Source of the DNA: Rhodopseudomonas palustris
GTDB lineage: Bacteria > Pseudomonadota > Alphaproteobacteria > Rhizobiales > Xanthobacteraceae
Direction: 5' to 3'
Length of the DNA: 64,000 nt
Assembly: GCF_003031265.1 (NCBI RefSeq)
Contig: NZ_CP019966.1
Coordinates: forward strand, 2,356,001 to 2,420,000
Shown here: piece after piece, positions 1 through 64,000 of the stretch
How the letters are laid out: every line of letters begins with the position of its first letter
Numbering within the stretch: position 1 is the first letter of the stretch
Translations under genes and position numbers: made by a program
The notes under the pieces: model-generated
Database searches by the model: none
The model's input: the letters and a program-made list of their open reading frames with translations, nothing else
What the model was told of the DNA's origin: nothing

Positions 1-450
1 CTTTTCGGTCTTGGATGATTGGCCGTCCTCGTCGAGCGCGAGTCCGACGAAGCGGCCGTCACGTTCGGCTTTGGAGGCGGTGTAGTCGTAGCCTGCAGTT
101 TCGGTGAAGCCGACCACAGTGGCTCCGCGCTCGACGACGTGGTCGTACAGCAGCCCCATCGCGTCGACGAAGCTGTCCGGATAGTTGGTCTGGTCTCCGG
201 TGCCGAACAGCGCCACCTTCTTGCCTGTCAGATTGGCGGAGGTGAGCTTGTCGATGTTGGCTTCCCAGTCGGTCTGCAGATCGCCGAAGCCGTAAGTCGG
301 CGCGCCGAGAATAAGAAGGCTGCAGCCCTCGAAATCGGCGGCTGATGCGGACTTGATATCGACGGCGCGGCCCTGCAGCCGCTTGGCGATCCGGGAGGCA
401 ACGGCACGGGTCGCGCCGGCATCGGAGCCGAAAATCACATTGACGCTCAT
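1..450 (-). CDS. fldA: Flavodoxin (3' end beyond window)
   Basis: This is a small FMN electron carrier that replaces ferredoxin when iron is short. Reading on the minus strand from the ATG at 450 gives 150 residues, open at the window edge. The N-terminus MSVNVIFGSDAGATRAVA carries the FMN-phosphate loop. Further on are the aromatic loop segment GAPTYGFGDLQTDW and the FGTGDQTNYPDSFVDAMG segment of long-chain flavodoxins. The last visible residues, LALDEDGQSS, are normally followed by only about 20 residues, so roughly 85% of the gene is present. It lies about 200 bp downstream of hmuV on the same strand, beside iron-acquisition genes. The 198 bp between them hold a weak hairpin (531-552) and no gene. 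A role as electron donor to HutW or nitrogenase is inference. Confidence 0.9.
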   Translation of the reverse strand, partial: MSVNVIFGSDAGATRAVASRIAKRLQGRAVDIKSASAADFEGCSLLILGAPTYGFGDLQTDWEANIDKLTSANLTGKKVALFGTGDQTNYPDSFVDAMGLLYDHVVERGATVVGFTETAGYDYTASKAERDGRFVGLALDEDGQSSKTEK

Positions 451-648
451 TGACGAAGGGTCTTTCGCTGCAAACGATGAAACTGATAATTGTCGGGTGT
501 CGGCCGTGCGACGCAGATGCGTTCGCATCACCGAGCAAGACTAAGCGCTCGGTTGCGGACCAACAAATTGAACCGGTCCAAAACCGTCCACGTCGAGGCG
601 GCTATTACTTAGAATGTCTGTGATGTGGTACGCAGAGACGGCGCGCGC

Positions 649-1455
649 TCAGGCGTGGGCGGCGGCGTGGCGATCGTCGGCGAGCTCCGGCAGCACGAAG
701 GGCCGGCCCGCGAGGTCGGTGTTGACGGTGAGGGCGACATCGAACACGTCGGCGATCAGCTCGTGCCGCAAGACAGCGGCAGGCGTTCCGTCGGCGGCGA
801 TCCGGCCGCCACTGAGCACGATGATGCGATCGGCGAATCGGGCAGCGAGGTTGAGATCGTGCAGGATCGCGATCACGGTGGTGCCGCGACGGGCGCAGCG
901 CCGCGCGGTCTCGGCGAGATCGAGCTGGTGGCGGATGTCGAGGCTGGAGGTCGGCTCGTCGAGCAGCAGGAGCCCGGGGCCGGCGTCGGCTTCGCCGCTC
1001 CACAATTGCACCAGGATCCGGGCGAAATGGGCGCGCTGCTGCTCGCCGCCCGACAGCGTGGTGATATCGCGGTGGCGGAAATGGTCGAGGCCGACGTCAC
1101 GGAGCGCGGCGTCGAACAGCGGCGCCGCCTTACGCGGATCGATGTCCGCGCCCATCGCCACGATCTCCTCGACCGAGAACGGGAACGACACCTTGGTGTG
1201 CTGCGCCAGCATCGCGCGCCTGGTGGCAAGCGCGCGCGGCGGATAGTCGGAGAGCGCGCGGCCGTCGAGCGTGACGGTGCCGGAGGTCGGCCGTAGATCG
1301 CCGGACAGCATCCGCAGCAGGGTGGACTTGCCGGCGCCGTTGGGGCCGACGATTGCCACCAGTTCACCCTGGCTGATGGTGAGATCGACGCGATCGACCA
1401 GTGTGGCGCCGGGGAGCGCGAAGGAGGCCGCTTCGGCTTTCAGCACACCGCTCAT
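649..1455 (-). CDS. hmuV: Heme ABC transporter, ATP-binding protein
   Basis: This is the cytoplasmic ATPase that drives heme import through HmuU. The 268 residues match the usual FecE/HmuV length. Visible motifs are Walker A GPNGAGKST at about residues 37-45, the signature LSGGEQQR, Walker B LLLLDEP and a switch-region His in ILHDLNLAA. It is the last gene of hemP-hmuT-hmuU-hmuV, and its ATG overlaps the hmuU stop by 4 nt (ATGA), indicating translational coupling. The family assignment as a FecCD-type importer ATPase is firm. Heme as substrate follows from HemP, HmuT and the divergent heme receptor. Confidence 0.95.
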   Translation of the reverse strand: MSGVLKAEAASFALPGATLVDRVDLTISQGELVAIVGPNGAGKSTLLRMLSGDLRPTSGTVTLDGRALSDYPPRALATRRAMLAQHTKVSFPFSVEEIVAMGADIDPRKAAPLFDAALRDVGLDHFRHRDITTLSGGEQQRAHFARILVQLWSGEADAGPGLLLLDEPTSSLDIRHQLDLAETARRCARRGTTVIAILHDLNLAARFADRIIVLSGGRIAADGTPAAVLRHELIADVFDVALTVNTDLAGRPFVLPELADDRHAAAHA

Positions 1456-2534
1456 GGCCCCACCAACTTGCGCTGTCGTAGCAGGATGGCGAGGAAGAAC
1501 GGTGCACCGATCGCTGCGGTGAGAATGCCGATCGGCATCTCGGCCGGCGCGACGACGGTGCGCGCCACCGTGTCGGCGACGACCAACATCACCGCGCCGA
1601 GAACGGCGGAGGCGGGCAGCAGCAGCCGATGCGACGGGCCGATCACCAGCCGCAACAGATGCGGCACGACGATGCCGACGAAGCCGACCACGCCGGTGAC
1701 CGCGACCGCAACCCCGGCCATTGCCGACACCAACAGGATCGAAGTCCGCTTCAGCCGCTCGACATCGACGCCACTGTGAAACGCCTCGGTCTCGCCGAGG
1801 ACAAGCAGATCCAGCCGTCCTGCAATCCGCAACAGCACCAAGAGCGCGATCAACAGGACAGAACCGGTGGAGGCGGCCTTGGCCCAGTTGGCGCCGCTGA
1901 GCGAGCCGAGCATCCAGAAGGTGATATCGCGGAGCTGGCGATCGTCGGCCACGAACACCAGAACGCCGAGGCCGGCGTTAGCGATCGCCGCGATCGCAAG
2001 ACCCGCGAGCAGGAACAGCGCGATGGAGGTGCGGCCCGATCGGCTCGCAATCCGGTACAGCACGATGGTGGTGATCAGCGAGCCGCCGAAGGCAGCGAAC
2101 GCGAGCAGATACTCCTGCAGGACGCGGAGATGCGGGCCGAGCAGATGCTCGACCAGAACGATCGAGGCGGCCGCACCAAAGGCACCGCCGCTCGCGACGC
2201 CGACCAGCGCCGGGTCGGCCAGCGGATTGCGGAACAGGCCCTGCATCAGCGCGCCCGCTGCCGCGAGCAGGCTGCCGACGATCGCAGCGGTGAGAATCCG
2301 CGGCATCCGGATCGACCACAGCACCAGCTGATCACGCGTCGTCGCTGCATCGCCCGCGGTGCCGGTCAGTCCGAGCGCTGCGGGCAGGCGGGAGAGCGGA
2401 ATGCCGGCGGCGCCCACCGTCATCGCCAGTGCCATTGCGGCGATCAGCAACCCGCCGAGCACGGCGAGCGTGATCGCGGCGCCGGGGCGCGGCGCGCCGG
2501 CGCGGCTGCGACGGGGAAGCGCCAACACGCTCAT
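1452..2534 (-). CDS. hmuU: Heme ABC transporter permease (FecCD family)
   Basis: This is the inner-membrane channel subunit of the heme importer. The 360-residue polytopic protein has the FecCD/BtuC-type signatures LRMPRIL-like (IRMPRILTAAIVGSLLA), GALMQGLFRNPLADP and GFVGIVVPHLLRL, spread over about ten hydrophobic segments. The ATG at 2534 is chosen over an upstream TTG at 2543 because it forms the same ATGA overlap with the hmuT stop that is seen at the other junctions of this operon. The gene sits between hmuT and hmuV in a tightly coupled operon. Confidence 0.94.
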   Translation of the reverse strand: MSVLALPRRSRAGAPRPGAAITLAVLGGLLIAAMALAMTVGAAGIPLSRLPAALGLTGTAGDAATTRDQLVLWSIRMPRILTAAIVGSLLAAAGALMQGLFRNPLADPALVGVASGGAFGAAASIVLVEHLLGPHLRVLQEYLLAFAAFGGSLITTIVLYRIASRSGRTSIALFLLAGLAIAAIANAGLGVLVFVADDRQLRDITFWMLGSLSGANWAKAASTGSVLLIALLVLLRIAGRLDLLVLGETEAFHSGVDVERLKRTSILLVSAMAGVAVAVTGVVGFVGIVVPHLLRLVIGPSHRLLLPASAVLGAVMLVVADTVARTVVAPAEMPIGILTAAIGAPFFLAILLRQRKLVGP

Positions 2535-3502
2535 GAGCGACAATCGACCGTGGTGGCCTTCGGTTTGAAGCCGGCGGCCTCGGCTGCGAGCTGCGGATAC
2601 AGCTTCGATGCGACCTCGACTGCAGCCGCCGGCGTGCGCGGCCCGAAGCCGAGCAGATACAGTCCGTCCATCGCCAGGAAGGCGCGGTGCTGGCCGGCCG
2701 GCGTCAGCGCAAACGCCGGATGTGCATAGAACGCGTCGGCCTCGAAGGAATCGCGGCTGCGCTTGATCGTCAGCACGACATCGGGACGTGCCGCGACGAT
2801 CGCCTCGTCGTTGATCGCCTTGTAGCCGTCGTAACCATCGATCGCGTTGACGCCGCCGGCCAGCGCAATGATCGAATCCGCCGCGGTGTTCCGTCCGGCC
2901 GCCATCGCCTGGCCGTTGACCAGCGACATCACGAACATCACGCGAACCGGCTTGGTGATCGCGGCGCGCAGTTTGCGCAGCCTGGTGAAGTCGTCGCCGA
3001 CCGCGGAGGCGAGACAGGTCGCGGCCTTGTCGGCGCCCATGGCGTGGCCGATCAGCGCGATCTTGTCGAGCAAGCCCTGTTCGGAATACGCCTCCGGCAC
3101 GGACACCAGTGGAATGCCGGCCGAAGTGACCGCATCGATCGTCTGCTTCGGACCGGCCGAATCCATCGCAAGGATCAGGGTCGGGTTCAGTCCGATCACG
3201 CCTTCCGAGGACAATTGGCGCAAGTAGCCGACGTTAGGTTTTCCGGCGACCGCTTCGGGCGGATACACGCTGGTGGAATCGACGCCCGCAATCCGCTGCG
3301 CCAGGCCGAGATCGGCCAATACCTCGGTGATCGCGCCGCCTATCGACAGCGTGCACGAGGAATCAGCAACAGTGACGTCACGGCCGTGCGCATCGCGCAC
3401 TTTGATCTCGGCTGCGGTCGCCTGCAGAGACAAGGAGCCTGCGAGCAACGTCGCGGCGAACACAGCGGCGCGATGGCGTTTGATGTGAGCGTTCGCGGTC
3501 AT
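2531..3502 (-). CDS. hmuT: Periplasmic heme-binding protein
   Basis: This is the periplasmic receptor that captures heme delivered through the outer membrane and passes it to HmuUV. The 323-residue protein starts MTANAHIKRHRAAVFAATLL, a signal peptide cleaved near ATAAE (about residue 30). Cluster A-2 substrate-binding features follow, such as IGGAITEVLADLG, GVDSTSVYPPE and GYLRQLSSEGVIGLNPTLIL. The frame stays open upstream to 3916, but the ATG at 3502 is the start because it precedes the signal peptide and overlaps the hemP stop by 4 nt. The YPPEA segment is where HmuT proteins usually carry a heme-coordinating Tyr; that residue role is inferred from the family. Confidence 0.94.
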   Translation of the reverse strand: MTANAHIKRHRAAVFAATLLAGSLSLQATAAEIKVRDAHGRDVTVADSSCTLSIGGAITEVLADLGLAQRIAGVDSTSVYPPEAVAGKPNVGYLRQLSSEGVIGLNPTLILAMDSAGPKQTIDAVTSAGIPLVSVPEAYSEQGLLDKIALIGHAMGADKAATCLASAVGDDFTRLRKLRAAITKPVRVMFVMSLVNGQAMAAGRNTAADSIIALAGGVNAIDGYDGYKAINDEAIVAARPDVVLTIKRSRDSFEADAFYAHPAFALTPAGQHRAFLAMDGLYLLGFGPRTPAAAVEVASKLYPQLAAEAAGFKPKATTVDCRS

Positions 3503-3702
3503 TTGGTCAGGATCAGCTTGTTTTGCGAGGTGAGGCGGAGGCGGTAGCGATCGTCGCCATGCGCGATCACGATTTCCCGATCCATCGTGAATAGGTCGCG
3601 GCTGTCGATCTGATTGCCGACGATGCTGACGGCGCGCACACCACTCGGGCTCGCCCCGGCTTGCGTAGGATCTGCGCCCAATCGATCGGATGCTGTCATC
3701 AT
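3499..3702 (-). CDS. hemP: Hemin uptake protein HemP
   Basis: This is a 67-residue HemP/HmuP-family protein. Its C-terminal half carries the family core: SRDLF, then an IVIAHGD strand, then YRLRLTSQNKLILTK. Members sit at the head of heme-uptake operons and several act as activators of heme-receptor transcription. The gene is first in hemP-hmuTUV, overlaps hmuT by 4 nt, and lies about 70 bp downstream of the AT-rich motif at 3772-3786. The family call is secure. Whether this copy works as a regulator (HmuP-like) is inference. Confidence 0.88.
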   Translation of the reverse strand: MMTASDRLGADPTQAGASPSGVRAVSIVGNQIDSRDLFTMDREIVIAHGDDRYRLRLTSQNKLILTK

Positions 3703-3771
3703 TCCGCTTCTGGTGTTGTTGCTGACATCGACGTGAGCGCTTGGTTATAAGCGGTGATCCGAAAATGTGTC

Positions 3772-3786
3772 TTATAATTACTATAA
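3772..3786. promoter_or_regulatory. Candidate iron/heme regulatory site upstream of hemP
   Basis: The 15-mer TTATAATTACTATAA lies in the divergent region between hemP (minus) and hutW (plus), with TTATA/TATAA arms around 5 nt. A near-copy, TTATAATTGCTTTAA, occurs at 6211-6225 upstream of hmuR. Two copies in otherwise GC-rich DNA, each before a heme-uptake operon, suggest a shared operator, for example an Irr-type iron control element or another iron regulator. The regulator's identity is inference. The rest of the 330-bp gap (3703-4035) shows nothing else I can name. Confidence 0.5.
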
Positions 3787-4035
3787 ACGGCGCGATCGGC
3801 GCTTGAGCTTGCGCCGCGGTGCGTCGTAACTTCACGATACGCGAGGTCGAATTGTGCCTTGCGCTGTGCCAGCCAGCTCCCTGCGTTTTGCAGCGCCCGC
3901 CAGCCCCTGTTTGCAAATAACGAGTGTGATCGGATGGTCGGGCTGGCCAGTTATTCGCGCGCGCATGTGTCGGCTGACTGACCGTGCGTCGCGCGCGGTT
4001 GGCATTGCTGCCCGTTTGATGATGGAGCGCGGGCG

Positions 4036-5502
4036 GTGAGAATGGCTGAGGTGAAGCAGGGCGATCGGGTCACCGCACCGGTGCATAGCGGGCACGGGAC
4101 TATTCACGGGCACGGTGGTCATCGGGGGCATGGCACCGGTCATCCGATGTCGGTCAAGCCGGCATCGATCGGCGATTACCTGGTGCGCGTCGGCTGCGAT
4201 CCGCTCACCGAGGCGTTCGGCAAGCGCGCGTTTTCGCCGCCGTGGCGCGGCAGCCGGCCGGTGGATGAGGACAATGCCCAGGCAGTAATGGAGCGGGTGT
4301 TCGCGACGCCGCGCAGCGAGACGGCGGTGGCTTACTTGCACGTGCCGTATTGCCAAAACCATTGCCTGTTTTGCGGTTTCTTTGAGAACGTCTGGCGGCC
4401 AGAAGCCGGCCCGGCCTATGTCGACGACCTGATCGCGGAACTCGCCGCCAAGTCGCGTACGCCGCTGATCGCGAGTGCGCCGATCGATGCAATCTATATT
4501 GGCGGTGGCACTCCGTCGGCGCTTGATGCAGACGATCTGACGCGACTGATCGCGGCGCTGCACCGCTATCTGCCGCTCAGCGCCGACTGTGAGATCACCC
4601 TGGAGGGGCGGTCGTATGGCTTCGATCTCGCCAAGGCCAAGAGGCTGGCCGATGCCGGAGTCAATCGGCTCTCGATCGGCGTGCAGAGCTTTTCAACCGA
4701 GGTGCGGCGGCGGCTCGGTCGTAAGCGCACCGGTGAAGAGGTTGCGGAATTTCTTTCCGAGCTGATGGCGCAGGGCCGCACCTCTGTGGTGTGCGACCTG
4801 ATCTATGGGCTGCCGGGGCAGAGCGACGCCGATTGGCGGCGTGATATCGACACGGTTCGGCGCATCGGTCTCGATGGCGTCACGCTGTATGCACTCAATA
4901 TGTTTCCCGGCGGGCCGATGGCTCGCGCGGTAGAGAACGGCAAATTGCCGCAGCCAGCGACTCCGGCCGCGCAGGCGCGCCTCTATGCCGAAGGGGTGGA
5001 GCGGCTGACGGAGAACGGCTGGCTGCAGGTGTCGCAGTCGCATCTGGTCCGGTCGCTGCGCGAACGTAACCGCTACAATGCGTCGATCAAGCGTGGCGTG
5101 GCATGCCTGCCGTTTGGCGCCGGGGCCGGGGGGCAGGCGCATGGCCACCGCTGGCGCAACGTCATCGACATCGCGCGCCGCCGCGAGATGGTGGCGCAGA
5201 ATTTGGCGCCGATCGAAGGGCTGGCGCTGGTGCCATCCGATCATGCCGCGCACGCGATGATCGCGGCGGGGCTGGAGACCGGGCGGCTCGATCTGGCCGC
5301 GGTCGAAGCGCTGCGGCCGGGCTTTCGCGTCGCGGTCACGCCGCTGCTCGCCAACTGGACCGCTGCGGGATTGGGAGAATTGCGCGGCGATGGGTTTTCG
5401 CCGAGCCTTGCCGGATCGTTCTGGATCAGCAATCTGACCAGCGGACTGACGGCGGGACTGACGGCCGCGGCGACAGCGGGCGAGGCAGGATGCGGGTTCT
5501 GA
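4036..5502 (+). CDS. hutW: Radical-SAM anaerobilin synthase (HutW/ChuW family)
   Basis: This is an oxygen-independent heme-opening enzyme of the HemN/HutW radical-SAM group. In ChuW the enzyme methylates and linearises heme to anaerobilin and frees the iron. The 488 residues carry the 4Fe-4S motif HVPYCQNHCLFCGF (Cys 106, 110, 113), the SAM-binding IYIGGGTPSAL and the SIGVQSF segment typical of HemN-like proteins. The GTG at 4036 is preferred because a GGAG lies 8 nt upstream; an ATG at 4042 is the alternative. Oddly, residues 17-36 are very rich in His and Gly (nine His in about 20 residues). It heads an operon and overlaps the next gene by 13 nt. HemN itself is excluded by the heme-locus context. 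Confidence 0.88.
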   Translation: MRMAEVKQGDRVTAPVHSGHGTIHGHGGHRGHGTGHPMSVKPASIGDYLVRVGCDPLTEAFGKRAFSPPWRGSRPVDEDNAQAVMERVFATPRSETAVAYLHVPYCQNHCLFCGFFENVWRPEAGPAYVDDLIAELAAKSRTPLIASAPIDAIYIGGGTPSALDADDLTRLIAALHRYLPLSADCEITLEGRSYGFDLAKAKRLADAGVNRLSIGVQSFSTEVRRRLGRKRTGEEVAEFLSELMAQGRTSVVCDLIYGLPGQSDADWRRDIDTVRRIGLDGVTLYALNMFPGGPMARAVENGKLPQPATPAAQARLYAEGVERLTENGWLQVSQSHLVRSLRERNRYNASIKRGVACLPFGAGAGGQAHGHRWRNVIDIARRREMVAQNLAPIEGLALVPSDHAAHAMIAAGLETGRLDLAAVEALRPGFRVAVTPLLANWTAAGLGELRGDGFSPSLAGSFWISNLTSGLTAGLTAAATAGEAGCGF

Positions 5503-6152
5503 TTTTCGGCGCTACCGGCCGCACCGGGCGCCATCTGGTGACGCAAGGCGGCGCGCGCGGCTGGACGGTGTTCGTCGCCGGGCGCGATCTGGCGCGATTG
5601 AACGAACTCGCAGGCGTTGCGAGCGTCGATGTAGTGGACGCCAGCTCGGTCGCGGGGGCGCTGAACGGATTGAAACCGCAGGCGATCATCTCGACAATCG
5701 GCGGCGCCGGACCTGACGCACTGCTGATCGACGAAGTCGGCAACAACGCCATCACCGATGCTGCGGTGGCTTGCGGAGTGCGGCGGGTGCTGCAGGTCTC
5801 GTCGCTCGCCTGCGGCGACAGCCGCGCCTATGCGTCGGAACGAATCATCGCCGCGATCGGGCCGGTGCTCGACGCCAAGACTCGTGCGGAAGACCATCTG
5901 CGCAACGCCGCGCTCGACTGGACGATCGTGCGGCCGGGCGGACTGACCGACGGCCAGCCGACCGGGCAGGGGGCGCTGTACGACGATCCACGGGTCCATG
6001 GCCGGATCGCGCGGGCTGATCTCGCCACGCTTCTGCTCGGCGCGCTGGCGACGCCTGCCAGTATCGGCCGCGTGCTATCGGCGGTCGATCGCACCACGCT
6101 GCCGGCTGAGCCGGCCGATATCGCCGAATTCGAGCTCGCCGCAGCGGTGTGA
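5490..6152 (+). CDS. chuY: NAD(P)-binding Rossmann protein, ChuY-like anaerobilin reductase
   Basis: This 220-residue atypical SDR starts MRVLIFGATGRTGRHLV, a GxxGxxG dinucleotide motif. It continues with ISTIGGAGPD, VLQVSSLACGD and WTIVRPGGLTDG, the NAD(P)-binding/NmrA-like pattern. The ATG at 5490 lies inside the 3' end of hutW (13-nt overlap), so the two are co-translated. In enterobacteria ChuY sits beside ChuW and reduces anaerobilin with NADPH. The same gene pairing here makes that role likely, but the fold alone does not prove the substrate. Confidence 0.72.
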   Translation: MRVLIFGATGRTGRHLVTQGGARGWTVFVAGRDLARLNELAGVASVDVVDASSVAGALNGLKPQAIISTIGGAGPDALLIDEVGNNAITDAAVACGVRRVLQVSSLACGDSRAYASERIIAAIGPVLDAKTRAEDHLRNAALDWTIVRPGGLTDGQPTGQGALYDDPRVHGRIARADLATLLLGALATPASIGRVLSAVDRTTLPAEPADIAEFELAAAV

Positions 6153-6210
6153 GCGCGCGTAGCGTTACTACACGCAGATGACGTTTGAATTAGCTGCGCG
6201 CACGGACAAG

Positions 6211-6225
6211 TTATAATTGCTTTAA
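6211..6225. promoter_or_regulatory. Candidate iron/heme regulatory site upstream of hmuR
   Basis: TTATAATTGCTTTAA is the second copy of the AT-rich motif seen at 3772-3786 (13 of 15 identical). It lies about 145 bp upstream of the hmuR start, in the 218-bp gap after the chuY-like gene, and probably marks an iron-regulated promoter for the hmuR-to-tonB operon. Spacing to the start codon differs from that at hemP. The rest of the gap has no recognisable gene. Confidence 0.5.
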
Positions 6226-6370
6226 TCAATGGCCAAGTCCGGTTGACCCGGAACTTTGGCTCGGTTACCAAAATTGCAAGCCGTTAGCAGTTGTGCTGAC
6301 GGCGGATTGCCAGCCAGCCGCCTCGTGCGAGCCCGCCAGCCTGCGTCAACTCATAACACTTGGGGCTGTC

Positions 6371-8710
6371 ATGGTGGGGCTTAACTCGCGCGCCTACGCG
6401 CTACTGCTTTCTGTATCCGTCGTCGCGCTGACGAACGCGCCGGCATCGGCGCAAACCGCGACCAGTAGCTCATCATCCTCGGCCCAGACACACGTGAAGC
6501 GCGACCGTGCGGCACGTACGGCGCAGCCGGCGGCGCCCGCTGCCGATCTGCGCAACGCCAACGCACAGGCGGCTGCCTCGACCCAATCGCTCGACGCCAT
6601 CACCGTGGTGGCGACCAAGAACGAGGAGAAGGCGATCGACGCGCTGGCGCCGGCCAGCGCGATCACGCTGCAGCAGATTCAGCAGTTTCCGCCGAGCCGG
6701 CTGCAGGATGTGTTCGTCGCTACACCCGGCGTGTCGTTCCAGGATCGCGGCGACGAACCGTCGACCTCGATCAACATTCGCGGTCTGCAGGACTTCGGTC
6801 GCGTCGCCGTGGTGGTCGATGGCGCGCGGCAGAACTATCAGCGTTCCGGCCACGGCGCGCAGGGCTCGTTCTTCCTTGATCCGGAACTGATCGGCGGCAT
6901 CGACGTGGTGCGCGGGCCGAGCGCCAATATCTACGGCTCCGGCGCGATCGGCGGCGTGGTGTCGTTCCGCACCAAGGATATCGACGACGTTGTGCGCGCC
7001 GGCGAGCGTTGGGGCGTCGACCTTAGCGGCTCCTACGGCAGCAACAATGCGCGCGGGCTTGGTTCGGTGTTCGGCGGCGTGCGTGTCGATCCCAGCGTCG
7101 ATGTGTTCGGCGGCGCGGTGTATCGCACGCAGGGCAATTACAAGGACGGCGCCGGCACCGAAATCGGCAACACCGGCAACGATCTCGCCGCCGGTTTGAT
7201 GAAGTTCACGGTGCGCCCGGCCGACGGCCACGAGGTCAAGATCGGCGGTATCTTCCAGGACTTCAATTACGACGTTGGCCAGTTCAACCGCGGTCCGGTG
7301 CTGAGCGCGGCGCAACGCGCGCTGTATCAGGGCTCCTCGGTGTACGGCACCAGCCTGCAGAACTATACCGGAACCCTGAGCTGGAAATATTCACAGCCGG
7401 ACGACACCTGGTTCGATTGGAGCGTGAACCTGTATGGCAATCGCACCAACAGCGACCAGACCAAGACCTATCACTATTCGACGAGCGGTTCAGGCTATTG
7501 CGGCGCCGGCAATTACGGCAACAACATCTCCGGCTGCATCGGCGACAAGCGCGGCTACAACCTCGACACCATCGGCATCGACGCCAACAACACCTCACGG
7601 TTCGAATATGGCAACTGGCGAACCGCGGTGACCTACGGCGTTGACGCCTTTAACGACAAGGTGACGACCTGGGATTCGCGCGGCAATTCCAACATCACCA
7701 CCCCTGGCGGCGAGCGCACGGTGTCGGGCGGCTTCATCCAGGTGAAGAACAATTACGCGCACTGGCTCGAGGTGATCGGCGCCGCGCGCTACGACCACTA
7801 TGAGCTGAATTCCAATTCGTCGACCGCCAGCGGCAGCCGACTGTCGCCGAAGGTGACGCTCGGCCTGACGCCGATCGCCGGCTTCACCCCCTATGTCGCC
7901 TATGCGGAAGGCTATCGCGCGCCGTCGATCACCGAGACCCTAATAGCCGGCGCCCACGTCACCGGCGGCGGTCCGGCGCTGTTCACCTGCGGCGATGGCA
8001 CCACGGGCCTGTTCTGCCTGATCCCCAACACCGCGCTGCGGCCAGAGGTCGGCAAGAACAAGGAAGTCGGCATCAACCTGAAGTACGATGGCATCTTCAG
8101 CGCCAGCGATAGCTTCCGCGGCAAGGTCAACGCCTTCCGCAACGACGTCGACAACTATATCGAGCTGGTCGGCTCCTCCCCGCAAGTGTCGCAGCTCGGC
8201 CCGGCATACGGGCTGTACAGCAAATACTATCAGTACCAGAACATCCCGCGCGCTCGGATCGAGGGCGTCGAGGTTGAGACCAATTACGATGCCGGAATTT
8301 GGTTCGTCGGCGTCAATGCCGCGGTGATCCGCGGCACCAATCCGGACACCGGACTCGGCTTAGTCTCGGTACCAGCCCGCAAGGTGGTGACCACCGGCGG
8401 TCTGCGGCTGCTCGACCGCCAGCTGACGATCGCGGCGCAATGGGCATCCTACGCGGCCAACACCAATCTGCCGACCGGCTATCTGCCGGGAACCTCCTAC
8501 GATCTCGTCAATCTCAACGTCGCCTATCGGCCGACCGCGGACGTCACGCTGAACTTCTCGATCGATAACCTGCTCAACAACTACTATCGTCCGTATGCGA
8601 TCCCAGGCTCGTCGGCCGACGGCTCTTCGCAGAACGACATTCTGTTCAGCAGCCCTGGCCCGGGCATCGTCTATAAGGGTGGGATCAAGGTGCACTTTGG
8701 AGGAGCGTGA
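6371..8710 (+). CDS. hmuR: TonB-dependent heme/hemoprotein receptor
   Basis: This is the outer-membrane gated channel for heme. From the ATG at 6371 it has 779 residues with a clear signal peptide (MVGLNSRAYALLLSVSVV, cleaved after ASAQ). The frame is open 78 nt upstream, but that extension would bury the signal peptide. A Ser/Ala-rich linker leads to a TonB box, ITVVAT, near residue 78. Next come the plug (VFVATPGVSFQDRGDEPSTSINIRG, shown in parts as VFVATPGVSF and SINIRGLQ) and a 22-strand barrel. The heme-receptor YRAPS motif lies in YAEGYRAPSI, followed by the LRPEVGKNKE region. The partners HmuD, HutX, ExbB, ExbD and TonB follow on the same strand. Confidence 0.94.
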   Translation: MVGLNSRAYALLLSVSVVALTNAPASAQTATSSSSSSAQTHVKRDRAARTAQPAAPAADLRNANAQAAASTQSLDAITVVATKNEEKAIDALAPASAITLQQIQQFPPSRLQDVFVATPGVSFQDRGDEPSTSINIRGLQDFGRVAVVVDGARQNYQRSGHGAQGSFFLDPELIGGIDVVRGPSANIYGSGAIGGVVSFRTKDIDDVVRAGERWGVDLSGSYGSNNARGLGSVFGGVRVDPSVDVFGGAVYRTQGNYKDGAGTEIGNTGNDLAAGLMKFTVRPADGHEVKIGGIFQDFNYDVGQFNRGPVLSAAQRALYQGSSVYGTSLQNYTGTLSWKYSQPDDTWFDWSVNLYGNRTNSDQTKTYHYSTSGSGYCGAGNYGNNISGCIGDKRGYNLDTIGIDANNTSRFEYGNWRTAVTYGVDAFNDKVTTWDSRGNSNITTPGGERTVSGGFIQVKNNYAHWLEVIGAARYDHYELNSNSSTASGSRLSPKVTLGLTPIAGFTPYVAYAEGYRAPSITETLIAGAHVTGGGPALFTCGDGTTGLFCLIPNTALRPEVGKNKEVGINLKYDGIFSASDSFRGKVNAFRNDVDNYIELVGSSPQVSQLGPAYGLYSKYYQYQNIPRARIEGVEVETNYDAGIWFVGVNAAVIRGTNPDTGLGLVSVPARKVVTTGGLRLLDRQLTIAAQWASYAANTNLPTGYLPGTSYDLVNLNVAYRPTADVTLNFSIDNLLNNYYRPYAIPGSSADGSSQNDILFSSPGPGIVYKGGIKVHFGGA

Positions 8711-8747
8711 CGGTCCGGCTCCAATCGAAGCCTGAACGGCGCGCCAG

Positions 8748-8777
8748 AACAACAAGCCAGCAAACAACAAGCCAGCA
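8748..8777 (+). repeat. Perfect 15-bp tandem duplication before hmuD
   Basis: AACAACAAGCCAGCA occurs twice head to tail and ends directly at the AAGGAG ribosome-binding site of the monooxygenase gene. The 77-bp gap between hmuR and that gene otherwise has no feature. Confidence 0.85.
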
Positions 8778-8787
8778 AGGAGAGAAG

Positions 8788-9120
8788 ATGTTCATCGCGA
8801 TGAATCGGTTTCAAGTGAAACGCGGCGCCGAGCAGACCTTCGAGGAGATCTGGGCGACGCGGGAATCCTATCTCAGCGAGATGGACGGTTTCGTGGAGTT
8901 TCATCTGCTCAAAGGGCCGGTCGCGGACGACCACACCCTGTATGCGACCCACACCATGTGGGCCAGCAAGGCGGCGTTCGAGGCATGGACCACGTCCGAC
9001 CAGTTCCGCCGTTCGCATGCGCGGGCCGGCAACGACACCGGGCAGAGCCTGTATCTCGGGCATCCGCGGTTCGAAGGGTTTGAAGTGATCCGTAGCGAGC
9101 GCAACGCCGCTGCGGCCTGA
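8788..9120 (+). CDS. hmuD: Heme-degrading monooxygenase (IsdG/HmuD-type ABM fold)
   Basis: This is a 110-residue antibiotic-biosynthesis-monooxygenase-fold protein. It reads MFIAMNRFQVKRGAEQTFEE, then SYLSEMDGFVEFHLLKG, then YATHTMWASKAAFEAWTTSDQF and SHARAG. The late His in FRRSHARAG fits the proximal heme-ligand position of IsdG/HmuQ/HmuD enzymes, which open heme with oxygen. The ATG at 8788 has AAGGAG 5 nt upstream; an open frame upstream to 8707 lacks a better start. It lies between hmuR and hutX, so an aerobic heme oxygenase role is likely. The symbol could equally be hmuQ. Confidence 0.82.
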   Translation: MFIAMNRFQVKRGAEQTFEEIWATRESYLSEMDGFVEFHLLKGPVADDHTLYATHTMWASKAAFEAWTTSDQFRRSHARAGNDTGQSLYLGHPRFEGFEVIRSERNAAAA

Positions 9121-9136
9121 GATAAGGAGAGAAGTG

Positions 9137-9673
9137 ATGGCGACTGCAGCGGCATCGGTGGTGTCCTCCGAGACCGGCGATCTTCGTGCCTATATGGCTG
9201 CCAACCCGGCCGCTGTGATCGAGGAGGTCGCCAAACAGTGGAACGTGTCGCCGCATGCGGTGATCGCGGCGCTGCCGGACGGCATGGCGCGGCTCGGTCC
9301 CGGTGACGGCTTCGTTGCTGCGATGAAGGACATCGCCACCTGGGGCGAGGTGACGCTGATCGTGCACACCGAGGACGCGATCTTCGAATTCACCGGCGAG
9401 GTGCCGCGCGGTGAGATCAGCCGCGGCTATTTCAACCTGATGCAGCCGAAGGGCCTTCACGGCCACTTGCGTCACGATCGTTGCGGCGCGCTGGCGTTCG
9501 TCGAGCGCCCGTTCATGGGCAAAGCGAGTGCCTTCGTGGCGTTCCTCAACCAAGACGGCGGCATCATGTTCAAGGTGTTTGTCGGCCGTGACGCCAATCG
9601 CGAGCTGCGCGTCGATCAGCTCGTCCGCTTCCATGCGCTCGCCAAGCAATTCAGCGAGGAACGCGGTGCGTAA
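9137..9673 (+). CDS. hutX: Cytosolic heme utilisation carrier HutX/ChuX
   Basis: This 178-residue heme-binding protein of the HutX/ChuX group (ChuS/HemS half-fold) is thought to pass heme from the importer to degrading enzymes and to buffer free heme. Recognisable parts are the N-terminal helical segment VIEEVAKQWNVSPHAVIAAL, the strand EVTLIVHTEDAIFEFTGEVP, and FNLMQPKGLHGHLRHDRC. A conserved-looking MFKVFVGRDANREL follows. The ATG at 9137 has AAGGAG 7 nt upstream; the GTG immediately before it is less likely. The 3' end overlaps the GTG start of exbB by 8 nt. Confidence 0.9.
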   Translation: MATAAASVVSSETGDLRAYMAANPAAVIEEVAKQWNVSPHAVIAALPDGMARLGPGDGFVAAMKDIATWGEVTLIVHTEDAIFEFTGEVPRGEISRGYFNLMQPKGLHGHLRHDRCGALAFVERPFMGKASAFVAFLNQDGGIMFKVFVGRDANRELRVDQLVRFHALAKQFSEERGA

Positions 9674-10454
9674 CTCCGAAGGCGCCGCGGCAGGGTGGGC
9701 GGGCGCGGCGCTCGCCGTCATCGCCGTGGCGCTGCCGGGGGATGCGTGGGCGGCTGCCGATCTGGCGACGCTGCCGCGCGACCTGTCGCCGTGGGGGATG
9801 TTCCTCGGCGCCGACGCGGCGGTGAAGACCGTGATGGTCGGGCTGGCGCTCGCGTCACTGGCGGCCTGGACGGTGTGGCTCGCCAAGTCGATCGAACTGC
9901 GCCGCAGCGTTGCGGTGGCGCAGCGGGGTCTCGACCGGCTGGAGAGCGAGATCACGCTGCAGCAGGCCGCGGCGGAGACCGCCGATCAGCATGACGCAGT
10001 GGCCCAAATGATCCAGACCGTCGATCGCGAGGCCAGCCTGTCGGGCGGTACCCATGACGAAGGTTTTCGCGAGCGCGTGGCGCTGCGGCTCGAGCGGGTC
10101 GAGGCGGCGGAAGCCCGCCGCGCCGCGATCGGCACCGGTCTGCTCGCAAGCATCGGCGCGGTGGCTCCGTTCGTCGGACTGTTCGGCACGGTCTGGGGGA
10201 TCATGAACGCGTTCATCGGCATCTCGAAAGCCAACACCACCAATCTTGCGGTGGTGGCGCCGGGCATCGCCGAGGCGCTGCTCGCCACCGCGCTCGGGCT
10301 CGTCGCCGCGATCCCGGCAGTGGTGATCTACAATCATCTGACGCGGCGGGTGACGGCATATCGCGCGCTGCTCGGCGACGCGTCCACCCAATTGCTGCTG
10401 ATGATCAGCCGCGAGGCGGCGCGTCCGCCGCAGCGCGCTCGCGTGGTGAGGTGA
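9666..10454 (+). CDS. exbB: TonB-system proton channel subunit ExbB
   Basis: This inner-membrane subunit harvests proton motive force for TonB. The GTG at 9666 lies inside the hutX 3' end, with GAGGA 5 nt upstream, and gives 262 residues. An N-terminal signal-like stretch (AALAVIAVALPGDAWAA) is followed by TM1 (VMVGLALASLAAWTVWLAKS) and a long helical cytoplasmic loop. The ExbB/TolQ signature follows, with TM2 around IGAVAPFVGLFGTVWGIMNA and TM3 around ALLATALGLVAAIPAVVIYN. An open frame continues upstream to 9528 but only as a shadow of hutX. It belongs to a coupled hutX-exbB-exbD-tonB string. Confidence 0.93.
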   Translation: MRNSEGAAAGWAGAALAVIAVALPGDAWAAADLATLPRDLSPWGMFLGADAAVKTVMVGLALASLAAWTVWLAKSIELRRSVAVAQRGLDRLESEITLQQAAAETADQHDAVAQMIQTVDREASLSGGTHDEGFRERVALRLERVEAAEARRAAIGTGLLASIGAVAPFVGLFGTVWGIMNAFIGISKANTTNLAVVAPGIAEALLATALGLVAAIPAVVIYNHLTRRVTAYRALLGDASTQLLLMISREAARPPQRARVVR

Positions 10455-10897
10455 ACCCGATGGCCGTCAAGCTTGCGAGCCGCCGCGGCGGCGAAGACGA
10501 CATGGTCGAGGCGCACGAGATCAACGTCACGCCATTCATCGATGTGATGCTGGTGCTGCTGATCGTCTTCATGGTGGCGGCGCCGCTGGCGACCGTCGAT
10601 GTCGGCGTCGATCTGCCGGCCAGCACGGCCGCGCCGCAGCCGCGGCCGGAGAAACCGGTCTTCGTGTCGCTGAGGCCCGATCTGTCGCTGGCGCTGGGGG
10701 AGGAGATGGTGCCGCGTGAGGGACTGACCTCGGCGCTCGACACCGCGACCGGCGGTAACAAGGACGAGCGGATCTTCCTGCGCGCCGACAAGGCGGTGAG
10801 CTACGGCGATCTGATGGCGGCGATGAATCTGCTGCGCGATGCGGGCTATCTGAAGGTGGCGCTGGTCGGACTCGACGGCCGCGCCGTTCAGCCGTGA
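10451..10897 (+). CDS. exbD: TonB-system subunit ExbD
   Basis: This 148-residue single-pass partner of ExbB has the family core INVTPFIDVMLVLLIVFMV. The Asp in FIDVM is the proton-path residue conserved in ExbD/TolR. A periplasmic domain follows (LPASTAAPQPRPEKPVFVSL onward, with VSYGDLMAAMNLLRDAGYLK). The GTG at 10451 overlaps the exbB stop by 4 nt; an ATG three codons later is possible. Confidence 0.93.
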   Translation: MNPMAVKLASRRGGEDDMVEAHEINVTPFIDVMLVLLIVFMVAAPLATVDVGVDLPASTAAPQPRPEKPVFVSLRPDLSLALGEEMVPREGLTSALDTATGGNKDERIFLRADKAVSYGDLMAAMNLLRDAGYLKVALVGLDGRAVQP

Positions 10898-11748
10898 ACG
10901 CCCGCGCGCTGCACGACAGCGCGGCGGCGCAGGGCGCGTCGCGGTGGCTGCTGTCGGCGGCGGTGATCGTCGGCGTGCACGCGGTGGCGGTGGCAGCCGC
11001 GTTGGCGTACTACGCGCAAGTGCCGCCGCCGGGCGAACCGCTGGCTGCAATCATGATCGATCTTGCGCCGATGACGGCATCGCCGCAGCCGAGCCCGCTC
11101 GATCTGCCACCGGGCCCGGAGATGCAGGAGGCGGAGGCGCCGCAGTCGGAACCCGAGCCGGTGCAGCACACCGCCGCAGTGCCCGAAATCGCACCAACCC
11201 CGATCCAACAGAACGCCGAGGTGCCGCTGCCGCCGGAGGCGAAGCCGTCACTCCCGGACAAGCCCGAAGCGGTGAAGCTCGAAAAGCCCGAGCCGGCGAA
11301 GCCGAAGCCGGAGCGGCCAAAGCCGGAGAAGCGCGAGCGCGTCGTCAAACAGAATTCGTCGGACCGTCCGCCGGCGCCGCGAACCAGCGCGCCGCAACGT
11401 GCCGAACGCCGCGCCGCCGACGCGATGGCGGCGCTTGCCGGCGCCCAGGCGGCAGCCGCGATGCTGCCGAGCTATCGTCAGCGCCTCGCGGCTCATCTGC
11501 AGCGCTTCAAGCGCTATCCGACCGAGGCCCGCGCCAGCGGCGTGCAGGGCACTGCGACCTTGAGCTTCACCGTCGGCCGCGGCGGGCAAGTGCTGAGTGC
11601 AAGGCTCGCGCGCTCCTCCGGCCACCCTGCGCTCGATGCCGAAACGCTGGCGATGGTCAGCCGTGCCCAGCCGCTGCCGCCATTCCCGCCGGAGATCACC
11701 CAGGCTTCGCTGAATTTCAGCGTGCCGGTCAACTTCTCCGTCAGGTAG
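10894..11748 (+). CDS. tonB: Energy transducer TonB
   Basis: This protein couples the ExbBD motor to HmuR. The 284 residues start at a GTG overlapping the exbD stop by 4 nt. A single N-terminal TM segment (LLSAAVIVGVHAVAVAAALA) is followed by a long Pro/Glu/Lys-rich periplasmic spacer (about residues 55-165). The C-terminal TonB domain contains RYPTEARASGVQGTATLSF and ends with PLPPFPPEI. Its place at the end of the hmuR operon suggests a TonB dedicated to heme uptake. No strong terminator with a T-run is visible in the 250 bp after it. Confidence 0.93.
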   Translation: MNARALHDSAAAQGASRWLLSAAVIVGVHAVAVAAALAYYAQVPPPGEPLAAIMIDLAPMTASPQPSPLDLPPGPEMQEAEAPQSEPEPVQHTAAVPEIAPTPIQQNAEVPLPPEAKPSLPDKPEAVKLEKPEPAKPKPERPKPEKRERVVKQNSSDRPPAPRTSAPQRAERRAADAMAALAGAQAAAAMLPSYRQRLAAHLQRFKRYPTEARASGVQGTATLSFTVGRGGQVLSARLARSSGHPALDAETLAMVSRAQPLPPFPPEITQASLNFSVPVNFSVR

Positions 11749-12183
11749 TTCGTCGCGGGAGCGATCAATCACCGCTCGATGGGCGCTTCACAGGTCGAGT
11801 GAAGAGCGCTGCCTTCGCCAAGGTACGGCCCCTCATCTAAAAGCCGGAGCGTCTTGAAGGATGAGAAGCCGCAGCATCCTGCAGCACATGATCTAGGACG
11901 GTTCGTCGCGCCTCGTCATCATGAGGCTGTTGTGAGCACGGGCAATCGCAGTACTGATTTTGATCAACAACAGAGCAATTCTAATCACAGCTCATGCTGC
12001 TAAACGCGGCAGATGACAGTTGTCGGAATTTGCGCCGGATGCTTGCAGATTGGAACTATTCAGGCTGCCTTGATGACAAAACTACCGCCGTGGATTGCGC
12101 GAACTATGCATGTAGTTGCGCGCACGGGGCTCGGCGGGTTCGGGCTGCCGAACATGTTACGAAGTCATGCGGAGCTGATGATG
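11749..12183. other. Intergenic region, 435 bp
   Basis: I find no convincing gene here. It contains a short palindromic TTGATCAA within an AT-rich patch (about 11940-11990) that may hold a promoter for the small downstream frame. The open frame that starts at 12013 has no ribosome-binding site and reads like translated leader. Confidence 0.4.
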
Positions 12184-12357
12184 ATGAATTTCGATCCGGA
12201 GCACGAATCCAAACAGATGGAAACGTCCGAAGCGGCCGGCGCACAGTCCGAACCGTCAGGCGTGGCGATGCGGGTGTGGGCCCGGCATCGCCTGCGTGAA
12301 CTGGCGGAAAGCGGCCGCCTCGGCATGGGTTCGGAGCGTGCACGCCGTCGTGGCTGA
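12184..12357 (+). CDS. Small hypothetical protein
   Basis: This is a 57-residue frame starting MNFDPEHESK, with GGAG about 8 nt upstream of the last of three consecutive ATG codons. The C-terminal half is basic and probably helical (VWARHRLRELAESGRLG). I do not recognise a family. It follows the heme operon on the same strand after a 435-bp gap, so co-regulation is not implied. It may be spurious. Confidence 0.3.
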   Translation: MNFDPEHESKQMETSEAAGAQSEPSGVAMRVWARHRLRELAESGRLGMGSERARRRG

Positions 12358-12369
12358 ACGCTGCGCAAA

Positions 12370-12591
12370 CTAAGCCCGCTGCGACGCGGTCCGTGTTGGA
12401 TCGACGCGAATCTCTGAAGCGCCATTGGCGCAGCGGCTCGCGGCGGTCTGCGCGGCGATCAGCGAATCGAACGATTGACGCTCCAGCGCGTGGAAGTCGC
12501 GGTGCGCTGCGAAGAAGCAGTAGCTGTCTCCTTCGCGGACCAGGATCCCGGCGGTGCGGGCGCGGACTTCGATGACGCAGGCGTCGGACAT
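12370..12591 (-). CDS. Small conserved-type hypothetical protein
   Basis: This 73-residue frame starts MSDACVIEVRARTAGILV and continues with EGDSYCFFAAHRDFHALE and SFDSLIAAQTAASRC. The pattern of a short strand pair, an FFAA segment and a terminal helix resembles small uncharacterised rhizobial proteins. A GGTGAG lies just upstream of the ATG. No function can be given. About 165 bp separate it from the TauE-like gene, also on the minus strand; that gap has no visible gene. Confidence 0.5.
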   Translation of the reverse strand: MSDACVIEVRARTAGILVREGDSYCFFAAHRDFHALERQSFDSLIAAQTAASRCANGASEIRVDPTRTASQRA

Positions 12592-12756
12592 TGCATCTCA
12601 CCGGAATTTCCGGTGCCTTCCTGTAGTCTCGATCGCGCGGCGGTGGAATGCGGCGCGATCGAACGCGTGGCTGTTCAATCGTGACGCTTCGCAACGCGGT
12701 GCCTGCCCAAACGTTCCGCAATTTGCGCGGCGATGCGGCGCTTCAACGCGTTGGTC

Positions 12757-13563
12757 TCAGAACAGCAGGCTTTTCAGTCCCGCAGCGAACAGAACGGCTG
12801 CCAGCGCGATCTGCAGTTTTCGTCCCGACAGCTTGCCGGCGGACAATCCGCCGGCGATCACTGCGGGAATGGAACCGGCCAGCAGGCTAACAAGAATGTG
12901 CCAATCGACCATGCCGGCGGCCAGGTAACCTGCGCCTGCGACCATCGCGAGCGGGATGGCGTGGGCGAGGTCGGTCGCCACCAGCCGATGCGGCAGCAGC
13001 CGTCGCGGATAGAGATACAGCAGCAGCACGGTGCCAAGCGCGCCGGCACCGATCGAGGTCAGTGCAACCAGCGCGCCAAGCACGGCTCCGGCCAGGATGG
13101 TCAGCGACGTCCGGTTCGGGGCCGGCCGCTCGATATCGGATGTCGCCGGATTCAAGGCTGCGATCAGCCGTGGTGCGAACACGATGCCGAGTGCAGTGAG
13201 GATCACCACCACGCCGATGGTCTTGGTGAGCCACTGCGTGCGCCCGACCGGATCGGACAAGGCGACGATCGCAACGACGAGGCCGGCCGCAGGCAGGCTG
13301 CCGGCCCATAGCCGGGTAACGATGCCCCAATCGATGTGACCTCGGCGATTATGTACGGCGGCACCGATCAGCTTGGTGATCGCCGCGAACCACAGATCGG
13401 TGGCGATTGCGACATGCGGGGCGATGCCGAAGATCAGCAGCAACAGCGGCGTCATCAGCGCGCCGCCCCCAACCCCGGTGAGGCCGACGACGAAACCGGT
13501 CACCGCGCCTGCAAGTGCGTAGTTCGGATCGATCGTGATCCCTTCAAAACCCGTCAGTTCCAC
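12757..13563 (-). CDS. TauE/SafE family anion exporter
   Basis: This 268-residue membrane protein of the TauE/SafE (DUF81) family is typically an exporter of sulfite, sulfoacetate or related small anions. Two repeat halves are visible. Each has a Gly-rich TM signature: GAVTGFVVGLTGVGGGALMT near residue 20, and GAVLGALVALTSIGAGALGT near residue 160. The second half includes the VATDLAHAIPLAM segment, mirroring IATDLWFAAITKL in the first. About eight hydrophobic segments are present. Nothing in the surroundings points to a substrate. It is a stand-alone minus-strand gene. Confidence 0.85.
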   Translation of the reverse strand: MELTGFEGITIDPNYALAGAVTGFVVGLTGVGGGALMTPLLLLIFGIAPHVAIATDLWFAAITKLIGAAVHNRRGHIDWGIVTRLWAGSLPAAGLVVAIVALSDPVGRTQWLTKTIGVVVILTALGIVFAPRLIAALNPATSDIERPAPNRTSLTILAGAVLGALVALTSIGAGALGTVLLLYLYPRRLLPHRLVATDLAHAIPLAMVAGAGYLAAGMVDWHILVSLLAGSIPAVIAGGLSAGKLSGRKLQIALAAVLFAAGLKSLLF

Positions 13564-13910
13564 GCCTCCTGCGCCCGGTGAATCGCGCGGCCTCAGTTTT
13601 ACGCGGTCCGCCTGTGCAGCGGCAACGCGCTATCCCGGTTCCGTCTGTACGCCGAAGTACATGATGGTCATCGAAAGATGGCGGGGTAGGGAGTGTCGGT
13701 ATTTATACCTGGGTGTTGATTTCGGCCTAATTTTCTCGGTGCGATCGCGCACGATCGGTTAGTAAGCCTGGAACCACTTGAAGCGATGGCGCTTTCGCTC
13801 GCCGACCAGGGCATGCAAGGGATTTGTCAGACAGGACCCTCCACGTCGGCCAGCCATCGGCCCGCGGATCCTGCCGTCACCGCCGAGACCTCCCCGGTTG
13901 GCGATGACTG

Positions 13911-13940
13911 GCCTCGGGGCTCCCCCGCCAGCCCCGGGGC
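13911..13940. other. GC-rich hairpin in the 13.6-14.1 kb intergenic region
   Basis: An 11-bp stem (7 perfect inner pairs CGGGGCT/AGCCCCG, then one G-U and three more pairs) closes an 8-nt loop. There is no T-run, so it is not a standard terminator. It lies in the 598-bp region between the divergent TauE-like gene and the outer-membrane protein gene. That region has no convincing gene; overlapping frames on both strands read as low-complexity. Confidence 0.4.
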
Positions 13941-13987
13941 CGACCTGTCTGTGCAAAACCACCGAGCCTAGAAACGCCCCGCTCATT

Positions 13988-14014
13988 ATTTGCAATTGAT
14001 TTGCAATTGCAAAT
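13988..14014. promoter_or_regulatory. Palindromic operator candidate (TTTGCAATTGCAAA type)
   Basis: A perfect 16-bp palindrome, ATTTGCAATTGCAAAT (13999-14014), is preceded without gap by a direct copy of its first 11 bases (13988-13998). This is AT-rich in a GC-rich background and about 150 bp upstream of an outer-membrane protein gene. TGCAA/TTGCA palindromes resemble operators of Fur-family metal regulators (Mur/Fur type) of alphaproteobacteria. The regulator and metal are inference. Confidence 0.55.
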
Positions 14015-14161
14015 AAGTCAACCTGCTCATGCTGGGCAAGTTTCATCAGGCATTGGACCTTGCCGCAGCCTCGACCCGCTTTCGCCGAGACACATCAATG
14101 ACGCAAGCTGCGGGCCGGGATCACTGAGCGAATGGGATTTGGGCACCAGAGAGAAACGGCG

Positions 14162-15181
14162 ATGGCGAGCGGGCGGGCAGCGGTGAGGCGAGGGCGGAAG
14201 GCTGACAGCTTTGCGTCACGCCGAGGCCGCGGACATGCCGCGCGCTCGTTCGCAGCACTGCTAGCCGGGACCATGCCGGTCGCCGCCGAGGAGGCGCAAA
14301 GCTGGCGGGGCCACGCACCCTCGTGGTTGCCATCGCTCTCTCACGCAGTCACCGACAAGCCGGAGACCGTGCCGGGCAGTCATCATGCCGAGGGTGTCGA
14401 CACCGAACACATCTTCGGTTTCACCATGGGCTCGGATATCGGCCAGCCCGGCGAAATCGAGGTCGAGCTCGAGAATGTCGCTGGCTTCGGCAAGCGCGGC
14501 GGCAGCTACGCCACCTTGGCGACGCTTACCCAGGTCAAATACACAGTGAACGATCGTCTCCGCATCGCGCCCGGCTTGGCGCTCGGTGCCCAGCGCATCG
14601 ATGCGGTTCCCGGCTATGACGACCGCCGCCATCTATCGTTCAACGGTGCCGGTTTCGAAATCCGCTACAAGCTGATCGACCGTGAGGTTGCGCCCTTTGG
14701 CCTGACGCTGCACGCGCAGCCCGGCTGGAGCCGCGTCGATGAAGCGAGCGGCGTGCGGATCGAGCAATACGGCGCGGAATTTGCCGCACTGCTCGACCGC
14801 GAACTGATCAAGGACCGGCTGTTTGCCGCCTTCAACGTCTGGTACGGCACCGGCGCCACACGTCAGCTTTCGACCGGCGCGTGGGGCCATGATTCCGAAC
14901 TGCAGCTTCACGGCGCGCTGTCTTATGCCTTCGCTCCTGGCTTCGTCGCCGGCGTCGGGCTGCGTTATCTGCGCGCCTATGATGGCGGCGGGCTCGATCG
15001 CTTCGCCGGCGATGCCGTCTTCGTCGGCCCGACCTTTTCCTATGCGATCACGCCGACGCTAGGTGTCTCTGGAACCTGGCAGGTGCAGGTCTCAGGCCAA
15101 TCGCTCGGCGACATCCGGCCTTTGAACCTCGATCACTTCGAACGTCACCAGGCGATGCTGCGGCTGAACGCGCACTTCTGA
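14162..15181 (+). CDS. Putative outer-membrane beta-barrel protein
   Basis: This 339-residue protein has a basic N-terminus and a signal-like stretch (SFAALLAGTMPVAAEEAQS). Alternating strand patterns of an outer-membrane barrel follow (for example GDIGQPGEIEVELE-like segments, YATLATLTQVKYTVNDRLRI, GFEIRYKLIDREVAPFGLTL). It ends in a C-terminal Phe (LRLNAHF), the usual barrel-assembly signal. The ATG at 14162 follows AGAGAGAAA; an in-frame ATG at 14132 is possible. No family name is certain. The palindromic operator upstream suggests metal-responsive control, so a metal or siderophore-related channel is a reasonable guess only. Confidence 0.7.
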   Translation: MASGRAAVRRGRKADSFASRRGRGHAARSFAALLAGTMPVAAEEAQSWRGHAPSWLPSLSHAVTDKPETVPGSHHAEGVDTEHIFGFTMGSDIGQPGEIEVELENVAGFGKRGGSYATLATLTQVKYTVNDRLRIAPGLALGAQRIDAVPGYDDRRHLSFNGAGFEIRYKLIDREVAPFGLTLHAQPGWSRVDEASGVRIEQYGAEFAALLDRELIKDRLFAAFNVWYGTGATRQLSTGAWGHDSELQLHGALSYAFAPGFVAGVGLRYLRAYDGGGLDRFAGDAVFVGPTFSYAITPTLGVSGTWQVQVSGQSLGDIRPLNLDHFERHQAMLRLNAHF

Positions 15182-15308
15182 ACACTTAGCTCGTGATCAG
15201 GCGCGCGCGGTCGGTCACCATAATCTGGTCCAACTCCATAACTAACAGTCGCAGGTGAAACGCGGGGGCGTTGGCCGTGCGCAGCATGCGCACATTGTGG
15301 ATGTCCAG

Positions 15309-16676
15309 ATGCCCGAAGCCGCTCCTCCGGCCGCAAGTTCCCCCTCGCTCTCGTCCTCTTCACCCGCATCATCTCTCGTCCCCGCATCGCTGTTGCTGTC
15401 GCGCGGCGTGGTTCGGCTCGAAGTGATGCTGAAGCTAACCACTGCGATCCTGGCGCTGGCCGCCGGCGTCTATACCTATCTCGGGGTGCGCGACCTGCTG
15501 AACGGCAGTGCCACCACGGTGTTCTTCGCCGCGCTGATCTATTCAGTCGCAGTGTCGGTCGGCATCTACGCCTTCTGGGTGTTCCTGATGCAGTTCATGC
15601 CACACGTCGTCGATCGCGCCGGTCGCTGGCTGATGTTCGGATGCATGCTGCTCGGCTCGCTGATGATCGTGGCGATGTCGTCTTGGCTGAATGCGTCGGC
15701 GCTGGCCGGCGCTGCGGCGATCCGGCAGCATCTGGCGATCACCGTGCAGGACTACACCCGCGATCTCGATGCCGCCAACACCAACGCCATCGCTGCGCAA
15801 GGGCTGCTGCCCGATATCCAGATCGCCGCATCGCGCTTTGCCAAGCTGGCGGAAGCCGAGCGCACCGGATCGCTCACCGGGACCTCCGGCTCCGGCACTG
15901 TGGTGCAGTTAATGACCCAGATGTCGAGCCAGCTCGACAGTCTCGGCAAGGAGGTTGAAGCCTCCGGCAAGCGCGTCTCGACGCTGTTCGAAGAGGGCGG
16001 CAGGCACCTCGCCAAGATGCGAGAGCTGGTGTCCGACCGCGGCCCGATCGGCGAGCGCAGCGACGGCTTCGCGACCGAGTCCCTGGCTTTGATGGGCGTG
16101 ATCGCCAATCTTCAGCAGACCTCGGTGGCGCCGGCGGTGAAGCGGGCTGCGACCTCGCTGTCATCATCGTTCATCGCCCCGGCCGCGAGCGGCCGTAGCC
16201 TCGATCTTGCCGATCGGCAGACGGCGGTGGTCGGCAAGGTGGAAGGCGCCGTGGCGGCGCAGGCTACGTCACTCGCGGCGGCGGCCGATGCGATCCTCGA
16301 CCGACCGAAGATCGAGCCGGCACGATTCCAGGCGATGTCTCCGGCCGAGGCGGTGTTGCGCTATGCCGGTGACTTCATCCCGAGCTGGGCCGGCGCGATC
16401 TCGATCGACCTGATGCCCGCCGTGCTGGTGTTGATCCTCTGCGTCGTGCACAGCGCGATCCGCCGCGAAGGGCTGCCCGCCTCGCACGCATCCACCATGA
16501 CAGCGGCCGAACTGATGGCGGCGCTGAGGATGGCGCGCGAAGTGGAGCAGGCGAGCCGTGCGGCTGCTGACCCGGCCACTCCGATCGTGACGGATCAGCC
16601 TGCGCCAGTCGTCGAACCTGCGGCTGCGACCGACGAGAACGTCACCGCGCTGGCCTCGGCGCGTCACGTCAAGTAG
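15309..16676 (+). CDS. Uncharacterised four-TM membrane protein with long loop
   Basis: The product has 455 residues from the ATG at 15309. After a Ser/Pro-rich N-terminus come three hydrophobic segments within about 40-130 (KLTTAILALAAGVYTYLGV, FFAALIYSVAVSVGIYAFWV, WLMFGCMLLGSLMIVAM). A roughly 230-residue helical, Ala/Ser-rich loop follows (VQLMTQMSSQLDSLGKEVEA and so on), then a last TM (DLMPAVLVLILCVVHSAI) and a disordered tail. I do not recognise the family. The stop lies 4 nt before the start of the ClpP-like gene, so the two form an operon and may work together at the membrane. Confidence 0.8.
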   Translation: MPEAAPPAASSPSLSSSSPASSLVPASLLLSRGVVRLEVMLKLTTAILALAAGVYTYLGVRDLLNGSATTVFFAALIYSVAVSVGIYAFWVFLMQFMPHVVDRAGRWLMFGCMLLGSLMIVAMSSWLNASALAGAAAIRQHLAITVQDYTRDLDAANTNAIAAQGLLPDIQIAASRFAKLAEAERTGSLTGTSGSGTVVQLMTQMSSQLDSLGKEVEASGKRVSTLFEEGGRHLAKMRELVSDRGPIGERSDGFATESLALMGVIANLQQTSVAPAVKRAATSLSSSFIAPAASGRSLDLADRQTAVVGKVEGAVAAQATSLAAAADAILDRPKIEPARFQAMSPAEAVLRYAGDFIPSWAGAISIDLMPAVLVLILCVVHSAIRREGLPASHASTMTAAELMAALRMAREVEQASRAAADPATPIVTDQPAPVVEPAAATDENVTALASARHVK

Positions 16677-16680
16677 CCGC

Positions 16681-17472
16681 ATGGCCACGCTGTCGCAGCG
16701 CGTTCACCTCTGGCTGTCCGGCAATCCGGAAGATGCGGTGCTGCGCCTGATCTTTCGGCTCCTGATCGTCACCACGATTGCGGCGCTCGGCTACGATCTC
16801 GCCGGCACGCAAGCCGGCCGAGACAGCGACACGAGCCAGGAGACCGCGCCTTTCAGTCTGCCGTCACTGCCTGCAGTGCTGTCGCCATGGCTGCCCGACG
16901 GCGACCGGCTGACGCCGTTGCCGCAACCCGGCGGGGAGCTCAGCCGGCCGATGACGTTCGAACTCGGCAGCGGTGGCCGCCTCCAGGCCAGCGGCACGAT
17001 CGCGCCGGGCAGCGCCGAGGCGTTCGGCAAGGAACTCGCCCGCTACGGCGAGTACATCAAGACCGTGGTGCTGAATTCGCCTGGCGGCTCGGTGTCCGAT
17101 GCGCTGGCGATGGGCCGTCTGATCCGCGACCGCAAGCTCGCCACTGAGGTCGAAGCCGGTAAGACGTGCGCGTCTTCCTGCCCGCTGGTGCTGTTTGGCG
17201 GCACCGAGCGCCGGGTTGGCGCCAAGGCAGCGGTCGGCGTTCATCAGGTGTTCGCGGTGAAGAGTACCGAGGTCGCTGCGCCGCGCGACCAGATGAGTGA
17301 CGCCCAGCGCATCTCGGCGCGCTGCCTGCGCTATCTGCGCGACATGGGCATCGACCTCGAAGTCTGGACCCGTGCGATGGAAACGCCGAAGGATCGGTTG
17401 TTCGTGTTCAAGCCGGACGAGCTGACCAAATACGGCATCGTCACCGTCGCCGCAGCGCCCGCCAAGTCATAG
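16681..17472 (+). CDS. ClpP-like envelope serine protease (COG3904-type)
   Basis: This 263-residue protein has one N-terminal TM (LRLIFRLLIVTTIAALGYDL) followed by a ClpP/crotonase-fold domain. The oxyanion glycines lie in VVLNSPGGSVSDALAMGRLI, the predicted nucleophile Ser in TCASSCPLVLFGG, and the likely catalytic His in AVGVHQVF. This is the pattern of the COG3904 predicted periplasmic proteins, membrane-anchored relatives of ClpP and SppA-type proteases. It is the second gene of a two-gene unit with the four-TM protein. Substrate and role are unknown. Confidence 0.78.
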   Translation: MATLSQRVHLWLSGNPEDAVLRLIFRLLIVTTIAALGYDLAGTQAGRDSDTSQETAPFSLPSLPAVLSPWLPDGDRLTPLPQPGGELSRPMTFELGSGGRLQASGTIAPGSAEAFGKELARYGEYIKTVVLNSPGGSVSDALAMGRLIRDRKLATEVEAGKTCASSCPLVLFGGTERRVGAKAAVGVHQVFAVKSTEVAAPRDQMSDAQRISARCLRYLRDMGIDLEVWTRAMETPKDRLFVFKPDELTKYGIVTVAAAPAKS

Positions 17473-17632
17473 CCTCGGACCTTAGCCACTGCGACTTTTC
17501 GTCGGGTTCCGGCTTCCGCTTCCTGGCGTACATAGATTCTGCGTGTGCTGGGGCTTCGGAGGGCAGGGTTCCCGCAACTTTTGCAAAACGCTGCGGTTAT
17601 CCGCCACATCAACGGCTCAGAGGATGTGCTCC

Positions 17633-18073
17633 ATGACAAAGACTGCGTTGGTTCTAGGTACCGTCGCCACCCTTGCCGCCGCGACCGTCGCGGCTCCGGC
17701 TCCGGCTGAAGCGCGTGGCGGCATCGGTCCGTTCATCGGCGGTCTCGCCGCCGGCGCGCTGATCGCAGGCGTGGCGACCAATGCCTACGCTTATGGTCCG
17801 GGCTACGGCTACTATGGCGGCGGTCCGTACTACGGTGGCTATGGCTACGGCCCGCGTTACGTCGGCTACTACGGTGGTCCGGCCTATTACGGCGGCGGCT
17901 GGGGTTGGGGCGGCCCACGCTACTACTACCGGCCGCGTCCGGTGTATTACGGCTACCGCTCTTACTACCGGCCGTATCGCGCCTATGGCGCCTACGGCGG
18001 GCCCGTGATCCGAGCCGGTTTCGGTCCCGGCTGGGGCGGCCATCGCCACTGGCATCACCACCGTCATTGGTGA
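17633..18073 (+). CDS. Gly/Tyr-rich secreted protein
   Basis: This 146-residue protein has a signal peptide (MTKTALVLGTVATLAAATVA, cleaved near AEARG). A short Gly-rich hydrophobic segment (FIGGLAAGALIAGVATNAYA) and a low-complexity Gly-Tyr-Pro-Arg region follow, ending in a His-rich tail (HRHWHHHRHW). The ATG at 17633 follows an AGAGGA 8 nt upstream; an ATG 9 nt earlier is an alternative. Such proteins are common in Bradyrhizobium relatives and have no known function. The terminal His cluster could bind metal, which is speculation. Confidence 0.78.
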   Translation: MTKTALVLGTVATLAAATVAAPAPAEARGGIGPFIGGLAAGALIAGVATNAYAYGPGYGYYGGGPYYGGYGYGPRYVGYYGGPAYYGGGWGWGGPRYYYRPRPVYYGYRSYYRPYRAYGAYGGPVIRAGFGPGWGGHRHWHHHRHW

Positions 18074-18086
18074 GCGTGCGTTTTGA

Positions 18087-18115
18087 GCTGCGCGGGGTGA
18101 TTGGCTCCGCGCAGC
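18087..18115. terminator. Hairpin between convergent genes
   Basis: A perfect 9-bp stem (GCTGCGCGG with CCGCGCAGC) closes an 11-nt loop in the 49-bp gap between the convergent secreted-protein and histidine-kinase genes. A T-run is lacking on either side, so it could act as a weak bidirectional terminator. Confidence 0.45.
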
Positions 18116-18122
18116 GGCGGGT

Positions 18123-20246
18123 TCACACAGGCGCCGTGCCCGGGACGCCTTGCAGCGCCTGGGTGAGCGCCGCTCGCATGTCCTCCAGCGCGTACGGCTT
18201 TTGCAGCAGGGCGAAACCTTCGCTCAGAGCCGATGCCGAGCGGTCGCTGTAGCCGGACGCCAGCACGACCGGCGTCTCGGGATGATGCTCCCGGATCAGC
18301 CGCGCCAGCTCGAGCCCGCTCATGCCGGGCATCACGATATCGCTGAACACCAGATCGATGTCGCGCCGGCGATTGAGCACCTCGATCGCCGCCTCGGCAC
18401 AGTTCGCCGGCACCACGGTGAAGCCGCACTGCACGGCGTAGTCCGCCGCCACCGACGCCACGTCGGGGTGATCTTCCACCAGCAATAGCGTCTTAGGCTT
18501 GCCGGATCGCGGCACGGCAAGGGTCGGTAGCGGATCGTCGCTGCCGAGGGCCTCCGTCGAGAGCGGCAGGAACAGATCGAACCGCGTGCCGCGGCCGAGT
18601 TCGCTGTCGACCGTGATCGCGCCGCTCGATTGCTGCACGAAGCCGTAGATCTGGCTGAGGCCGAGGCCGGTGCCGCGGTCGACCGGCTTGGTGGTGAAGA
18701 ACGGCTCGAAGATCCGCTCGCGGATGTCGTCCGGGATGCCGACGCCGGTGTCGGCAAACGACAGAATGGCGTAGTTTCCGCTGAGCCGGCGTGGACCGAA
18801 GTTCTTCAGCGTCTCGGTGCGGATCGAGATGGTGATCCGGCCGCCGTCGGGCATCGCGTCGCGCGCGTTCAGGGCGAGATTGAGCAGCGCGATCTCGAAC
18901 TCGTTGGGGTCGATCATCACCACCACCGGTTCGTGCGGAGGATCGATCACGATTCCGATGTCGCTGCGAACCGATTGCCGCAGCACATCGGCGAACTTGG
19001 TCACGGCGTCGCCGAGGTCGACCGCCTTGGCGGCGACGTTGTGGCGGCGCGAGAACGACAGCAATTGCCGAGTCAGGGCGGTGCCCTTGGCGACCGCCGA
19101 GTCGATCATGTCGAAGCTGCGGATGTCCTGCAGATCGCTGTGCCGTCGCCGCAGCTTCTGCACCGAGCCGCCGACCACCATCAGCAGGTTGTTGAAGTCG
19201 TGCGCGACGCCGCCGGTGAGGCGCCCGAGCGACTCCAGCCGCTGCGACTGCTTCAGCGCATTCTCGGCGATATGGCGGCGGTCGGCTTCTTCGTACAGCT
19301 TCTGCGTTCGCCGCATTGCCAGCAGCACGATCGCGATCAGGGCTGCGGTGGCCGGCAGGCCGACCAGCAGATAGGCGCCCATCTGCGCCTGCCACGCCGC
19401 GCGGATCGCGCTCGTCTCCAGGCCGGCGAACACATAGACCGGCAAATTGGGCAGCTTGCGGAATGCGACGCGTCGCTCGACGCCGTCGATCGACGACACC
19501 GTGGTCATCCGGCCCTCGCTGTGGCCTTCGCGGATTGCCTGGCCGACGATCCCGTCCGGCTTCACGGCGGTGTCGGTGCCATCGATTTCGGGCATCCGGG
19601 CGAGGATCGCGCCGTCGTCGCGCACCAGCGAGGCGAAGCTGCCTTCATCGCGGCCGACCTTGGCGTAAAAGCCTTCGAAATAATCCGGCAGCACCGAGGT
19701 CTGAATGACGCCGGCGAAGCTGCCATCCGGCGCGTTGCGGCGCCGGCTGACGCTGAAGAACAGTGCGCCGTCGAAAGGAGGCCGCGGCTGCAGCACTCGG
19801 CCGACATAAAGGCCGATGTCTTTGTCGACATGCACCCGGAAATAATCGCGGTCGGACAGGTCCGACCTCGGCGACGGGAACTGCATGGTGTTGATCAGCG
19901 GCCGTCCGGTCTTGTCGAAGATCCACATCGACTTGATCTGCTCGGAACCGCCGATCAGACGGTTCAAGCGAGCGTGCAGTGTGGCTTCGTTCGCACGGAT
20001 CTCCTCGTCCGACATGCCGCGCACGATCTCCGACGTCTCGGCGATCGAACGCTGCACCGACTCGAAGATCTTCAGCGCATGTTCGGTGATGATGTCGCGC
20101 GTCTTGTCGATCTGGCGATCGGCATTGGCTTCGTTGGTGCGATACGACAGCCAGGAGGCGTAGCTGAACAGCGCGATCGGCAGCACAACGGATGCGACCA
20201 GGATCGCGCGGAGCAACCGCAGCGAATCACGTTGTGCGGTCAGCAT
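18123..20246 (-). CDS. Hybrid sensor histidine kinase with receiver domain
   Basis: This 707-residue membrane sensor has an N-terminal TM ([20 protein letters not shown]), a periplasmic Cache/PDC-like domain (about 35-280) and a second TM ([20 protein letters not shown]). A HisKA region with the phospho-accepting His in [16 protein letters not shown] follows. The HATPase domain has N-box [15 protein letters not shown]1 [12 protein letters not shown] and the [11 protein letters not shown] box. A C-terminal receiver (about 585-700) has its acidic pair in LLVEDH and the phospho-Asp in [12 protein letters not shown]. The arrangement, with the H-box followed by NN, matches the family that includes many orphan rhizobial hybrid kinases. 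No separate response regulator is adjacent. The signal is unknown. Confidence 0.92.
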
Positions 20247-20455
20247 GGGCAGGGGAGGTCCGAAGCAGGGCCATGAGCGCTGGATTATGCACCTTTCGGG
20301 ACCAAGGGAAACTGCCGCAATGACAGGCGATGCGGGAACTCTCAGGATACCCGCCGATCGGCCATCTATCGCCCCACCGCCGCTTGAAGTAAACAGCGGA
20401 ACTTTCTGATTTGCCTCGGCGGCGGCGCCGCCTGGCAGAACACAAGGGATTGCCG

Positions 20456-20770
20456 ATGCGCGCTGTCACTTTGGGCCTGTCGTTGCTGCTGATCGCCGGC
20501 GCCGGACGCGCGCTTGCGGCCGATGCCGAAAATGGTGAGACGCTGGCCAAGCGCTGGTGCACCAGCTGCCACGTCGTCTCCGACCAGCAGCGCAAGGGCA
20601 CCGACATGGCGCCGTCGTTCGCGGCGATCGCCTCGCAGGCCAACTTCAACGAAGAGAAGCTGGCGTTCTTCCTGCTCGAGCCGCATCCGAAGATGTCCAA
20701 CATGGCGCTGAGCCGCGACGAGACCAAGGATCTGGCGGCCTATATCGCGCAGCAGAAGCACCACCACTGA
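20456..20770 (+). CDS. Small periplasmic c-type cytochrome
   Basis: This 104-residue class I cytochrome c has a signal peptide (MRAVTLGLSLLLIAGAGRAL, cleaved after ALAA). A single heme site lies in WCTSCHVV, and the probable Met ligand is in the segment HPKMSNMALS. The last helix DLAAYIAQQKHHH ends in three His. It is divergent from the histidine kinase (210-bp gap, where no other feature is visible). Its redox partner cannot be told from the sequence. Confidence 0.88.
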   Translation: MRAVTLGLSLLLIAGAGRALAADAENGETLAKRWCTSCHVVSDQQRKGTDMAPSFAAIASQANFNEEKLAFFLLEPHPKMSNMALSRDETKDLAAYIAQQKHHH

Positions 20771-20863
20771 CCCGCCGTTCGCCGCGCGCAGCGGTCAGCG
20801 CCTCGACGCAAGGCGGTTCAGGGCTTTCCCGGCATCCTCGCCGTCAGCATGGGCTGACCGCGG

Positions 20864-22012
20864 GTGCGAGGATTGACCAACTCACCATTCTACAATGCCG
20901 ACCACATCGCGTTTCGCGACGTGATCCGGCGTTTCGTCCAGAATGAAATCGAACCGTTCGCCACCGAATGGGACGAGGCCGGTGGTTTCCCCCGCGAACT
21001 GTACGAGAAGGCCGCGGCGATCGGGCTGCTGGGCCTCGGCTTTCCGGAAGAATACGGCGGTACGCCGTGTGATCAGTTCATGTGGATCGTTGCCACCCAG
21101 GAATTAGCGCGGGCGGCGGCCGGCGGCGTCAGCGCCAGCCTCAACAGCCATTCGATCGGCGCGCCACCGATCGCACGCGCAGGTTCTCCTGAATTGAAGG
21201 CGCGGGTGCTGCCCGAAATTCTCTCTGGCAAGAAGATCTCGGCGCTGGCGATCACTGAACCCTCCGGCGGCTCCGACGTCGCCAACCTGCGCACCCGCGC
21301 GGTGCGGGACGGCGATCACTACGTCGTCAATGGCGAGAAGACCTTCATCACCTCCGGCATGCGCGCCGACTACATCACCACCGCAGTGCGCACCGGCGGC
21401 GACGGGCCGGGCGGCGTCAGTCTGCTGCTGATCCCCGGCGATACGCCCGGGCTGACCCGGACGCCGCTGAAGAAGATGGGGTGGTGGGCGTCCGACACCG
21501 CGACGCTGCACTTCGACAATTGCCGCGTGCCGGCCGCCAATCTGCTCGGCACCGAAGGCGCCGGCTTCATGATCATCATGATGAACTTCAATAGCGAGCG
21601 GCTGACGATGGCGGCGGGCTGCATCGCCGCCTCAAAAGTCTGCCTCGACGAGGCGACAGCTTACGCCAAGCAGCGCGTCACCTTCGGCAAGCCGCTGGTG
21701 AAGCATCAGGTGATCCGCCACAAGCTGGTCGATATGGCCCAGAAGATCGCCGCCTCGCAGGCGATGCTCGAACTGCTCGCATGGCGCGTCGATCAGGGCG
21801 AGAGCCCGATCGCCGAAATCTGCATGCTGAAGAACCAGGCGACGCAGACGATGGCGTTCTGCGCCTCGGAAGCGGTGCAGATCTTCGGCGGCGCCGGCTA
21901 TATGCGCGGCGTCAAGGTCGAGCGGATCTATCGCGACGTCAAAGTCAACGCCATCGGCGGCGGCACCGAGGAAATCATGAAGGACCTCGCCAGCCGGCAG
22001 ATGGGGCTTTAG
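20864..22012 (+). CDS. Acyl-CoA dehydrogenase
   Basis: This is an FAD enzyme introducing the alpha-beta double bond in acyl-CoA. The 382 residues show the ACAD signatures ALAITEPSGGSDVANLRTRA and SGMRADYITTAVRTGG, and the C-terminal YRDVKVNAIGGGTEEIMKDL. Because the usual Glu near the C-terminus is replaced in IGGGTEE, the catalytic base is probably the Glu in NSERLTMAAG. This is the helix-G position used by isovaleryl- and long-chain-type enzymes. The start is a GTG at 20864, and an in-frame TTG nine bases later is also possible. It is the first gene of the CoA catabolic cluster. Confidence 0.92.
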   Translation: MRGLTNSPFYNADHIAFRDVIRRFVQNEIEPFATEWDEAGGFPRELYEKAAAIGLLGLGFPEEYGGTPCDQFMWIVATQELARAAAGGVSASLNSHSIGAPPIARAGSPELKARVLPEILSGKKISALAITEPSGGSDVANLRTRAVRDGDHYVVNGEKTFITSGMRADYITTAVRTGGDGPGGVSLLLIPGDTPGLTRTPLKKMGWWASDTATLHFDNCRVPAANLLGTEGAGFMIIMMNFNSERLTMAAGCIAASKVCLDEATAYAKQRVTFGKPLVKHQVIRHKLVDMAQKIAASQAMLELLAWRVDQGESPIAEICMLKNQATQTMAFCASEAVQIFGGAGYMRGVKVERIYRDVKVNAIGGGTEEIMKDLASRQMGL

Positions 22013-22021
22013 CCTCACATC

Positions 22022-22137
22022 GTCATTCCGGGCCGCGCGGAGCGCGACCCCGGAATCCCGAGGTGACAACGATAAACGAAAATAACGAGCGAGATTCCGG
22101 GTTCGCCCCGCGCCTGCGGCGTGGGCCCCGGAATAAC
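22022..22137. repeat. Palindromic repeat, family A copy 1
   Basis: This is a two-hairpin element. Each half is bounded by ATTCCGGG/CCCGGAAT arms (GTCATTCCGGGCC to CCCCGGAATCCCGAG, then GAGATTCCGGGTTCG to CCCCGGAATAAC). The same architecture recurs at 26060, 27836, 32523 and, decayed, 61135. It lies between the two acyl-CoA dehydrogenase genes and would be transcribed with them. Confidence 0.85.
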
Positions 22138-22152
22138 CAGGGAAGAAACCAG

Positions 22153-23307
<1,155 letters not shown>

Positions 23308-23328
23308 ACTAGGTCGAGATAAACCGTC

Positions 23329-23406
23329 GTCATTGCGAGCGAAGCGAAGCAATCCAGTCTCGTGCACTGAAGTGGATTGTTTCGTCGCCTTGCTCCTCGC
23401 ACTGAC
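23329..23406. repeat. Palindromic repeat, family B copy 1
   Basis: Two arms, CGTCATTGCGAGCGAAGCGA with AGCAATCCAG and the complementary TGGATTG.TTCGTCGC with GCTCCTCGCACTGAC, form a long imperfect palindrome. Related copies lie at 31602-31680 and 35788-35856. This copy fills the gap before the GST gene. Confidence 0.85.
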
Positions 23407-23427
23407 ACTGCAAAGGGAGCGAACACC

Positions 23428-24078
23428 ATGATCACGCTGTATCACTGCCATGGCGCGCGGTCGTTTCGGCCGTTGTGGATGCTGGAGGAGATGGGGCTCG
23501 CATACGAGCTGAAGATGCTGCCGTTTCCGCCGCGGGTGTTCGCCAAGGAGTATCTGGCGATCAATCCGCTCGGCACCATCCCGTTCATGATCGACGGCGA
23601 CACCAAGATGACGGAGTCGTCCGGCATCTGTCAGTATCTCGGCACGCGCCACGGTCCGACGCCGCTGGTGGTTGCTGTCGACGATCCGGCCTATGGCGCG
23701 TATCTCAACTGGATGTTCTTCTCCGACGCGACGCTGACCTTCCCGCAGACGCTGGTGCTGCGCTACGGCACGCTGGAGCCGAACGAGCGGCGTCAGCCGC
23801 AGGTGGTCGAGGACTATGCCAAATGGTTCTTGGGCCGGCTGCGCGCGGTCGAGGCCGCGGCGGGGCACGGCGACTATCTCTGTGCCGGCCGGTTTACTGC
23901 CGCCGACGTGGTCAACGGCTATGCCCTGCGGCTCGCCAGCAATCTCGGCCTGGCCAAGGATTTCGGCCCAAACGTCACCGCCTATTGGGCCCGGTTGCAG
24001 CAACGTGAAGGCTATCAGCGGGCGCTGGAGGCCGAAACCCGCGCCGGCGAGGCCCAGCAGGTGCCCAAACGGGCGTGA
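23428..24078 (+). CDS. Glutathione S-transferase family protein
   Basis: This 216-residue protein has an N-terminal thioredoxin-fold domain (MITLYHCHGARSFRPLWMLE, then NPLGTIPFMIDGDTKMTESS). The cis-Pro lies before the strand and TESSGICQYL is the glutathione gamma-Glu-binding site. An all-helical C-terminal domain with AGRFTAADVVNGYALRLA follows. AAGGGAG lies 9 nt before the ATG. Membership in a CoA-catabolic cluster suggests detoxification or isomerisation of a reactive intermediate, which is inference. A terminator-like hairpin follows. Confidence 0.9.
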   Translation: MITLYHCHGARSFRPLWMLEEMGLAYELKMLPFPPRVFAKEYLAINPLGTIPFMIDGDTKMTESSGICQYLGTRHGPTPLVVAVDDPAYGAYLNWMFFSDATLTFPQTLVLRYGTLEPNERRQPQVVEDYAKWFLGRLRAVEAAAGHGDYLCAGRFTAADVVNGYALRLASNLGLAKDFGPNVTAYWARLQQREGYQRALEAETRAGEAQQVPKRA

Positions 24079-24091
24079 AATCATTCACTTA

Positions 24092-24119
24092 AGCTCCGGC
24101 GCAGTTTCCCGCCGGAGCT
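24092..24119 (+). terminator. Terminator-like hairpin after GST gene
   Basis: A perfect 10-bp stem, AGCTCCGGCG with CGCCGGAGCT, closes an 8-nt loop 14 bp after the GST stop. No T-run follows. Confidence 0.5.
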
Positions 24120-24241
24120 GGAACTCCGCGTCATCTCGCCCGGTGACAACGTCCCGGGTTGCTGTATTGTCTAGGTGCTCCGCGAAGAGGGCACCCGCAG
24201 AACCATGCGGCAACGGGCGACAACCCGCCCCGGGAGGAACG

Positions 24242-25066
24242 ATGACGAACGACGCCTGTCCGGAATCCGGGCATCTGATGCTGATCAGCCCGGAACGGGT
24301 GTTTTATGCCGGCCTGCTGGGCCGCCCGCGACGCCGCACCAGCGGCGGTTACGCGATCTATGTCTCGATGCAGGGCACCTTGCGGGTGACGATCGAAGGC
24401 CGCCCCGAACAGGTCGGCGCGGTGGCGTTCGTGCCGCCTTATCTGCCGCATAATGTCGAATCGGATTCGCGCTGCATCATCAGCCTGATCATCGAGCCCG
24501 AAACGGTGCTGCCGGGGCCGATGGCGGCACTCGGCGTGCGGATCGGCGGAGCGGGCGCGATGGCGCTGGCGAGCCGGATCCGGCAGGCCTATGGAGCGCT
24601 GGTTGCGGTCGGGCGCCGCAACGGCTTCACCACCACCGAATTCGACAATCTGTTTTTCGGCGAGCCGCTGGCTGCCCGTGCGATTGATCGCCGCGTTGCT
24701 CGCGCGATCGCCCGCCTCAACGACGTCGGCACCGACACGGTCACGGCCGAGGATTGCGCCAGCGCCGCCAACCTGTCGCAGTCGCGCTTCCTGCATCTGT
24801 TCAAGGACGAGACCGGGGTGTCGTTCCGCGCCTTCCGCGCCTGGAAGCGGGCGCGGCATCTGCTGCACTTCGTCAACTCCGACATCAACCTCGCGCATCT
24901 GGCGCAGGACATCGGCTATCCGGACTCGACGCACTTCAGCCATTCGATCCGGCGGTTCTACGGTTTGCAGCCGCGCGCGATCTTCTCCGGCTCGCGCGAT
25001 CTGGCGATTTGGCGCAGCGATCCGCAGAGCATGCGCGTCGCTGAACTGCGGCACGGCCGCACCTGA
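24242..25066 (+). CDS. AraC family transcriptional regulator
   Basis: This 274-residue regulator has an N-terminal cupin-like sensing region (YAIYVSMQGTLRVTIEGRPE, VAFVPPYLPHNVE). Its C-terminal double helix-turn-helix contains TAEDCASAANLSQSRFLHLF and LAHLAQDIGYPDSTHFSHSI, followed by RRFYGLQPRAIF, the AraC signature. The ATG at 24242 follows GGGAGGA. It is flanked by perfect hairpins (24092-24119 and 25080-25106), so it is likely a single-gene transcript. It is the only regulator in the cluster and probably controls the neighbouring catabolic genes. Confidence 0.92.
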   Translation: MTNDACPESGHLMLISPERVFYAGLLGRPRRRTSGGYAIYVSMQGTLRVTIEGRPEQVGAVAFVPPYLPHNVESDSRCIISLIIEPETVLPGPMAALGVRIGGAGAMALASRIRQAYGALVAVGRRNGFTTTEFDNLFFGEPLAARAIDRRVARAIARLNDVGTDTVTAEDCASAANLSQSRFLHLFKDETGVSFRAFRAWKRARHLLHFVNSDINLAHLAQDIGYPDSTHFSHSIRRFYGLQPRAIFSGSRDLAIWRSDPQSMRVAELRHGRT

Positions 25067-25079
25067 TCAGCGCACTCAG

Positions 25080-25106
25080 CGCGTCGGCGCAAGATACGCC
25101 GACGCG
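25080..25106 (+). terminator. Terminator-like hairpin after AraC gene
   Basis: A perfect 10-bp stem, CGCGTCGGCG with CGCCGACGCG, closes a 7-nt loop 14 bp after the regulator stop. No T-run is present. Confidence 0.5.
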
Positions 25107-25186
25107 CGCTCAGCATCATTCTGCCCAACATGGTTCGCGTCGCAATCGCATGCGGCGCTACAGCAACCTGAAAGGGCTGGAAACGA

Positions 25187-26053
25187 ATGAGCGACAAGGC
25201 GGTGATCACCTGCTCGCTGAACGGCGTGCTGACAGATCCGAAGCAGCACCATGTGCCGGTGACGCCGGAACAGATGGCCCGCGAGGCCAAGGCGGCTTAC
25301 GACGCCGGCGCCGCGATCGTTCACATCCATCTGCGCGATCAGCGCCCCGACAAGGGCCATCTGCCGAGCTGGGACGTCAACGTCTCGCGCGAGATCCAGC
25401 AGGCGATCCGCGAAGCCTGCCCGGGCATCATCATCAATCACACCTCCGGCACCTCGGGACCGAACTACCAGGGCCCGCTCGCCTGTATCCGCGAGACCAA
25501 GCCGGAGATCGCCGCCTGCAACGCCGGTTCGCTCAACTATCTCAAGGTCAAGGCCGACAACAGCTGGGCCTGGCCACCGATGATGTTCGATAACGCGGTC
25601 GAGAAGGTGCAGGACTTCCTCGATGCGATGAAGGACGCCGGCACCATCCCGGAATTCGAGTGCTTCGACGTCGGCATCGTGCGCTGCGTCGGCATGTATG
25701 TGCAGACCGGGATGTACTCCGGTCCGCTCGAATACAACTTCGTGATGGGCGTCGCCTCCGGCATGCCGGCCGATCCCGAACTGCTGCCGATCCTGCTCAA
25801 GCTGAAGCGCCCCGAGGCGCATTGGCAGGTCACCGCGATCGGCCGTGCCGAAATCTGGCCGCTGCATCAGGCCTGCGCCGATCTCGGCGGTCATCTGCGG
25901 ACCGGGCTCGAGGATACGTTCTATCTGGCTAACGGCGAGAAGGTGACTTCGAACGGCCAGCTGATCGAAGAGATCGCCGGCTGCGCCCGCCGGGCCGGGC
26001 GTGAGATTGCCTCGCCCGAAGAGGCGCGCAAGATCTTTGGTGTGCTGCACTAA
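25187..26053 (+). CDS. BKACE family 3-keto acid cleavage enzyme (DUF849)
   Basis: This 288-residue TIM-barrel protein is of the beta-keto acid cleavage family. These zinc enzymes condense a 3-keto acid with acetyl-CoA and split it to acetoacetate and a new acyl-CoA. Seen here are VIITCSLNGVLTDP-like N-terminus (AVITCSLNGVLTD), the zinc-binding HIHLRD, INHTSGTSGPNYQG, ECFDVGIVRCVGMYV and the C-terminal GLEDTFYLANGEKVTSNGQL. The last motif is characteristic. It follows the AraC gene and precedes an acyl-CoA ligase, so it likely produces or consumes an acyl-CoA in the pathway. The exact keto acid is unknown. Confidence 0.88.
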   Translation: MSDKAVITCSLNGVLTDPKQHHVPVTPEQMAREAKAAYDAGAAIVHIHLRDQRPDKGHLPSWDVNVSREIQQAIREACPGIIINHTSGTSGPNYQGPLACIRETKPEIAACNAGSLNYLKVKADNSWAWPPMMFDNAVEKVQDFLDAMKDAGTIPEFECFDVGIVRCVGMYVQTGMYSGPLEYNFVMGVASGMPADPELLPILLKLKRPEAHWQVTAIGRAEIWPLHQACADLGGHLRTGLEDTFYLANGEKVTSNGQLIEEIAGCARRAGREIASPEEARKIFGVLH

Positions 26054-26059
26054 TCACGA

Positions 26060-26157
26060 GTGATTCCGGGGCGCGCGTAAGCGCGAACCCGGAATCCCGA
26101 GATGTTCTGCCACCGTCGAGATTCCGGGTTCGCCGCTGCGCGGCGCCCCGGAATGAC
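26060..26157. repeat. Palindromic repeat, family A copy 2
   Basis: This copy has two adjacent hairpins, GATTCCGGGGCGCGCG with CGCGAACCCGGAATC and GATTCCGGGTTCGCCG with CGGCGCCCCGGAATGAC. It sits between the BKACE and ligase genes. It is one of the best-preserved copies in the window. Confidence 0.88.
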
Positions 26158-26218
26158 AACCGATAAGCATCGCACATCAAGCAGCCGGAAGAGCTGCCTC
26201 ACCTCGAGGGAGTGAACC

Positions 26219-27823
26219 ATGACCAGTCTTGAAGCGACCGGCGGCGTGCCGGGACCGGGGCGGATCGGCCGCGTGGCGATCGGCGACATCTTGCGTAAAT
26301 CGGCGCGGCGGTTTCCGGACCGCGTCGCGCTCACCGACGGTGGCCGCAGCGTCACCTACACCGAGCTCGAACGCGATGCCAACCGCTTTGCCAACGCGCT
26401 GGTGGCGCGCGGGCTGAAGCCGGGCGCCAAGATCTCGACGGTGTGCAACAACTCGATCGAGTTCGTCAAAGCGCTGTTCGGCATTCACCGCGCCGGTCTG
26501 GTCTGGGTGCCGATCAACACCATGCTCGGCCCCGACGACATGGGCTACATCCTCGACCACGCCGGTGTGAAGGTCGCGGTGATCGACGACAATCTGCACG
26601 GCCAGCCGGAGCGCCGCGCTGCCCTGGAAGCGCGCGGCATCGATCTGATCGCGATCAACCTGGCCGGCAAGGCCGCCGACACCGGCCTGCCAGTGTTCGA
26701 CCAACTGATCGAGGGCCAATCCGAGATTGAGCCGGACGTGGCGTTCGATGATCGCGATCTGGCGATGATCATCTACACCTCGGGCACCACCTCGCGGCCG
26801 AAGGGCGCGATGCACTGCCATCTTGCGGTCACCATGGCGGTGATGAGCAACGCGATCGAGATGCAGCTGTCCCGCAAGGACGGCATCACCGGGCAGTTTC
26901 CGCTGTTCCACTGCGCCGCCCACGTGCTGCTGCTGAGTTATCTGATCGTCGGCGGCAAGATGGCGATCATGCGCGGCTTCGATCCGGTCGCCTGCATGGA
27001 GGCGATCCAGCGCGACAAGCTCACCGTGTTCATCGGCCTGCCGCTGATGTATCAGGTGATCCTCGATCATCCTCGGCGCAAGGAGTTCGATCTCTCGAGC
27101 CTGCGCTGCTGCATCTACACCATGGCGCCGATGCCGCGGCCACTGCTCGAGCGCGCCATCGCCGAGCTGTGCCCGACTTTCGTCCAACCCTCGGGGCAGA
27201 CCGAGATGTATCCGGCCACGACGATGTCGCAGCCGGACCGCCAGCTCGCGCGATTTGGCAATTACTGGGGCGAATCCACGATCGTCAATGAAACCGCGAT
27301 CATGGACGATTCCGGCAATCTGCTAGGCGTCGGTGAGGTCGGCGAGATCGTACATCGCGGTCCCAACGTGATGCTCGGCTACTACAAGGATCCCGATGCC
27401 ACCGAAGCGGCGCGCAAATTCGGCTGGCACCACACCGGCGATTTGGCGCTGATCGACGAGCACGGCGAGGTGCTGTTCCTCGACCGCAAGAAGGACATGA
27501 TCAAGTCCGGCGGCGAGAACGTTGCGTCGATCAAGATCGAGGAGACGCTGTTGGCGCATCCGGCGGTGATGAACGCAGCGGTGGTCGGACTGCCGCATCC
27601 GCAATGGGGCGAGGCGGTGTCGGGTTTCGTCAAGCTCAAGCCCGGTGCGGCTGCGACCGAGGCCGAGATCATCGAGCACTGCAAGAAGCATCTCGGCGGC
27701 TTCCAGGTGCCGAAGCTGCTGCGCATCGTCGACGAAATGCCGATGACCGCGACCGGCAAGCTGCGCAAGGTCGAGCTGCGCAATGCGTTCACCGATTACT
27801 TCATGATGGAAAAGACGGGGTGA
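26219..27823 (+). CDS. AMP-forming acyl-CoA synthetase
   Basis: This ATP-dependent ligase makes an acyl-CoA from a free acid. Its 534 residues carry the A3/P-loop motif MIIYTSGTTSRPKGAMHCH, FVQPSGQTEMYP, the hinge region TGDLALIDEHGEVLFLDRKK, and the catalytic Lys in MTATGKLRKVELR. There is a GAGGGAG-type site 6-10 nt before the ATG. The N-terminal segment (to about 30) is longer than in many ligases but begins at a good start. Two different ligases in one cluster suggest more than one acid is activated. Substrate not predictable. Confidence 0.92.
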   Translation: MTSLEATGGVPGPGRIGRVAIGDILRKSARRFPDRVALTDGGRSVTYTELERDANRFANALVARGLKPGAKISTVCNNSIEFVKALFGIHRAGLVWVPINTMLGPDDMGYILDHAGVKVAVIDDNLHGQPERRAALEARGIDLIAINLAGKAADTGLPVFDQLIEGQSEIEPDVAFDDRDLAMIIYTSGTTSRPKGAMHCHLAVTMAVMSNAIEMQLSRKDGITGQFPLFHCAAHVLLLSYLIVGGKMAIMRGFDPVACMEAIQRDKLTVFIGLPLMYQVILDHPRRKEFDLSSLRCCIYTMAPMPRPLLERAIAELCPTFVQPSGQTEMYPATTMSQPDRQLARFGNYWGESTIVNETAIMDDSGNLLGVGEVGEIVHRGPNVMLGYYKDPDATEAARKFGWHHTGDLALIDEHGEVLFLDRKKDMIKSGGENVASIKIEETLLAHPAVMNAAVVGLPHPQWGEAVSGFVKLKPGAAATEAEIIEHCKKHLGGFQVPKLLRIVDEMPMTATGKLRKVELRNAFTDYFMMEKTG

Positions 27824-27835
27824 ACCCCAAGCACG

Positions 27836-27938
27836 GTCATTCCGGGGCACGTCGCAAAACGGCGTGAACCCGGAATCCAGACGTTCAGGGCACATCGAGA
27901 TTCCGGGTTCGCGACCTGCTGTCGCGCCCCGGAATGAC
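27836..27938. repeat. Palindromic repeat, family A copy 3
   Basis: This copy has the same two-hairpin plan as the others (GTCATTCCGGGG to AACCCGGAATC, then GAGATTCCGGGTTCGC to GCGCCCCGGAATGAC). It lies between the ligase and carboxylase genes. Confidence 0.88.
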
Positions 27939-27961
27939 GGAAACGACTAAGGGAAGCGTGA

Positions 27962-29584
27962 ATGGCAATCATCGAATCCACCGTAGCGCCGGGGAGTGAG
28001 GGCTTCAGGGCCAATCGCGACGGCATGCTGGCGCTGATCGAGCGGATGCGGATGCTGGAGGCGAGGGCGCGGACGCTGTCCTCCGCCTCCGCCGAGCGCT
28101 TCCACAAGCGCGGGCAATTGCTGCCACGCGAGCGCGTCGCGCTGGTGCTCGATCCCGGTACGCCGTTCCTCGAACTGTCGACGCTCGCCGGCTACATGTT
28201 CGACACCGCCAACGCCGACAAGAGCGTGCCGGGCGGCGGCGTGATCGGCGGCATCGGCTATGTTGCCGGCATCCGCTGCATGATCAGCGCCAACGATTCC
28301 GGAATCGACGCCGGCGCGCTGCAGCCGTTCGGCCTCGACAAGACGCTGCGGATACAGGAATTGGCGCTGGAGAACAGGCTGCCGTTCGTGCAGCTGGTCG
28401 AAAGCGCCGGGGCCAATCTGCTGCGCTACCGCGTCGAGGACTTCGTTCGCGGCGGCAACATCTTCCGCAATCTGGCGCGGATGTCCGCCGCCGGGCTGCC
28501 GGTGGTGACGGTGACGCACGGCTCGTCCACGGCGGGCGGTGCGTATCAGACTGGCCTGTCTGACTACATCGTGATGGTGCGCGGCAGGACCCGGGCGTTT
28601 CTCGCAGGCCCGCCGCTGCTCAAGGCTGCGACCGGAGAGATCGCCACCGAGGAAGAACTTGGCGGCGCCGAGATGCACACCTCGATCTCCGGCCTTGGCG
28701 ATTACCTCGCCGAAGACGATCGCGACGCGCTGCGGATTGCGCGCGACATCATGGCCGGGCTGCCGTGGGATCGCTCCGGACCAGGGCCGGATCCTGCGAC
28801 CTATCAACCGCCGCTGTACGATCCCGAGGAACTGCTCGGCATCATGCCGATGGATCACAAGCGCCCGGTCGATATGCGCCAGGTGATCGCGCGGATTGTC
28901 GACAACTCCGACTTCACCGAAATGTCGCCGAACTATGGTCCCGCCACGGTGGTTGGCCAGGCGCGGATCGCCGGCATGGCGATCGGTATCATCACCAATA
29001 ACGGCCCGCTCGATCCGGCCGGTGCCAATAAGGCGACGCACTTCATCCAGGCGTGCTGCCAGTCGAAGACGCCGATCCTGTATCTCAACAACACCACCGG
29101 CTATATCGTCGGCCGCGCCTACGAAGAAGCCGGCATGATCAAGCACGGCTCGAAGATGATCCAGGCGGTGACCTCGGCCACCGTGCCGCAGATCACGATC
29201 TATTGCGGAGCCTCGTTCGGCGCCGGCAATTACGGCATGTGCGGCCGCGGCTTCCATCCGCGGTTCTGCTTCTCGTGGCCGAACGCCAAGACCGCCGTGA
29301 TGGGCGGCGAGCAGGCCGCCGAGACCATGGCGATCGTCGCCGAAGCCGGCGCGGCGCGGAAGGGCGTGCCGGTCGATCGCGACAAGCTGGATCAGATGAA
29401 GGCCGGCATCACCGCGGTGTTCAACGGCCAGATGGACGTGTTCGCGACCTCGGCCCGGATGCTCGATGACGGCGTGATCGATCCGCGCGACACCCGCGCT
29501 GTGCTCGCCGAAGTGCTGGCGATCTGCCGCGAGAGCGAAGCGCGCGAGCCGCAGCGCATGCAGTTCGCGGTGTCCCGGCCATGA
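27962..29584 (+). CDS. Acyl-CoA carboxylase, carboxyltransferase subunit
   Basis: This beta subunit transfers carboxyl from biotin to an acyl-CoA. The 540 residues contain both crotonase-like halves. Visible parts include ERVALVLDPGTPFLELSTLA, THGSSTAGGAYQTGLSDYIV, the acyl-CoA pocket segment FLAGPPLLKAATGEIATEEE and LGGAEMHTSISGLGDYLAED. In the C-half are ILYLNNTTGYIVGRAYEEAG and GASFGAGNYGMCGRGFHPRF. The pattern is that of the methylcrotonyl/geranyl/propionyl-CoA carboxylase family, not of the AccD of fatty acid synthesis. The stop overlaps the alpha-subunit start (ATGA). Confidence 0.92.
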   Translation: MAIIESTVAPGSEGFRANRDGMLALIERMRMLEARARTLSSASAERFHKRGQLLPRERVALVLDPGTPFLELSTLAGYMFDTANADKSVPGGGVIGGIGYVAGIRCMISANDSGIDAGALQPFGLDKTLRIQELALENRLPFVQLVESAGANLLRYRVEDFVRGGNIFRNLARMSAAGLPVVTVTHGSSTAGGAYQTGLSDYIVMVRGRTRAFLAGPPLLKAATGEIATEEELGGAEMHTSISGLGDYLAEDDRDALRIARDIMAGLPWDRSGPGPDPATYQPPLYDPEELLGIMPMDHKRPVDMRQVIARIVDNSDFTEMSPNYGPATVVGQARIAGMAIGIITNNGPLDPAGANKATHFIQACCQSKTPILYLNNTTGYIVGRAYEEAGMIKHGSKMIQAVTSATVPQITIYCGASFGAGNYGMCGRGFHPRFCFSWPNAKTAVMGGEQAAETMAIVAEAGAARKGVPVDRDKLDQMKAGITAVFNGQMDVFATSARMLDDGVIDPRDTRAVLAEVLAICRESEAREPQRMQFAVSRP

Positions 29585-31563
29585 GTGTGACTCGTATGTT
29601 GAAGCTGACGCCTTTCTCCAAGATCCTGATCGCCAACCGCGGCGAGATCGCGCTGCGGGTGATGCGTAGTGCCCGCCGGCTCGGCTATGGCGTGGTCGCG
29701 GTGTATTCCGACGCCGATGCCGACGCCGCGCATGTCCGCGCCGCGGATGAAGCGGTGGCGATCGGCGGTGCGCAGCCGTCGCAGTCGTATCTCAACATTC
29801 CGGCGATCATCCAAGCAGCGAAGACGGCAGGCGCCGACGCGGTGCATCCCGGCTACGGCTTCCTCGCTGAAAATGAAGACTTCGCCGCAGCCTGCCGCGA
29901 TGCGGGGCTGGTCTTTATCGGACCGTCGGCGGAATCGATTGCCGCGATGGGCAACAAAGCCGGTGCCAAGGCGATCATGATGAAGGCAGGTGTGCCATGC
30001 GTGCCGGGCTATCAGGGCGAAGATCAAAGCGATGCTGCGATGATCCGCGAAGCCGAGCGGATCGGCTTTCCGATCATGATCAAGGCGGTGGCGGGCGGCG
30101 GTGGCCGCGGCATGCGGCTGGTGACGGACGCCGCGGCGCTGCCCGACGCGCTGCGCAGTGCACGCTCGGAAGCGCAAAGCGCGTTCGGTGACCCAACCGT
30201 GATCCTGGAGCGCGCGATCCTGCAGCCGCGCCACATCGAGATCCAGGTGTTCGGCGATCGCTACGGCGGCGCGATCCATCTCGGCGAGCGCGACTGCTCG
30301 GTGCAGCGCCGGCACCAGAAGCTGATCGAGGAGGCGCCGTCGCCGGCGGTGTCGGAAGCTTTGCGCGAGCAGATGGGCACTGTTGCCGTGAATGCCGTCA
30401 AGGCGATCGGCTACGAAGGTGCCGGCACGCTGGAGTTTCTGCTCGACGGCGAAGGCAACTTTTACTTCATGGAGATGAACACCCGGCTGCAGGTCGAGCA
30501 TCCGGTGACCGAAGCGATCACCGGGCTCGATCTGGTCGAGCTGCAGCTGCGGATCGCCGCCGGCGAACCGCTGCCGTTGCGCCAGGACGACGTGACCTTC
30601 AAGGGTCACGCCATTGAAGTACGGCTGTGTTCGGAGGATGCCGACCACGACTTCATGCCTCAATCGGGGCGGATGGCGCTGTGGCGGATGCCGGGCGAAC
30701 TGCGTGTCGAGCACGCGCTGCAATCGGGTGCGGAGATCCCACCGTATTACGACTCGATGATCGCCAAGGTGATCGCGGTCGGCGCCAGCCGCGACGAAGC
30801 GCGGCGCAAGCTGATCCACGGCCTCGACGGCACCATCGCATTCGGCGTCACCACCAATCGCGGCTTCCTCGCAGCCTGCCTGCGCCACAAGGTATTCGCC
30901 GCCGGGGAGGCGACCACGGCGTTCATCGCACAGCATCGCGGCGAATTGGTGCGGTCGCTGGCAGATGATGCAGTACCGGCCACTGCGGTCGCGGCGCTGT
31001 TGCTCTACGTCACCGATCGCTACGCGCCACCGCATCGGCCCGGCCGGTCGCTCGCGGCGGTGTTTCCGACCCGGCTCAAGTTCGAGCTCGACGGCGCGGA
31101 GCAGGCTTGCGAGGTGGTGCGTGAGCGCGACGGCAGCTACGTCGTGAGCCAGGAGGGGCAATCGATCAGCTTTGTGATCGAGGAGCTGTCGGCTGGCGGC
31201 ATCCGCTTCCAGGCCAAGGGCCTCGGCGAGTCCGCGGTGTTCCACCGCGACGGCGACCGGCTATTCGTGCAGCGACTCGGCGTTCAGAACAGCATCGTCG
31301 ACCTGACCCGCGCGGCGCCGCAAAGTGCGGCGCGCGGTGGCGGCGACGGCAAGCTGCGCGCGGCGCTCAATGGCCGCGTCGTCGCGGTGCTGGTCAAAGC
31401 CGGCGACCGCGTCGAGGCGGGCCAACCGGTGCTGACGCTGGAAGCGATGAAGATGGAGCACGTGCACACAGCGCCTGGCTCTGGCATCATCACGATTGAT
31501 GTCGCGGAGGGCGAGCAGGTCACCGCCGGCCGCATCGTCGCCGAGATCGAAGCGGCGACGTGA
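29581..31563 (+). CDS. Acyl-CoA carboxylase, biotin carboxylase/BCCP subunit
   Basis: This 660-residue alpha subunit fuses biotin carboxylase with a biotin carrier. Visible parts are ILIANRGEIALRVMRSARRL, HPGYGFLAENEDFAAACRDA, the ATP-grasp Gly loop KAVAGGGGRGMRLV, RDCSVQRRHQKLIEEAPSPA and MEMNTRLQVEHPVTE. After a linking domain, the C-terminus carries the biotinylation site LEAMKMEHVH (Lys about 30 residues from the end). The ATG at 29581 overlaps the previous stop by 4 nt. Substrate specificity lies in the beta subunit and remains open. Confidence 0.93.
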   Translation: MSVTRMLKLTPFSKILIANRGEIALRVMRSARRLGYGVVAVYSDADADAAHVRAADEAVAIGGAQPSQSYLNIPAIIQAAKTAGADAVHPGYGFLAENEDFAAACRDAGLVFIGPSAESIAAMGNKAGAKAIMMKAGVPCVPGYQGEDQSDAAMIREAERIGFPIMIKAVAGGGGRGMRLVTDAAALPDALRSARSEAQSAFGDPTVILERAILQPRHIEIQVFGDRYGGAIHLGERDCSVQRRHQKLIEEAPSPAVSEALREQMGTVAVNAVKAIGYEGAGTLEFLLDGEGNFYFMEMNTRLQVEHPVTEAITGLDLVELQLRIAAGEPLPLRQDDVTFKGHAIEVRLCSEDADHDFMPQSGRMALWRMPGELRVEHALQSGAEIPPYYDSMIAKVIAVGASRDEARRKLIHGLDGTIAFGVTTNRGFLAACLRHKVFAAGEATTAFIAQHRGELVRSLADDAVPATAVAALLLYVTDRYAPPHRPGRSLAAVFPTRLKFELDGAEQACEVVRERDGSYVVSQEGQSISFVIEELSAGGIRFQAKGLGESAVFHRDGDRLFVQRLGVQNSIVDLTRAAPQSAARGGGDGKLRAALNGRVVAVLVKAGDRVEAGQPVLTLEAMKMEHVHTAPGSGIITIDVAEGEQVTAGRIVAEIEAAT

Positions 31564-31601
31564 GTTTGAGCACAGAACATGCCCGTCATTAAACATGCCC
31601 C

Positions 31602-31680
31602 GTCATTGCGAGCGAAGCGAGGCAATCCAGGCTCCGTGCTCGGAGCTGGATAGCTTCGTCGCTTCGCTCCTCGCAATGAC
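31602..31680. repeat. Palindromic repeat, family B copy 2
   Basis: This is the most symmetric family-B copy: GTCATTGCGAGCGAAGCGAG at one end mirrors CTTCGCTCCTCGCAATGAC at the other. A truncated CGTCATT precedes it at about 31583. It lies between the carboxylase and hydratase genes. Confidence 0.88.
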
Positions 31681-31699
31681 GGCTTAAGGACATACGACC

Positions 31700-32479
31700 A
31701 TGAGCAACGACGTCGTGATCATCGAGAAGCGCGAAAGCGCGCTGTGGATCACCATCAATCGTCCCGACAAACGCAACGCCATCAATGCCGGCGTAGTCGA
31801 GGGCATCACCCGCGGTTGGAAACAAGCGCATGACGACGCCGAGGTGCGGGTGATCGTGCTCACCGGCGCGGGCGACAAGGCGTTCTGCGCCGGCGCCGAC
31901 CTGCAATCGACCGGGGCAGCGTTCTCGTTCGATTTTTCAAAGCCAAATGTCGACTACGCCGATCTGTTGCGATTGGCGCAGAACGCGACCAAGCCCTCGA
32001 TCGCTCGCGTCAACGGCACCTGCATGGCCGGCGGCATGGGTCTGCTGTGCATGACCGACATGGCGGTGGCGGCCGACAACGTGCAGTTTGGGCTTCCGGA
32101 GGTGAAGGTCGGCGTGTTCCCGATGCAGGTCATGAGCCTGCTACAGGACATCGCGCCCCGGCGTCTGATCGCCGAATGGTCGCTGACCGGCGAGCCGTTC
32201 GATGCGGCGACGGCGCGAGAGGCCGGATTGCTGAACTACGTGGTGCCGGCCGCCGAACTCGACGCCAAGGTCGAGTGGCTGGCGAAGCGGCTGACCGACA
32301 AGTCACCGACCGCAATCCGCCGCGGCAAATACGCCATGCGCGCCATCGCCTCGATGTCGTTCGACGAAAGCATCGCCTATACCGAAAGCCAGATCGCACT
32401 CTTAGCGATGACCGAGGACGCCAAGGAAGGCCTCAAGGCGTTCGCCGAAAAGCGCAAGCCGGTGTGGCCGGGGAAGTGA
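31700..32479 (+). CDS. Enoyl-CoA hydratase/isomerase family protein
   Basis: This 259-residue crotonase has the CoA-binding segments INRPDKRNAINAGVVEG and AFCAGADLQSTG and the oxyanion-hole strand NGTCMAGGMGLLCMTDMAVA. The hydratase Glu region is FGLPEVKVGVFPMQV; one catalytic Glu is visible in PEVKVG, while the other usual position (near GGG.E) is not Glu here but Met/Leu. It may therefore be a variant of the hydratase. It follows the carboxylase genes and fits a leucine-, geranyl- or similar branched-acid pathway. Confidence 0.88.
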   Translation: MSNDVVIIEKRESALWITINRPDKRNAINAGVVEGITRGWKQAHDDAEVRVIVLTGAGDKAFCAGADLQSTGAAFSFDFSKPNVDYADLLRLAQNATKPSIARVNGTCMAGGMGLLCMTDMAVAADNVQFGLPEVKVGVFPMQVMSLLQDIAPRRLIAEWSLTGEPFDAATAREAGLLNYVVPAAELDAKVEWLAKRLTDKSPTAIRRGKYAMRAIASMSFDESIAYTESQIALLAMTEDAKEGLKAFAEKRKPVWPGK

Positions 32480-32522
32480 CCGCCGCAGGCGGTCATTCCC
32501 GGGCGCGCACAACCTCTCCAGA

Positions 32523-32624
32523 GTCATTCCGGGGCGCTCACGAAGTCAGCGAACCCGGAATCTCGGCGGTGCCCTGAATATCGAGATTCCGGGTTCGCGA
32601 GCTGCGCACGCGCCCCGGAATGAC
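32523..32624. repeat. Palindromic repeat, family A copy 4
   Basis: This is a two-hairpin element (GTCATTCCGGGGCGC to GAACCCGGAATC; GAGATTCCGGGTTCGCG to CGCGCCCCGGAATGAC). A truncated extra arm, GTCATTCCCGGGCGCGC, lies just upstream at 32492-32508, suggesting layered insertion or decay. Confidence 0.88.
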
Positions 32625-32694
32625 AAGCGGATGGTGTGATGACCTAGCAGCCACGCTGCACCCAAGCGGCGGGCGTGACCAGGGAGAAACGACG

Positions 32695-34233
32695 ATGCTG
32701 GCATCCGAGATGATCCGGCGCGGCGCGGTATATCACGGGCCGAAGACGGCGGTGATGTTCGGCGATCAGCGCATGACCTTCACCGAGGTCGATCTGCTGT
32801 CGAACCGCATCGCCAACGTCTTCATCAACACCTTCAAGCTCGATGTCGGCAGCCGGGTCGGGATGCTGCTGAACAATTCGATCTACACGCTGCCGATCGA
32901 TTTCGGCTTCGTCAAATCGCGGCTGTCGCGGGTGCCGCTGAATTCCCGTCTGTCGCTGGTCGAACAGCAGCAGATGCTGGAAGGTGCCGGCGTCGATATC
33001 CTGATCCACGGCACCGACTTGACCGACCGCGCCCGCGAACTGGCGCAGGCGATGCAGCGCCTGAAGCTGATCAGCATCGGCAGCGCGGAGGCGGACGACC
33101 TGCTGCAGCTGGCCAAGGCGCAGTCCGATGCGCCACCGGCGCGGCGCTGTGAGCCCGATGACATCGTCATCACCATCTTCACCTCGGGCACGACCGGCAA
33201 GCTCAAGGCCGTCGAGCACACCCAGGCGAGCTGGGCCGCGATGGCCACCAATGTGCTGATCAATATGGAGGTCGGCGAGGGCGACGTGATGCTGCACGCC
33301 GCCTCGATGATCCACGCCTCGGGCTGTTTCATCGTGCCGCATTGGCTGCGCGGCGGCGTCGCCGCGGTGCTGCCCGGCTTCACGCCGGCAAGCTATCTGG
33401 ACGCGGTCGAGCGCTGGAAGCCGACTGCGCTCAATCTGGTGCCGACCATGATCGGCATGCTGCTCGATCATCCAGGCATCGAGCAGGCCGACTTTTCGAG
33501 CGTCAAGCGCATCATCTACGGCGCCTCGCCGATGCCGCGGCCGGTGATGCAGCGGGCGCTCAAGCTGTGGGGCCCGCGGTTCGCGCAGTATTACGGCCAG
33601 TCCGAAGCGCCGATCTTCATCACCCATCTGACCCAGCAGGATCACGTCGGCCCGAAGGCCGAGCAGCGGCTCGCCTCCTGCGGCCGGCCGTCGATCGATT
33701 GCGAGGTCAAACTGGTCGATGAAGCCGGCGAGGAGGTCGCGCCGGGTGAGGCCGGTGAGATCGCGTTGCGGACGCCGTTTGCGATGAAGGGTTATTACAA
33801 CGCGCCCGAGCTGAACGCGCAGATGTTCCTGCCCGACGGCTGGCTGCGCACCCGCGACGTCGGCCGCTTCGATGAGGACGGCTATCTGTATTTGGTCGAC
33901 CGCACCTCCGACATGATCGTGTCGGGCGGCTACAACGTCTATCCGCGCGAGGTCGAGGACGCACTTGCGGCGCATCCGGCGGTGCGCGAGGTGGTAGTGG
34001 TCGGGCTACCCGACGACAAATGGGGCGAGAGCGTCGCGGCCTTCGTGGCACTGCGCACCGGCGCCAGTGCCGAGGAGGCCGAGCTGATCGCTTTCGCGCG
34101 CGAGCGGGTGGCGAGCTACAAGGTGCCGAAGCAGGTGCGGTTCATCGACGAGGTACCGAAGAGCCCGGTCGGCAAGCTGCTGCGCCGCGCGGTGCGCGAT
34201 CCCTTCTGGCAGGGCCGCGAACGCAAGATCTGA
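32695..34233 (+). CDS. AMP-forming acyl-CoA ligase
   Basis: This is the second ligase of the cluster, 512 residues from the ATG at 32695 (AGGGAGAA upstream). Motifs are ITIFTSGTTGKLKAVEHTQA, the aromatic/long-chain-type YYGQSEAPIFITHL, the hinge DVGRFDEDGYLYLVDRTSDM and the Lys in KSPVGKLLRRAVRD. It is distinct in sequence from the first ligase. It is the last gene of the co-directional CoA cluster before a membrane protein. Substrate not predictable from sequence. Confidence 0.92.
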   Translation: MLASEMIRRGAVYHGPKTAVMFGDQRMTFTEVDLLSNRIANVFINTFKLDVGSRVGMLLNNSIYTLPIDFGFVKSRLSRVPLNSRLSLVEQQQMLEGAGVDILIHGTDLTDRARELAQAMQRLKLISIGSAEADDLLQLAKAQSDAPPARRCEPDDIVITIFTSGTTGKLKAVEHTQASWAAMATNVLINMEVGEGDVMLHAASMIHASGCFIVPHWLRGGVAAVLPGFTPASYLDAVERWKPTALNLVPTMIGMLLDHPGIEQADFSSVKRIIYGASPMPRPVMQRALKLWGPRFAQYYGQSEAPIFITHLTQQDHVGPKAEQRLASCGRPSIDCEVKLVDEAGEEVAPGEAGEIALRTPFAMKGYYNAPELNAQMFLPDGWLRTRDVGRFDEDGYLYLVDRTSDMIVSGGYNVYPREVEDALAAHPAVREVVVVGLPDDKWGESVAAFVALRTGASAEEAELIAFARERVASYKVPKQVRFIDEVPKSPVGKLLRRAVRDPFWQGRERKI

Positions 34234-34310
34234 GGGTTAACAAGATCTGAACACCGGGGCCTGTAGCTTTACCGGATATTATCGGCGGTTGTGGTTCGAT
34301 TTCCGGAACG

Positions 34311-35783
34311 TTGCTTCCGATCGGAAAGAGCCGCTCCTTGACCGTTCCGGCGATCCATTTGACCGAAACCGCCGGCACGCGCAGCTTCGTGCTGCCGCTG
34401 CTGGTCGGGACCGGCGTACTCGTCTTCCTGCTGTTGTTCGGCGACAGCCTGCTGCAGGATTCCGACAGCTACTGGCAGATCGAAACCGGCCGCTGGATTT
34501 TGGCGCACGGCACGGTGCCGACGGTCGACAGCTTCTCGTTCAGCAAGGCCGGCGAGCCCTGGCAGTCGAGCTCGTGGCTGGCGCAGGTGATCTTCGCGCT
34601 GGCGATGCAGGCTGGCTGGGCCGGTCCGGTGATCGTCACCGCACTCGCGGTCGCGGCGGCGCTGGCGATGTTCACCGCTTACCTCGAACGCTACGCCTCC
34701 GCTTTGGTGACGGCGACGCTGGCGCTCGCCGTGATGGTGCTGATCATGCCGCACGTGCTGGCACGGCCGCACATGCTGACGCTTCCCGTCATGATGGCGT
34801 GGTTCATCGGCCTGATCGATGCAGCCGATCGGAAAGCTGCGCCGCCCTGGGCGCTGCTGCTGGTGATGGTGCTGTGGGCCAATCTGCATGGCGGTTTCGT
34901 GTTCGGGCTGATGCTGATCGGCCCGTTGGGAGTGGAGGCGCTGCGTCAGGCCGAGCCGCAGCGGCGATGGGCGCTGGCGCTGCGCTGGGCCGCGTTCGGT
35001 CTTGCCGCCGTCGCCGCCTGTTGCGCCACGCCTTACGGCTGGGGCACGCTGCTGGCAGCCACCAAGATCCTCAGCCTCGGTGAAGTGCTGTCGACGCTCG
35101 GCGAGTGGGCGTCGTCGGATTTCTCTAAGTTCGGCACCTTCGAAGCCAGCCTGCTGGCATTGCTCGGCATCGCCCTGGCGCGCGGGCTGACACTGCCGTG
35201 GCCGCGGCTGCTGTTGGTTCTCGGGCTGGTGCATATGGCGCTCGCGCATGTCCGCAGCATCGAACACTACGCGCTCCTGGTCCCGATGATCGCGGCGCGG
35301 CCGTGGGCGCTGCAGCTCGGGCTCGGGTGCAAGTCGGCCGAGGCGAAGCCTGATCTCACCCCGCCGGCCTGGGCCGGCGTCGTCGCGGTGATCGCAATCA
35401 TCGCGGCAACGATCGCCGCGGCGCCGCGGCTGCATTATCGCTTCGACGAGCCCCAGGTGCCGGAGCGGGCACTGGCCGCCGTGCAGGCGCACGGGGCCCA
35501 GCGGATCTTCAACGCTTACATCTTCGGCGGCTATCTGATCTCGCGCCACGTGCCGGTGTTCATCGACGGCCGTGCCGAGCTGTACGGCGAAGCGAGGGTG
35601 ATGGACATGATCCGCGCTACCGCTGGGCGCGATCCCGTCGCGCTCGACCGCATGCTGACCGGCAACGACATCGATGCGACGATGCTGCCGCCAAGCGCGC
35701 CTGCCGTTCGGCAGATGGACGAACGGCCGGGCTGGCGCCGGCTCTACGCCGACGACATCGCCGTCGTGCATGTGCGCGATTAG
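34311..35783 (+). CDS. Polytopic membrane protein, GT-C-like
   Basis: This roughly 490-residue protein has about ten TM segments, for example FVLPLLVGTGVLVFLLLFGD, ALVTATLALAVMVLIMPHVL and VVAVIAIIAATIAAAP. An acidic first loop contains DSDSYWQIETGRWI, a placement reminiscent of GT-C glycosyltransferases. The soluble C-terminal part has a PVFIDGRAELYG segment. The start is a non-ATG codon: TTG at 34311 or TTG at 34338, the latter with GGAAAGAG 8 nt upstream. Function unknown; a glycan or lipid transfer role is only suggestive. Confidence 0.75.
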   Translation: MLPIGKSRSLTVPAIHLTETAGTRSFVLPLLVGTGVLVFLLLFGDSLLQDSDSYWQIETGRWILAHGTVPTVDSFSFSKAGEPWQSSSWLAQVIFALAMQAGWAGPVIVTALAVAAALAMFTAYLERYASALVTATLALAVMVLIMPHVLARPHMLTLPVMMAWFIGLIDAADRKAAPPWALLLVMVLWANLHGGFVFGLMLIGPLGVEALRQAEPQRRWALALRWAAFGLAAVAACCATPYGWGTLLAATKILSLGEVLSTLGEWASSDFSKFGTFEASLLALLGIALARGLTLPWPRLLLVLGLVHMALAHVRSIEHYALLVPMIAARPWALQLGLGCKSAEAKPDLTPPAWAGVVAVIAIIAATIAAAPRLHYRFDEPQVPERALAAVQAHGAQRIFNAYIFGGYLISRHVPVFIDGRAELYGEARVMDMIRATAGRDPVALDRMLTGNDIDATMLPPSAPAVRQMDERPGWRRLYADDIAVVHVRD

Positions 35784-35787
35784 CTCG

Positions 35788-35856
35788 GTCATTCCGAGCG
35801 AAGCAATCCAGTTTCGAGTCCAGAGCTAGATTGCTTCGTCGCTTTCGCTCAATGAC
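35788..35856. repeat. Palindromic repeat, family B copy 3
   Basis: A shorter family-B copy: GTCATTCCGAGCGAAGCAAT mirrors ATTGCTTCGTCGCTTTCGCT and CAATGAC. It lies between the converging membrane-protein and beta-lactamase-fold genes and could double as a terminator. Confidence 0.82.
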
Positions 35857-35874
35857 GAGAGTCCAGGCTGCGAT

Positions 35875-37143
35875 CTAAAGATTGCTCGCGGTGATCGCGC
35901 TGTACACCAGGGTGCGCAGCTCGCGGCGGATCGGGTAGGCGCTGGAGGGGATGAGCTGGGTCATGAAGATCGTGATCAGCTCTTCGGCCGGATCGATCCA
36001 GAACGCGGTCGAGGCCGCGCCGCCCCAATAGAATTCGCCGGCCGAGCCCGGCAACAGCGTCAGCGCCGGGTTCATGTTGACGGCGAAGCCGAGCCCGAAG
36101 CCGATGCCGGCATTGGTGGCTTCGGAGAACATCGACAGCGACATCTGGGTGAGGTCGCGGTTGCCGGGCAAATGATTGCTGGTCATCAGCTTCAGCGTCT
36201 TCGGCCCGATCAGCCGGACGCCTCCGAGTTCGCCGCCGTTCAAAAGCGCGCGGCAGAAGGTGAGATAGTCTGCGGTGGTCGAGACCAGCCCGCCGCCGCC
36301 GGAGATTAGCGCGGGCGGCGCGAGGAAGCTCGAGGTTGCCGGATCGTCCGACAGCGTCATGCCGCCCTTGCCGTCGGCGGTGTAGCAGGCGGCGAGCCGC
36401 TGCGCCTTGGCGGCCGGCACGTGGAAGTCGGTGTCGGTCATGCCGAGTGGATCAAGGATGCGCTGCTTGACGAACTGCTCGAACGGCATGCCGCTGATCT
36501 TCTGCACGATGTAGCCGACGATGTCGGTCGACACCGAGTAGTTCCAGGCGTCGCCCGGCGAGAACTCCAGCGGGATCTGCGCCAGATCGGCGATCCAGGA
36601 ATCCAACGTGCCGGCCTTCTCGAAGGCGCCGATGCCTTTGTCGCGATAGGCGGCGTCGATATTGGTGCGATTCTGGAAGCCATAGGTCAGGCCCGAGGTG
36701 TGGCGCAGCAGGTCGACCACCTGCATCGGCCGCGCCGGCGGTTTGGTCAGGAAATACGGCGCGATGCCGGCCTGGAACACGCCGAGACTGGCCCATTGCG
36801 GGATGTACTTCACCACCGGATCGTCGAGCTGCACCCGGCCTTCCTCGAACAGCATCATCAATGCCACAGAGGTGATCGGCTTGGTCATCGAATAGATGCG
36901 GAAGATGGTGTCGTCGCGCACCGCGACTTTGCGTTCGACGTCGGCGAAGCCGAGCGAGGACTGGTACACGATCTGGCCGCGACGATACACCAGTGTCTGG
37001 GTGCCGGGCAGCTTGCCGGAATCGAGATACAGCCGCCGCAGATGATCGTCGATCCGGCGCAGCGCGGCCTCGGACATGCCGGCGCTGGCGGCCGATCCGA
37101 TGGTCGGCGTCGAGGATTGGGCTACTGCGGCTTGGCTCGGCAT
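35875..37143 (-). CDS. Serine beta-lactamase-fold hydrolase/esterase
   Basis: This 422-residue protein is of the class C beta-lactamase/penicillin-binding family that includes EstB-type esterases. The catalytic SxxK is in FRIYSMTKPITSVALMM, the Tyr-x-Asn-like motif in DAWNYSVSTDIVGYIV, and a HTSGLTYGF segment is present. It has no signal peptide, arguing for a cytoplasmic esterase or transesterase and not a lactamase. The ATG at 37143 follows AGGAG; the frame open to 37356 is upstream noise. It is divergent from the dioxygenase across 230 bp of unremarkable sequence. Confidence 0.88.
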   Translation of the reverse strand: MPSQAAVAQSSTPTIGSAASAGMSEAALRRIDDHLRRLYLDSGKLPGTQTLVYRRGQIVYQSSLGFADVERKVAVRDDTIFRIYSMTKPITSVALMMLFEEGRVQLDDPVVKYIPQWASLGVFQAGIAPYFLTKPPARPMQVVDLLRHTSGLTYGFQNRTNIDAAYRDKGIGAFEKAGTLDSWIADLAQIPLEFSPGDAWNYSVSTDIVGYIVQKISGMPFEQFVKQRILDPLGMTDTDFHVPAAKAQRLAACYTADGKGGMTLSDDPATSSFLAPPALISGGGGLVSTTADYLTFCRALLNGGELGGVRLIGPKTLKLMTSNHLPGNRDLTQMSLSMFSEATNAGIGFGLGFAVNMNPALTLLPGSAGEFYWGGAASTAFWIDPAEELITIFMTQLIPSSAYPIRRELRTLVYSAITASNL

Positions 37144-37373
37144 CGCTTCACTCCTGAAGATCGTGGATCGTCCGGTTGACGGTCCCGGATTCTGAGATGG
37201 TTCGCTCGGGCGCCCTTGATATCGGAAAACCGTGACGCGTTCTATCGGCGCCATGCGGCGCGCGATGCGCCGACGTCTGTGCTTCCATGCATGCCCGCCT
37301 TCCGTGGCGGCGCTTACCACGGCAGGAAGCATGGTGTACCGTCGCCGCCTCTCCAACGACCATTGAGCGGGAC

Positions 37374-38279
37374 ATGCCTCAATTCGACGAGACCGACCTC
37401 ACCGAGGCGGTCGTCAAGAGCTTCGACGAAACCCCCGATCCGCGCATGAAGCTGTTGATGCGCGAGCTGGTGCGCTCGCTGCACGACTATGTCCGCCGCA
37501 CCGGCCTGACCTTCGAGGAATGGGAGAAGGCGATCGATTTCCTCACCCGCACGGGGCAGAAATGCACGCCGAGCCGGCAGGAATTCATCCTGCTGTCGGA
37601 CGTACTCGGGGTCTCGATGCTGGTCGATGCCGTCAATCACCGCGACCGCGCCGGCGCGACGCAGACGACGGTGCTCGGCCCGTTCTATGTCGGCGAGCAC
37701 AAGCCGATGGCGCACGGCGCCGACATTGCCGAAGGCGTTGACGGCGAACCGATGTATGTGGCGGCCCGCGTCACCGATCTCGACGGCGCGCCGATCGTCA
37801 ATGCGGCGGTCGATGTCTGGCACGCCGACGATGACGGCTTCTATGATTCCCAGAAACCTGGATATGCCGAGCAGGGCGCGTCGCTGCGGGCGCGGTTCGC
37901 GACCGACGCGGACGGACGGGTGGCGTTCCGCACCATCCTGCCGTGCAGCTATCCGATCCCGATCGACGGCCCGGTCGGTGACCTGATCCTGGCGGCCCGC
38001 AGGCACCCAATGCGGCCGGCCCATGTGCATTTTCTGGTCAGCGCCCCTGGCTTCGAGCCGCTGGTCACCCATGTTTTCATCGAAGGTGATAAATATCTGG
38101 AGTCCGACGTCGTCTTCGGGGTCAAGGACGAGCTGATTTCGAACGTTGAATTGCGCAACGATGCGGTGATGCCCGACGGTCGCGAAGCCTCGGGGCCGTG
38201 GCATTTGATGACTTACGAGTTCCGGCTGAAGCCGGGCCAAGGCGCCGCGCCGCGACCGATGATGGCCAGCACGGCGTGA
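37374..38279 (+). CDS. Intradiol ring-cleavage dioxygenase
   Basis: This 301-residue non-heme Fe(III) enzyme is of the catechol/hydroxyquinol 1,2-dioxygenase group. An N-terminal helical dimerisation domain (LLMRELVRSLHDYVRRTGLT) is followed by the LGPFYVGEH entry. The Fe ligands can be placed as Tyr in DDDGFYDSQ, Tyr in LPCSYPIPIDGP and the two His in RPAHVHFLV. Its length and N-domain favour hydroxyquinol or catechol over protocatechuate enzymes. It is followed 15 bp later by an aldo/keto reductase in the same direction. The frame open upstream to 37287 lacks a ribosome-binding site. Confidence 0.9.
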   Translation: MPQFDETDLTEAVVKSFDETPDPRMKLLMRELVRSLHDYVRRTGLTFEEWEKAIDFLTRTGQKCTPSRQEFILLSDVLGVSMLVDAVNHRDRAGATQTTVLGPFYVGEHKPMAHGADIAEGVDGEPMYVAARVTDLDGAPIVNAAVDVWHADDDGFYDSQKPGYAEQGASLRARFATDADGRVAFRTILPCSYPIPIDGPVGDLILAARRHPMRPAHVHFLVSAPGFEPLVTHVFIEGDKYLESDVVFGVKDELISNVELRNDAVMPDGREASGPWHLMTYEFRLKPGQGAAPRPMMASTA

Positions 38280-38294
38280 TCGTGATGGGAGTGG

Positions 38295-39143
38295 ATGGTG
38301 ACTGGGGACATGCGCAGATTCGGCCGGATGGGGCCGAAGCTTGCGCCGATCGGGCAGGGCACCTGGTATATCGACCAGGGTGACCGCGCGTCGGCGCTCG
38401 CCGCGCTGCGGCGCGGCCTCGATCTCGGCCTGACGCACATCGACACTGCCGAGATGTATGGCGACGCCGAGCCTTTGGTCGCCGAAGCGATTGCCGGCCG
38501 GCGCGACGAGGTGTTCTTGGTTTCGAAAGTGTTACCGAGCAACGCCTCCCGCCGCGGCACCGTCGCGGCCTGCGAGCGCTCGCTGGCGCGGCTCCGCACC
38601 GATCGGCTCGACTGCTACCTGCTGCATTGGCGTGGGCATTATCAGCTCAGCGAGACGGTGGCCGCGTTCGAGGAGCTGGTCGCCGCCGGCAAGATTCTGT
38701 CCTGGGGCGTCAGCAATTTCGACGCCGGCGACCTGCGCGAGCTGCACAGGATCGCCGGGGACGGCAAGATCGCCTGCAATCAGGTGCTGTATCATCTGCT
38801 CGAACGGGCGATCGAGCACACCGTTATTCCGTGGTGCGAGGCTCATGGCGTCGCGGTGACGGCATATTCGCCGTTCGGTCACGACGAATTTCCGGCGCCG
38901 CGTAGCGCGGCGGGCCGGCTGCTGCAGAGCGTCGCCGATGCCCATGGCGCGACGCCTCGGCAAGTGGCGCTGGCGTTTCTGACCCGGCGGCCGTCGGTGT
39001 TTGCGATCCCGAAGGCCGGCAATCCGGCCCACGCGGCGGACAATGCGGCGGCCCTTGCGCTGCGGCTCAGCGACGAGGAGATCGACGCGATCGATCAGGC
39101 CTGCCCGCTCGGCCCGGAGCCCGCCAGCCTGCCGATGCTGTAA
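38295..39143 (+). CDS. Aldo/keto reductase
   Basis: This 282-residue NADPH-dependent TIM-barrel oxidoreductase has catalytic Asp/Tyr in HIDTAEMYGDAE, Lys in VFLVSKVLPSNAS, and a DCYLLHWRG segment with the His. ISWGVSNFDAGDL-like (LSWGVSNFDAGDL) and NQVLYHL segments are also visible. A GGGAG lies just upstream of the ATG. It is in an apparent two-gene unit with the intradiol dioxygenase; a role in reducing ring-cleavage products or precursors is speculation. Confidence 0.9.
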   Translation: MVTGDMRRFGRMGPKLAPIGQGTWYIDQGDRASALAALRRGLDLGLTHIDTAEMYGDAEPLVAEAIAGRRDEVFLVSKVLPSNASRRGTVAACERSLARLRTDRLDCYLLHWRGHYQLSETVAAFEELVAAGKILSWGVSNFDAGDLRELHRIAGDGKIACNQVLYHLLERAIEHTVIPWCEAHGVAVTAYSPFGHDEFPAPRSAAGRLLQSVADAHGATPRQVALAFLTRRPSVFAIPKAGNPAHAADNAAALALRLSDEEIDAIDQACPLGPEPASLPML

Positions 39144-39147
39144 GCGA

Positions 39148-39192
39148 AAAAGCGCGGGCAGGGCGACACAAGCCCACCGCGTAGGCGCTTTT
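39148..39192 (+). terminator. Terminator-like hairpin after aldo/keto reductase
   Basis: AAAAGCGC and GCGCTTTT arms bracket an inner GGGC/GCCC pair, and the second arm ends in a T-run. It starts 5 bp after the stop codon. Confidence 0.5.
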
Positions 39193-39205
39193 CCGGACCT
39201 GTCGC

Positions 39206-40279
39206 ATGACCGAGTCCCGATTTCGGCACTTGTGCCGGCGCGCCGAACATCGTTTTGTCGGATTATTAGTTGATAGGGATCTCCGCCCGTGGACGGGTCC
39301 CGCCTCCCTGCCATCTCCAAAGCGTTATCGAGCCTTGACCGTCACCTCGCCAAGCAACGACGCCGTGCGCCGGCTCACTCACCGCCACGCCGACCATCCG
39401 CTGCGCGGCATCGCGCTGATCGTCGGCTCGACGGTGTTTCTCGCCTGCTCGGATACGCTGGCGAAGTATCTCGGCCGCACGCTGCCGCCGATCGAGATCG
39501 GCTGGATTCGGTTTCTGGTGTTCCTGCTGATCATGATCCCGGTGGCGCTCGCCTCCAAGGAATCGCCGCTGCGCTCGGTGCGGCCGAAGCTGCAGGTGCT
39601 GCGGGCGCTGGCGCTGGTGTCATCCTCGGTGCTGTTCATCACCAGCCTGCAGTTCCTGCCGATCGCGGAAGCCTCGGCGACGTCGTTCGTGGCACCGCTG
39701 TTTGTCACCGCGCTGTCGATCCCGCTGCTCGCCGAGCACGTCGGCATCCGGCGCTGGATCGCGACGCTGGTCGGCCTCGTCGGCGTGCTGATCGTGATCC
39801 GGCCCGGCTCGGCCGCGTTCGATCCTGCGGTGCTGCTGCCGATCCTGTCGGCATTCGGCTGGGCGCTGACGCTTACCTTGACGCGGATGATCAGCGGTGC
39901 CGATCGCGCCGTGGTCACGATGTCGTTCTCGGCGTTGGTCGGCTTCATCACGCTCAGCGCGGTGGTGCCGTTCGTCTGGGTGACGCCGACCTGGCAGGAC
40001 ATCGGCATCGGCCTGCTGGTCGGGCTCGCCTCGACCATGGGGCAGTGGGTGGTCGTGCTGGCCTATCGCTATGCCGACGCCTCGGTGCTGGCGCCGTTCA
40101 CCTACAGCCAGCTTGTCTGGGTCGCGTTTCTCGGCTTCGGCGTGTTCGGCGAGGTGCCCGACGTCTGGACCTTTGTCGGCGCCGCGGTGATCATCGGCAG
40201 CGGCATCTACACCGCACAGCGCGAGCGGCTACGCCGCAAGCAGCAGGAACTGCCCTCAGAGCCGTATCCGAGCCCGTGA
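39206..40279 (+). CDS. DMT-superfamily (EamA) permease
   Basis: This ten-TM transporter has two EamA repeats: GIALIVGSTVFLACSDTLAK and so on, then the second half from AVLLPILSAFGWALTLTLTR. It ends with VWVAFLGFGVFGEVPDVWTF, the usual last-pair signature. The ATG at 39206 gives 357 residues, but the first 44 are unlike the family, and a TTG at 39338 (LTVTSPSNDAVRR) would give 313, closer to normal length. Substrate is unknown. Confidence 0.85.
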   Translation: MTESRFRHLCRRAEHRFVGLLVDRDLRPWTGPASLPSPKRYRALTVTSPSNDAVRRLTHRHADHPLRGIALIVGSTVFLACSDTLAKYLGRTLPPIEIGWIRFLVFLLIMIPVALASKESPLRSVRPKLQVLRALALVSSSVLFITSLQFLPIAEASATSFVAPLFVTALSIPLLAEHVGIRRWIATLVGLVGVLIVIRPGSAAFDPAVLLPILSAFGWALTLTLTRMISGADRAVVTMSFSALVGFITLSAVVPFVWVTPTWQDIGIGLLVGLASTMGQWVVVLAYRYADASVLAPFTYSQLVWVAFLGFGVFGEVPDVWTFVGAAVIIGSGIYTAQRERLRRKQQELPSEPYPSP

Positions 40280-40481
40280 GCTAACCGCGCGCGAACGACG
40301 GTGCGTACGACTTCTCGTTGTCGTCGACTTCTATCTACACGTAGCAATATTCCAGCGATGATGAGTAACGGATGTCGCGCGGCGTTCCGCCGCGACGGCT
40401 GCGGTCAATTTGGCGATCGCTTTAAGCATTAGGCAAAACCACGATGCCAGAGTGCGAAGCGAAAGCAGGTTCCAATCGCAG

Positions 40482-42503
40482 ATGGCTGAACTTCCTTCCG
40501 CGTCCGACGCCCACAGTTGGGGAATGATCGCCCTGGCCGCCGTGCTGTGCGCACTTGGCGTCGTGGCGGCTTATGGCGGGCTGCGCAGCGTCCGGATCAG
40601 CGAGGGCAAGGGACGCCGGTACTGGATCATCGCGACCGGCTTTGCCTCGATCAGTTCAGTGGCGTCTGTTGCAGCGCTGGCGCTGCTCGCGGCCTCGGAT
40701 GCGCCGCTTGCACCGACCATCGCGCTCGCGCTGATGATCGGCTCTGTGATCGCGACCACCGGCTTTGCGAGCCTGGCGGTTTGGCTAAGTTCGATCGCAG
40801 GTCGCCGCACCCGACTGACCTTGGCCGAACGTGACATGGTGCTGGACGCGATCCTCAACGATGCGGCGCGCGGGTTCTGTCTGTTCGACGCTGAGGGGCG
40901 GCTGAAGCTTTGGAACGAGGCCTTCCTCGACATCTATGCGATCCCGCCGGGCCGCGAGATCGCCGGTCACTGCCTGCGTCGCACGCTGGCGGTAATGCGG
41001 AATTCCGGCAACTTCGTCAGCGACCAGCGGCAACTGATCGAACTGAGTGCCGCGATCGCCTCGGGTGGACCGGCCAGCCTAGTCGCCGAACTGCGCGACG
41101 GCCGGCATATCCGGATCGATCTGAGACGTCTGCCGAACGGCGGCTGGATCGCCAAGCATAGCGATGTCACCGACCACAAACAGGCCGAGCAGCGCTTTGC
41201 TTATCTGGCGTTGCACGACGTTGCCACCGGTCTGCCGAACCGCGCCGCGTTCAACGACCGAATCGTCCAGAGCGTCGAGCAGGCGCGCCGCTTCGACGGC
41301 AGCTTTGCGGTGATCCGGCTCGGCATCGATCGCTTCAAAGAGATCAACGACGTGTTCGGCCAGGCGGTCGGAGACGCGGTGCTGGCCGAGATGGCGCGTC
41401 GTCTCGCAGACACCTGCCATTGGGGCTTCCTGGCACGGCCGGGCGGCGACGAGTTTTCGATCGTCACTCCGCCTGATGCCGCGGACGACTCGATCCAGGA
41501 CGTCTGCCGGCAGCTTGCCGAGCTGTGCGACACCGAGTTCGAAGTCGATGGCCATCACATCCGCGTCGGTGCGACCGCGGGTGTCAGCGTCTATCCACGC
41601 GACGGCGATGACGCGGACACGCTGATCGCCCATGCGGACGTTGCGCTGTATCGCGCCAAGACCGAGCAACGCGGCACGGTGTGCCTGTTCGAGCCGGCGA
41701 TGGATCTGCAGATCCGCGAAAAGCGCGCGCTGCAGCGCGAGCTCGCGGTTGCGTTGGAGCAGCGCCAGTTCGAAATCCACTACCAGCCGCAGGCCTGCAC
41801 ATCCGGCGAGATCGTCGGCTTCGAAGCGCTGCTGCGCTGGCGCCATCCGGTGCGCGGCATGGTGTCGCCTGCGCTGTTCGTGCCGCTCGCGGAAGAGACC
41901 GGCCAGATCGGCCCGATCGACGAATGGGTGCTGCGCAGCGTCTGCGCCGAGGCAGCGTCATGGGCCAAGCCGCTGGCGATCGCCGTCAACTTCTCGCCGC
42001 TCGACTTCCGCCGCTTCGATGTGCCGGCGCTGATCCTGCAGATCCTGCTGGAAACCGGGCTGGAGGCCTCGCGTCTCGAAATCGAGATCACCGAAGGCGT
42101 GCTGATCGACGATTTCGCCGGGGCGATCGCGATTCTGCGCAAGATCAAGAATCTCGGCGTGCGCGTCGCGATGGACGATTTCGGCGCCGGCTACTCGTCG
42201 CTGTCGTATCTGCAATCATTTCCGTTCGACAAGATCAAGATCGATCAGGCCTTCACCCGGAAGCTCGAGACCAATCCGGAATCGGCCGCGATCGTCGAAG
42301 CGATCCTCAGCCTGGCACGGACGCTGAAACTGCCGGTGATCGCCGAGGGCGTCGAGACCGAGAAACAGCTCGCGTTCCTGGCTCAGGCCGGCTGCGACGA
42401 GGTGCAGGGCTATCTGATCGGCAGGCCGCAACCGATCGCCCATTACCGCGATCTGACCACCGGCGAAGCGGTCGCCGCGACACCGTTGGCGCAAGCGGTT
42501 TGA
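40482..42503 (+). CDS. GGDEF-EAL cyclic-di-GMP protein with PAS
   Basis: This 673-residue membrane signalling protein has two N-terminal TM segments (MIALAAVLCALGVVAAYGGL; SVASVAALALLAASDAPLA). A PAS-like domain is next (LNDAARGFCLFDAEGRLKLW), then GGDEF with an intact motif in RPGGDEFSIV and EAL with intact EALLRWRHP. The EAL metal and catalytic residues are seen in MDDFGAGYSSLSYL and IAEGVETEKQL. Both motifs are intact, so it could be bifunctional. The ATG at 40482 is chosen; the frame opens at 40410 without a better site. The 200 bp before it show no feature. Confidence 0.93.
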   Translation: MAELPSASDAHSWGMIALAAVLCALGVVAAYGGLRSVRISEGKGRRYWIIATGFASISSVASVAALALLAASDAPLAPTIALALMIGSVIATTGFASLAVWLSSIAGRRTRLTLAERDMVLDAILNDAARGFCLFDAEGRLKLWNEAFLDIYAIPPGREIAGHCLRRTLAVMRNSGNFVSDQRQLIELSAAIASGGPASLVAELRDGRHIRIDLRRLPNGGWIAKHSDVTDHKQAEQRFAYLALHDVATGLPNRAAFNDRIVQSVEQARRFDGSFAVIRLGIDRFKEINDVFGQAVGDAVLAEMARRLADTCHWGFLARPGGDEFSIVTPPDAADDSIQDVCRQLAELCDTEFEVDGHHIRVGATAGVSVYPRDGDDADTLIAHADVALYRAKTEQRGTVCLFEPAMDLQIREKRALQRELAVALEQRQFEIHYQPQACTSGEIVGFEALLRWRHPVRGMVSPALFVPLAEETGQIGPIDEWVLRSVCAEAASWAKPLAIAVNFSPLDFRRFDVPALILQILLETGLEASRLEIEITEGVLIDDFAGAIAILRKIKNLGVRVAMDDFGAGYSSLSYLQSFPFDKIKIDQAFTRKLETNPESAAIVEAILSLARTLKLPVIAEGVETEKQLAFLAQAGCDEVQGYLIGRPQPIAHYRDLTTGEAVAATPLAQAV

Positions 42504-42749
42504 TGCTGCGCCGCAGCAGGATGCTCGTAATTTCCGTGCAGTGGTAGAAGATCTTTCTCGATCACGCCACACACGCGCAATTGTGCGAGGATGCCTTGCT
42601 CCGCTCGTGTCGGTGATTTTATATGCCGTTCCCGCATATGGCGGTGGTCGATTTTTCGGACCGTTCGTACCGAGGCGAGGGCCTCGCGCGACGGCGCCGA
42701 TCCTGATCACACTCACCACCAACCACCCGCGATTAAGCAAGAGGTTCCG

Positions 42750-44180
42750 ATGGTCAACCGCATGCAGTTCTATATCGATGGCGCCTGGGTCGATCCCGTC
42801 GTCAAGAAGTCGACGCCGGTCGTCAATCCCGCCACCGAAGAGGCGATGTATGAGGTTGCGCTCGGCTCCAAGGCTGACGTCGACAAGGCGGTCGCCGCCG
42901 CAAAACGTGCGTTCGAGACGTTCTCGGTGACCAGCCGCGAAGAGCGCATCGCGCTACTGGAGAAGGTGGTCGCGATCTACAAGAGCCGGATGAAGGAAAT
43001 CGGTGCCGCGATCTCCGACGAGATGGGCGCGCCGTTGCCGATGGCTGAGAAGATGCAGGCCGGCGCCGGCCTTGGTCACATCATGTCGACGCTCGACGTG
43101 CTGAAGAACTATCAGTTCGAGGAGCCGCTCGGCTCGGCGATGATCGTGCGTGAGCCGATCGGCGTGGTCGGCATGATCACGCCGTGGAACTGGCCGCTCA
43201 ATCAGATCGCCTGCAAGGTCGCGCCCGCGATCGCGGCCGGCTGCACCATGGTGCTGAAGCCGAGCGAATTCACCCCGACCTCGGCGCTGCTGTTCGCCGA
43301 AATCCTCCACGAAGCCGGCGTGCCGAAGGGTGTGTTCAACCTCGTCAACGGCCTCGGTCCAGAGGTCGGCGCGGCGATGAGCGAACATCCCGACATCGAC
43401 ATGATCTCGTTCACCGGTTCGACCCGCGCAGGCATCGACGTCGCCCAGCGTGCGGCGCCGACGGTGAAGCGCGTTAGCCAGGAGCTCGGTGGCAAGTCGC
43501 CGAACGTCATCCTTGAGGACGCCGACCTGACCAAGGCGGTGACCGGTGGCGTGATGCATATGTTCAACAACTCCGGTCAGTCGTGTAACGCGCCAAGCCG
43601 GATGATCGTTCCGCTGTCGAAGATGAAGGAGGTCGCGGCGATCGCCAAGGGCGTCGCCGAGAAGACCAAGGCGGGCGATCCGCGCGGCGAAGGCACCACC
43701 ATCGGTCCGGTCGTCAACCGCATCCAGTGGGACAAGATCCAGACGCTGATCAACAAGGGCATCGAGGAGGGCGCCACCCTCGTCGCCGGCGGTCCCGGCC
43801 TGCCGGAAGGCGTCAACAAGGGCTTCTATGTGCGCCCGACGGTGTTCGCCGACGTCACCAAGGACATGACCATCGCGCGCGAAGAAATCTTCGGGCCGGT
43901 GTTGGTGATCATGGGCGCCAAGGACGAGAACGAGGCGGTCGAGCTTGCCAACGACACGCCGTATGGTCTGGCCGGTTACGTCTCGGCCGGCTCGGTTGAC
44001 CGCGCCCGCGCGGTCGGCCGCAAGATCCGCGCCGGCAACGTCAACCTGCAGGGCGTGCCCAACGAACGCACCGCGCCGTTCGGCGGCTACAAGCAGTCGG
44101 GCAACGGCCGCGAGTGGGGCAAGTTCGGTCTCGAAGAATATCTCGAGGTCAAGGCAATCGCCGGCTTCAACGCCGCGTAA
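42750..44180 (+). CDS. Aldehyde dehydrogenase (NAD(P)-dependent)
   Basis: This 476-residue aldehyde dehydrogenase has the NAD-binding segments ITPWNWPLNQIACKVAPAIA and SFTGSTRAG, the catalytic Glu in SQELGGKSPN and the nucleophile Cys in NNSGQSCNAPSRM. FGPVLVIMGAKDENEAVELA and FGGYKQSGNGREWG follow. The ATG at 42750 is preceded by AAGAGGT 6-7 nt away. The 246 bp upstream contain no other gene. The usual aldehyde substrate cannot be told. Confidence 0.93.
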   Translation: MVNRMQFYIDGAWVDPVVKKSTPVVNPATEEAMYEVALGSKADVDKAVAAAKRAFETFSVTSREERIALLEKVVAIYKSRMKEIGAAISDEMGAPLPMAEKMQAGAGLGHIMSTLDVLKNYQFEEPLGSAMIVREPIGVVGMITPWNWPLNQIACKVAPAIAAGCTMVLKPSEFTPTSALLFAEILHEAGVPKGVFNLVNGLGPEVGAAMSEHPDIDMISFTGSTRAGIDVAQRAAPTVKRVSQELGGKSPNVILEDADLTKAVTGGVMHMFNNSGQSCNAPSRMIVPLSKMKEVAAIAKGVAEKTKAGDPRGEGTTIGPVVNRIQWDKIQTLINKGIEEGATLVAGGPGLPEGVNKGFYVRPTVFADVTKDMTIAREEIFGPVLVIMGAKDENEAVELANDTPYGLAGYVSAGSVDRARAVGRKIRAGNVNLQGVPNERTAPFGGYKQSGNGREWGKFGLEEYLEVKAIAGFNAA

Positions 44181-44190
44181 CTGCGATCGC

Positions 44191-44222
44191 GCGATGCCGG
44201 GACCGTCTGGTTCCGGCATCGC
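44191..44222 (+). terminator. Terminator-like hairpin after aldehyde dehydrogenase
   Basis: A perfect 10-bp stem, GCGATGCCGG with CCGGCATCGC, closes a 12-nt loop 10 bp after the stop codon. T-run absent. Confidence 0.5.
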
Positions 44223-44288
44223 CGCGGGGTTAATGATTAATACGCTCATGCATTGATCGAGGTTCGAACGCCTGCCATTGCTGCTCCA

Positions 44289-45503
44289 ATGGCCGTGACG
44301 CTACGAACCGACACCATTCATTTCGGCGCGCTCGACAGTTGGCGTGGCCTGTGCGCGATCCTGGTCGCGCTGTTTCATCTCAGTGTGCTCGGCCACATTC
44401 ACGACGTTCCGCTGATCAGAAACGCATTTCTGTTCGTCGACTTCTTCTTCGTGCTCAGCGGCTTTGTGATCACCCACGCGTATCTCGGGCGCCTCAACAC
44501 GGGCTCGGAGTTCACTGCCTTCGCGATCAAGCGGCTTGGTCGGATCTGGCCTTTGCACGTCGTCGTGCTGGCGGCGTTCGTGCTGGCCGAAGCCGTCAAT
44601 TTCGCGCTGGCAATGGCGATCGGCTTCAAGACCGGACACGCGCCGTTCGCCGCAGAAGGCTATCGGCCGCTGGTTGCGATTCCGGCGCAACTGCTGCTGC
44701 TGCAGGCGGTGAATGTCTCAGACAAGCTCACGTGGAACTTCCCAAGCTGGAGCATCGGGGCCGAATACTGGACCTACCTCGTCTTCGGCCTGATCGCGCT
44801 CACCGTGCCGCGGTGGCGGACGTTTGTGCTGGCTGCGGTCGGGTTGCTTGCGGCTGCGGTCGTGGCGTCGTTTTCAAAGCACGGTATCGAAACCACCTAC
44901 GACTTCGGATTGTTTCGCTGTCTGTACGGATTCACGGTGGGCCATCTGACCTACCTGATCTACCGGACCGCGAAGGCTGCACCGAGCCGGCGTTTCGGCA
45001 CAGCGATCGAGGTCGGCATCGTCGCATTGGTCTGTGGTTTCGTCATTGCCGCCGGAAGAGGGCCGCTGTCGCTGGCTGCGCCTCTGCTATTCGGCTTGAC
45101 CGTGCTGATCTTTGCTTACGAGCGCGGGCTGGTTTCGCGCATGTTGAACTGGCCGGTGTTCGTCAAGCTCGGCGAGCTGTCGTATTCGATCTACATGGTG
45201 CACGCCTTCGTGGCTTTGATGATCATGACCGCTGCGACGATCGGGCAAAAATTGATCGGGCGCCCTTTGCTCGTGGAACAGATCCACGACGGCGAACCGG
45301 TCAAGGTGATCGCCAACCTGAACGTCTACGTGCTGGACGCGATCTTCGTGGCCTACATCGGGATCGTCATCGGCCTCTCGGCGCTAACCAGACGGCTGGT
45401 CGAAATTCCCGGCCAACGTTTGTTCGGCCGTTGGGCCCAGAAGGCAGCTTCGGCAGCTCGACCGGCCGCAGCTCCACTGGGACCGGTGTCGCAGCAACCT
45501 TAG
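44289..45503 (+). CDS. Acyltransferase 3 family membrane protein
   Basis: This 404-residue integral membrane O-acyltransferase typically modifies surface sugars or exported glycans. Family features are the N-terminal LDSWRGLCAILVALFHLS with its catalytic-type His, the FFFVLSGFVITHAYL segment with the SGF motif, RLGRIWPLHVVVL, and W-S-I-G-A-E-Y-W in the middle. LSYSIYMVHAF is near the end. About ten TM segments are present. The ATG at 44289 is preferred to a TTG at 44253. Confidence 0.9.
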   Translation: MAVTLRTDTIHFGALDSWRGLCAILVALFHLSVLGHIHDVPLIRNAFLFVDFFFVLSGFVITHAYLGRLNTGSEFTAFAIKRLGRIWPLHVVVLAAFVLAEAVNFALAMAIGFKTGHAPFAAEGYRPLVAIPAQLLLLQAVNVSDKLTWNFPSWSIGAEYWTYLVFGLIALTVPRWRTFVLAAVGLLAAAVVASFSKHGIETTYDFGLFRCLYGFTVGHLTYLIYRTAKAAPSRRFGTAIEVGIVALVCGFVIAAGRGPLSLAAPLLFGLTVLIFAYERGLVSRMLNWPVFVKLGELSYSIYMVHAFVALMIMTAATIGQKLIGRPLLVEQIHDGEPVKVIANLNVYVLDAIFVAYIGIVIGLSALTRRLVEIPGQRLFGRWAQKAASAARPAAAPLGPVSQQP

Positions 45504-45504
45504 G

Positions 45505-45522
45505 GACGGCCGCGCCGTCTTT
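45505..45522 (+). terminator. Short hairpin with T-run after acyltransferase
   Basis: GACGGC-CGC-GCCGTC followed directly by TTT, right after the stop codon at 45503. A near-repeat AGGGACGGCCGC occurs at 45502 and 45530. Confidence 0.45.
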
Positions 45523-45662
45523 GCTGCCAAGGGACGGCCGCACCGCCGAGGGCGTGGTCCGGTAGTCGTCCGAGTAGTTGGTTCATCTTACCGTCGTTAA
45601 AAGGAGCTTAAGTGCCGCGGCTCCGGGGCGATCGACTCGCCCGAACGAGGGCGAAGGATCCG

Positions 45663-45767
45663 ATGAACCCGCTGCTTTCCGTCTCCCATCGACGCCAGTT
45701 CCTGACCATTGCCCTCAGCGGCGTCGCGATTCTGATCGCGCTGGTTGTGGCCAAGGTGATCACCTGA
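45663..45767 (+). CDS. 34-residue membrane microprotein
   Basis: This short frame begins MNPLLSVSHRRQFLTI and continues with a single hydrophobic segment, ALSGVAILIALVVAKVIT. GAAGGA lies 6 nt before the ATG, a good spacing. A basic stretch before the TM predicts N-in orientation. It lies 66 bp upstream of the dehydratase gene in the same direction and could be its leader protein or an independent microprotein. No family recognised. Confidence 0.55.
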   Translation: MNPLLSVSHRRQFLTIALSGVAILIALVVAKVIT

Positions 45768-45832
45768 CCCTCCGCGATTGACATCGGCGGCCGCCGTCCC
45801 TCAAGTGCAGCGAAACTGCTGCGGGACGGAAC

Positions 45833-47539
45833 ATGGCCGACGGATTGCGCAAGGGACTGACAGCTTACGGCGATTCAGGATTCTCGCTGTTCCTGCGCAA
45901 AGCCTTCATCAAGGCGATGGGCTATTCGGACGACGCGCTCGACCGGCCGATCGTCGGCATCACCAACACCCACAGCGACTACAATCCCTGCCACGGCAAC
46001 GCACCGCAGATTATCGAGGCGGTGAAGCGCGGCGTGATGCTGGCCGGCGCGATGCCGATGGTGTTTCCGACCATCTCGATCGCCGAGAGTTTTGCGCATC
46101 CGACCTCGATGTACTTGCGCAATCTGATGGCGATGGACACCGAGGAGATGATCCGCGCCCAGCCGATGGACGCGGTGGTGGTGATCGGAGGCTGCGACAA
46201 GACGCTGCCGGCGCAAGTGATGGCCGCGGTGTCGGCCGATCTGCCGACGGTGGTGATCCCGGTGGGGCCGATGGTGGTCGGACATCACAAAGGCGAGGTG
46301 CTTGGCGCCTGCACCGACTGCCGGCGGTTGTGGGCGAAATATCGCGCCGGCGAGATCGACGATGCCGAGATCGAAGCGGTCAACGGCCGGCTGGCGCCTT
46401 CGGTCGGCACCTGCATGGTGATGGGCACTGCATCGACGATGGCCTGCATGATCGAGGCGATGGGGCTGTCGCTGCCGATGAGCGCGACGATCCCGGCGCC
46501 GCATGCCGAGCGCTTCCGCTCGGCGGAGGCCAGCGGCCGCGTCGCTGCCGCGATGGCCAAGGCCAAGGGGCCGCGCCCCAGTGAGCTGCTGACGCCGGCG
46601 GCGTTTCGTAACGCGCAAATGGTGCTGCAGGCGATCGGCGGATCGACCAACGGACTGATCCATCTCACCGCGATCGCCGGCCGTGTGCCGCACCGGATCG
46701 ATCTCGACGAGTTCGACGCGATTGGCCGCGAGGTGCCGGTGCTGGTCGATCTCAAGCCGTCCGGCGCGCACTACATGGAGCACTTCCACCACGCCGGCGG
46801 CGTGCCGAAGTTGATGGCGCAGCTCGGTGATTTGATCGAACTCGACGCCAGCACCGTGACCGGCGCGACGCTGCGTGAGGTGGTGGCGCAGGCCGAGGAC
46901 GTGCCGGGGCAGGACGTGATCCGCTCGCGCGATAATCCGATCCGCGGCGAGGGTGGGCTTGCGGTGCTGCACGGCAATCTGGCGCCGCGCGGCGCCCTGA
47001 TCAAACACGCGGCGGCATCGCCCGGCTTGCTGCAGCACACCGGCCGCGCGGTGGTGTTCGAAACGCTGGAGGACATGGCGCGGCGGATCGACGATCCCGA
47101 TCTCGACGTCACGGCAGATGATGTGCTGGTACTGCGCAATGCCGGACCGAAGGGCGCGCCCGGGATGCCGGAGGCCGGCTATTTGCCGATCCCGCTGAAG
47201 CTGGCGCGGGCAGGGGTGAAGGACATGGTCCGGATCTCGGACGCACGGATGAGCGGCACGGCGTTCGGCACCATCGTGCTGCACATCACGCCGGAAAGCG
47301 CCGAGGGCGGACCGCTGGCGCTGGTGCAGACCGGCGACCGGATCGCCCTCGACGTCGCCGCGCGCCGGATCGACCTGCTGGTCGATGACGCCGAGCTCGT
47401 CCGCCGCCGCGCCGCGCTGCCGGTGACTGCTGCGACCCGCCCGGGACGCGGCTACGCGCAGTTGTTCCACGACGCGGTGTTGCAGGCCGACGAGGGCTGC
47501 GACTTCGATTTCCTCACGGCGTCCGGTCGCTCGACCTAG
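45833..47539 (+). CDS. IlvD/Edd family dehydratase (sugar-acid type)
   Basis: This 568-residue Fe-S dehydratase has cluster/active-site motifs YNPCHGNAPQ, VVIGGCDKTLPAQ and SVGTCMVMGTASTMACM. KPSGAHYMEHFHHAGGVPKL and DARMSGTAFGTIVLHITPES follow. Its length and the AMPMVFPTISIAESFAHPTS segment are closer to L-arabonate/sugar-acid dehydratases than to the 610-residue IlvD of amino-acid synthesis, but the assignment is not certain. ATG at 45833. No transporter or aldolase partner is adjacent. Confidence 0.88.
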   Translation: MADGLRKGLTAYGDSGFSLFLRKAFIKAMGYSDDALDRPIVGITNTHSDYNPCHGNAPQIIEAVKRGVMLAGAMPMVFPTISIAESFAHPTSMYLRNLMAMDTEEMIRAQPMDAVVVIGGCDKTLPAQVMAAVSADLPTVVIPVGPMVVGHHKGEVLGACTDCRRLWAKYRAGEIDDAEIEAVNGRLAPSVGTCMVMGTASTMACMIEAMGLSLPMSATIPAPHAERFRSAEASGRVAAAMAKAKGPRPSELLTPAAFRNAQMVLQAIGGSTNGLIHLTAIAGRVPHRIDLDEFDAIGREVPVLVDLKPSGAHYMEHFHHAGGVPKLMAQLGDLIELDASTVTGATLREVVAQAEDVPGQDVIRSRDNPIRGEGGLAVLHGNLAPRGALIKHAAASPGLLQHTGRAVVFETLEDMARRIDDPDLDVTADDVLVLRNAGPKGAPGMPEAGYLPIPLKLARAGVKDMVRISDARMSGTAFGTIVLHITPESAEGGPLALVQTGDRIALDVAARRIDLLVDDAELVRRRAALPVTAATRPGRGYAQLFHDAVLQADEGCDFDFLTASGRST

Positions 47540-47628
47540 CCGGTTCCCGACCGGCGGTTGTTTGGCGGCTGTCGGATCGGCGTGCGCTCGTTCGTCCCAT
47601 GGAGACACCATGGACCGAAGGAGCCGTC

Positions 47629-48323
47629 ATGACCCTGAAGCCTGCGATCGAACTCGCCCGTGCCAGCGGCGTGCGCTATCCGAATGAGAGTTCCGAGTAT
47701 CGCCGCGCGCGCGAGGCGCTGCTCGCCGAAGAGATCGAACTGCGCCGTCACATCGAGCGCGTTGCCGCGCAGCGCCGGCAGCTGCCGCCGGGCGGCGAGG
47801 TGACAAAGCCCTACGCTTTCGAAGGCGAGGGCGGGCGGACCGACTTCGCCGGTCTGTTCGGCGGCAAGCAAAGCCTCGTCGTTTACAACTTCATGTATGG
47901 GCCGCAGCGCGCCGAGCCGTGCCCGATGTGCACCTCGTTGCTGAGCGCCTGGGACGGCGAGGTGCCGGACATCACCCAGCGGGTGGCGCTGGCGGTCGTC
48001 GCGCGGTCGCCGATCGATCGTTTGGTGGCGTTCAAGCGGCATCGCGGCTGGCATTACCTGCCGTTGTTCACTGACCTGACCGGTGCGTTCAGCAACGACT
48101 ATCACGCCATTACGCCCAGCGGCGACGAGGTGCCGGCGTCAACGTCTTCACGCGGCGCGATGGCGGAACCCGGCACTTCTGGGGAGGCGAGATGACCGGC
48201 ACGACGTCCGATCCGGGCCAGGACCCGCGTGGGGCCCCGGACCTGATGCCGCTGTGGACTATCTTCGATGTCACCCCGGAGGGACGGGGCACCGATTGGT
48301 ATCCACGCTTGCGTTACACCTGA
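47629..48323 (+). pseudogene. DUF899 thioredoxin-like gene with frameshift
   Basis: From the ATG at 47629 (GAAGGAG upstream) the frame codes for a DUF899 protein: EYRRAREALLAEEIELRRHI, then YKF-like strand QSLVVYNFMYGPQRAEPCPM and CTSLLSAWDG. It then goes off-frame after GDEVP near 48131-48136 and stops at 48195 in unrelated residues. The next frame resumes the family C-terminus with NVFTRRDGGTRHFWGGEM and ends PLWTIFDVTPEGRGTDWYP at 48323. Adding one base in the CCGG at about 48133 restores the full protein, so this is a one-base deletion or a sequencing error. Function unknown. Confidence 0.8.
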
Positions 48324-48359
48324 GTCGCTACCTGAAACGTTGCGGCGGTGCTTACCCGC

Positions 48360-48638
48360 TCACATCAGGTTGGCCTCGAGATCTTCCAGCATCTCGAGGG
48401 TTTCGAGGTCGCCATTGTCTTCGAGCAGCTCGCGCAGCGTCGGCAGATAATTGTGGAGGATGCGCAGGTCGTCGAGACCCTGCTTGTCGCGAAGCTCGAC
48501 GCGCTTCTGGGCGAAGTACGCCCAGAACGGGTTTTCGCCGGCATCGACGTGGCGCTGGAGCCTCTGCATCACCCGCTCGGAGCGACCCTCCCAGTCGCAG
48601 TGTTTGAAGCTGACATAACGATCGAAGGAAGCTGACAT
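48360..48638 (-). CDS. cowN: CowN, nitrogenase-protecting protein
   Basis: CowN-family proteins sustain nitrogen fixation when carbon monoxide is present. The product from the ATG at 48638 has 92 residues: [49 protein letters not shown], then [20 protein letters not shown]. These match the family pattern DRYVSF, RH, NPFW.YF and the terminal LEDLEANL. The frame opens four codons further upstream, at 48650. A strong sigma-54 promoter lies 34 bp upstream (48672-48687). It stands alone, away from any nif genes in the window. Confidence 0.85.
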
Positions 48639-48671
48639 TCTGGGCCTCAAAACGTAAGAACGCGGCTCAGA

Positions 48672-48687
48672 TGCAACCGGTATGCCA
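48672..48687 (-). promoter_or_regulatory. Sigma-54 (-24/-12) promoter of cowN
   Basis: On the minus strand the sequence TGGCATACCGGTTGCA fits the RpoN consensus TGGCAC-N5-TTGCW almost fully: GG at -24, GC at -12 with correct spacing, one or two outer mismatches. Transcription would start near 48661, 23 nt before the ATG. A weak TGT-N10-TCA at 48839-48854 recalls a NifA upstream site (TGT-N10-ACA) with one mismatch and is only suggestive. Confidence 0.75.
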
Positions 48688-48882
48688 TGGCCGGCGAGTC
48701 GTGCCGTCCTGCGCCGAAGCGCCGCGGAAGCGGGGGAATCCGGCCGGGGCCGGCTCCGCGTAATACTACGAGGGTTGGACTTCGCGGACTTGGCGGGCAG
48801 GAGCTGCGGCCTCCAGCACTGCGCGCTTTCAATTAAGCTGTTGATATTAAATCAAAAATGAGCCCGGAAGGGTCGTAACCAT

Positions 48883-48937
48883 CCGTTAACTATAACGGAG
48901 CATGGTTCCCAATCGAGGCCGCTTAAACTGCATTTAA
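48883..48937. promoter_or_regulatory. CtrA-type box and inverted repeat upstream of DUF2778 gene
   Basis: TTAA-N7-TTAA, the CtrA consensus, occurs at 48923-48937 (TTAAACTGCATTTAA) about 100 bp before the DUF2778 gene. Just upstream, CCGTTAACTATAACGG (48883-48898) is a perfect 6-bp inverted repeat with a 4-nt spacer. The surrounding 48830-48960 is AT-rich, as expected for a promoter region. The CtrA link is inference. Confidence 0.5.
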
Positions 48938-49034
48938 CTAAAACCCGCCTTAATCGCGCTCCTCTGTTCTGCCACATCTGTATGCGGTATCTTGGTTCGC
49001 CGCTGACCGATGGGGAAAGTCGGGAAGTGAGCGA

Positions 49035-50231
49035 ATGACAGTCGGCACGGGGCGGCGATCGCTGTCCAACCAACGTGGGGCCCGCTACATGGGGTTTCGG
49101 AAATCGCTCGGCGCGATCGGAATCGCGCTGCCGGTGATCGGTTGCGTCTGGACGGTTTATGCCAACACCGTCGGCGCCAGCATCTATCCGACCGTCGGTT
49201 CGTTGCGTGACGATCAGAGCACGCGCTCCTCGATCGAACGCACCTCGTTCTCCGCACGGTTCGAACCGCTCGCCGCCGCTGCCGAGGCCGCGCCGCAACT
49301 CATGGCTTCGCTGGCGCTGAAATCCGCCTTCAAGAGCCAAGAGAGCAAGGGCGTCCAGGTCGCGTCCGCCGATCCGACCGACGTTCCGGTCACCGCCAGC
49401 GTCCAGGCCTCCGAGCCCGCCAAGACCGGCCATCGCTATTACGCTCTGCTCGATCCTTCCTATTCGTTCGGCTTCCAGCCCGATCGGTTCAAACAGCCCG
49501 GACAAAATCGTCCCGCGGCGGCCGAGACCGAGGACGACGCCAAGGTCGGCGTCGCGCCGCCGCCGTCGCCGGTGAAGGAAGCGATGAACGTGCCGCTGCC
49601 GCCGCAGCGCACCAAGTCGGTCGCCGCCGTCACCCCGCGCAATCCGTCGCGCAACCCCTTCAGCCACGAAGCCCTGGTCGCCCGCGCCAAGTCGGCGATC
49701 CTGATGTCCGCGCAGAACCACAAGTCCAGCTTCTTCGAGAAGCTGTTCGGCAAGGTCGACAGCCCGGCGCTCGCTTACGCCTCGGCCGACACCAGCGACA
49801 TGGACGTTGGTCAGGTTCGCGACAGCGCCTTCAATCCCTCCGACGAAGATCGCTACACCGCTGTCTACGACATCACCGCCAAGATGGTGTACATGCCGGA
49901 TGGCTCCAAGCTCGAGGCGCATTCCGGCCTCGGCGCCCGGATGGACGATCCTCGCCACGTCAGCGTGAAGATGCAGGGCGCCACCCCGCCGCACATCTAC
50001 GACCTGAAGATGCGCGAGAAGCTGTTCCACGGTGTTGCCGCGATCCGTCTCACGCCGGTCGGCGGTGAGGACGTGATCTACGGCCGCACCGGTCTGCTGG
50101 CTCACACCTACATGCTCGGGCCGCGCGGCGACTCCAACGGCTGCGTCTCGTTCAAGGACTACAACGCGTTCCTGCAGGCGTTCAAACGCGGCGAGGTCAA
50201 GCGCCTGGTGGTGGTCGGCAGCCTGACCTGA
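49035..50231 (+). CDS. DUF2778 (Tlde1-like L,D-transpeptidase) envelope protein
   Basis: This 398-residue protein has an N-terminal membrane/signal segment (SLGAIGIALPVIGCVWTVYA), a long Pro/Ala-rich disordered stretch and a C-terminal DUF2778 domain. In that domain GLGARMDDPRHVSVKMQGAT and the catalytic-type LLAHTYMLGPRGDSNGCVSF are visible. The His and the Cys in NGCVSFKDY fit the HxxxG...SxGCV pattern of Tlde1 peptidoglycan enzymes. It may be a housekeeping L,D-carboxypeptidase/transpeptidase rather than a secreted toxin. A CtrA-like box upstream hints at cell-cycle control. Confidence 0.8.
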   Translation: MTVGTGRRSLSNQRGARYMGFRKSLGAIGIALPVIGCVWTVYANTVGASIYPTVGSLRDDQSTRSSIERTSFSARFEPLAAAAEAAPQLMASLALKSAFKSQESKGVQVASADPTDVPVTASVQASEPAKTGHRYYALLDPSYSFGFQPDRFKQPGQNRPAAAETEDDAKVGVAPPPSPVKEAMNVPLPPQRTKSVAAVTPRNPSRNPFSHEALVARAKSAILMSAQNHKSSFFEKLFGKVDSPALAYASADTSDMDVGQVRDSAFNPSDEDRYTAVYDITAKMVYMPDGSKLEAHSGLGARMDDPRHVSVKMQGATPPHIYDLKMREKLFHGVAAIRLTPVGGEDVIYGRTGLLAHTYMLGPRGDSNGCVSFKDYNAFLQAFKRGEVKRLVVVGSLT

Positions 50232-50254
50232 TCAGGCTGACCCACCACGTAGCC

Positions 50255-50282
50255 CGGGGCGCCGCCGCGAGCGGCGCGCCCG
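50255..50282 (+). terminator. GC-rich hairpin after DUF2778 gene
   Basis: Seven perfect pairs (GCGCCGC/GCGGCGC) around a 5-nt loop, extended by four pairs with one bulged G. It lies 24 bp after the stop codon. No T-run. Confidence 0.35.
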
Positions 50283-50368
50283 AACTGCCTTCTCTCCACA
50301 ATCCGTGAACGCTCCGGCCGGAACCAGTTGGCCGGGCTCGCACTTGGTCGATCAAAGGGAGATCGACC

Positions 50369-50698
50369 ATGACCCCACGCCTGTCTGCTGCCGTGTTTGC
50401 GTTCACCGTCGCCGCCGGCGGCTCCGCCGTCGCGCAGGATCAAGGCACGGCCGCGCAGCGCGAAGCCTGCACGCCCGACGCCTTCCGTCTCTGCGGCCAG
50501 TTCATTCCCGACGCGTCTCGAATCGAAAGCTGCCTGCGTGAGGCAGGGCCGCGGCTGAGTCCAGCGTGCTACGTGGTGTTCAATCCGCCGAAAACCAACA
50601 ACCAGAGGCCGCTCCGCACGGTGCGCCGTCAGGCTCCCCAGGACTTCCAGCAGGTCGACGACGACAGCCGTGTCGGCCGCAACTTCGATCGCTGGTGA
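50369..50698 (+). CDS. Small secreted four-Cys protein
   Basis: This 109-residue protein has a signal peptide (MTPRLSAAVFAFTVAAGGSA, cleaved near AVAQD). Its mature core has four Cys in ACTPDAFRLCGQFIPD and ESCLREAGPRLSPACYVVF, and a basic/disordered tail. The CTPD.FRLC...CLR....LS.AC pattern recurs in uncharacterised secreted proteins of Bradyrhizobium-type bacteria. AAGGGAG lies upstream of the ATG. No function known. Confidence 0.75.
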   Translation: MTPRLSAAVFAFTVAAGGSAVAQDQGTAAQREACTPDAFRLCGQFIPDASRIESCLREAGPRLSPACYVVFNPPKTNNQRPLRTVRRQAPQDFQQVDDDSRVGRNFDRW

Positions 50699-50732
50699 AA
50701 AGGTGCAGGTCAGCTTCTGAAATGCGAAGAGG

Positions 50733-50772
50733 GGGCGGATCGAGATCCCAGCCCCTAGATTAAGTGTGGAAT
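50733..50772 (+). repeat. Left terminal inverted repeat
   Basis: 40 bp, partner at 51894-51933 in inverse orientation, with five mismatches (two at positions 10-11, two at 27-28, one at 32). It starts 34 bp after the stop of the four-Cys protein gene. Confidence 0.7.
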
Positions 50773-51070
50773 CAGCAAGTCGTTGATTTCACGAAATTAA
50801 AATGGGCATTGAATCCCTCGATCAGTGGGGACTTGGTGTCCATTTTACGTTTCAGATCGGTCGCGAAACCGAAATGATCGAGGGAGCCTGCTTGCGCCAA
50901 ATACAAATTTAATTTTGCGTCGGCCATAAGCCAAGCACACCATTTTTGGACCGAATTCGAGATGGTGTGCCTGTGTGCCGCTGCAGCGAGCTCAATGGGT
51001 CAATTCGTAGGGCGAGAGTTCTATGGGCCCGAGTGCCTTGTGCTTTTGTCGGTGGCTCCAATTGCTCAGT

Positions 51071-51283
51071 TTAGAATTTTCGCTCAGGTGCTTTAACACC
51101 ATGTAGCGTTTCCCGACGCTCTTCCAACCAAACAAGGCTCCTGAACGCGGACCTGCGTAGAGAAGCTGAAACACCTTTTCTATCCGCCCGCCACTTCAAA
51201 AGCGAAATTTGGCCATTCAGTTCCGGCAGTGTCAGTTTTGCAACTTCCTCATCGGTGGTCGCTATCGCGGATCGCTTTCCCAT
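51071..51283 (-). CDS. Small hypothetical protein inside the TIR element
   Basis: This 70-residue, charged and helical protein starts MGKRSAIATTDEEVAKLTLP and goes on with ELNGQISLLKWRADRKGVSA and SLVWLEERRETLHGVKAP. The layout resembles small uncharacterised rhizobial proteins ending in a LH...P..RF motif, which is from memory, not search. It lies in AT-richer DNA within the inverted repeats, so it may be a passenger gene. GAGAGA precedes the ATG by about 7 nt. The 50773-51070 stretch beside it has no gene I can support. Confidence 0.55.
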   Translation of the reverse strand: MGKRSAIATTDEEVAKLTLPELNGQISLLKWRADRKGVSASLRRSAFRSLVWLEERRETLHGVKAPERKF

Positions 51284-51396
51284 GCGGCAATCTCTCTATC
51301 ATCGACAACCTAAGGGCGAACTAAACGAAATTGCGAAAGTTGGTCCAAAATCCGGAAATGTCTGAGTTTGGCGAAAGGGACCCCGAGTGTCAGATT

Positions 51397-51846
51397 TCAG
51401 TTTACATTGCGCGTATAGCAGAAATAGCCTGAGCTTGCTGGCGAACCGAAATTTATGAGTAGACGCCCTATCCCAGCGATGCTTCGCCGGACCTGCATGA
51501 AGAAGCGATCCACCTGGTGCAGAGACGTGTCGTCCTGGAGGATGCCGGCGATGTCCACTGCGGTGCGGCTGCCGTCGTCGGTGTAGAGCCTGACTGTCTT
51601 GCCAGGCTCCGACTTCTTAATGAACGGGTACTCAATCTCCCGCTCCCGCAGGGCCAGCCTCGGCGAGGCCCGTTCAACTTCCCGAGGATGCTGTTGTCGA
51701 CGAAGTAGGTCAGGAAGGCTTTGAAGGGATGAAGGTCGGGGTATTGCTCGATTGTCTTGTGTCTGCTCCTGCCTCGCCCCTTCGAAAAGGGGCGGGAGGC
51801 GAAGCCTTTTGGCCACTCCCGAAGAAATCTCCGGCATGGTCGGCAC
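51397..51846 (-). pseudogene. Decayed coding remnant, possibly transposase
   Basis: A 149-codon minus-strand frame ends in a plausible protein segment, SEPGKTVRLYTDDGSRTAVD, IAGILQDDTSLHQVDRFFMQ, VRRSIAGIG. An overlapping frame (51468-51902) holds HPFKAFLTYFVDNSILGKLN. The two look like pieces of one gene joined by a frameshift near 51650-51700. Position next to the right terminal repeat suggests a remnant of the element's own gene. I cannot name the family with confidence. Confidence 0.35.
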
Positions 51847-51893
51847 CCCGAATTCCCCAAGGAATTAGGGATGCCGATGAAGGTGGAGTTAAA

Positions 51894-51933
51894 ATTCCAC
51901 ATTTAGGCTAGGGGCTGGGATCGAGATCCGCCC
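51894..51933 (-). repeat. Right terminal inverted repeat
   Basis: Inverse partner of 50733-50772, 35 of 40 identical. It ends 42 bp before the stop of the next minus-strand gene, so the element sits between two convergent host genes. Confidence 0.7.
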
Positions 51934-51975
51934 TTCTTGTTTTGCTGCGGAGCTTTAACGCCGTAGCCGCTTCGA

Positions 51976-52230
51976 TCAGCGGCAGACGCGGGTAGTGCGA
52001 ACCACGCGGTGGCCGTGCGGACCGCGGGTGACGACCTTCCGCATCGTGCAGTGCGGGCCACGGCGGATCACCCGCCGCCGCTCGACGTAGCGCTGCGCAG
52101 AAACGTCGGTCATTGGAGCGGCGACCAGCGGCTGCGAGGCCCGGGCGGGCGTGGCGGCAGAGGCTGGAGCGCTGAGGGCTCCAAGACTCAGAAATAGCGC
52201 AGCGGCGGCAGCAAAGGCGGTTGTCTTCAA
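51976..52230 (-). CDS. Small secreted basic protein
   Basis: This 84-residue product starts at a TTG (52230) with AAGGAG 7 nt upstream. It has a signal peptide (MKTTAFAAAAALFLSLGALS, cleaved near ASAAT) and an Arg/His-rich mature part with two Cys (PHCTMRKVV and the C-terminal TTRVCR). A longer frame starting at 52290 would place 20 odd residues before the signal peptide and is unlikely. No known function. Confidence 0.65.
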   Translation of the reverse strand: MKTTAFAAAAALFLSLGALSAPASAATPARASQPLVAAPMTDVSAQRYVERRRVIRRGPHCTMRKVVTRGPHGHRVVRTTRVCR

Positions 52231-52417
52231 ACGCGTTCTCCTTTTCGGCCTCGATGTCCAAGATGGCCGGTCGGCAGTAACGACGAGCAAAGTGTTTGGT
52301 TCATCGGGCGCGGCGCCTCGTCGCAGATCGGTGCGACAGCCGACGTAACTCGGAGCAGGACGCGCGGCGGGTAAGCTCCGGCGCTGCCGCCAAAGCTTTG
52401 AGCGTAGCTGCCCGCGC

Positions 52418-53167
52418 TTACTTGAGGCCGCCGGTGACGTGCAGCGTCTCGCCCGTCACGTAAGAGGCGCCGTCGGAGGCGAGGAAGGCAACCACCGAAG
52501 CGATCTCTGCGGCTTCGCCGACACGGCCGAGTGGGGTAATCGCTTCGACTTGCTTTCGCATCTCGCCGTCGTGGAAGCCCGCAGCTTTGACGCCCTCGGT
52601 GACGACCATGCCGGGATTGACCGCGTTGACGCGGATCTTTCGTGGCGCCAGTTCCTTCGCCAGCACCGCCGTGATCAGATCCACCGACGCCTTGGTGGCG
52701 CCGTACACCGCAGTGTTCGGCATCGCGATCGTGGAGACGCCGGAGGAGATGTTGACGACGCTGCCGCCGTCCTTGAACTGCCGCGCCGCCGCTTGCGTCA
52801 CCAGCAGCAGGCCGAGCACGTTGACGTCGAACTGGCGATGGAAGTGCTCCGGCGTGATCGCATCGAGCGCGCCGAATTCATAGACGCCGGCATTGTTGAC
52901 CAGCACGTCGATCGGGCCGAACGCCGCCACGGTCGCGTCGACGATCGCCTGCGCAGCCTTGGGATCGGCGACGCTGCCGCCGACCGCGATCGCCTTGCCG
53001 CCCTGCGCAGTGATCTTGTGCACGACGTCGTCTGCGCCCTGTTTGCTGGACGCGTAGTTGACGGCGACTGCCGCGCCTTCGGCCGCGAGCTTCAGCGCGA
53101 TCTCCGCGCCGATGCCCTTCGATGCGCCGGTCACCAGCGCCACTTTGCCTTGCAGTGTCTTGGTCAT
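52418..53167 (-). CDS. Short-chain dehydrogenase/reductase
   Basis: This 249-residue classical SDR has the cofactor motif ALVTGASKGIGAEIA, NNAGVYEFGA, the catalytic Ser in VVNISSGVSTIAM and the YxxxK in AVYGATKASVDLI. NPGMVVTEG and the C-terminal YVTGETLHVTGGLK follow. The ATG at 53167 is used; the frame opens 33 nt further upstream. It is divergent from an ArsR regulator with an inverted-repeat operator between them (53219-53253), so it is probably that regulator's target. Substrate unknown. Confidence 0.92.
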   Translation of the reverse strand: MTKTLQGKVALVTGASKGIGAEIALKLAAEGAAVAVNYASSKQGADDVVHKITAQGGKAIAVGGSVADPKAAQAIVDATVAAFGPIDVLVNNAGVYEFGALDAITPEHFHRQFDVNVLGLLLVTQAAARQFKDGGSVVNISSGVSTIAMPNTAVYGATKASVDLITAVLAKELAPRKIRVNAVNPGMVVTEGVKAAGFHDGEMRKQVEAITPLGRVGEAAEIASVVAFLASDGASYVTGETLHVTGGLK

Positions 53168-53218
53168 GATCGTTCGGTTCCTGATCGGAGGTGCGGCCAC
53201 CGCTGAGGTGTGGCCTTC

Positions 53219-53253
53219 GGTTCAGTAGTTCGGAAGTATGGGACTATTGAACC
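53219..53253. promoter_or_regulatory. Inverted-repeat operator between SDR and ArsR genes
   Basis: GGTTCAGTAGT and ACTATTGAACC are 11-bp arms (10 of 11 matching when inverted) separated by 13 bp, centred in the 114-bp divergent gap. A TATATCT -10-like box lies between it and the ArsR ATG. The symmetry fits a dimeric ArsR-type repressor controlling both genes. Confidence 0.65.
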
Positions 53254-53281
53254 AGATCAAGGGGGCGCCTATATCTTTTTC

Positions 53282-53596
53282 ATGGTGCAGTTCGTTCATC
53301 CCGCACGCGAAGACATCTCGCTCGCCGGCGTGCTCGCCGCGCTGGCGGATCCGATGCGGCTGCGCATCGTCAAAGCGCTGCTCCAGGAAGGCGACTGCAT
53401 GTCCTGCGTTGCGGCGGCACCGTGCCCTGACATTCCGAAGTCGACGTTGTCGAACCACTTCCGCGTGCTGCGCGAAGCCGGTTTGATCCGCACCACCAAG
53501 AAGGGCGTCGAGCACCGCAACGTCGTACGCGAAGCCGACATCAACGCGCGCTTTCCCGGGCTGCTCAAGGCGATTCTGAAACACGCGGACGAGTAG
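53282..53596 (+). CDS. ArsR family transcriptional regulator
   Basis: This 104-residue winged-helix repressor contains LAALADPMRLRIVKALLQEG, the recognition helix PKSTLSNHFRVLREAGLIRT and the wing KKGVEHRNVVRE. The Cys pair in CMSCVAAAPC could sense metal or thiol stress but is not the classical ArsR CVC motif. ATG at 53282; the frame opens earlier at 53210 inside the operator and is unlikely to be used. It is divergent from the SDR gene. Confidence 0.88.
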   Translation: MVQFVHPAREDISLAGVLAALADPMRLRIVKALLQEGDCMSCVAAAPCPDIPKSTLSNHFRVLREAGLIRTTKKGVEHRNVVREADINARFPGLLKAILKHADE

Positions 53597-54324
53597 GCGA
53601 TCAATCGACTTCATCGTTGCGAGTCGGCGAAAGGGCGGCGCCGGCTGCAAAGTCGTCATCGATTCCGCGTCGCATCGAATGCCGAGTAATTCCAATCCGA
53701 CGTCGGTACATCATCGTACGAAAACGGACGACGTGCGAGGCACGAACCGCGAGCGGCGACAGAGAAACGTAACAAGGCGACGACGATTGCGCCGCGCCGT
53801 TTCACGCGGCGGCACATCACGCGGCGCCGTGAGGCATACATCCACAAGAATCCGCAGAGAATCCCTGCGACAGTCTGAAGCGGTAGGTATGTTGTTGCGT
53901 GATGGAACCCGCCGAATTAAACAAAAAGCAATGTTCAAAAAGAAACGGTCGATGGGGGCCAAGATGGCGGCAGGCAACAAGATCATTTCCGAAGCGCGGC
54001 ATGGCGCTTTCGCTCGTTGCACCGAGGCTTCGCTGTTTTCTGCGCCGATCGTGAGCCGCAACGATTAGTTCGCCGCGGGCCGGCCTCGACTCGAACGATA
54101 CATTGCGCGGTCGAACAAACGCTTAGCGGTTCGCTCCAACGCACTTCCGATATCCGGCTTCAACAGACTGTGTCGGTCTGAACGGCGAAGCTTTGTCCAA
54201 ATGCGGCCGGTCTCGACCGGCAGCCATTCTGTTTGCTGGCGGCGTCGTCCCCGACGCCGTGTTGAAGCCGCTGCTCCCGCGGCGACGTTCCGCTCGGATC
54301 TCCCTCTTGTTCTTGGAAGTCACG
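53597..54324. other. Intergenic region, 728 bp
   Basis: I see no convincing gene. Frames on both strands here (for example 53679-54068 plus and 53711-54061 minus) are Arg-rich low-complexity translations without ribosome-binding sites. An AT-rich patch near 53910-53945 may be part of the promoter region for the autotransporter. Confidence 0.5.
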
Positions 54325-57096
54325 ATGAAGAAACAACTGCTGCTCACGACGTCGCTCGCGCCGCTTCTGGCGTTGGGTGTGCTCGGCAGTGCGCCGGCGC
54401 TGGCGGATTGCACGATCTCTGGAAATACGACCGGCCTCACTTGCAGCAGCGGCAGCATCTCCTCCAGTCCGAGCACGGCCGTTACGGTCGGCGACGGCGC
54501 CGGAGCCAACGGCAGCGTCACCCTCAGCGGCGCGGGAGCGAACTGGACCGACACCAACGAGGTGAGCGTCGGCCGCGACGGCGGCGTCGGCAGCATCAAT
54601 GTGTCGAACGGCGCCTCGCTGACCACCCGTCGGCTGGGACTTTCCACCGCCACCTGGCAAGCGGGCAGCGGCGGCAATGGCTCGCTGGTCGTGACCGGTC
54701 CGCAGACGGTGTGGACCAGCACCGGCGGCATCGATATCGCGCGCACCGCGGGCGCGACCGGCAGCCTGACGATTTCCAACGGTGCGGCCGCCTATATTCG
54801 CAGTGTCGGCATCTACACCGGCGCTGGCGCGGAGGTCACCATCCGAGACGCCGGCACCCATGTCGAGATCGGTGATCCGACCAACTGGAATGCAGGAGCC
54901 TGGCTCAGTCCTGAGGGTGGCACCGTCAATGTTCTGAACGGAGCTTATCTGTATGCCAGCGGCATCTATGTCGGGCCGGGGGGCAGCAACCTCACGACCG
55001 TGAATATCTCGGGACGGAACACTGTCGTCGACACCGATCAGCGCATCTATGTCGGAGGCCAGGACGGGTCCCGCAATGTCGATCCGATGAACGGCAACGG
55101 CGTGCTGAATGTCACCGACGGTGCGGTGGTGACTTCGGGCACCGTTGGCACCGGGATGGACCCGCTGTCGCAGGGCATCATCAATGTCTCCGGCAGCGGC
55201 ACGCGGCTGTGGGCGAAGGCCAATCCGGCCCAAAACATTCTCGGCAATGTCTATGCCGGCTACAATGGTAACGGCACCGTGGTGGTGTCGAACGGCGCAG
55301 AGCTCAAGGCCGACAACGAGGTTCGGATCGGTTACGACACCCAGGGCCAAGGCGTGCTGGCGATCGGTGCGGCGAGCGGGCAGGCGGCCGCTGCGCCTGG
55401 CACGATCACCGCGTCTCGTATTGTGTTCGGCAGCGGCACCGGTCAACTCATCTTCAACCACACCTCGTCCAACTACACACTGGCATCCGACATCATCGGC
55501 AATGGCTCGATTCAAGCGATCGCCGGCCGCACCACGCTGACCGGCGACTCCTCGCAGTTCACCGGCACGATGCAGGTGAGCGGCGGCATTCTGACGATGA
55601 CTGGCGTGATCGGCGCGGTGATGGCGGTGGAAAGCGGCGCGGTGCTGACCGGTTCCGGTACGGTCGGCGGCGTCAACGCCCAGGCCGGGGCAACAGTCGC
55701 GCCCGGCAACAGCCCCGGCACGCTCACGGTGACCGGCAATTATCAGCAGGCTGCCGGGGCGACCTACAATGCCGAACTGGTGCCGGGCAGCACGGTATCG
55801 GACCGGATCGCGGTCGGCGGCACCGCGACGTTGGCTCCCGGTGCGATCCTGAAGCTCACCAAGTATGGCGCTGCGCCTTACGCGCTCGATGCCCGCTACA
55901 CCGTGCTGACTGCGGCCGGCGGCGTCAACGGCACCTACGTCCTCACCGGCGACACCAGCGTGTCGGCGTTCTATTCGCTGATCGCCAACTACGATCCGAA
56001 CAACGTCTATCTGCAGGCGGTGCAGACCCGCGGCTTCACAGAGGTGGCGCTGACCGCCAATCAGCGCTCCACGGCGGGCGCGCTGCAGGGCCTTGGCGCC
56101 GGCGGCGCTTTGCGTGCGGCGGTCGCGGCGTCGCCGACCGACCCTGCGGCACGGGCGGCGTTCGATCAGCTCTCCGGCGAGGCCTTCGCATCGGCCAAGA
56201 CAGCGCTGCTCGACGACAGCCGGTTCGTGCGCGAGGCGACCTCGCAGCAGGTGCAGTCCGCGCTGCGCGGTCCCGATACGGCCGTGTGGGCGCGCGCGTA
56301 TGGCTCGTGGGCGAAGGCTGATGGCAATGGCAATGCCGCAGACGTGCGTCGCAATGCCGGCGGCGTGCTGTTCGGTGCCGATGGCGAATTGTTCAACGCG
56401 CTGCGGCTCGGCGTGGTCGGCGGCTATGGGTCGACCTCGATCAATCTCGACGGCGGCCGCGGTTCGGTGACGGGCGACACCTACAGTGTCGGTATCTACG
56501 GCGGCCGGGCCTGGAACGCGCTGGCGGTCAGCTTCGGCGCCAATCACGCCTGGCATAATCTGTCCTCGACCCGCACCGTGGCGCTGACCGGCTTCTCGGA
56601 TCGGCTGACCGCGGACTACAACGCTCGCACCACGCAGGTCTATGGCGATGTCGGTTACACCGTCGAACTCGGCCGCGCTGCGCTGCAGCCGTTCGCCGGC
56701 CTTGCTTATGTCAGCCTCGACACCTCCGGCTTCACCGAGCGGGGCGGGGCGGCTGCGCTCCGCAGCGCTGGCGACAATGTCGATGCCACGTTCTCGACGC
56801 TCGGCCTGCGTGCCAACGGTGCGCTGACGCTCGGCACCACCGCCGTGACGGCGAACGGGATGGTCGGCTGGCGGCACACGATGAACAGCGTGATCCCGAC
56901 CGCCACGAACGCGTTTGCGACCGGCAATGCGTTCACGGTGTCGGGTCTTCCGCTGGCGAAGGACGTCGCCGTGTTCGAAGCCGGCCTCGGCACCGCGCTC
57001 AATCCGAGCACGGCGCTCAGCGTCAACTACTCCGGCCAGGTCGGCTCCAGCATCTCCGACCACGGTGTCCGCGCCAACCTGCGCGTCACGTTCTGA
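54325..57096 (+). CDS. Autotransporter (type Va), passenger 1
   Basis: This 923-residue secreted/outer-membrane protein has a signal peptide (MKKQLLLTTSLAPLLALGVL, cleaved near ALADC). The passenger consists of beta-helix repeats with GSVTLSGAGANWTDTNEVSV- and SLTISNGAAAYIR-type units, plus an autotransporter-associated repeat region (APGNSPGTLTVTGNYQQ). The C-terminal AT barrel spans roughly the last 270 residues and ends in Phe (NLRVTF). GGAAG lies before the ATG at 54325. The last 1,368 nt are nearly identical to the next gene. Passenger function (adhesin or other) unknown. Confidence 0.9.
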   Translation: MKKQLLLTTSLAPLLALGVLGSAPALADCTISGNTTGLTCSSGSISSSPSTAVTVGDGAGANGSVTLSGAGANWTDTNEVSVGRDGGVGSINVSNGASLTTRRLGLSTATWQAGSGGNGSLVVTGPQTVWTSTGGIDIARTAGATGSLTISNGAAAYIRSVGIYTGAGAEVTIRDAGTHVEIGDPTNWNAGAWLSPEGGTVNVLNGAYLYASGIYVGPGGSNLTTVNISGRNTVVDTDQRIYVGGQDGSRNVDPMNGNGVLNVTDGAVVTSGTVGTGMDPLSQGIINVSGSGTRLWAKANPAQNILGNVYAGYNGNGTVVVSNGAELKADNEVRIGYDTQGQGVLAIGAASGQAAAAPGTITASRIVFGSGTGQLIFNHTSSNYTLASDIIGNGSIQAIAGRTTLTGDSSQFTGTMQVSGGILTMTGVIGAVMAVESGAVLTGSGTVGGVNAQAGATVAPGNSPGTLTVTGNYQQAAGATYNAELVPGSTVSDRIAVGGTATLAPGAILKLTKYGAAPYALDARYTVLTAAGGVNGTYVLTGDTSVSAFYSLIANYDPNNVYLQAVQTRGFTEVALTANQRSTAGALQGLGAGGALRAAVAASPTDPAARAAFDQLSGEAFASAKTALLDDSRFVREATSQQVQSALRGPDTAVWARAYGSWAKADGNGNAADVRRNAGGVLFGADGELFNALRLGVVGGYGSTSINLDGGRGSVTGDTYSVGIYGGRAWNALAVSFGANHAWHNLSSTRTVALTGFSDRLTADYNARTTQVYGDVGYTVELGRAALQPFAGLAYVSLDTSGFTERGGAAALRSAGDNVDATFSTLGLRANGALTLGTTAVTANGMVGWRHTMNSVIPTATNAFATGNAFTVSGLPLAKDVAVFEAGLGTALNPSTALSVNYSGQVGSSISDHGVRANLRVTF
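55729..57096 (+). repeat. Duplicated 3' region, copy 1
   Basis: This segment pairs with 58919-60286 at a constant offset of 3,190 bp with no net gaps. Identity is highest in the last 300 bp, where I see only one or two differences, and lower near the passenger junction (for example GALQGLGAGG versus GVLQAMGSGG). Confidence 0.9.
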
Positions 57097-57108
57097 TCAG
57101 CAATCAAA

Positions 57109-57139
57109 GGCGGTGCCGTTTCCGACATTCGGCACCGCC
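57109..57139 (+). terminator. Terminator hairpin between the autotransporters
   Basis: A perfect 10-bp stem, GGCGGTGCCG with CGGCACCGCC, closes an 11-nt loop 12 bp after the first autotransporter's stop and is followed by TTCCTA. The downstream gene has its own GGAGG, so separate transcription is likely. Confidence 0.6.
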
Positions 57140-57217
57140 TTCCTAACATATCGGCGACAGCAGGGCTTCGATGGGCCGGCTGGTAAATGACCCACAAGCA
57201 GATCGACTGGAGGTACT

Positions 57218-60200
57218 ATGGCGGCTCGCGATTCTATCTGGTGGAAGGCACGGCTCGCCGCTTCCCCGGCTCGCCGTCTGCTGATCTCGACCGCTCTCAC
57301 GCCGCTGGTGATCGGCGCGATGTCCAGTTGGTCCGCCGCTCAAGCCGCGTGCAGCGTCTCGGGAAACGTGACTCTGAATCAGTGTGACAATTCGCTCGTC
57401 TCCGCGACTCCGATCGCGGGTGCGTCGTCCATCACTCTCGACTCGGTGACGTCCGGCGGCATCGACGTCTATCCGTCCGGGAGCGCTACCGGTCTTGTGG
57501 ACGTCACGGTCAATGTGCTCGGCGCGACTAATGTCTACCGAACCAACTACCCGGCATTCGCGTGGGAGACGAACCGGAGTAATGCCAATTTGTCAGTTTT
57601 CATCGGATCGGCTGTGACGCTGCGGTCCGACCAGGATATGGGGGCGGTCTGGCTGCGAAACACCACGTCAGGGAACCTCTCCGTCGACAACGCTGGCACC
57701 GTCATAGCCAACGGTGTGGGCCAGGATGGCATCACTCTGACGACACATGACGGCACCGTCACCCTGATCAATCGCGGTAATGTCACTTCGACGCAGGCGC
57801 GGGGGCTTTACGCCGACGGCAACTTCGGCGGCGCCACCCCGCGGACGGTCAACATCGTCAATTCCGGTTGGGTGAGCTCGGCCCTCGCTGGTGCGCGCGC
57901 GATCGCCTACAACGGCTTGGCATCGATCGAGAACTCCGGCACCGTCGAGAGCACCTATCGGCAAGGTCTCGTCGCTTGGTCGAATAGTGGCCCGGCCTCG
58001 ATAACAAACAGCGGCACTGTGACCGCCAACGACGATTCCGCCCTGTTGTCGTGGTCGGAGAGCGGCGACACCACGATCGTGAACAGCGGCACCGCCATCG
58101 CGCGTGACAACACCGGCCACGCCGATCTCGGCGACGGCGGGCATCACGGCATCTATACCAAGGTCGGAACTTTCGGTCAGACGACGATCGATAACCAGCA
58201 GGGTGCGGTTGTCCAGGCGGATCAAGCCGGAATCTCCGCCAGCTCGGCGGGCGGCGGCATCACCATCACACAGTCTGGTTCGATCACGGCGGCCCAGGGC
58301 ATTGTCGCCTCCACGGCGAACGGTGCTATCAACGTCAGCAATAGCGGTGCCGTCACCGCGACCGGCGTCGGCGTCAGTCTCGACGGCACGACCAATTCGC
58401 TGGTCAACTCGGGCACGATCACGACGAACTCGGCGACCGATGCGGCGATCGTCACCGGCAACGGCAACAGCACGATCAGCAATGCCGGCACGATCAGCAA
58501 TTCGGGCGGAGGCGCGGCGATCAAGTTCGGCAACGGCACCAACAGGCTGGTGCTTGATGCCGCCACGTCCAACATTCAAGGCGTGGTTCAGGGAGGCACT
58601 GGCGACAACTATCTTGTTCTCAACACCGGCACGTCGGCGTCTCTGACGATGCTGTCCGTGGGCGCGACCGGGCAGTTCCGCGATTTCAACTTTATCGAGA
58701 AGACCGGCGCTGGTGCGCTGACGCTGTCCGGCAACGGCGGCGGATTCACCGGATCGATGCTGATCAAAGACGGCCAGATGGTGGTCAACAGCACCAGCGC
58801 AACGTCCGCGGTCACGGTCTATAGCGGGGCGGCGCTCTCGGGCTCGGGCATCGTCGGTGCGGTCCAGATGCTGTCTGGTTCGACCATCTCTCCGGGCAAT
58901 AGCCCCGGCACGTTGACGGTGACCGGCAATTATCAGCAGGCTGCCGGGGCGACCTACAATGCCGAACTGGTGCCGGGCAGCACGGTATCGGACCGGATCG
59001 CGGTCGGCGGCACCGCGACGCTTGCGCCCGGCGCGAGCCTGAAGCTCACCAAATACGGCACCGCCCCTTACGCGCTCGATGCCCGCTACACCGTGCTGAC
59101 TGCCGCCGGCGGCGTCAACGGCACCTACGTCCTGACGGGCGACACCAGCGTGTCGGCATTCTATTCGCTGATCGCCAACTACGATCCGAACAACGTCTAT
59201 CTGGAGGCGGTGCAGACCCGCGGCTTCACTGAGGTGGCTCTGACCGCCAATCAGCGCGCTACCGCGGGCGTGTTGCAGGCGATGGGGAGTGGCGGCGGTC
59301 TTCGTGCCGGCGTCGCGGCGTCGCCGACCGACACTGCGGCACGGGCGGCGTTCGATCAGCTCTCCGGCGAGGCCTTCGCGTCGGCCAAGACCGCGCTGCT
59401 CGACGACAGCCGGTTCGTGCGCGAAGCGACCTCGCAGCAGGTGCAATCGGCGCTCCGCGGACCTGACACGGCCGTGTGGGCGCGCGCGTATGGCTCGTGG
59501 GCGAGGGCTGATGGCAATGGCAATGCCGCAGACGTGCGTCGCAATGCCGGCGGCGTGCTGTTCGGTGCCGATGGCGAATTGTTCAACGCGCTGCGGCTCG
59601 GCGTGGTCGGCGGCTATGGGTCGACCTCGATCAATCTCGACGGTGGGCGCGGCTCGGTGTCGGGCGACACCTATAGCATCGGCGTCTATGGCGGCCGGGC
59701 CTGGAACGCGCTGGCGCTCAGCTTCGGTGCCAATCACGCCTGGCACAATCTGTCCTCGACCCGCACCATCGCGCTGACCGGCTTCGCCGACCGGCTGACC
59801 GCGGACTACAACGCCCGCACCACGCAGGTCTATGGCGATGTCGGTTACACCGTCGAACTCGGCCGTGCCGCACTGCAGCCGTTCGCCGGCCTTGCTTATG
59901 TCAGCCTCGACACCTCGGGCTTCACCGAGCGGGGCGGGGCGGCTGCGCTGCGCAGCGCTGGCGATAATGTCGATGCCACGTTCTCGACGCTCGGCCTGCG
60001 TGCCAACGGTGCGCTGACGCTCGGCACCACCGCCGTGACGGCGAACGGGATGGTCGGCTGGCGGCACACGATGAACAGCGTGATCCCGACCGCCACGAAC
60101 GCGTTTGCGACCGGCAATGCGTTCACGGTGTCGGGTCTTCCGCTGGCGAAGGACGTCGCCGTGTTCGAAGCCGGCCTCGGCACCGCGCTCAATCCGAGCA

Positions 60201-60286
60201 CGGCGCTCAGCGTCAACTACTCCGGCCAGGTCGGCTCCAGCATCTCCGACCACGGCGTCCGCGCCAACCTGCGCGTCACGTTCTGA
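57218..60286 (+). CDS. Autotransporter (type Va), passenger 2
   Basis: The product has 1,022 residues from the ATG at 57218 (GGAGG 4 nt upstream). The signal region is long (MAARDSIWWKARLAASPARR, then LLISTALTPLVIGAMSSWSA, cleaved near AQAAC). The passenger is unrelated at sequence level to the first: Asn/Gly-rich repeats such as ASIENSGTVES, ASITNSGTVTAN, TTIVNSGTAIA. From APGNSPGTLTVTG-like (SPGNSPGTLTVTG) onward it is about 96% identical to the first protein through the barrel and terminal Phe. I count around 20 differences in some 455 residues. Confidence 0.9.
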   Translation: MAARDSIWWKARLAASPARRLLISTALTPLVIGAMSSWSAAQAACSVSGNVTLNQCDNSLVSATPIAGASSITLDSVTSGGIDVYPSGSATGLVDVTVNVLGATNVYRTNYPAFAWETNRSNANLSVFIGSAVTLRSDQDMGAVWLRNTTSGNLSVDNAGTVIANGVGQDGITLTTHDGTVTLINRGNVTSTQARGLYADGNFGGATPRTVNIVNSGWVSSALAGARAIAYNGLASIENSGTVESTYRQGLVAWSNSGPASITNSGTVTANDDSALLSWSESGDTTIVNSGTAIARDNTGHADLGDGGHHGIYTKVGTFGQTTIDNQQGAVVQADQAGISASSAGGGITITQSGSITAAQGIVASTANGAINVSNSGAVTATGVGVSLDGTTNSLVNSGTITTNSATDAAIVTGNGNSTISNAGTISNSGGGAAIKFGNGTNRLVLDAATSNIQGVVQGGTGDNYLVLNTGTSASLTMLSVGATGQFRDFNFIEKTGAGALTLSGNGGGFTGSMLIKDGQMVVNSTSATSAVTVYSGAALSGSGIVGAVQMLSGSTISPGNSPGTLTVTGNYQQAAGATYNAELVPGSTVSDRIAVGGTATLAPGASLKLTKYGTAPYALDARYTVLTAAGGVNGTYVLTGDTSVSAFYSLIANYDPNNVYLEAVQTRGFTEVALTANQRATAGVLQAMGSGGGLRAGVAASPTDTAARAAFDQLSGEAFASAKTALLDDSRFVREATSQQVQSALRGPDTAVWARAYGSWARADGNGNAADVRRNAGGVLFGADGELFNALRLGVVGGYGSTSINLDGGRGSVSGDTYSIGVYGGRAWNALALSFGANHAWHNLSSTRTIALTGFADRLTADYNARTTQVYGDVGYTVELGRAALQPFAGLAYVSLDTSGFTERGGAAALRSAGDNVDATFSTLGLRANGALTLGTTAVTANGMVGWRHTMNSVIPTATNAFATGNAFTVSGLPLAKDVAVFEAGLGTALNPSTALSVNYSGQVGSSISDHGVRANLRVTF
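58919..60286 (+). repeat. Duplicated 3' region, copy 2
   Basis: Partner of 55729-57096 (offset 3,190 bp). It covers the autotransporter-repeat linker and the whole beta-barrel domain. Confidence 0.9.
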
Positions 60287-60296
60287 GCTGACAACG

Positions 60297-60329
60297 TGGC
60301 TGCCGGATGAGCGATCGTCCGGCGGCCGC
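60297..60329. terminator. Hairpin between convergent autotransporter and UPF0149 genes
   Basis: GCCGGA/TCCGGC with further outer pairs including two G-U pairs forms a stem of about 12 bp around a 10-nt loop, 10 bp after the autotransporter stop. Confidence 0.4.
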
Positions 60330-60343
60330 CGCAACTCGGTGCT

Positions 60344-61033
60344 TCAGGTCTTCCCGCAGCAGCGTTTGTACTTCTTGCCCGAGCCGCAGGGGCACGGCTC
60401 GTTGCGGCCGACTTTGCGTGCCGCTGAGGGCGGTCCCCATTCGATCTCGCGCGGCGCCGGGTCATGGGCGATGCGCCAGCGGTTCAGCGTCAGGATCCAG
60501 CCGGCTATCTGGTCGGAGTTCGGCGCGGTGATTGCGGGGCGATCGCTGGGCAGATTGTCCGCGTCGGCGTGCGCCTCGGCGTCGGCAATCTCGATCAGAT
60601 CGAGCAGCCCGTCGAACGCGGCCGCCGTCGCTTCGTCGGCATCGTCCAGGCAGCTCCACGCCTCGGGCCGCAGGTCGGTCGCTGCCGCGAAGCCGTCGAT
60701 CCAGACCTGCCACACCAATTCGCCGCTGTCGGGATCGACCGGCAGCAGCGGCTGGTAGCGCTCGGGGTGGTCCGACAGGGTTTTGGCGACGGAGTTGTAG
60801 TACTGCACGATTAGCGCGAACACCCGGTTGGCATGCGTCAGATCGGTGAACGGCGACGCCTGGTCATCGCCGGCATCGTAGACGACCGGCAGCCAGTCGC
60901 CGGGTTTGATCGGCTCGGGACACAGCAGCAGGCCGGCAACGAAGCCGTCGAGTTCCTCGACCAGCATGGCGTCCGGGCCGAGCGCTTCCAATGCGTCGTC
61001 AAGCTTGTCGAGATAATTTGCTGATTTGGCCAT
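60344..61033 (-). CDS. UPF0149/YecA family protein with SEC-C motif
   Basis: This 229-residue protein has an N-terminal UPF0149 helical domain ([40 protein letters not shown]). At the extreme C-terminus it has a zinc-binding SEC-C motif, [20 protein letters not shown], as at the end of SecA. The ATG at 61033 is used; the frame opens to 61123 but has no better start. YecA-type proteins are linked to SecA-like or ribosome binding, and the function here is unknown. Confidence 0.87.
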
Positions 61034-61134
61034 GGGCTGGTTCGCTCGGGCGGTGGTGAGAGGGAGCGCCCTCTGTAGCGCGGATCGCGCGATGGTGCGC
61101 GCTCTTGGAAGTAAATGCGCCAATCCTCGAGATC

Positions 61135-61275
61135 GTCATTCCCGGACGCGCCGAAAGCTCGCGGGCCCCAATATCTCCAGAGCTTCGTGACCGAGAACGG
61201 CGGAGCTGCCCGTGCATCATCGCGCGTGCCACGAATATGAATTCCGGGCTCGCGCTTCGCGCGCCCCGGAATGAC
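61135..61275. repeat. Palindromic repeat, family A copy 5 (decayed)
   Basis: The outer parts match the family (GTCATTCCCGGACGCGCCGAAA at the left; GAATTCCGGGCTCGCGC and GCGCCCCGGAATGAC at the right), but the centre (about 61175-61235) is diverged. It lies between the UPF0149 gene and the groEL terminator. Confidence 0.7.
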
Positions 61276-61307
61276 GAAACAGAGGCGTTGCGGACCCGAT
61301 TGCGCCA

Positions 61308-61337
61308 ACAAAAAAGCCCGGCGTTTCCGCCGGGCTT
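61308..61337 (-). terminator. Rho-independent terminator of groEL
   Basis: A perfect 10-bp stem, AAGCCCGGCG with CGCCGGGCTT, closes a 4-nt loop. On the minus strand it is followed by a run of six T, a complete intrinsic terminator 27 bp after the groEL stop. Confidence 0.85.
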
Positions 61338-61363
61338 CATTGTCTTTGCGAAGGTCGCTGGAC

Positions 61364-63143
<1,780 letters not shown>

Positions 63144-63156
63144 GACCTCCAAAGGC

Positions 63157-63471
63157 TCAGGCGGCCTTCTTCTTGGCGCCGGCGTCGGTGATGACGCCCA
63201 TAATGTCGCTTTCCTTCATGATCAGCAGCTCTTTGCCGTCGATCTTGACCTCGGTGCCGCTCCACTTGCCGAACAGCACGCGGTCACCGACCTTGAGGTC
63301 GATCGGGATCAGCTTGCCGGCTTCGTCGCGGCCACCCGGGCCGACGGCGACGACTTCGCCCTGCGAGGGCTTTTCCTTGGCCGTGTCAGGAATGATGATA
63401 CCGCCGGCGGTCTTCTCTTCGGCGTCGATGCGCTTGACCACGACGCGGTCGTGAAGCGGACGGAAGTTCAT
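63157..63471 (-). CDS. groES: Co-chaperonin GroES (10 kDa)
   Basis: This is the heptameric lid of GroEL, 104 residues from the ATG at 63471 with AGGAGG 6 nt upstream. It has [20 protein letters not shown], the mobile loop [29 protein letters not shown] and [15 protein letters not shown]. The frame continues open upstream through the promoter region and is not coding there. It heads the groESL operon with a sigma-32-like promoter and CIRCE-type sites upstream. Confidence 0.98.
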
Positions 63472-63515
63472 GCAAGTCCTCCTAAGTTTCTGAACTTGTT
63501 TCAGAAATCGAAATA

Positions 63516-63542
63516 TTGGCAGTCGCGGACATTGAGTGCCAG
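63516..63542 (-). promoter_or_regulatory. CIRCE-like operator 1 at groES
   Basis: TTGGCAGTC, nine bases, then GAGTGCCAG: 14 of 18 arm positions match the HrcA operator consensus TTAGCACTC-N9-GAGTGCTAA, with exact N9 spacing. It lies about 45 bp before the groES ATG and just past the predicted transcription start, a usual place for HrcA repression. Confidence 0.7.
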
Positions 63543-63552
63543 CGCGACACGG

Positions 63553-63584
63553 ACGAGATAGTCGAGGGTTTTTCGGGAGACAAG
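63553..63584 (-). promoter_or_regulatory. Sigma-32-type promoter of groESL
   Basis: On the minus strand CTTG (-35, 63584-63581) is followed after 18 bases by ACTATCTCGT (63562-63553), close to the alphaproteobacterial heat-shock pattern CTTG-N17/18-CYTATNT. The start of transcription would be near 63546, directly before the CIRCE-like site. Confidence 0.6.
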
Positions 63585-63601
63585 GGCTGCGCGCGAAATT
63601 T

Positions 63602-63628
63602 TTAGCACTCGCGCGGAACATCTGCCAA
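63602..63628 (-). promoter_or_regulatory. CIRCE-like operator 2 upstream of groES
   Basis: One perfect arm, TTAGCACTC (63602-63610), nine bases, then a poor second arm ATCTGCCAA. 14 of 18 positions in total. It lies upstream of the -35 box. Confidence 0.45.
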
Positions 63629-63692
63629 ACACCGTGAACGACGATGCGGCGACAATCAAGTCCCGACTATCCCGTGGCCCTTGGCGTCTCTG

Positions 63693-63719
63693 TTAGCACT
63701 TGTATTAAGTCGCTGCTAA
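63693..63719. promoter_or_regulatory. CIRCE-like operator 3, far upstream of groES
   Basis: TTAGCACTT, nine bases, CGCTGCTAA: again 14 of 18 positions, spacing N9. It lies in the 443-bp gap between groES and the divergent usg-like gene, so it could act on either. The rest of this gap (63720-63914) shows no further feature. Confidence 0.5.
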
Positions 63720-63914
63720 GGCTGCATTTTTCCGCATTTGCCGTCGATTTTTGACTTGAGATGCCCAGTCCAGATGCGTCACATTTTCAGGTGCGCGGGA
63801 TGGGCAAGTGAAGACCGGAGCCCAGCACCGCGGGGACAGCAGACGGAAGGACGGCATTCCCAGGCAATCCCGGTCGCGAACTGTTGCGGAATGCTGGTTC
63901 GGAAAGGAGGATTT

Positions 63915-64000
63915 ATGGTCGAACGAGGTGCAGTTTCTGAAGACTTCAGGAAGCAGGTGCTCGGCTACGGTCTGACGACCGCCGAAATTCTCTATCGCCG
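63915..64000 (+). CDS. usg: Usg-like protein (5' part only)
   Basis: The ATG at 63915 follows a strong AAAGGAGG. The 28 visible residues, MVERGAVSEDFRKQVLGYGL then TTAEILYR, match the start of the small Usg family of alphaproteobacteria, whose members begin with a DFR..L.GYGLTTAEI.YR segment. The gene runs off the window. Usg proteins have no established function. Confidence 0.75.
   Translation, partial: MVERGAVSEDFRKQVLGYGLTTAEILYR

Follow-up and report, generated by a model that had tools for sequence, protein, structure and literature searches.

Can one heme-import locus serve a bacterium both with and without oxygen? The question is raised by a heme-import cluster of Rhodopseudomonas palustris in which HutW, a ChuY-like reductase, HmuR, HmuQ and HutX are encoded together. 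The cluster lies in the window, by which we mean the whole stretch of DNA analyzed here (64,000 nucleotides; contig NZ_CP019966.1, positions 2,356,001 to 2,420,000). An earlier note had proposed a dual-chemistry locus serving an oxygen-switched iron-from-heme pathway. Part of that proposal stands: by homology, the locus encodes two heme-opening chemistries, and the genome holds pufM and bchE. The premise that most known systems depend on a single chemistry does not, and no oxygen switch was found in the two promoters of the locus.

Organization of the locus

649..1455, minus strand: hmuV, heme ABC transporter ATPase (NF010068, 319 bits; cut-off 261)
1452..2543, minus strand: hmuU, permease, start uncertain (open reading frame named by position and sequence; order kept in relatives)
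2531..3502, minus strand: hmuT, periplasmic heme-binding protein, start uncertain (PF01497, 97.5 bits on open reading frame 2531-3916)
3499..3699, minus strand: hmuP/hemP, small heme-uptake regulator (PF10636, 65.4 bits; cut-off 25; 4-nt overlap with hmuT)
3772..3786, no strand assigned: promoter box TTATAATTACTATAA, between hmuP and hutW (motif match; conserved in Rhodopseudomonas)
4042..5502, plus strand: hutW, predicted radical-SAM anaerobic heme-opening enzyme (TIGR04107, 541.6 bits; cut-off 400; alignment)
5490..6152, plus strand: chuY-like gene, predicted anaerobilin reductase (PDB 5guy, ChuY, 88.2 bits; PF13460, 123 bits)
6211..6225, no strand assigned: another copy of this box, TTATAATTGCTTTAA, 5' of hmuR (motif match; conserved in Rhodopseudomonas)
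6371..8710, plus strand: hmuR, TonB-dependent heme receptor (TIGR01785, 627.8 bits)
8788..9120, plus strand: hmuQ, predicted IsdG-type O2-dependent heme-degrading enzyme (NF053649, 149 bits; cut-off 130; N6/W67/H77 triad)
9137..9673, plus strand: hutX, cytosolic heme carrier (TIGR04108, 199.5 bits; cut-off 110; PDB 2ph0 and 2ovi, ChuX)
9666..10454, plus strand: exbB, start uncertain, open reading frame open from 9528 (TIGR02797, 299.5 bits)
10451..10897, plus strand: exbD (TIGR02803, 222 bits)
10894..11748, plus strand: tonB (TIGR01352, 74.6 bits)

The HutW, ChuY-like, IsdG-type and HutX genes are all on the plus strand, in agreement with the earlier note, and HutW, HmuQ and HutX score above curated cut-offs; the activities given for the enzymes of the locus are predictions from sequence. 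The hutW reading frame spans 4036-5502 from a GTG or 4042-5502 from an ATG, and that of hmuR is open from 6293, with a likely start at 6371 that yields a signal-like peptide. The best start of hmuQ is 8788 (110 aa) rather than the GTG at 8707, and hutX starts at 9134 or 9137.

The genes probably form two transcription units, because 218 nt carrying their own box separate the end of chuY (6152) from the likely start of hmuR. The 13-nt overlap described between hutW and chuY is indeed present (5490-5502). As a conserved feature it was rejected: with starts guessed, the nearest likely chuY start in the named Rhodopseudomonas loci lies 17-61 nt past the hutW stop in 8 of 10 and gives a 4-nt overlap in the other 2, and the stop within the ATGA at the relatives' chuY start is mostly not that of hutW. 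An Rfam scan of the window returned nothing above the gathering scores.

Two predicted heme-opening enzymes and their partners

HutW is predicted to open heme without oxygen. Its score against the equivalog model TIGR04107 is well above the cut-off, while the HemW and HemN models give 138 and 112 bits, each under its own cut-off; among 14 control genomes, E. coli alone exceeds the TIGR04107 cut-off. The CxxxCxxC motif pointed out previously is there (C104/C108/C111, counted from start 4042) and, like a GGGTP motif, it is invariant in 13/13 aligned sequences, the window protein included.

HmuQ is predicted to degrade heme with oxygen. The catalytic N-W-H triad, as defined in the accessible part of PMC5557675, is kept in 29/29 HmuQ sequences, with the register taken from an IsdI alignment and from the spacing in LFO1. 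A separate heme oxygenase (PF01126) may mask the role of hmuQ in aerobic growth on heme. Between these two enzymes, we infer that HutX delivers heme to both. The ChuY-like protein passed no curated NCBIfam cut-off. Its closest solved relatives are ChuY (5guy) and a ShuY-like protein (5ffq, 87.7 bits), the next one scoring 45.9 bits, and it is predicted to reduce anaerobilin.

Linkage between HutW and HmuQ

The earlier note had suggested searching genomes for co-occurrence of the two families, and this search bears out the pairing. In the family to which the window belongs, HutW was found in 15/119 genomes, and HmuQ is present in 15/15 of these versus 65/104 without HutW (Fisher p 0.0016 over the 119 genomes, window included and relatedness not corrected). 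The two genes lie within about 18 kb of each other in 14 of the 15 family genomes holding both. In the remaining genome (G096), HmuQ is 1.5 Mb away from HutW and adjoins a ChuY homologue. Therefore, the linkage can be lost, and since HmuQ there adjoins a ChuY homologue far from HutW, ChuY may serve another bilin.

Among named HutW genomes, 32/50 have HmuQ over the cut-off; 18 do not, 3 of which hold a weaker match. Of 80 named HutW loci, 28 have HmuQ within 10 kb, with reshuffled gene order, and 52 do not, some of them being incomplete; HutX is within 10 kb in 68. The neighbour counts for HutX, ChuY and HmuQ used our own phmmer limits (70, 60 and 75 bits, respectively) on stop-to-stop frames. 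Because of the 18 genomes and the 52 loci without HmuQ, we consider the pairing common but not obligatory. On a quick HutW tree without bootstraps, the linkage requires at least 8 changes and recurs on several branches, mostly in genera that we take to be purple phototrophs.

HutW itself is found in many purple-bacterial genera, presumed phototrophs from their names. In the window's family, it is present in 12/17 genomes with pufM versus 3/102 without. Taken as a marker of anaerobic phototrophy, bchE accounts for only part of this pattern: of the five family genomes with pufM and without HutW, bchE is absent in two and present in three. A class-level set of 289 genomes contained 19 with pufM, 37 with HmuQ and one with HutW, the window's own, which leaves too little power to test HutW against pufM at that level.

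Regulation of the locus

Two matches to the box were found in the window versus 0.04 expected, and the box is shared by the hutW and hmuR promoters in 19/20 promoters of named Rhodopseudomonas loci. It is a putative Irr/HmuP-type box, and iron regulation of the locus through it is only a prediction. In the window, the box differs at 3-4 of 15 positions from what we take to be the ICE consensus.

An oxygen switch encoded in the locus was sought in these promoters. No FixK/FNR box of the form TTGAT-N4-ATCAA (up to 2 mismatches) was found in the window's two intergenic regions, and none of the form TTGA-N6-TCAA (up to 1 mismatch) in the hutW and hmuR promoters of the window and 10 named Rhodopseudomonas loci. 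We therefore reject direct FixK/FNR control of the locus. Most likely, oxygen selects the enzyme chemically and not by transcription at this locus, because the promoters lack a FixK/FNR box, oxygen is the co-substrate of HmuQ, and oxygen inactivates clusters of the HutW type. In line with the latter, the [4Fe-4S] cluster of ChuW is described as readily inhibited by oxygen in the accessible text of a 2025 review.

Oxygen could also reach the locus indirectly. FixK, active at low oxygen, would induce an Irr paralog lacking the GCPW motif, which would act on the shared box and thereby let oxygen reset the iron control of the locus; we regard this relay as unlikely, though it is the strongest of the alternatives. 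The genome has two Irr-like genes, L114 and L115. Of these, L114 is preceded by two exact TTGA-N6-TCAA boxes and lacks the GCPW heme motif, whereas L115 has the motif and no such box at up to 1 mismatch. According to the available part of PMC3050613, Rpal_2583 of R. palustris TIE-1, a Fur-family gene annotated as 'possibly Irr', goes up 13- to 92-fold anaerobically and is down in a fixK mutant in 4/6 conditions, but it is up in that mutant 4.3-fold on 4-hydroxybenzoate and 1.5-fold on Fe(II). Both the orthology of L114 with Rpal_2583 and Irr binding to the box are presumed, and the deviations from the ICE consensus weigh against the relay. Moreover, because both promoters carry the box, the box alone would not separate the two enzymes. 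Slightly less probable still is the fuller version, in which HutW and HmuQ form a two-chemistry module for heme iron in purple phototrophs that are facultative anaerobes, assembled more than once, to which the FixK-induced, GCPW-less paralog relays oxygen through the shared box. If the relay were true, this paralog and not the heme-responsive one would set heme use during anoxic growth in the light.

Proposed mechanism and alternatives

We consider it likely that the locus offers two interchangeable last steps of heme opening within one import system, with the box co-inducing both arms and oxygen picking the arm. Heme would enter via HmuR-TonB-ExbBD and HmuTUV and be carried by HutX. With oxygen present, HmuQ would use it to open the ring; with oxygen absent, HutW would do so by radical-SAM methylation, giving a product of the anaerobilin type for reduction by the ChuY-like protein. 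A need for iron or heme would switch on both arms together through the one shared Irr/HmuP-type box, and oxygen would then select at the enzyme level, as co-substrate for HmuQ and inactivator of the HutW iron-sulfur cluster.

It is also conceivable, though improbable, that the main task of HutW is to render excess heme or porphyrin harmless in anoxia, or that it demetalates heme, and that iron comes from HmuQ, which alone might suffice, and from other uptake systems. Phototrophs have a large tetrapyrrole flux, which counts for a detoxifying role. As far as the accessible text of the 2025 review goes, anaerobic degraders are increasingly viewed as detoxifiers, and one report counts protoporphyrin among the true products of ChuW. 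On the other hand, hutW sits among uptake genes and has its box in common with hmuR, an arrangement that agrees better with the uptake of heme from outside. Finally, although HemN is the closest solved relative of HutW by sequence (1olt, 104.7 bits), the reading of HutW as only a coproporphyrinogen dehydrogenase, the refuting case named beforehand, or as an inactive homologue is very improbable, because HemN-like and HemW-like genes sit elsewhere in the same genome, TIGR04107 far outscores HemN and HemW, both motifs are invariant and HutX is so often nearby.

Comparison with known systems

The pairing of an anaerobic with an aerobic opener is itself already known from other bacteria. Thus, the assertion that known systems usually use one chemistry is wrong: as far as the descriptions available go, both the hutWXZ operon of V. 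cholerae and the chu locus of E. coli combine the two. In V. cholerae, as in the window, an anaerobic HutW, the carrier HutX and an O2-dependent heme degrader occur together, there in one Fur-regulated operon, and HutX feeds the oxygenase HutZ aerobically and HutW anaerobically (2025 review, accessible part). Unlike in the window, the oxygenase is HutZ, which belongs to another family, and the accessible descriptions place no ChuY in that operon. None of the ten locus proteins scanned (HmuV, HmuT and the eight from HutW to TonB) matched the HutZ family, and 0/50 named HutW genomes exceeded the cut-off of the HutZ model TIGR04110 (2 weak matches; no positive control genome). The chu locus of E. 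coli O157:H7 (chuAS, chuTWXYU-hmuV) likewise has ChuW, ChuX and ChuY together with uptake genes. It differs in that its aerobic degrader is ChuS, which is not of the IsdG type and whose anaerobic role is debated in the accessible part of the 2025 review.

In the case of Fusobacterium nucleatum hmu (HmuW, HmuF), a HutW homologue also lies within a heme-uptake locus, and in the available part of the HmuW paper the products of heme-uptake gene clusters include a heme oxygenase, HugZ, beside HmuW. There, HmuF takes the place of the carrier and ChuY, and HugZ of such clusters is not HmuQ.

The name HmuQ, borne by the NCBIfam family matched in the window, is that of Bradyrhizobium HmuQ/HmuD, reportedly the subject of work by Puri and O'Brian in 2006. 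Unlike in the window, HmuQ often occurs without HutW, as in the 65 family genomes mentioned above.

The accessible sources treat the anaerobic opening of heme chiefly in gut, oral and fish pathogens, with Hyphomicrobium denitrificans as an exception. This alphaproteobacterium resembles the window in having predicted anaerobic (ChuW-ChuX-ChuY) and aerobic (HmoA) degraders, and in its repressor mutants chuW transcripts go down and hmoA goes up; judging from locus tags, its HmoA genes (Hden_0541 and 0875) are distant from 0599-0601 (PMC12423496, available part). What looks new here is the IsdG-type HmuQ as the aerobic partner, frequent in purple bacteria. Because these bacteria are non-pathogenic and tractable and switch between oxic and anoxic growth, the presumed division of labour between an anaerobic and an aerobic opener becomes testable in one organism.

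Gene identities and layout of the heme locus

The window occupies positions 2,356,001-2,420,000 of a 5.27-Mb genome assembled as one contig. Within it, the finding belongs to a divergent heme-import cluster, of which it takes up the right half. The cluster is composed as follows:

Leftward arm: hmuP, hmuT, hmuU, hmuV
Rightward arm: hutW, chuY-like gene, hmuR, hmuQ, hutX, exbB, exbD, tonB

The four genes singled out in the earlier note (hutW, the chuY-like gene, hmuQ and hutX) are real and all lie on the same strand. In a family-model scan of the locus proteins, HutW scored 541.6 bits against TIGR04107 (cut-off 400), HmuQ 149 bits against NF053649 (cut-off 130) and HutX 199.5 bits against TIGR04108 (cut-off 110), and the ChuY-like protein exceeded no curated NCBIfam cut-off. 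The top solved matches of the latter are ChuY (5guy, 88.2 bits) and a ShuY-like protein, the next best reaching 45.9 bits, and it matches a Yersinia ChuY-like protein, whose gene adjoins HutX, at 33% over 199 columns. The closest named HutW is that of Rhodopseudomonas sp. BR0M22 (93% over 446 columns), and in a HutW tree made by a quick method the window's HutW falls inside the Rhodopseudomonas group with full SH-aLRT support.

The 13-nt overlap of hutW and chuY is exact in the window. In eight of ten named Rhodopseudomonas loci, with starts guessed, chuY probably begins 17-61 nt past the hutW stop, and in two the genes overlap by 4 nt; the 13-nt overlap is a feature of the window, unconserved among these loci. 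Ahead of its family domain, HutW has a His-rich N-terminal stretch (window 4060-4160), which is also found in several Rhodopseudomonas and is weak or absent in others (19 loci looked at); one Rhodoplanes HutW has a strong one, with 11 His in 58 residues.

The CxxxCxxC and GGGTP motifs of HutW are present and invariant across 13 aligned sequences, and residues N6, W67 and H77 of HmuQ are present in 29 of 29 sequences; an excerpt of PMC5557675 states that IsdG-type heme degradation requires an N-W-H triad. Heme synthesis probably does not depend on HutW, a predicted heme opener, because HemN-like and HemW-like genes are present elsewhere in the genome. A fragment of the former's product scored 276 bits against the HemN model, under the cut-off of 325, which is set for whole proteins, since the fragment scanned had only 242 residues; a fragment of the latter's scored 269 bits against the HemW model (cut-off 205).

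Pairing of HutW and HmuQ across genomes

Co-occurrence of the two families, put forward in the earlier note as a check, was found in the window's family: HutW exceeds its cut-off in 15 of 119 genomes and HmuQ in 80, including all 15 with HutW (Fisher p 0.0016, taking genomes as independent, ignoring kinship and counting the window's genome). The two genes lie within about 18 kb of each other in 14 of the 15 pairs. Gene order varies: Rhodopseudomonas loci have that of the window, and in other genera either hmuU-hmuV-hutW faces hmuR and hmuQ or the order is hmuR-hmuQ-hutX-hutW. In the fifteenth genome (G096), the two genes are 1.5 Mb apart, and HmuQ has a divergently oriented ChuY homologue as well as exbB-exbD-tonB close to it (locus L030, 8230-9656), hinting that ChuY could also serve the HmuQ product. 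Rhodoblastus sphagnicola carries two similar hmuR-hmuQ-hutX-hutW loci on separate contigs (L059, L070).

Among 80 named loci, the top-ranking of 431 by similarity to the window's HutW, HmuQ lies within 10 kb of HutW in 28; the figure for HutX is 68 and that for a ChuY-like gene 37, counts affected by some loci reaching less than 10 kb to one side or the other. Of the genes sought, HmuQ is the first one upstream of hutW in two Roseospira, in Roseospirillum and in a Rhodospira MAG. On the HutW tree (quick method), the HmuQ-linkage label changes at least eight times, six of these forced by starred branches. Of 50 genomes drawn from the same 80, HmuQ exceeds its cut-off in 32 (35 at E <= 1e-12) and HutZ in none, with two weak matches.

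Of the 28 HmuQ-linked loci, 23, ten of them Rhodopseudomonas, belong to genera that we take to be anoxygenic phototrophs. Within the family, pufM occurs in 17 of 119 genomes and in 12 of the 15 with HutW. At the level of its 47 genera, counted by hand, HutW occurs in six, pufM in six and both in three (one-sided Fisher p 0.021); when bchE was also required, HutW occurs in three of five (p 0.011). This association of HutW with phototrophy is suggestive only. A third heme-opening enzyme, a canonical heme oxygenase (L117, G000:C1:1653122-1653709; PF01126, 173 bits), is encoded outside the window, some 11 kb from pufM. Its neighbours are a phytochrome (PHY domain) and a B12-binding protein, and it presumably supplies biliverdin to the phytochrome.

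Promoters and oxygen control

The earlier note proposed an oxygen-switched locus. No FixK/FNR-type site was found in either promoter (the hmuP-hutW and chuY-hmuR intergenic regions): TTGAT-N4-ATCAA with up to two mismatches is absent from both in the window, and TTGA-N6-TCAA with up to one is absent from both in the window and ten named Rhodopseudomonas loci, a repeat with wider regions agreeing. Each promoter carries one box, TTATAATNNCTNTAA, at 3772 and 6211. Scanning 37 named loci (714,096 bases, up to one mismatch) gave 20 matches. Nineteen of them fall in 19 of the 20 Rhodopseudomonas promoters, two for each of ten loci. The twentieth promoter, upstream of hutW in one Rhodopseudomonas locus (L040), has a best match with two mismatches; the remaining match is in a Rhodoplanes hmuP-hmuR region, and 26 of the 27 named loci outside Rhodopseudomonas have none. 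Three base-shuffled controls of 27 of the 37 loci gave 0, 0 and 0 matches. The box resembles what we take to be the Irr box (ICE), differing at 3-4 of 15 positions in the window. Since it is common to both promoters, both heme-opening arms are predicted to respond to one iron/heme signal.

The genome has two Irr-like genes, L114 (G000:C1:2553964) and L115 (G000:C1:465392). Two exact FixK boxes lie just upstream of L114, and none upstream of L115; L115 contains GCPW, known as the heme-regulatory motif of Bradyrhizobium Irr, which L114 lacks. In R. palustris TIE-1, according to excerpts of PMC3050613, a Fur-family gene described as "possibly Irr" is strongly induced anaerobically and, in a fixK mutant, is down in four of six conditions and up in two. 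An indirect oxygen route, in which FixK would act on the locus through the Irr-like L114, a possible counterpart of the TIE-1 gene, is a candidate of fairly low probability.

Comparison with known systems

Overall, the observation in the earlier note is confirmed and its interpretation supported in part: the pairing in one locus stands as a prediction from homology, and no FixK/FNR box that would make a direct oxygen switch was found in the two promoters. Its statement that known systems usually rely on one chemistry does not hold either, since V. cholerae hutWXZ and E. coli chu, as described in an excerpt of PMC12670364, both pair the two heme-opening chemistries, like the window. Excerpts of other papers place HugZ among the products beside HmuW in heme-uptake clusters (PMC10404700) and describe ChuW-X-Y plus HmoA enzymes in H. 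denitrificans (PMC12423496). Among the matches listed by a full-text search covering few subscription journals, and judged by titles and abstract openings, there is no report of a HutW-HmuQ pair or of HutW in purple bacteria; in the excerpts of the two listed matches naming both HmuQ and ChuW, HmuQ is only a reference-list entry. The pairing of chemistries is thus already known; here, as read from the sequences, the predicted aerobic partner is the IsdG-type HmuQ, and the putative module recurs in purple bacteria.
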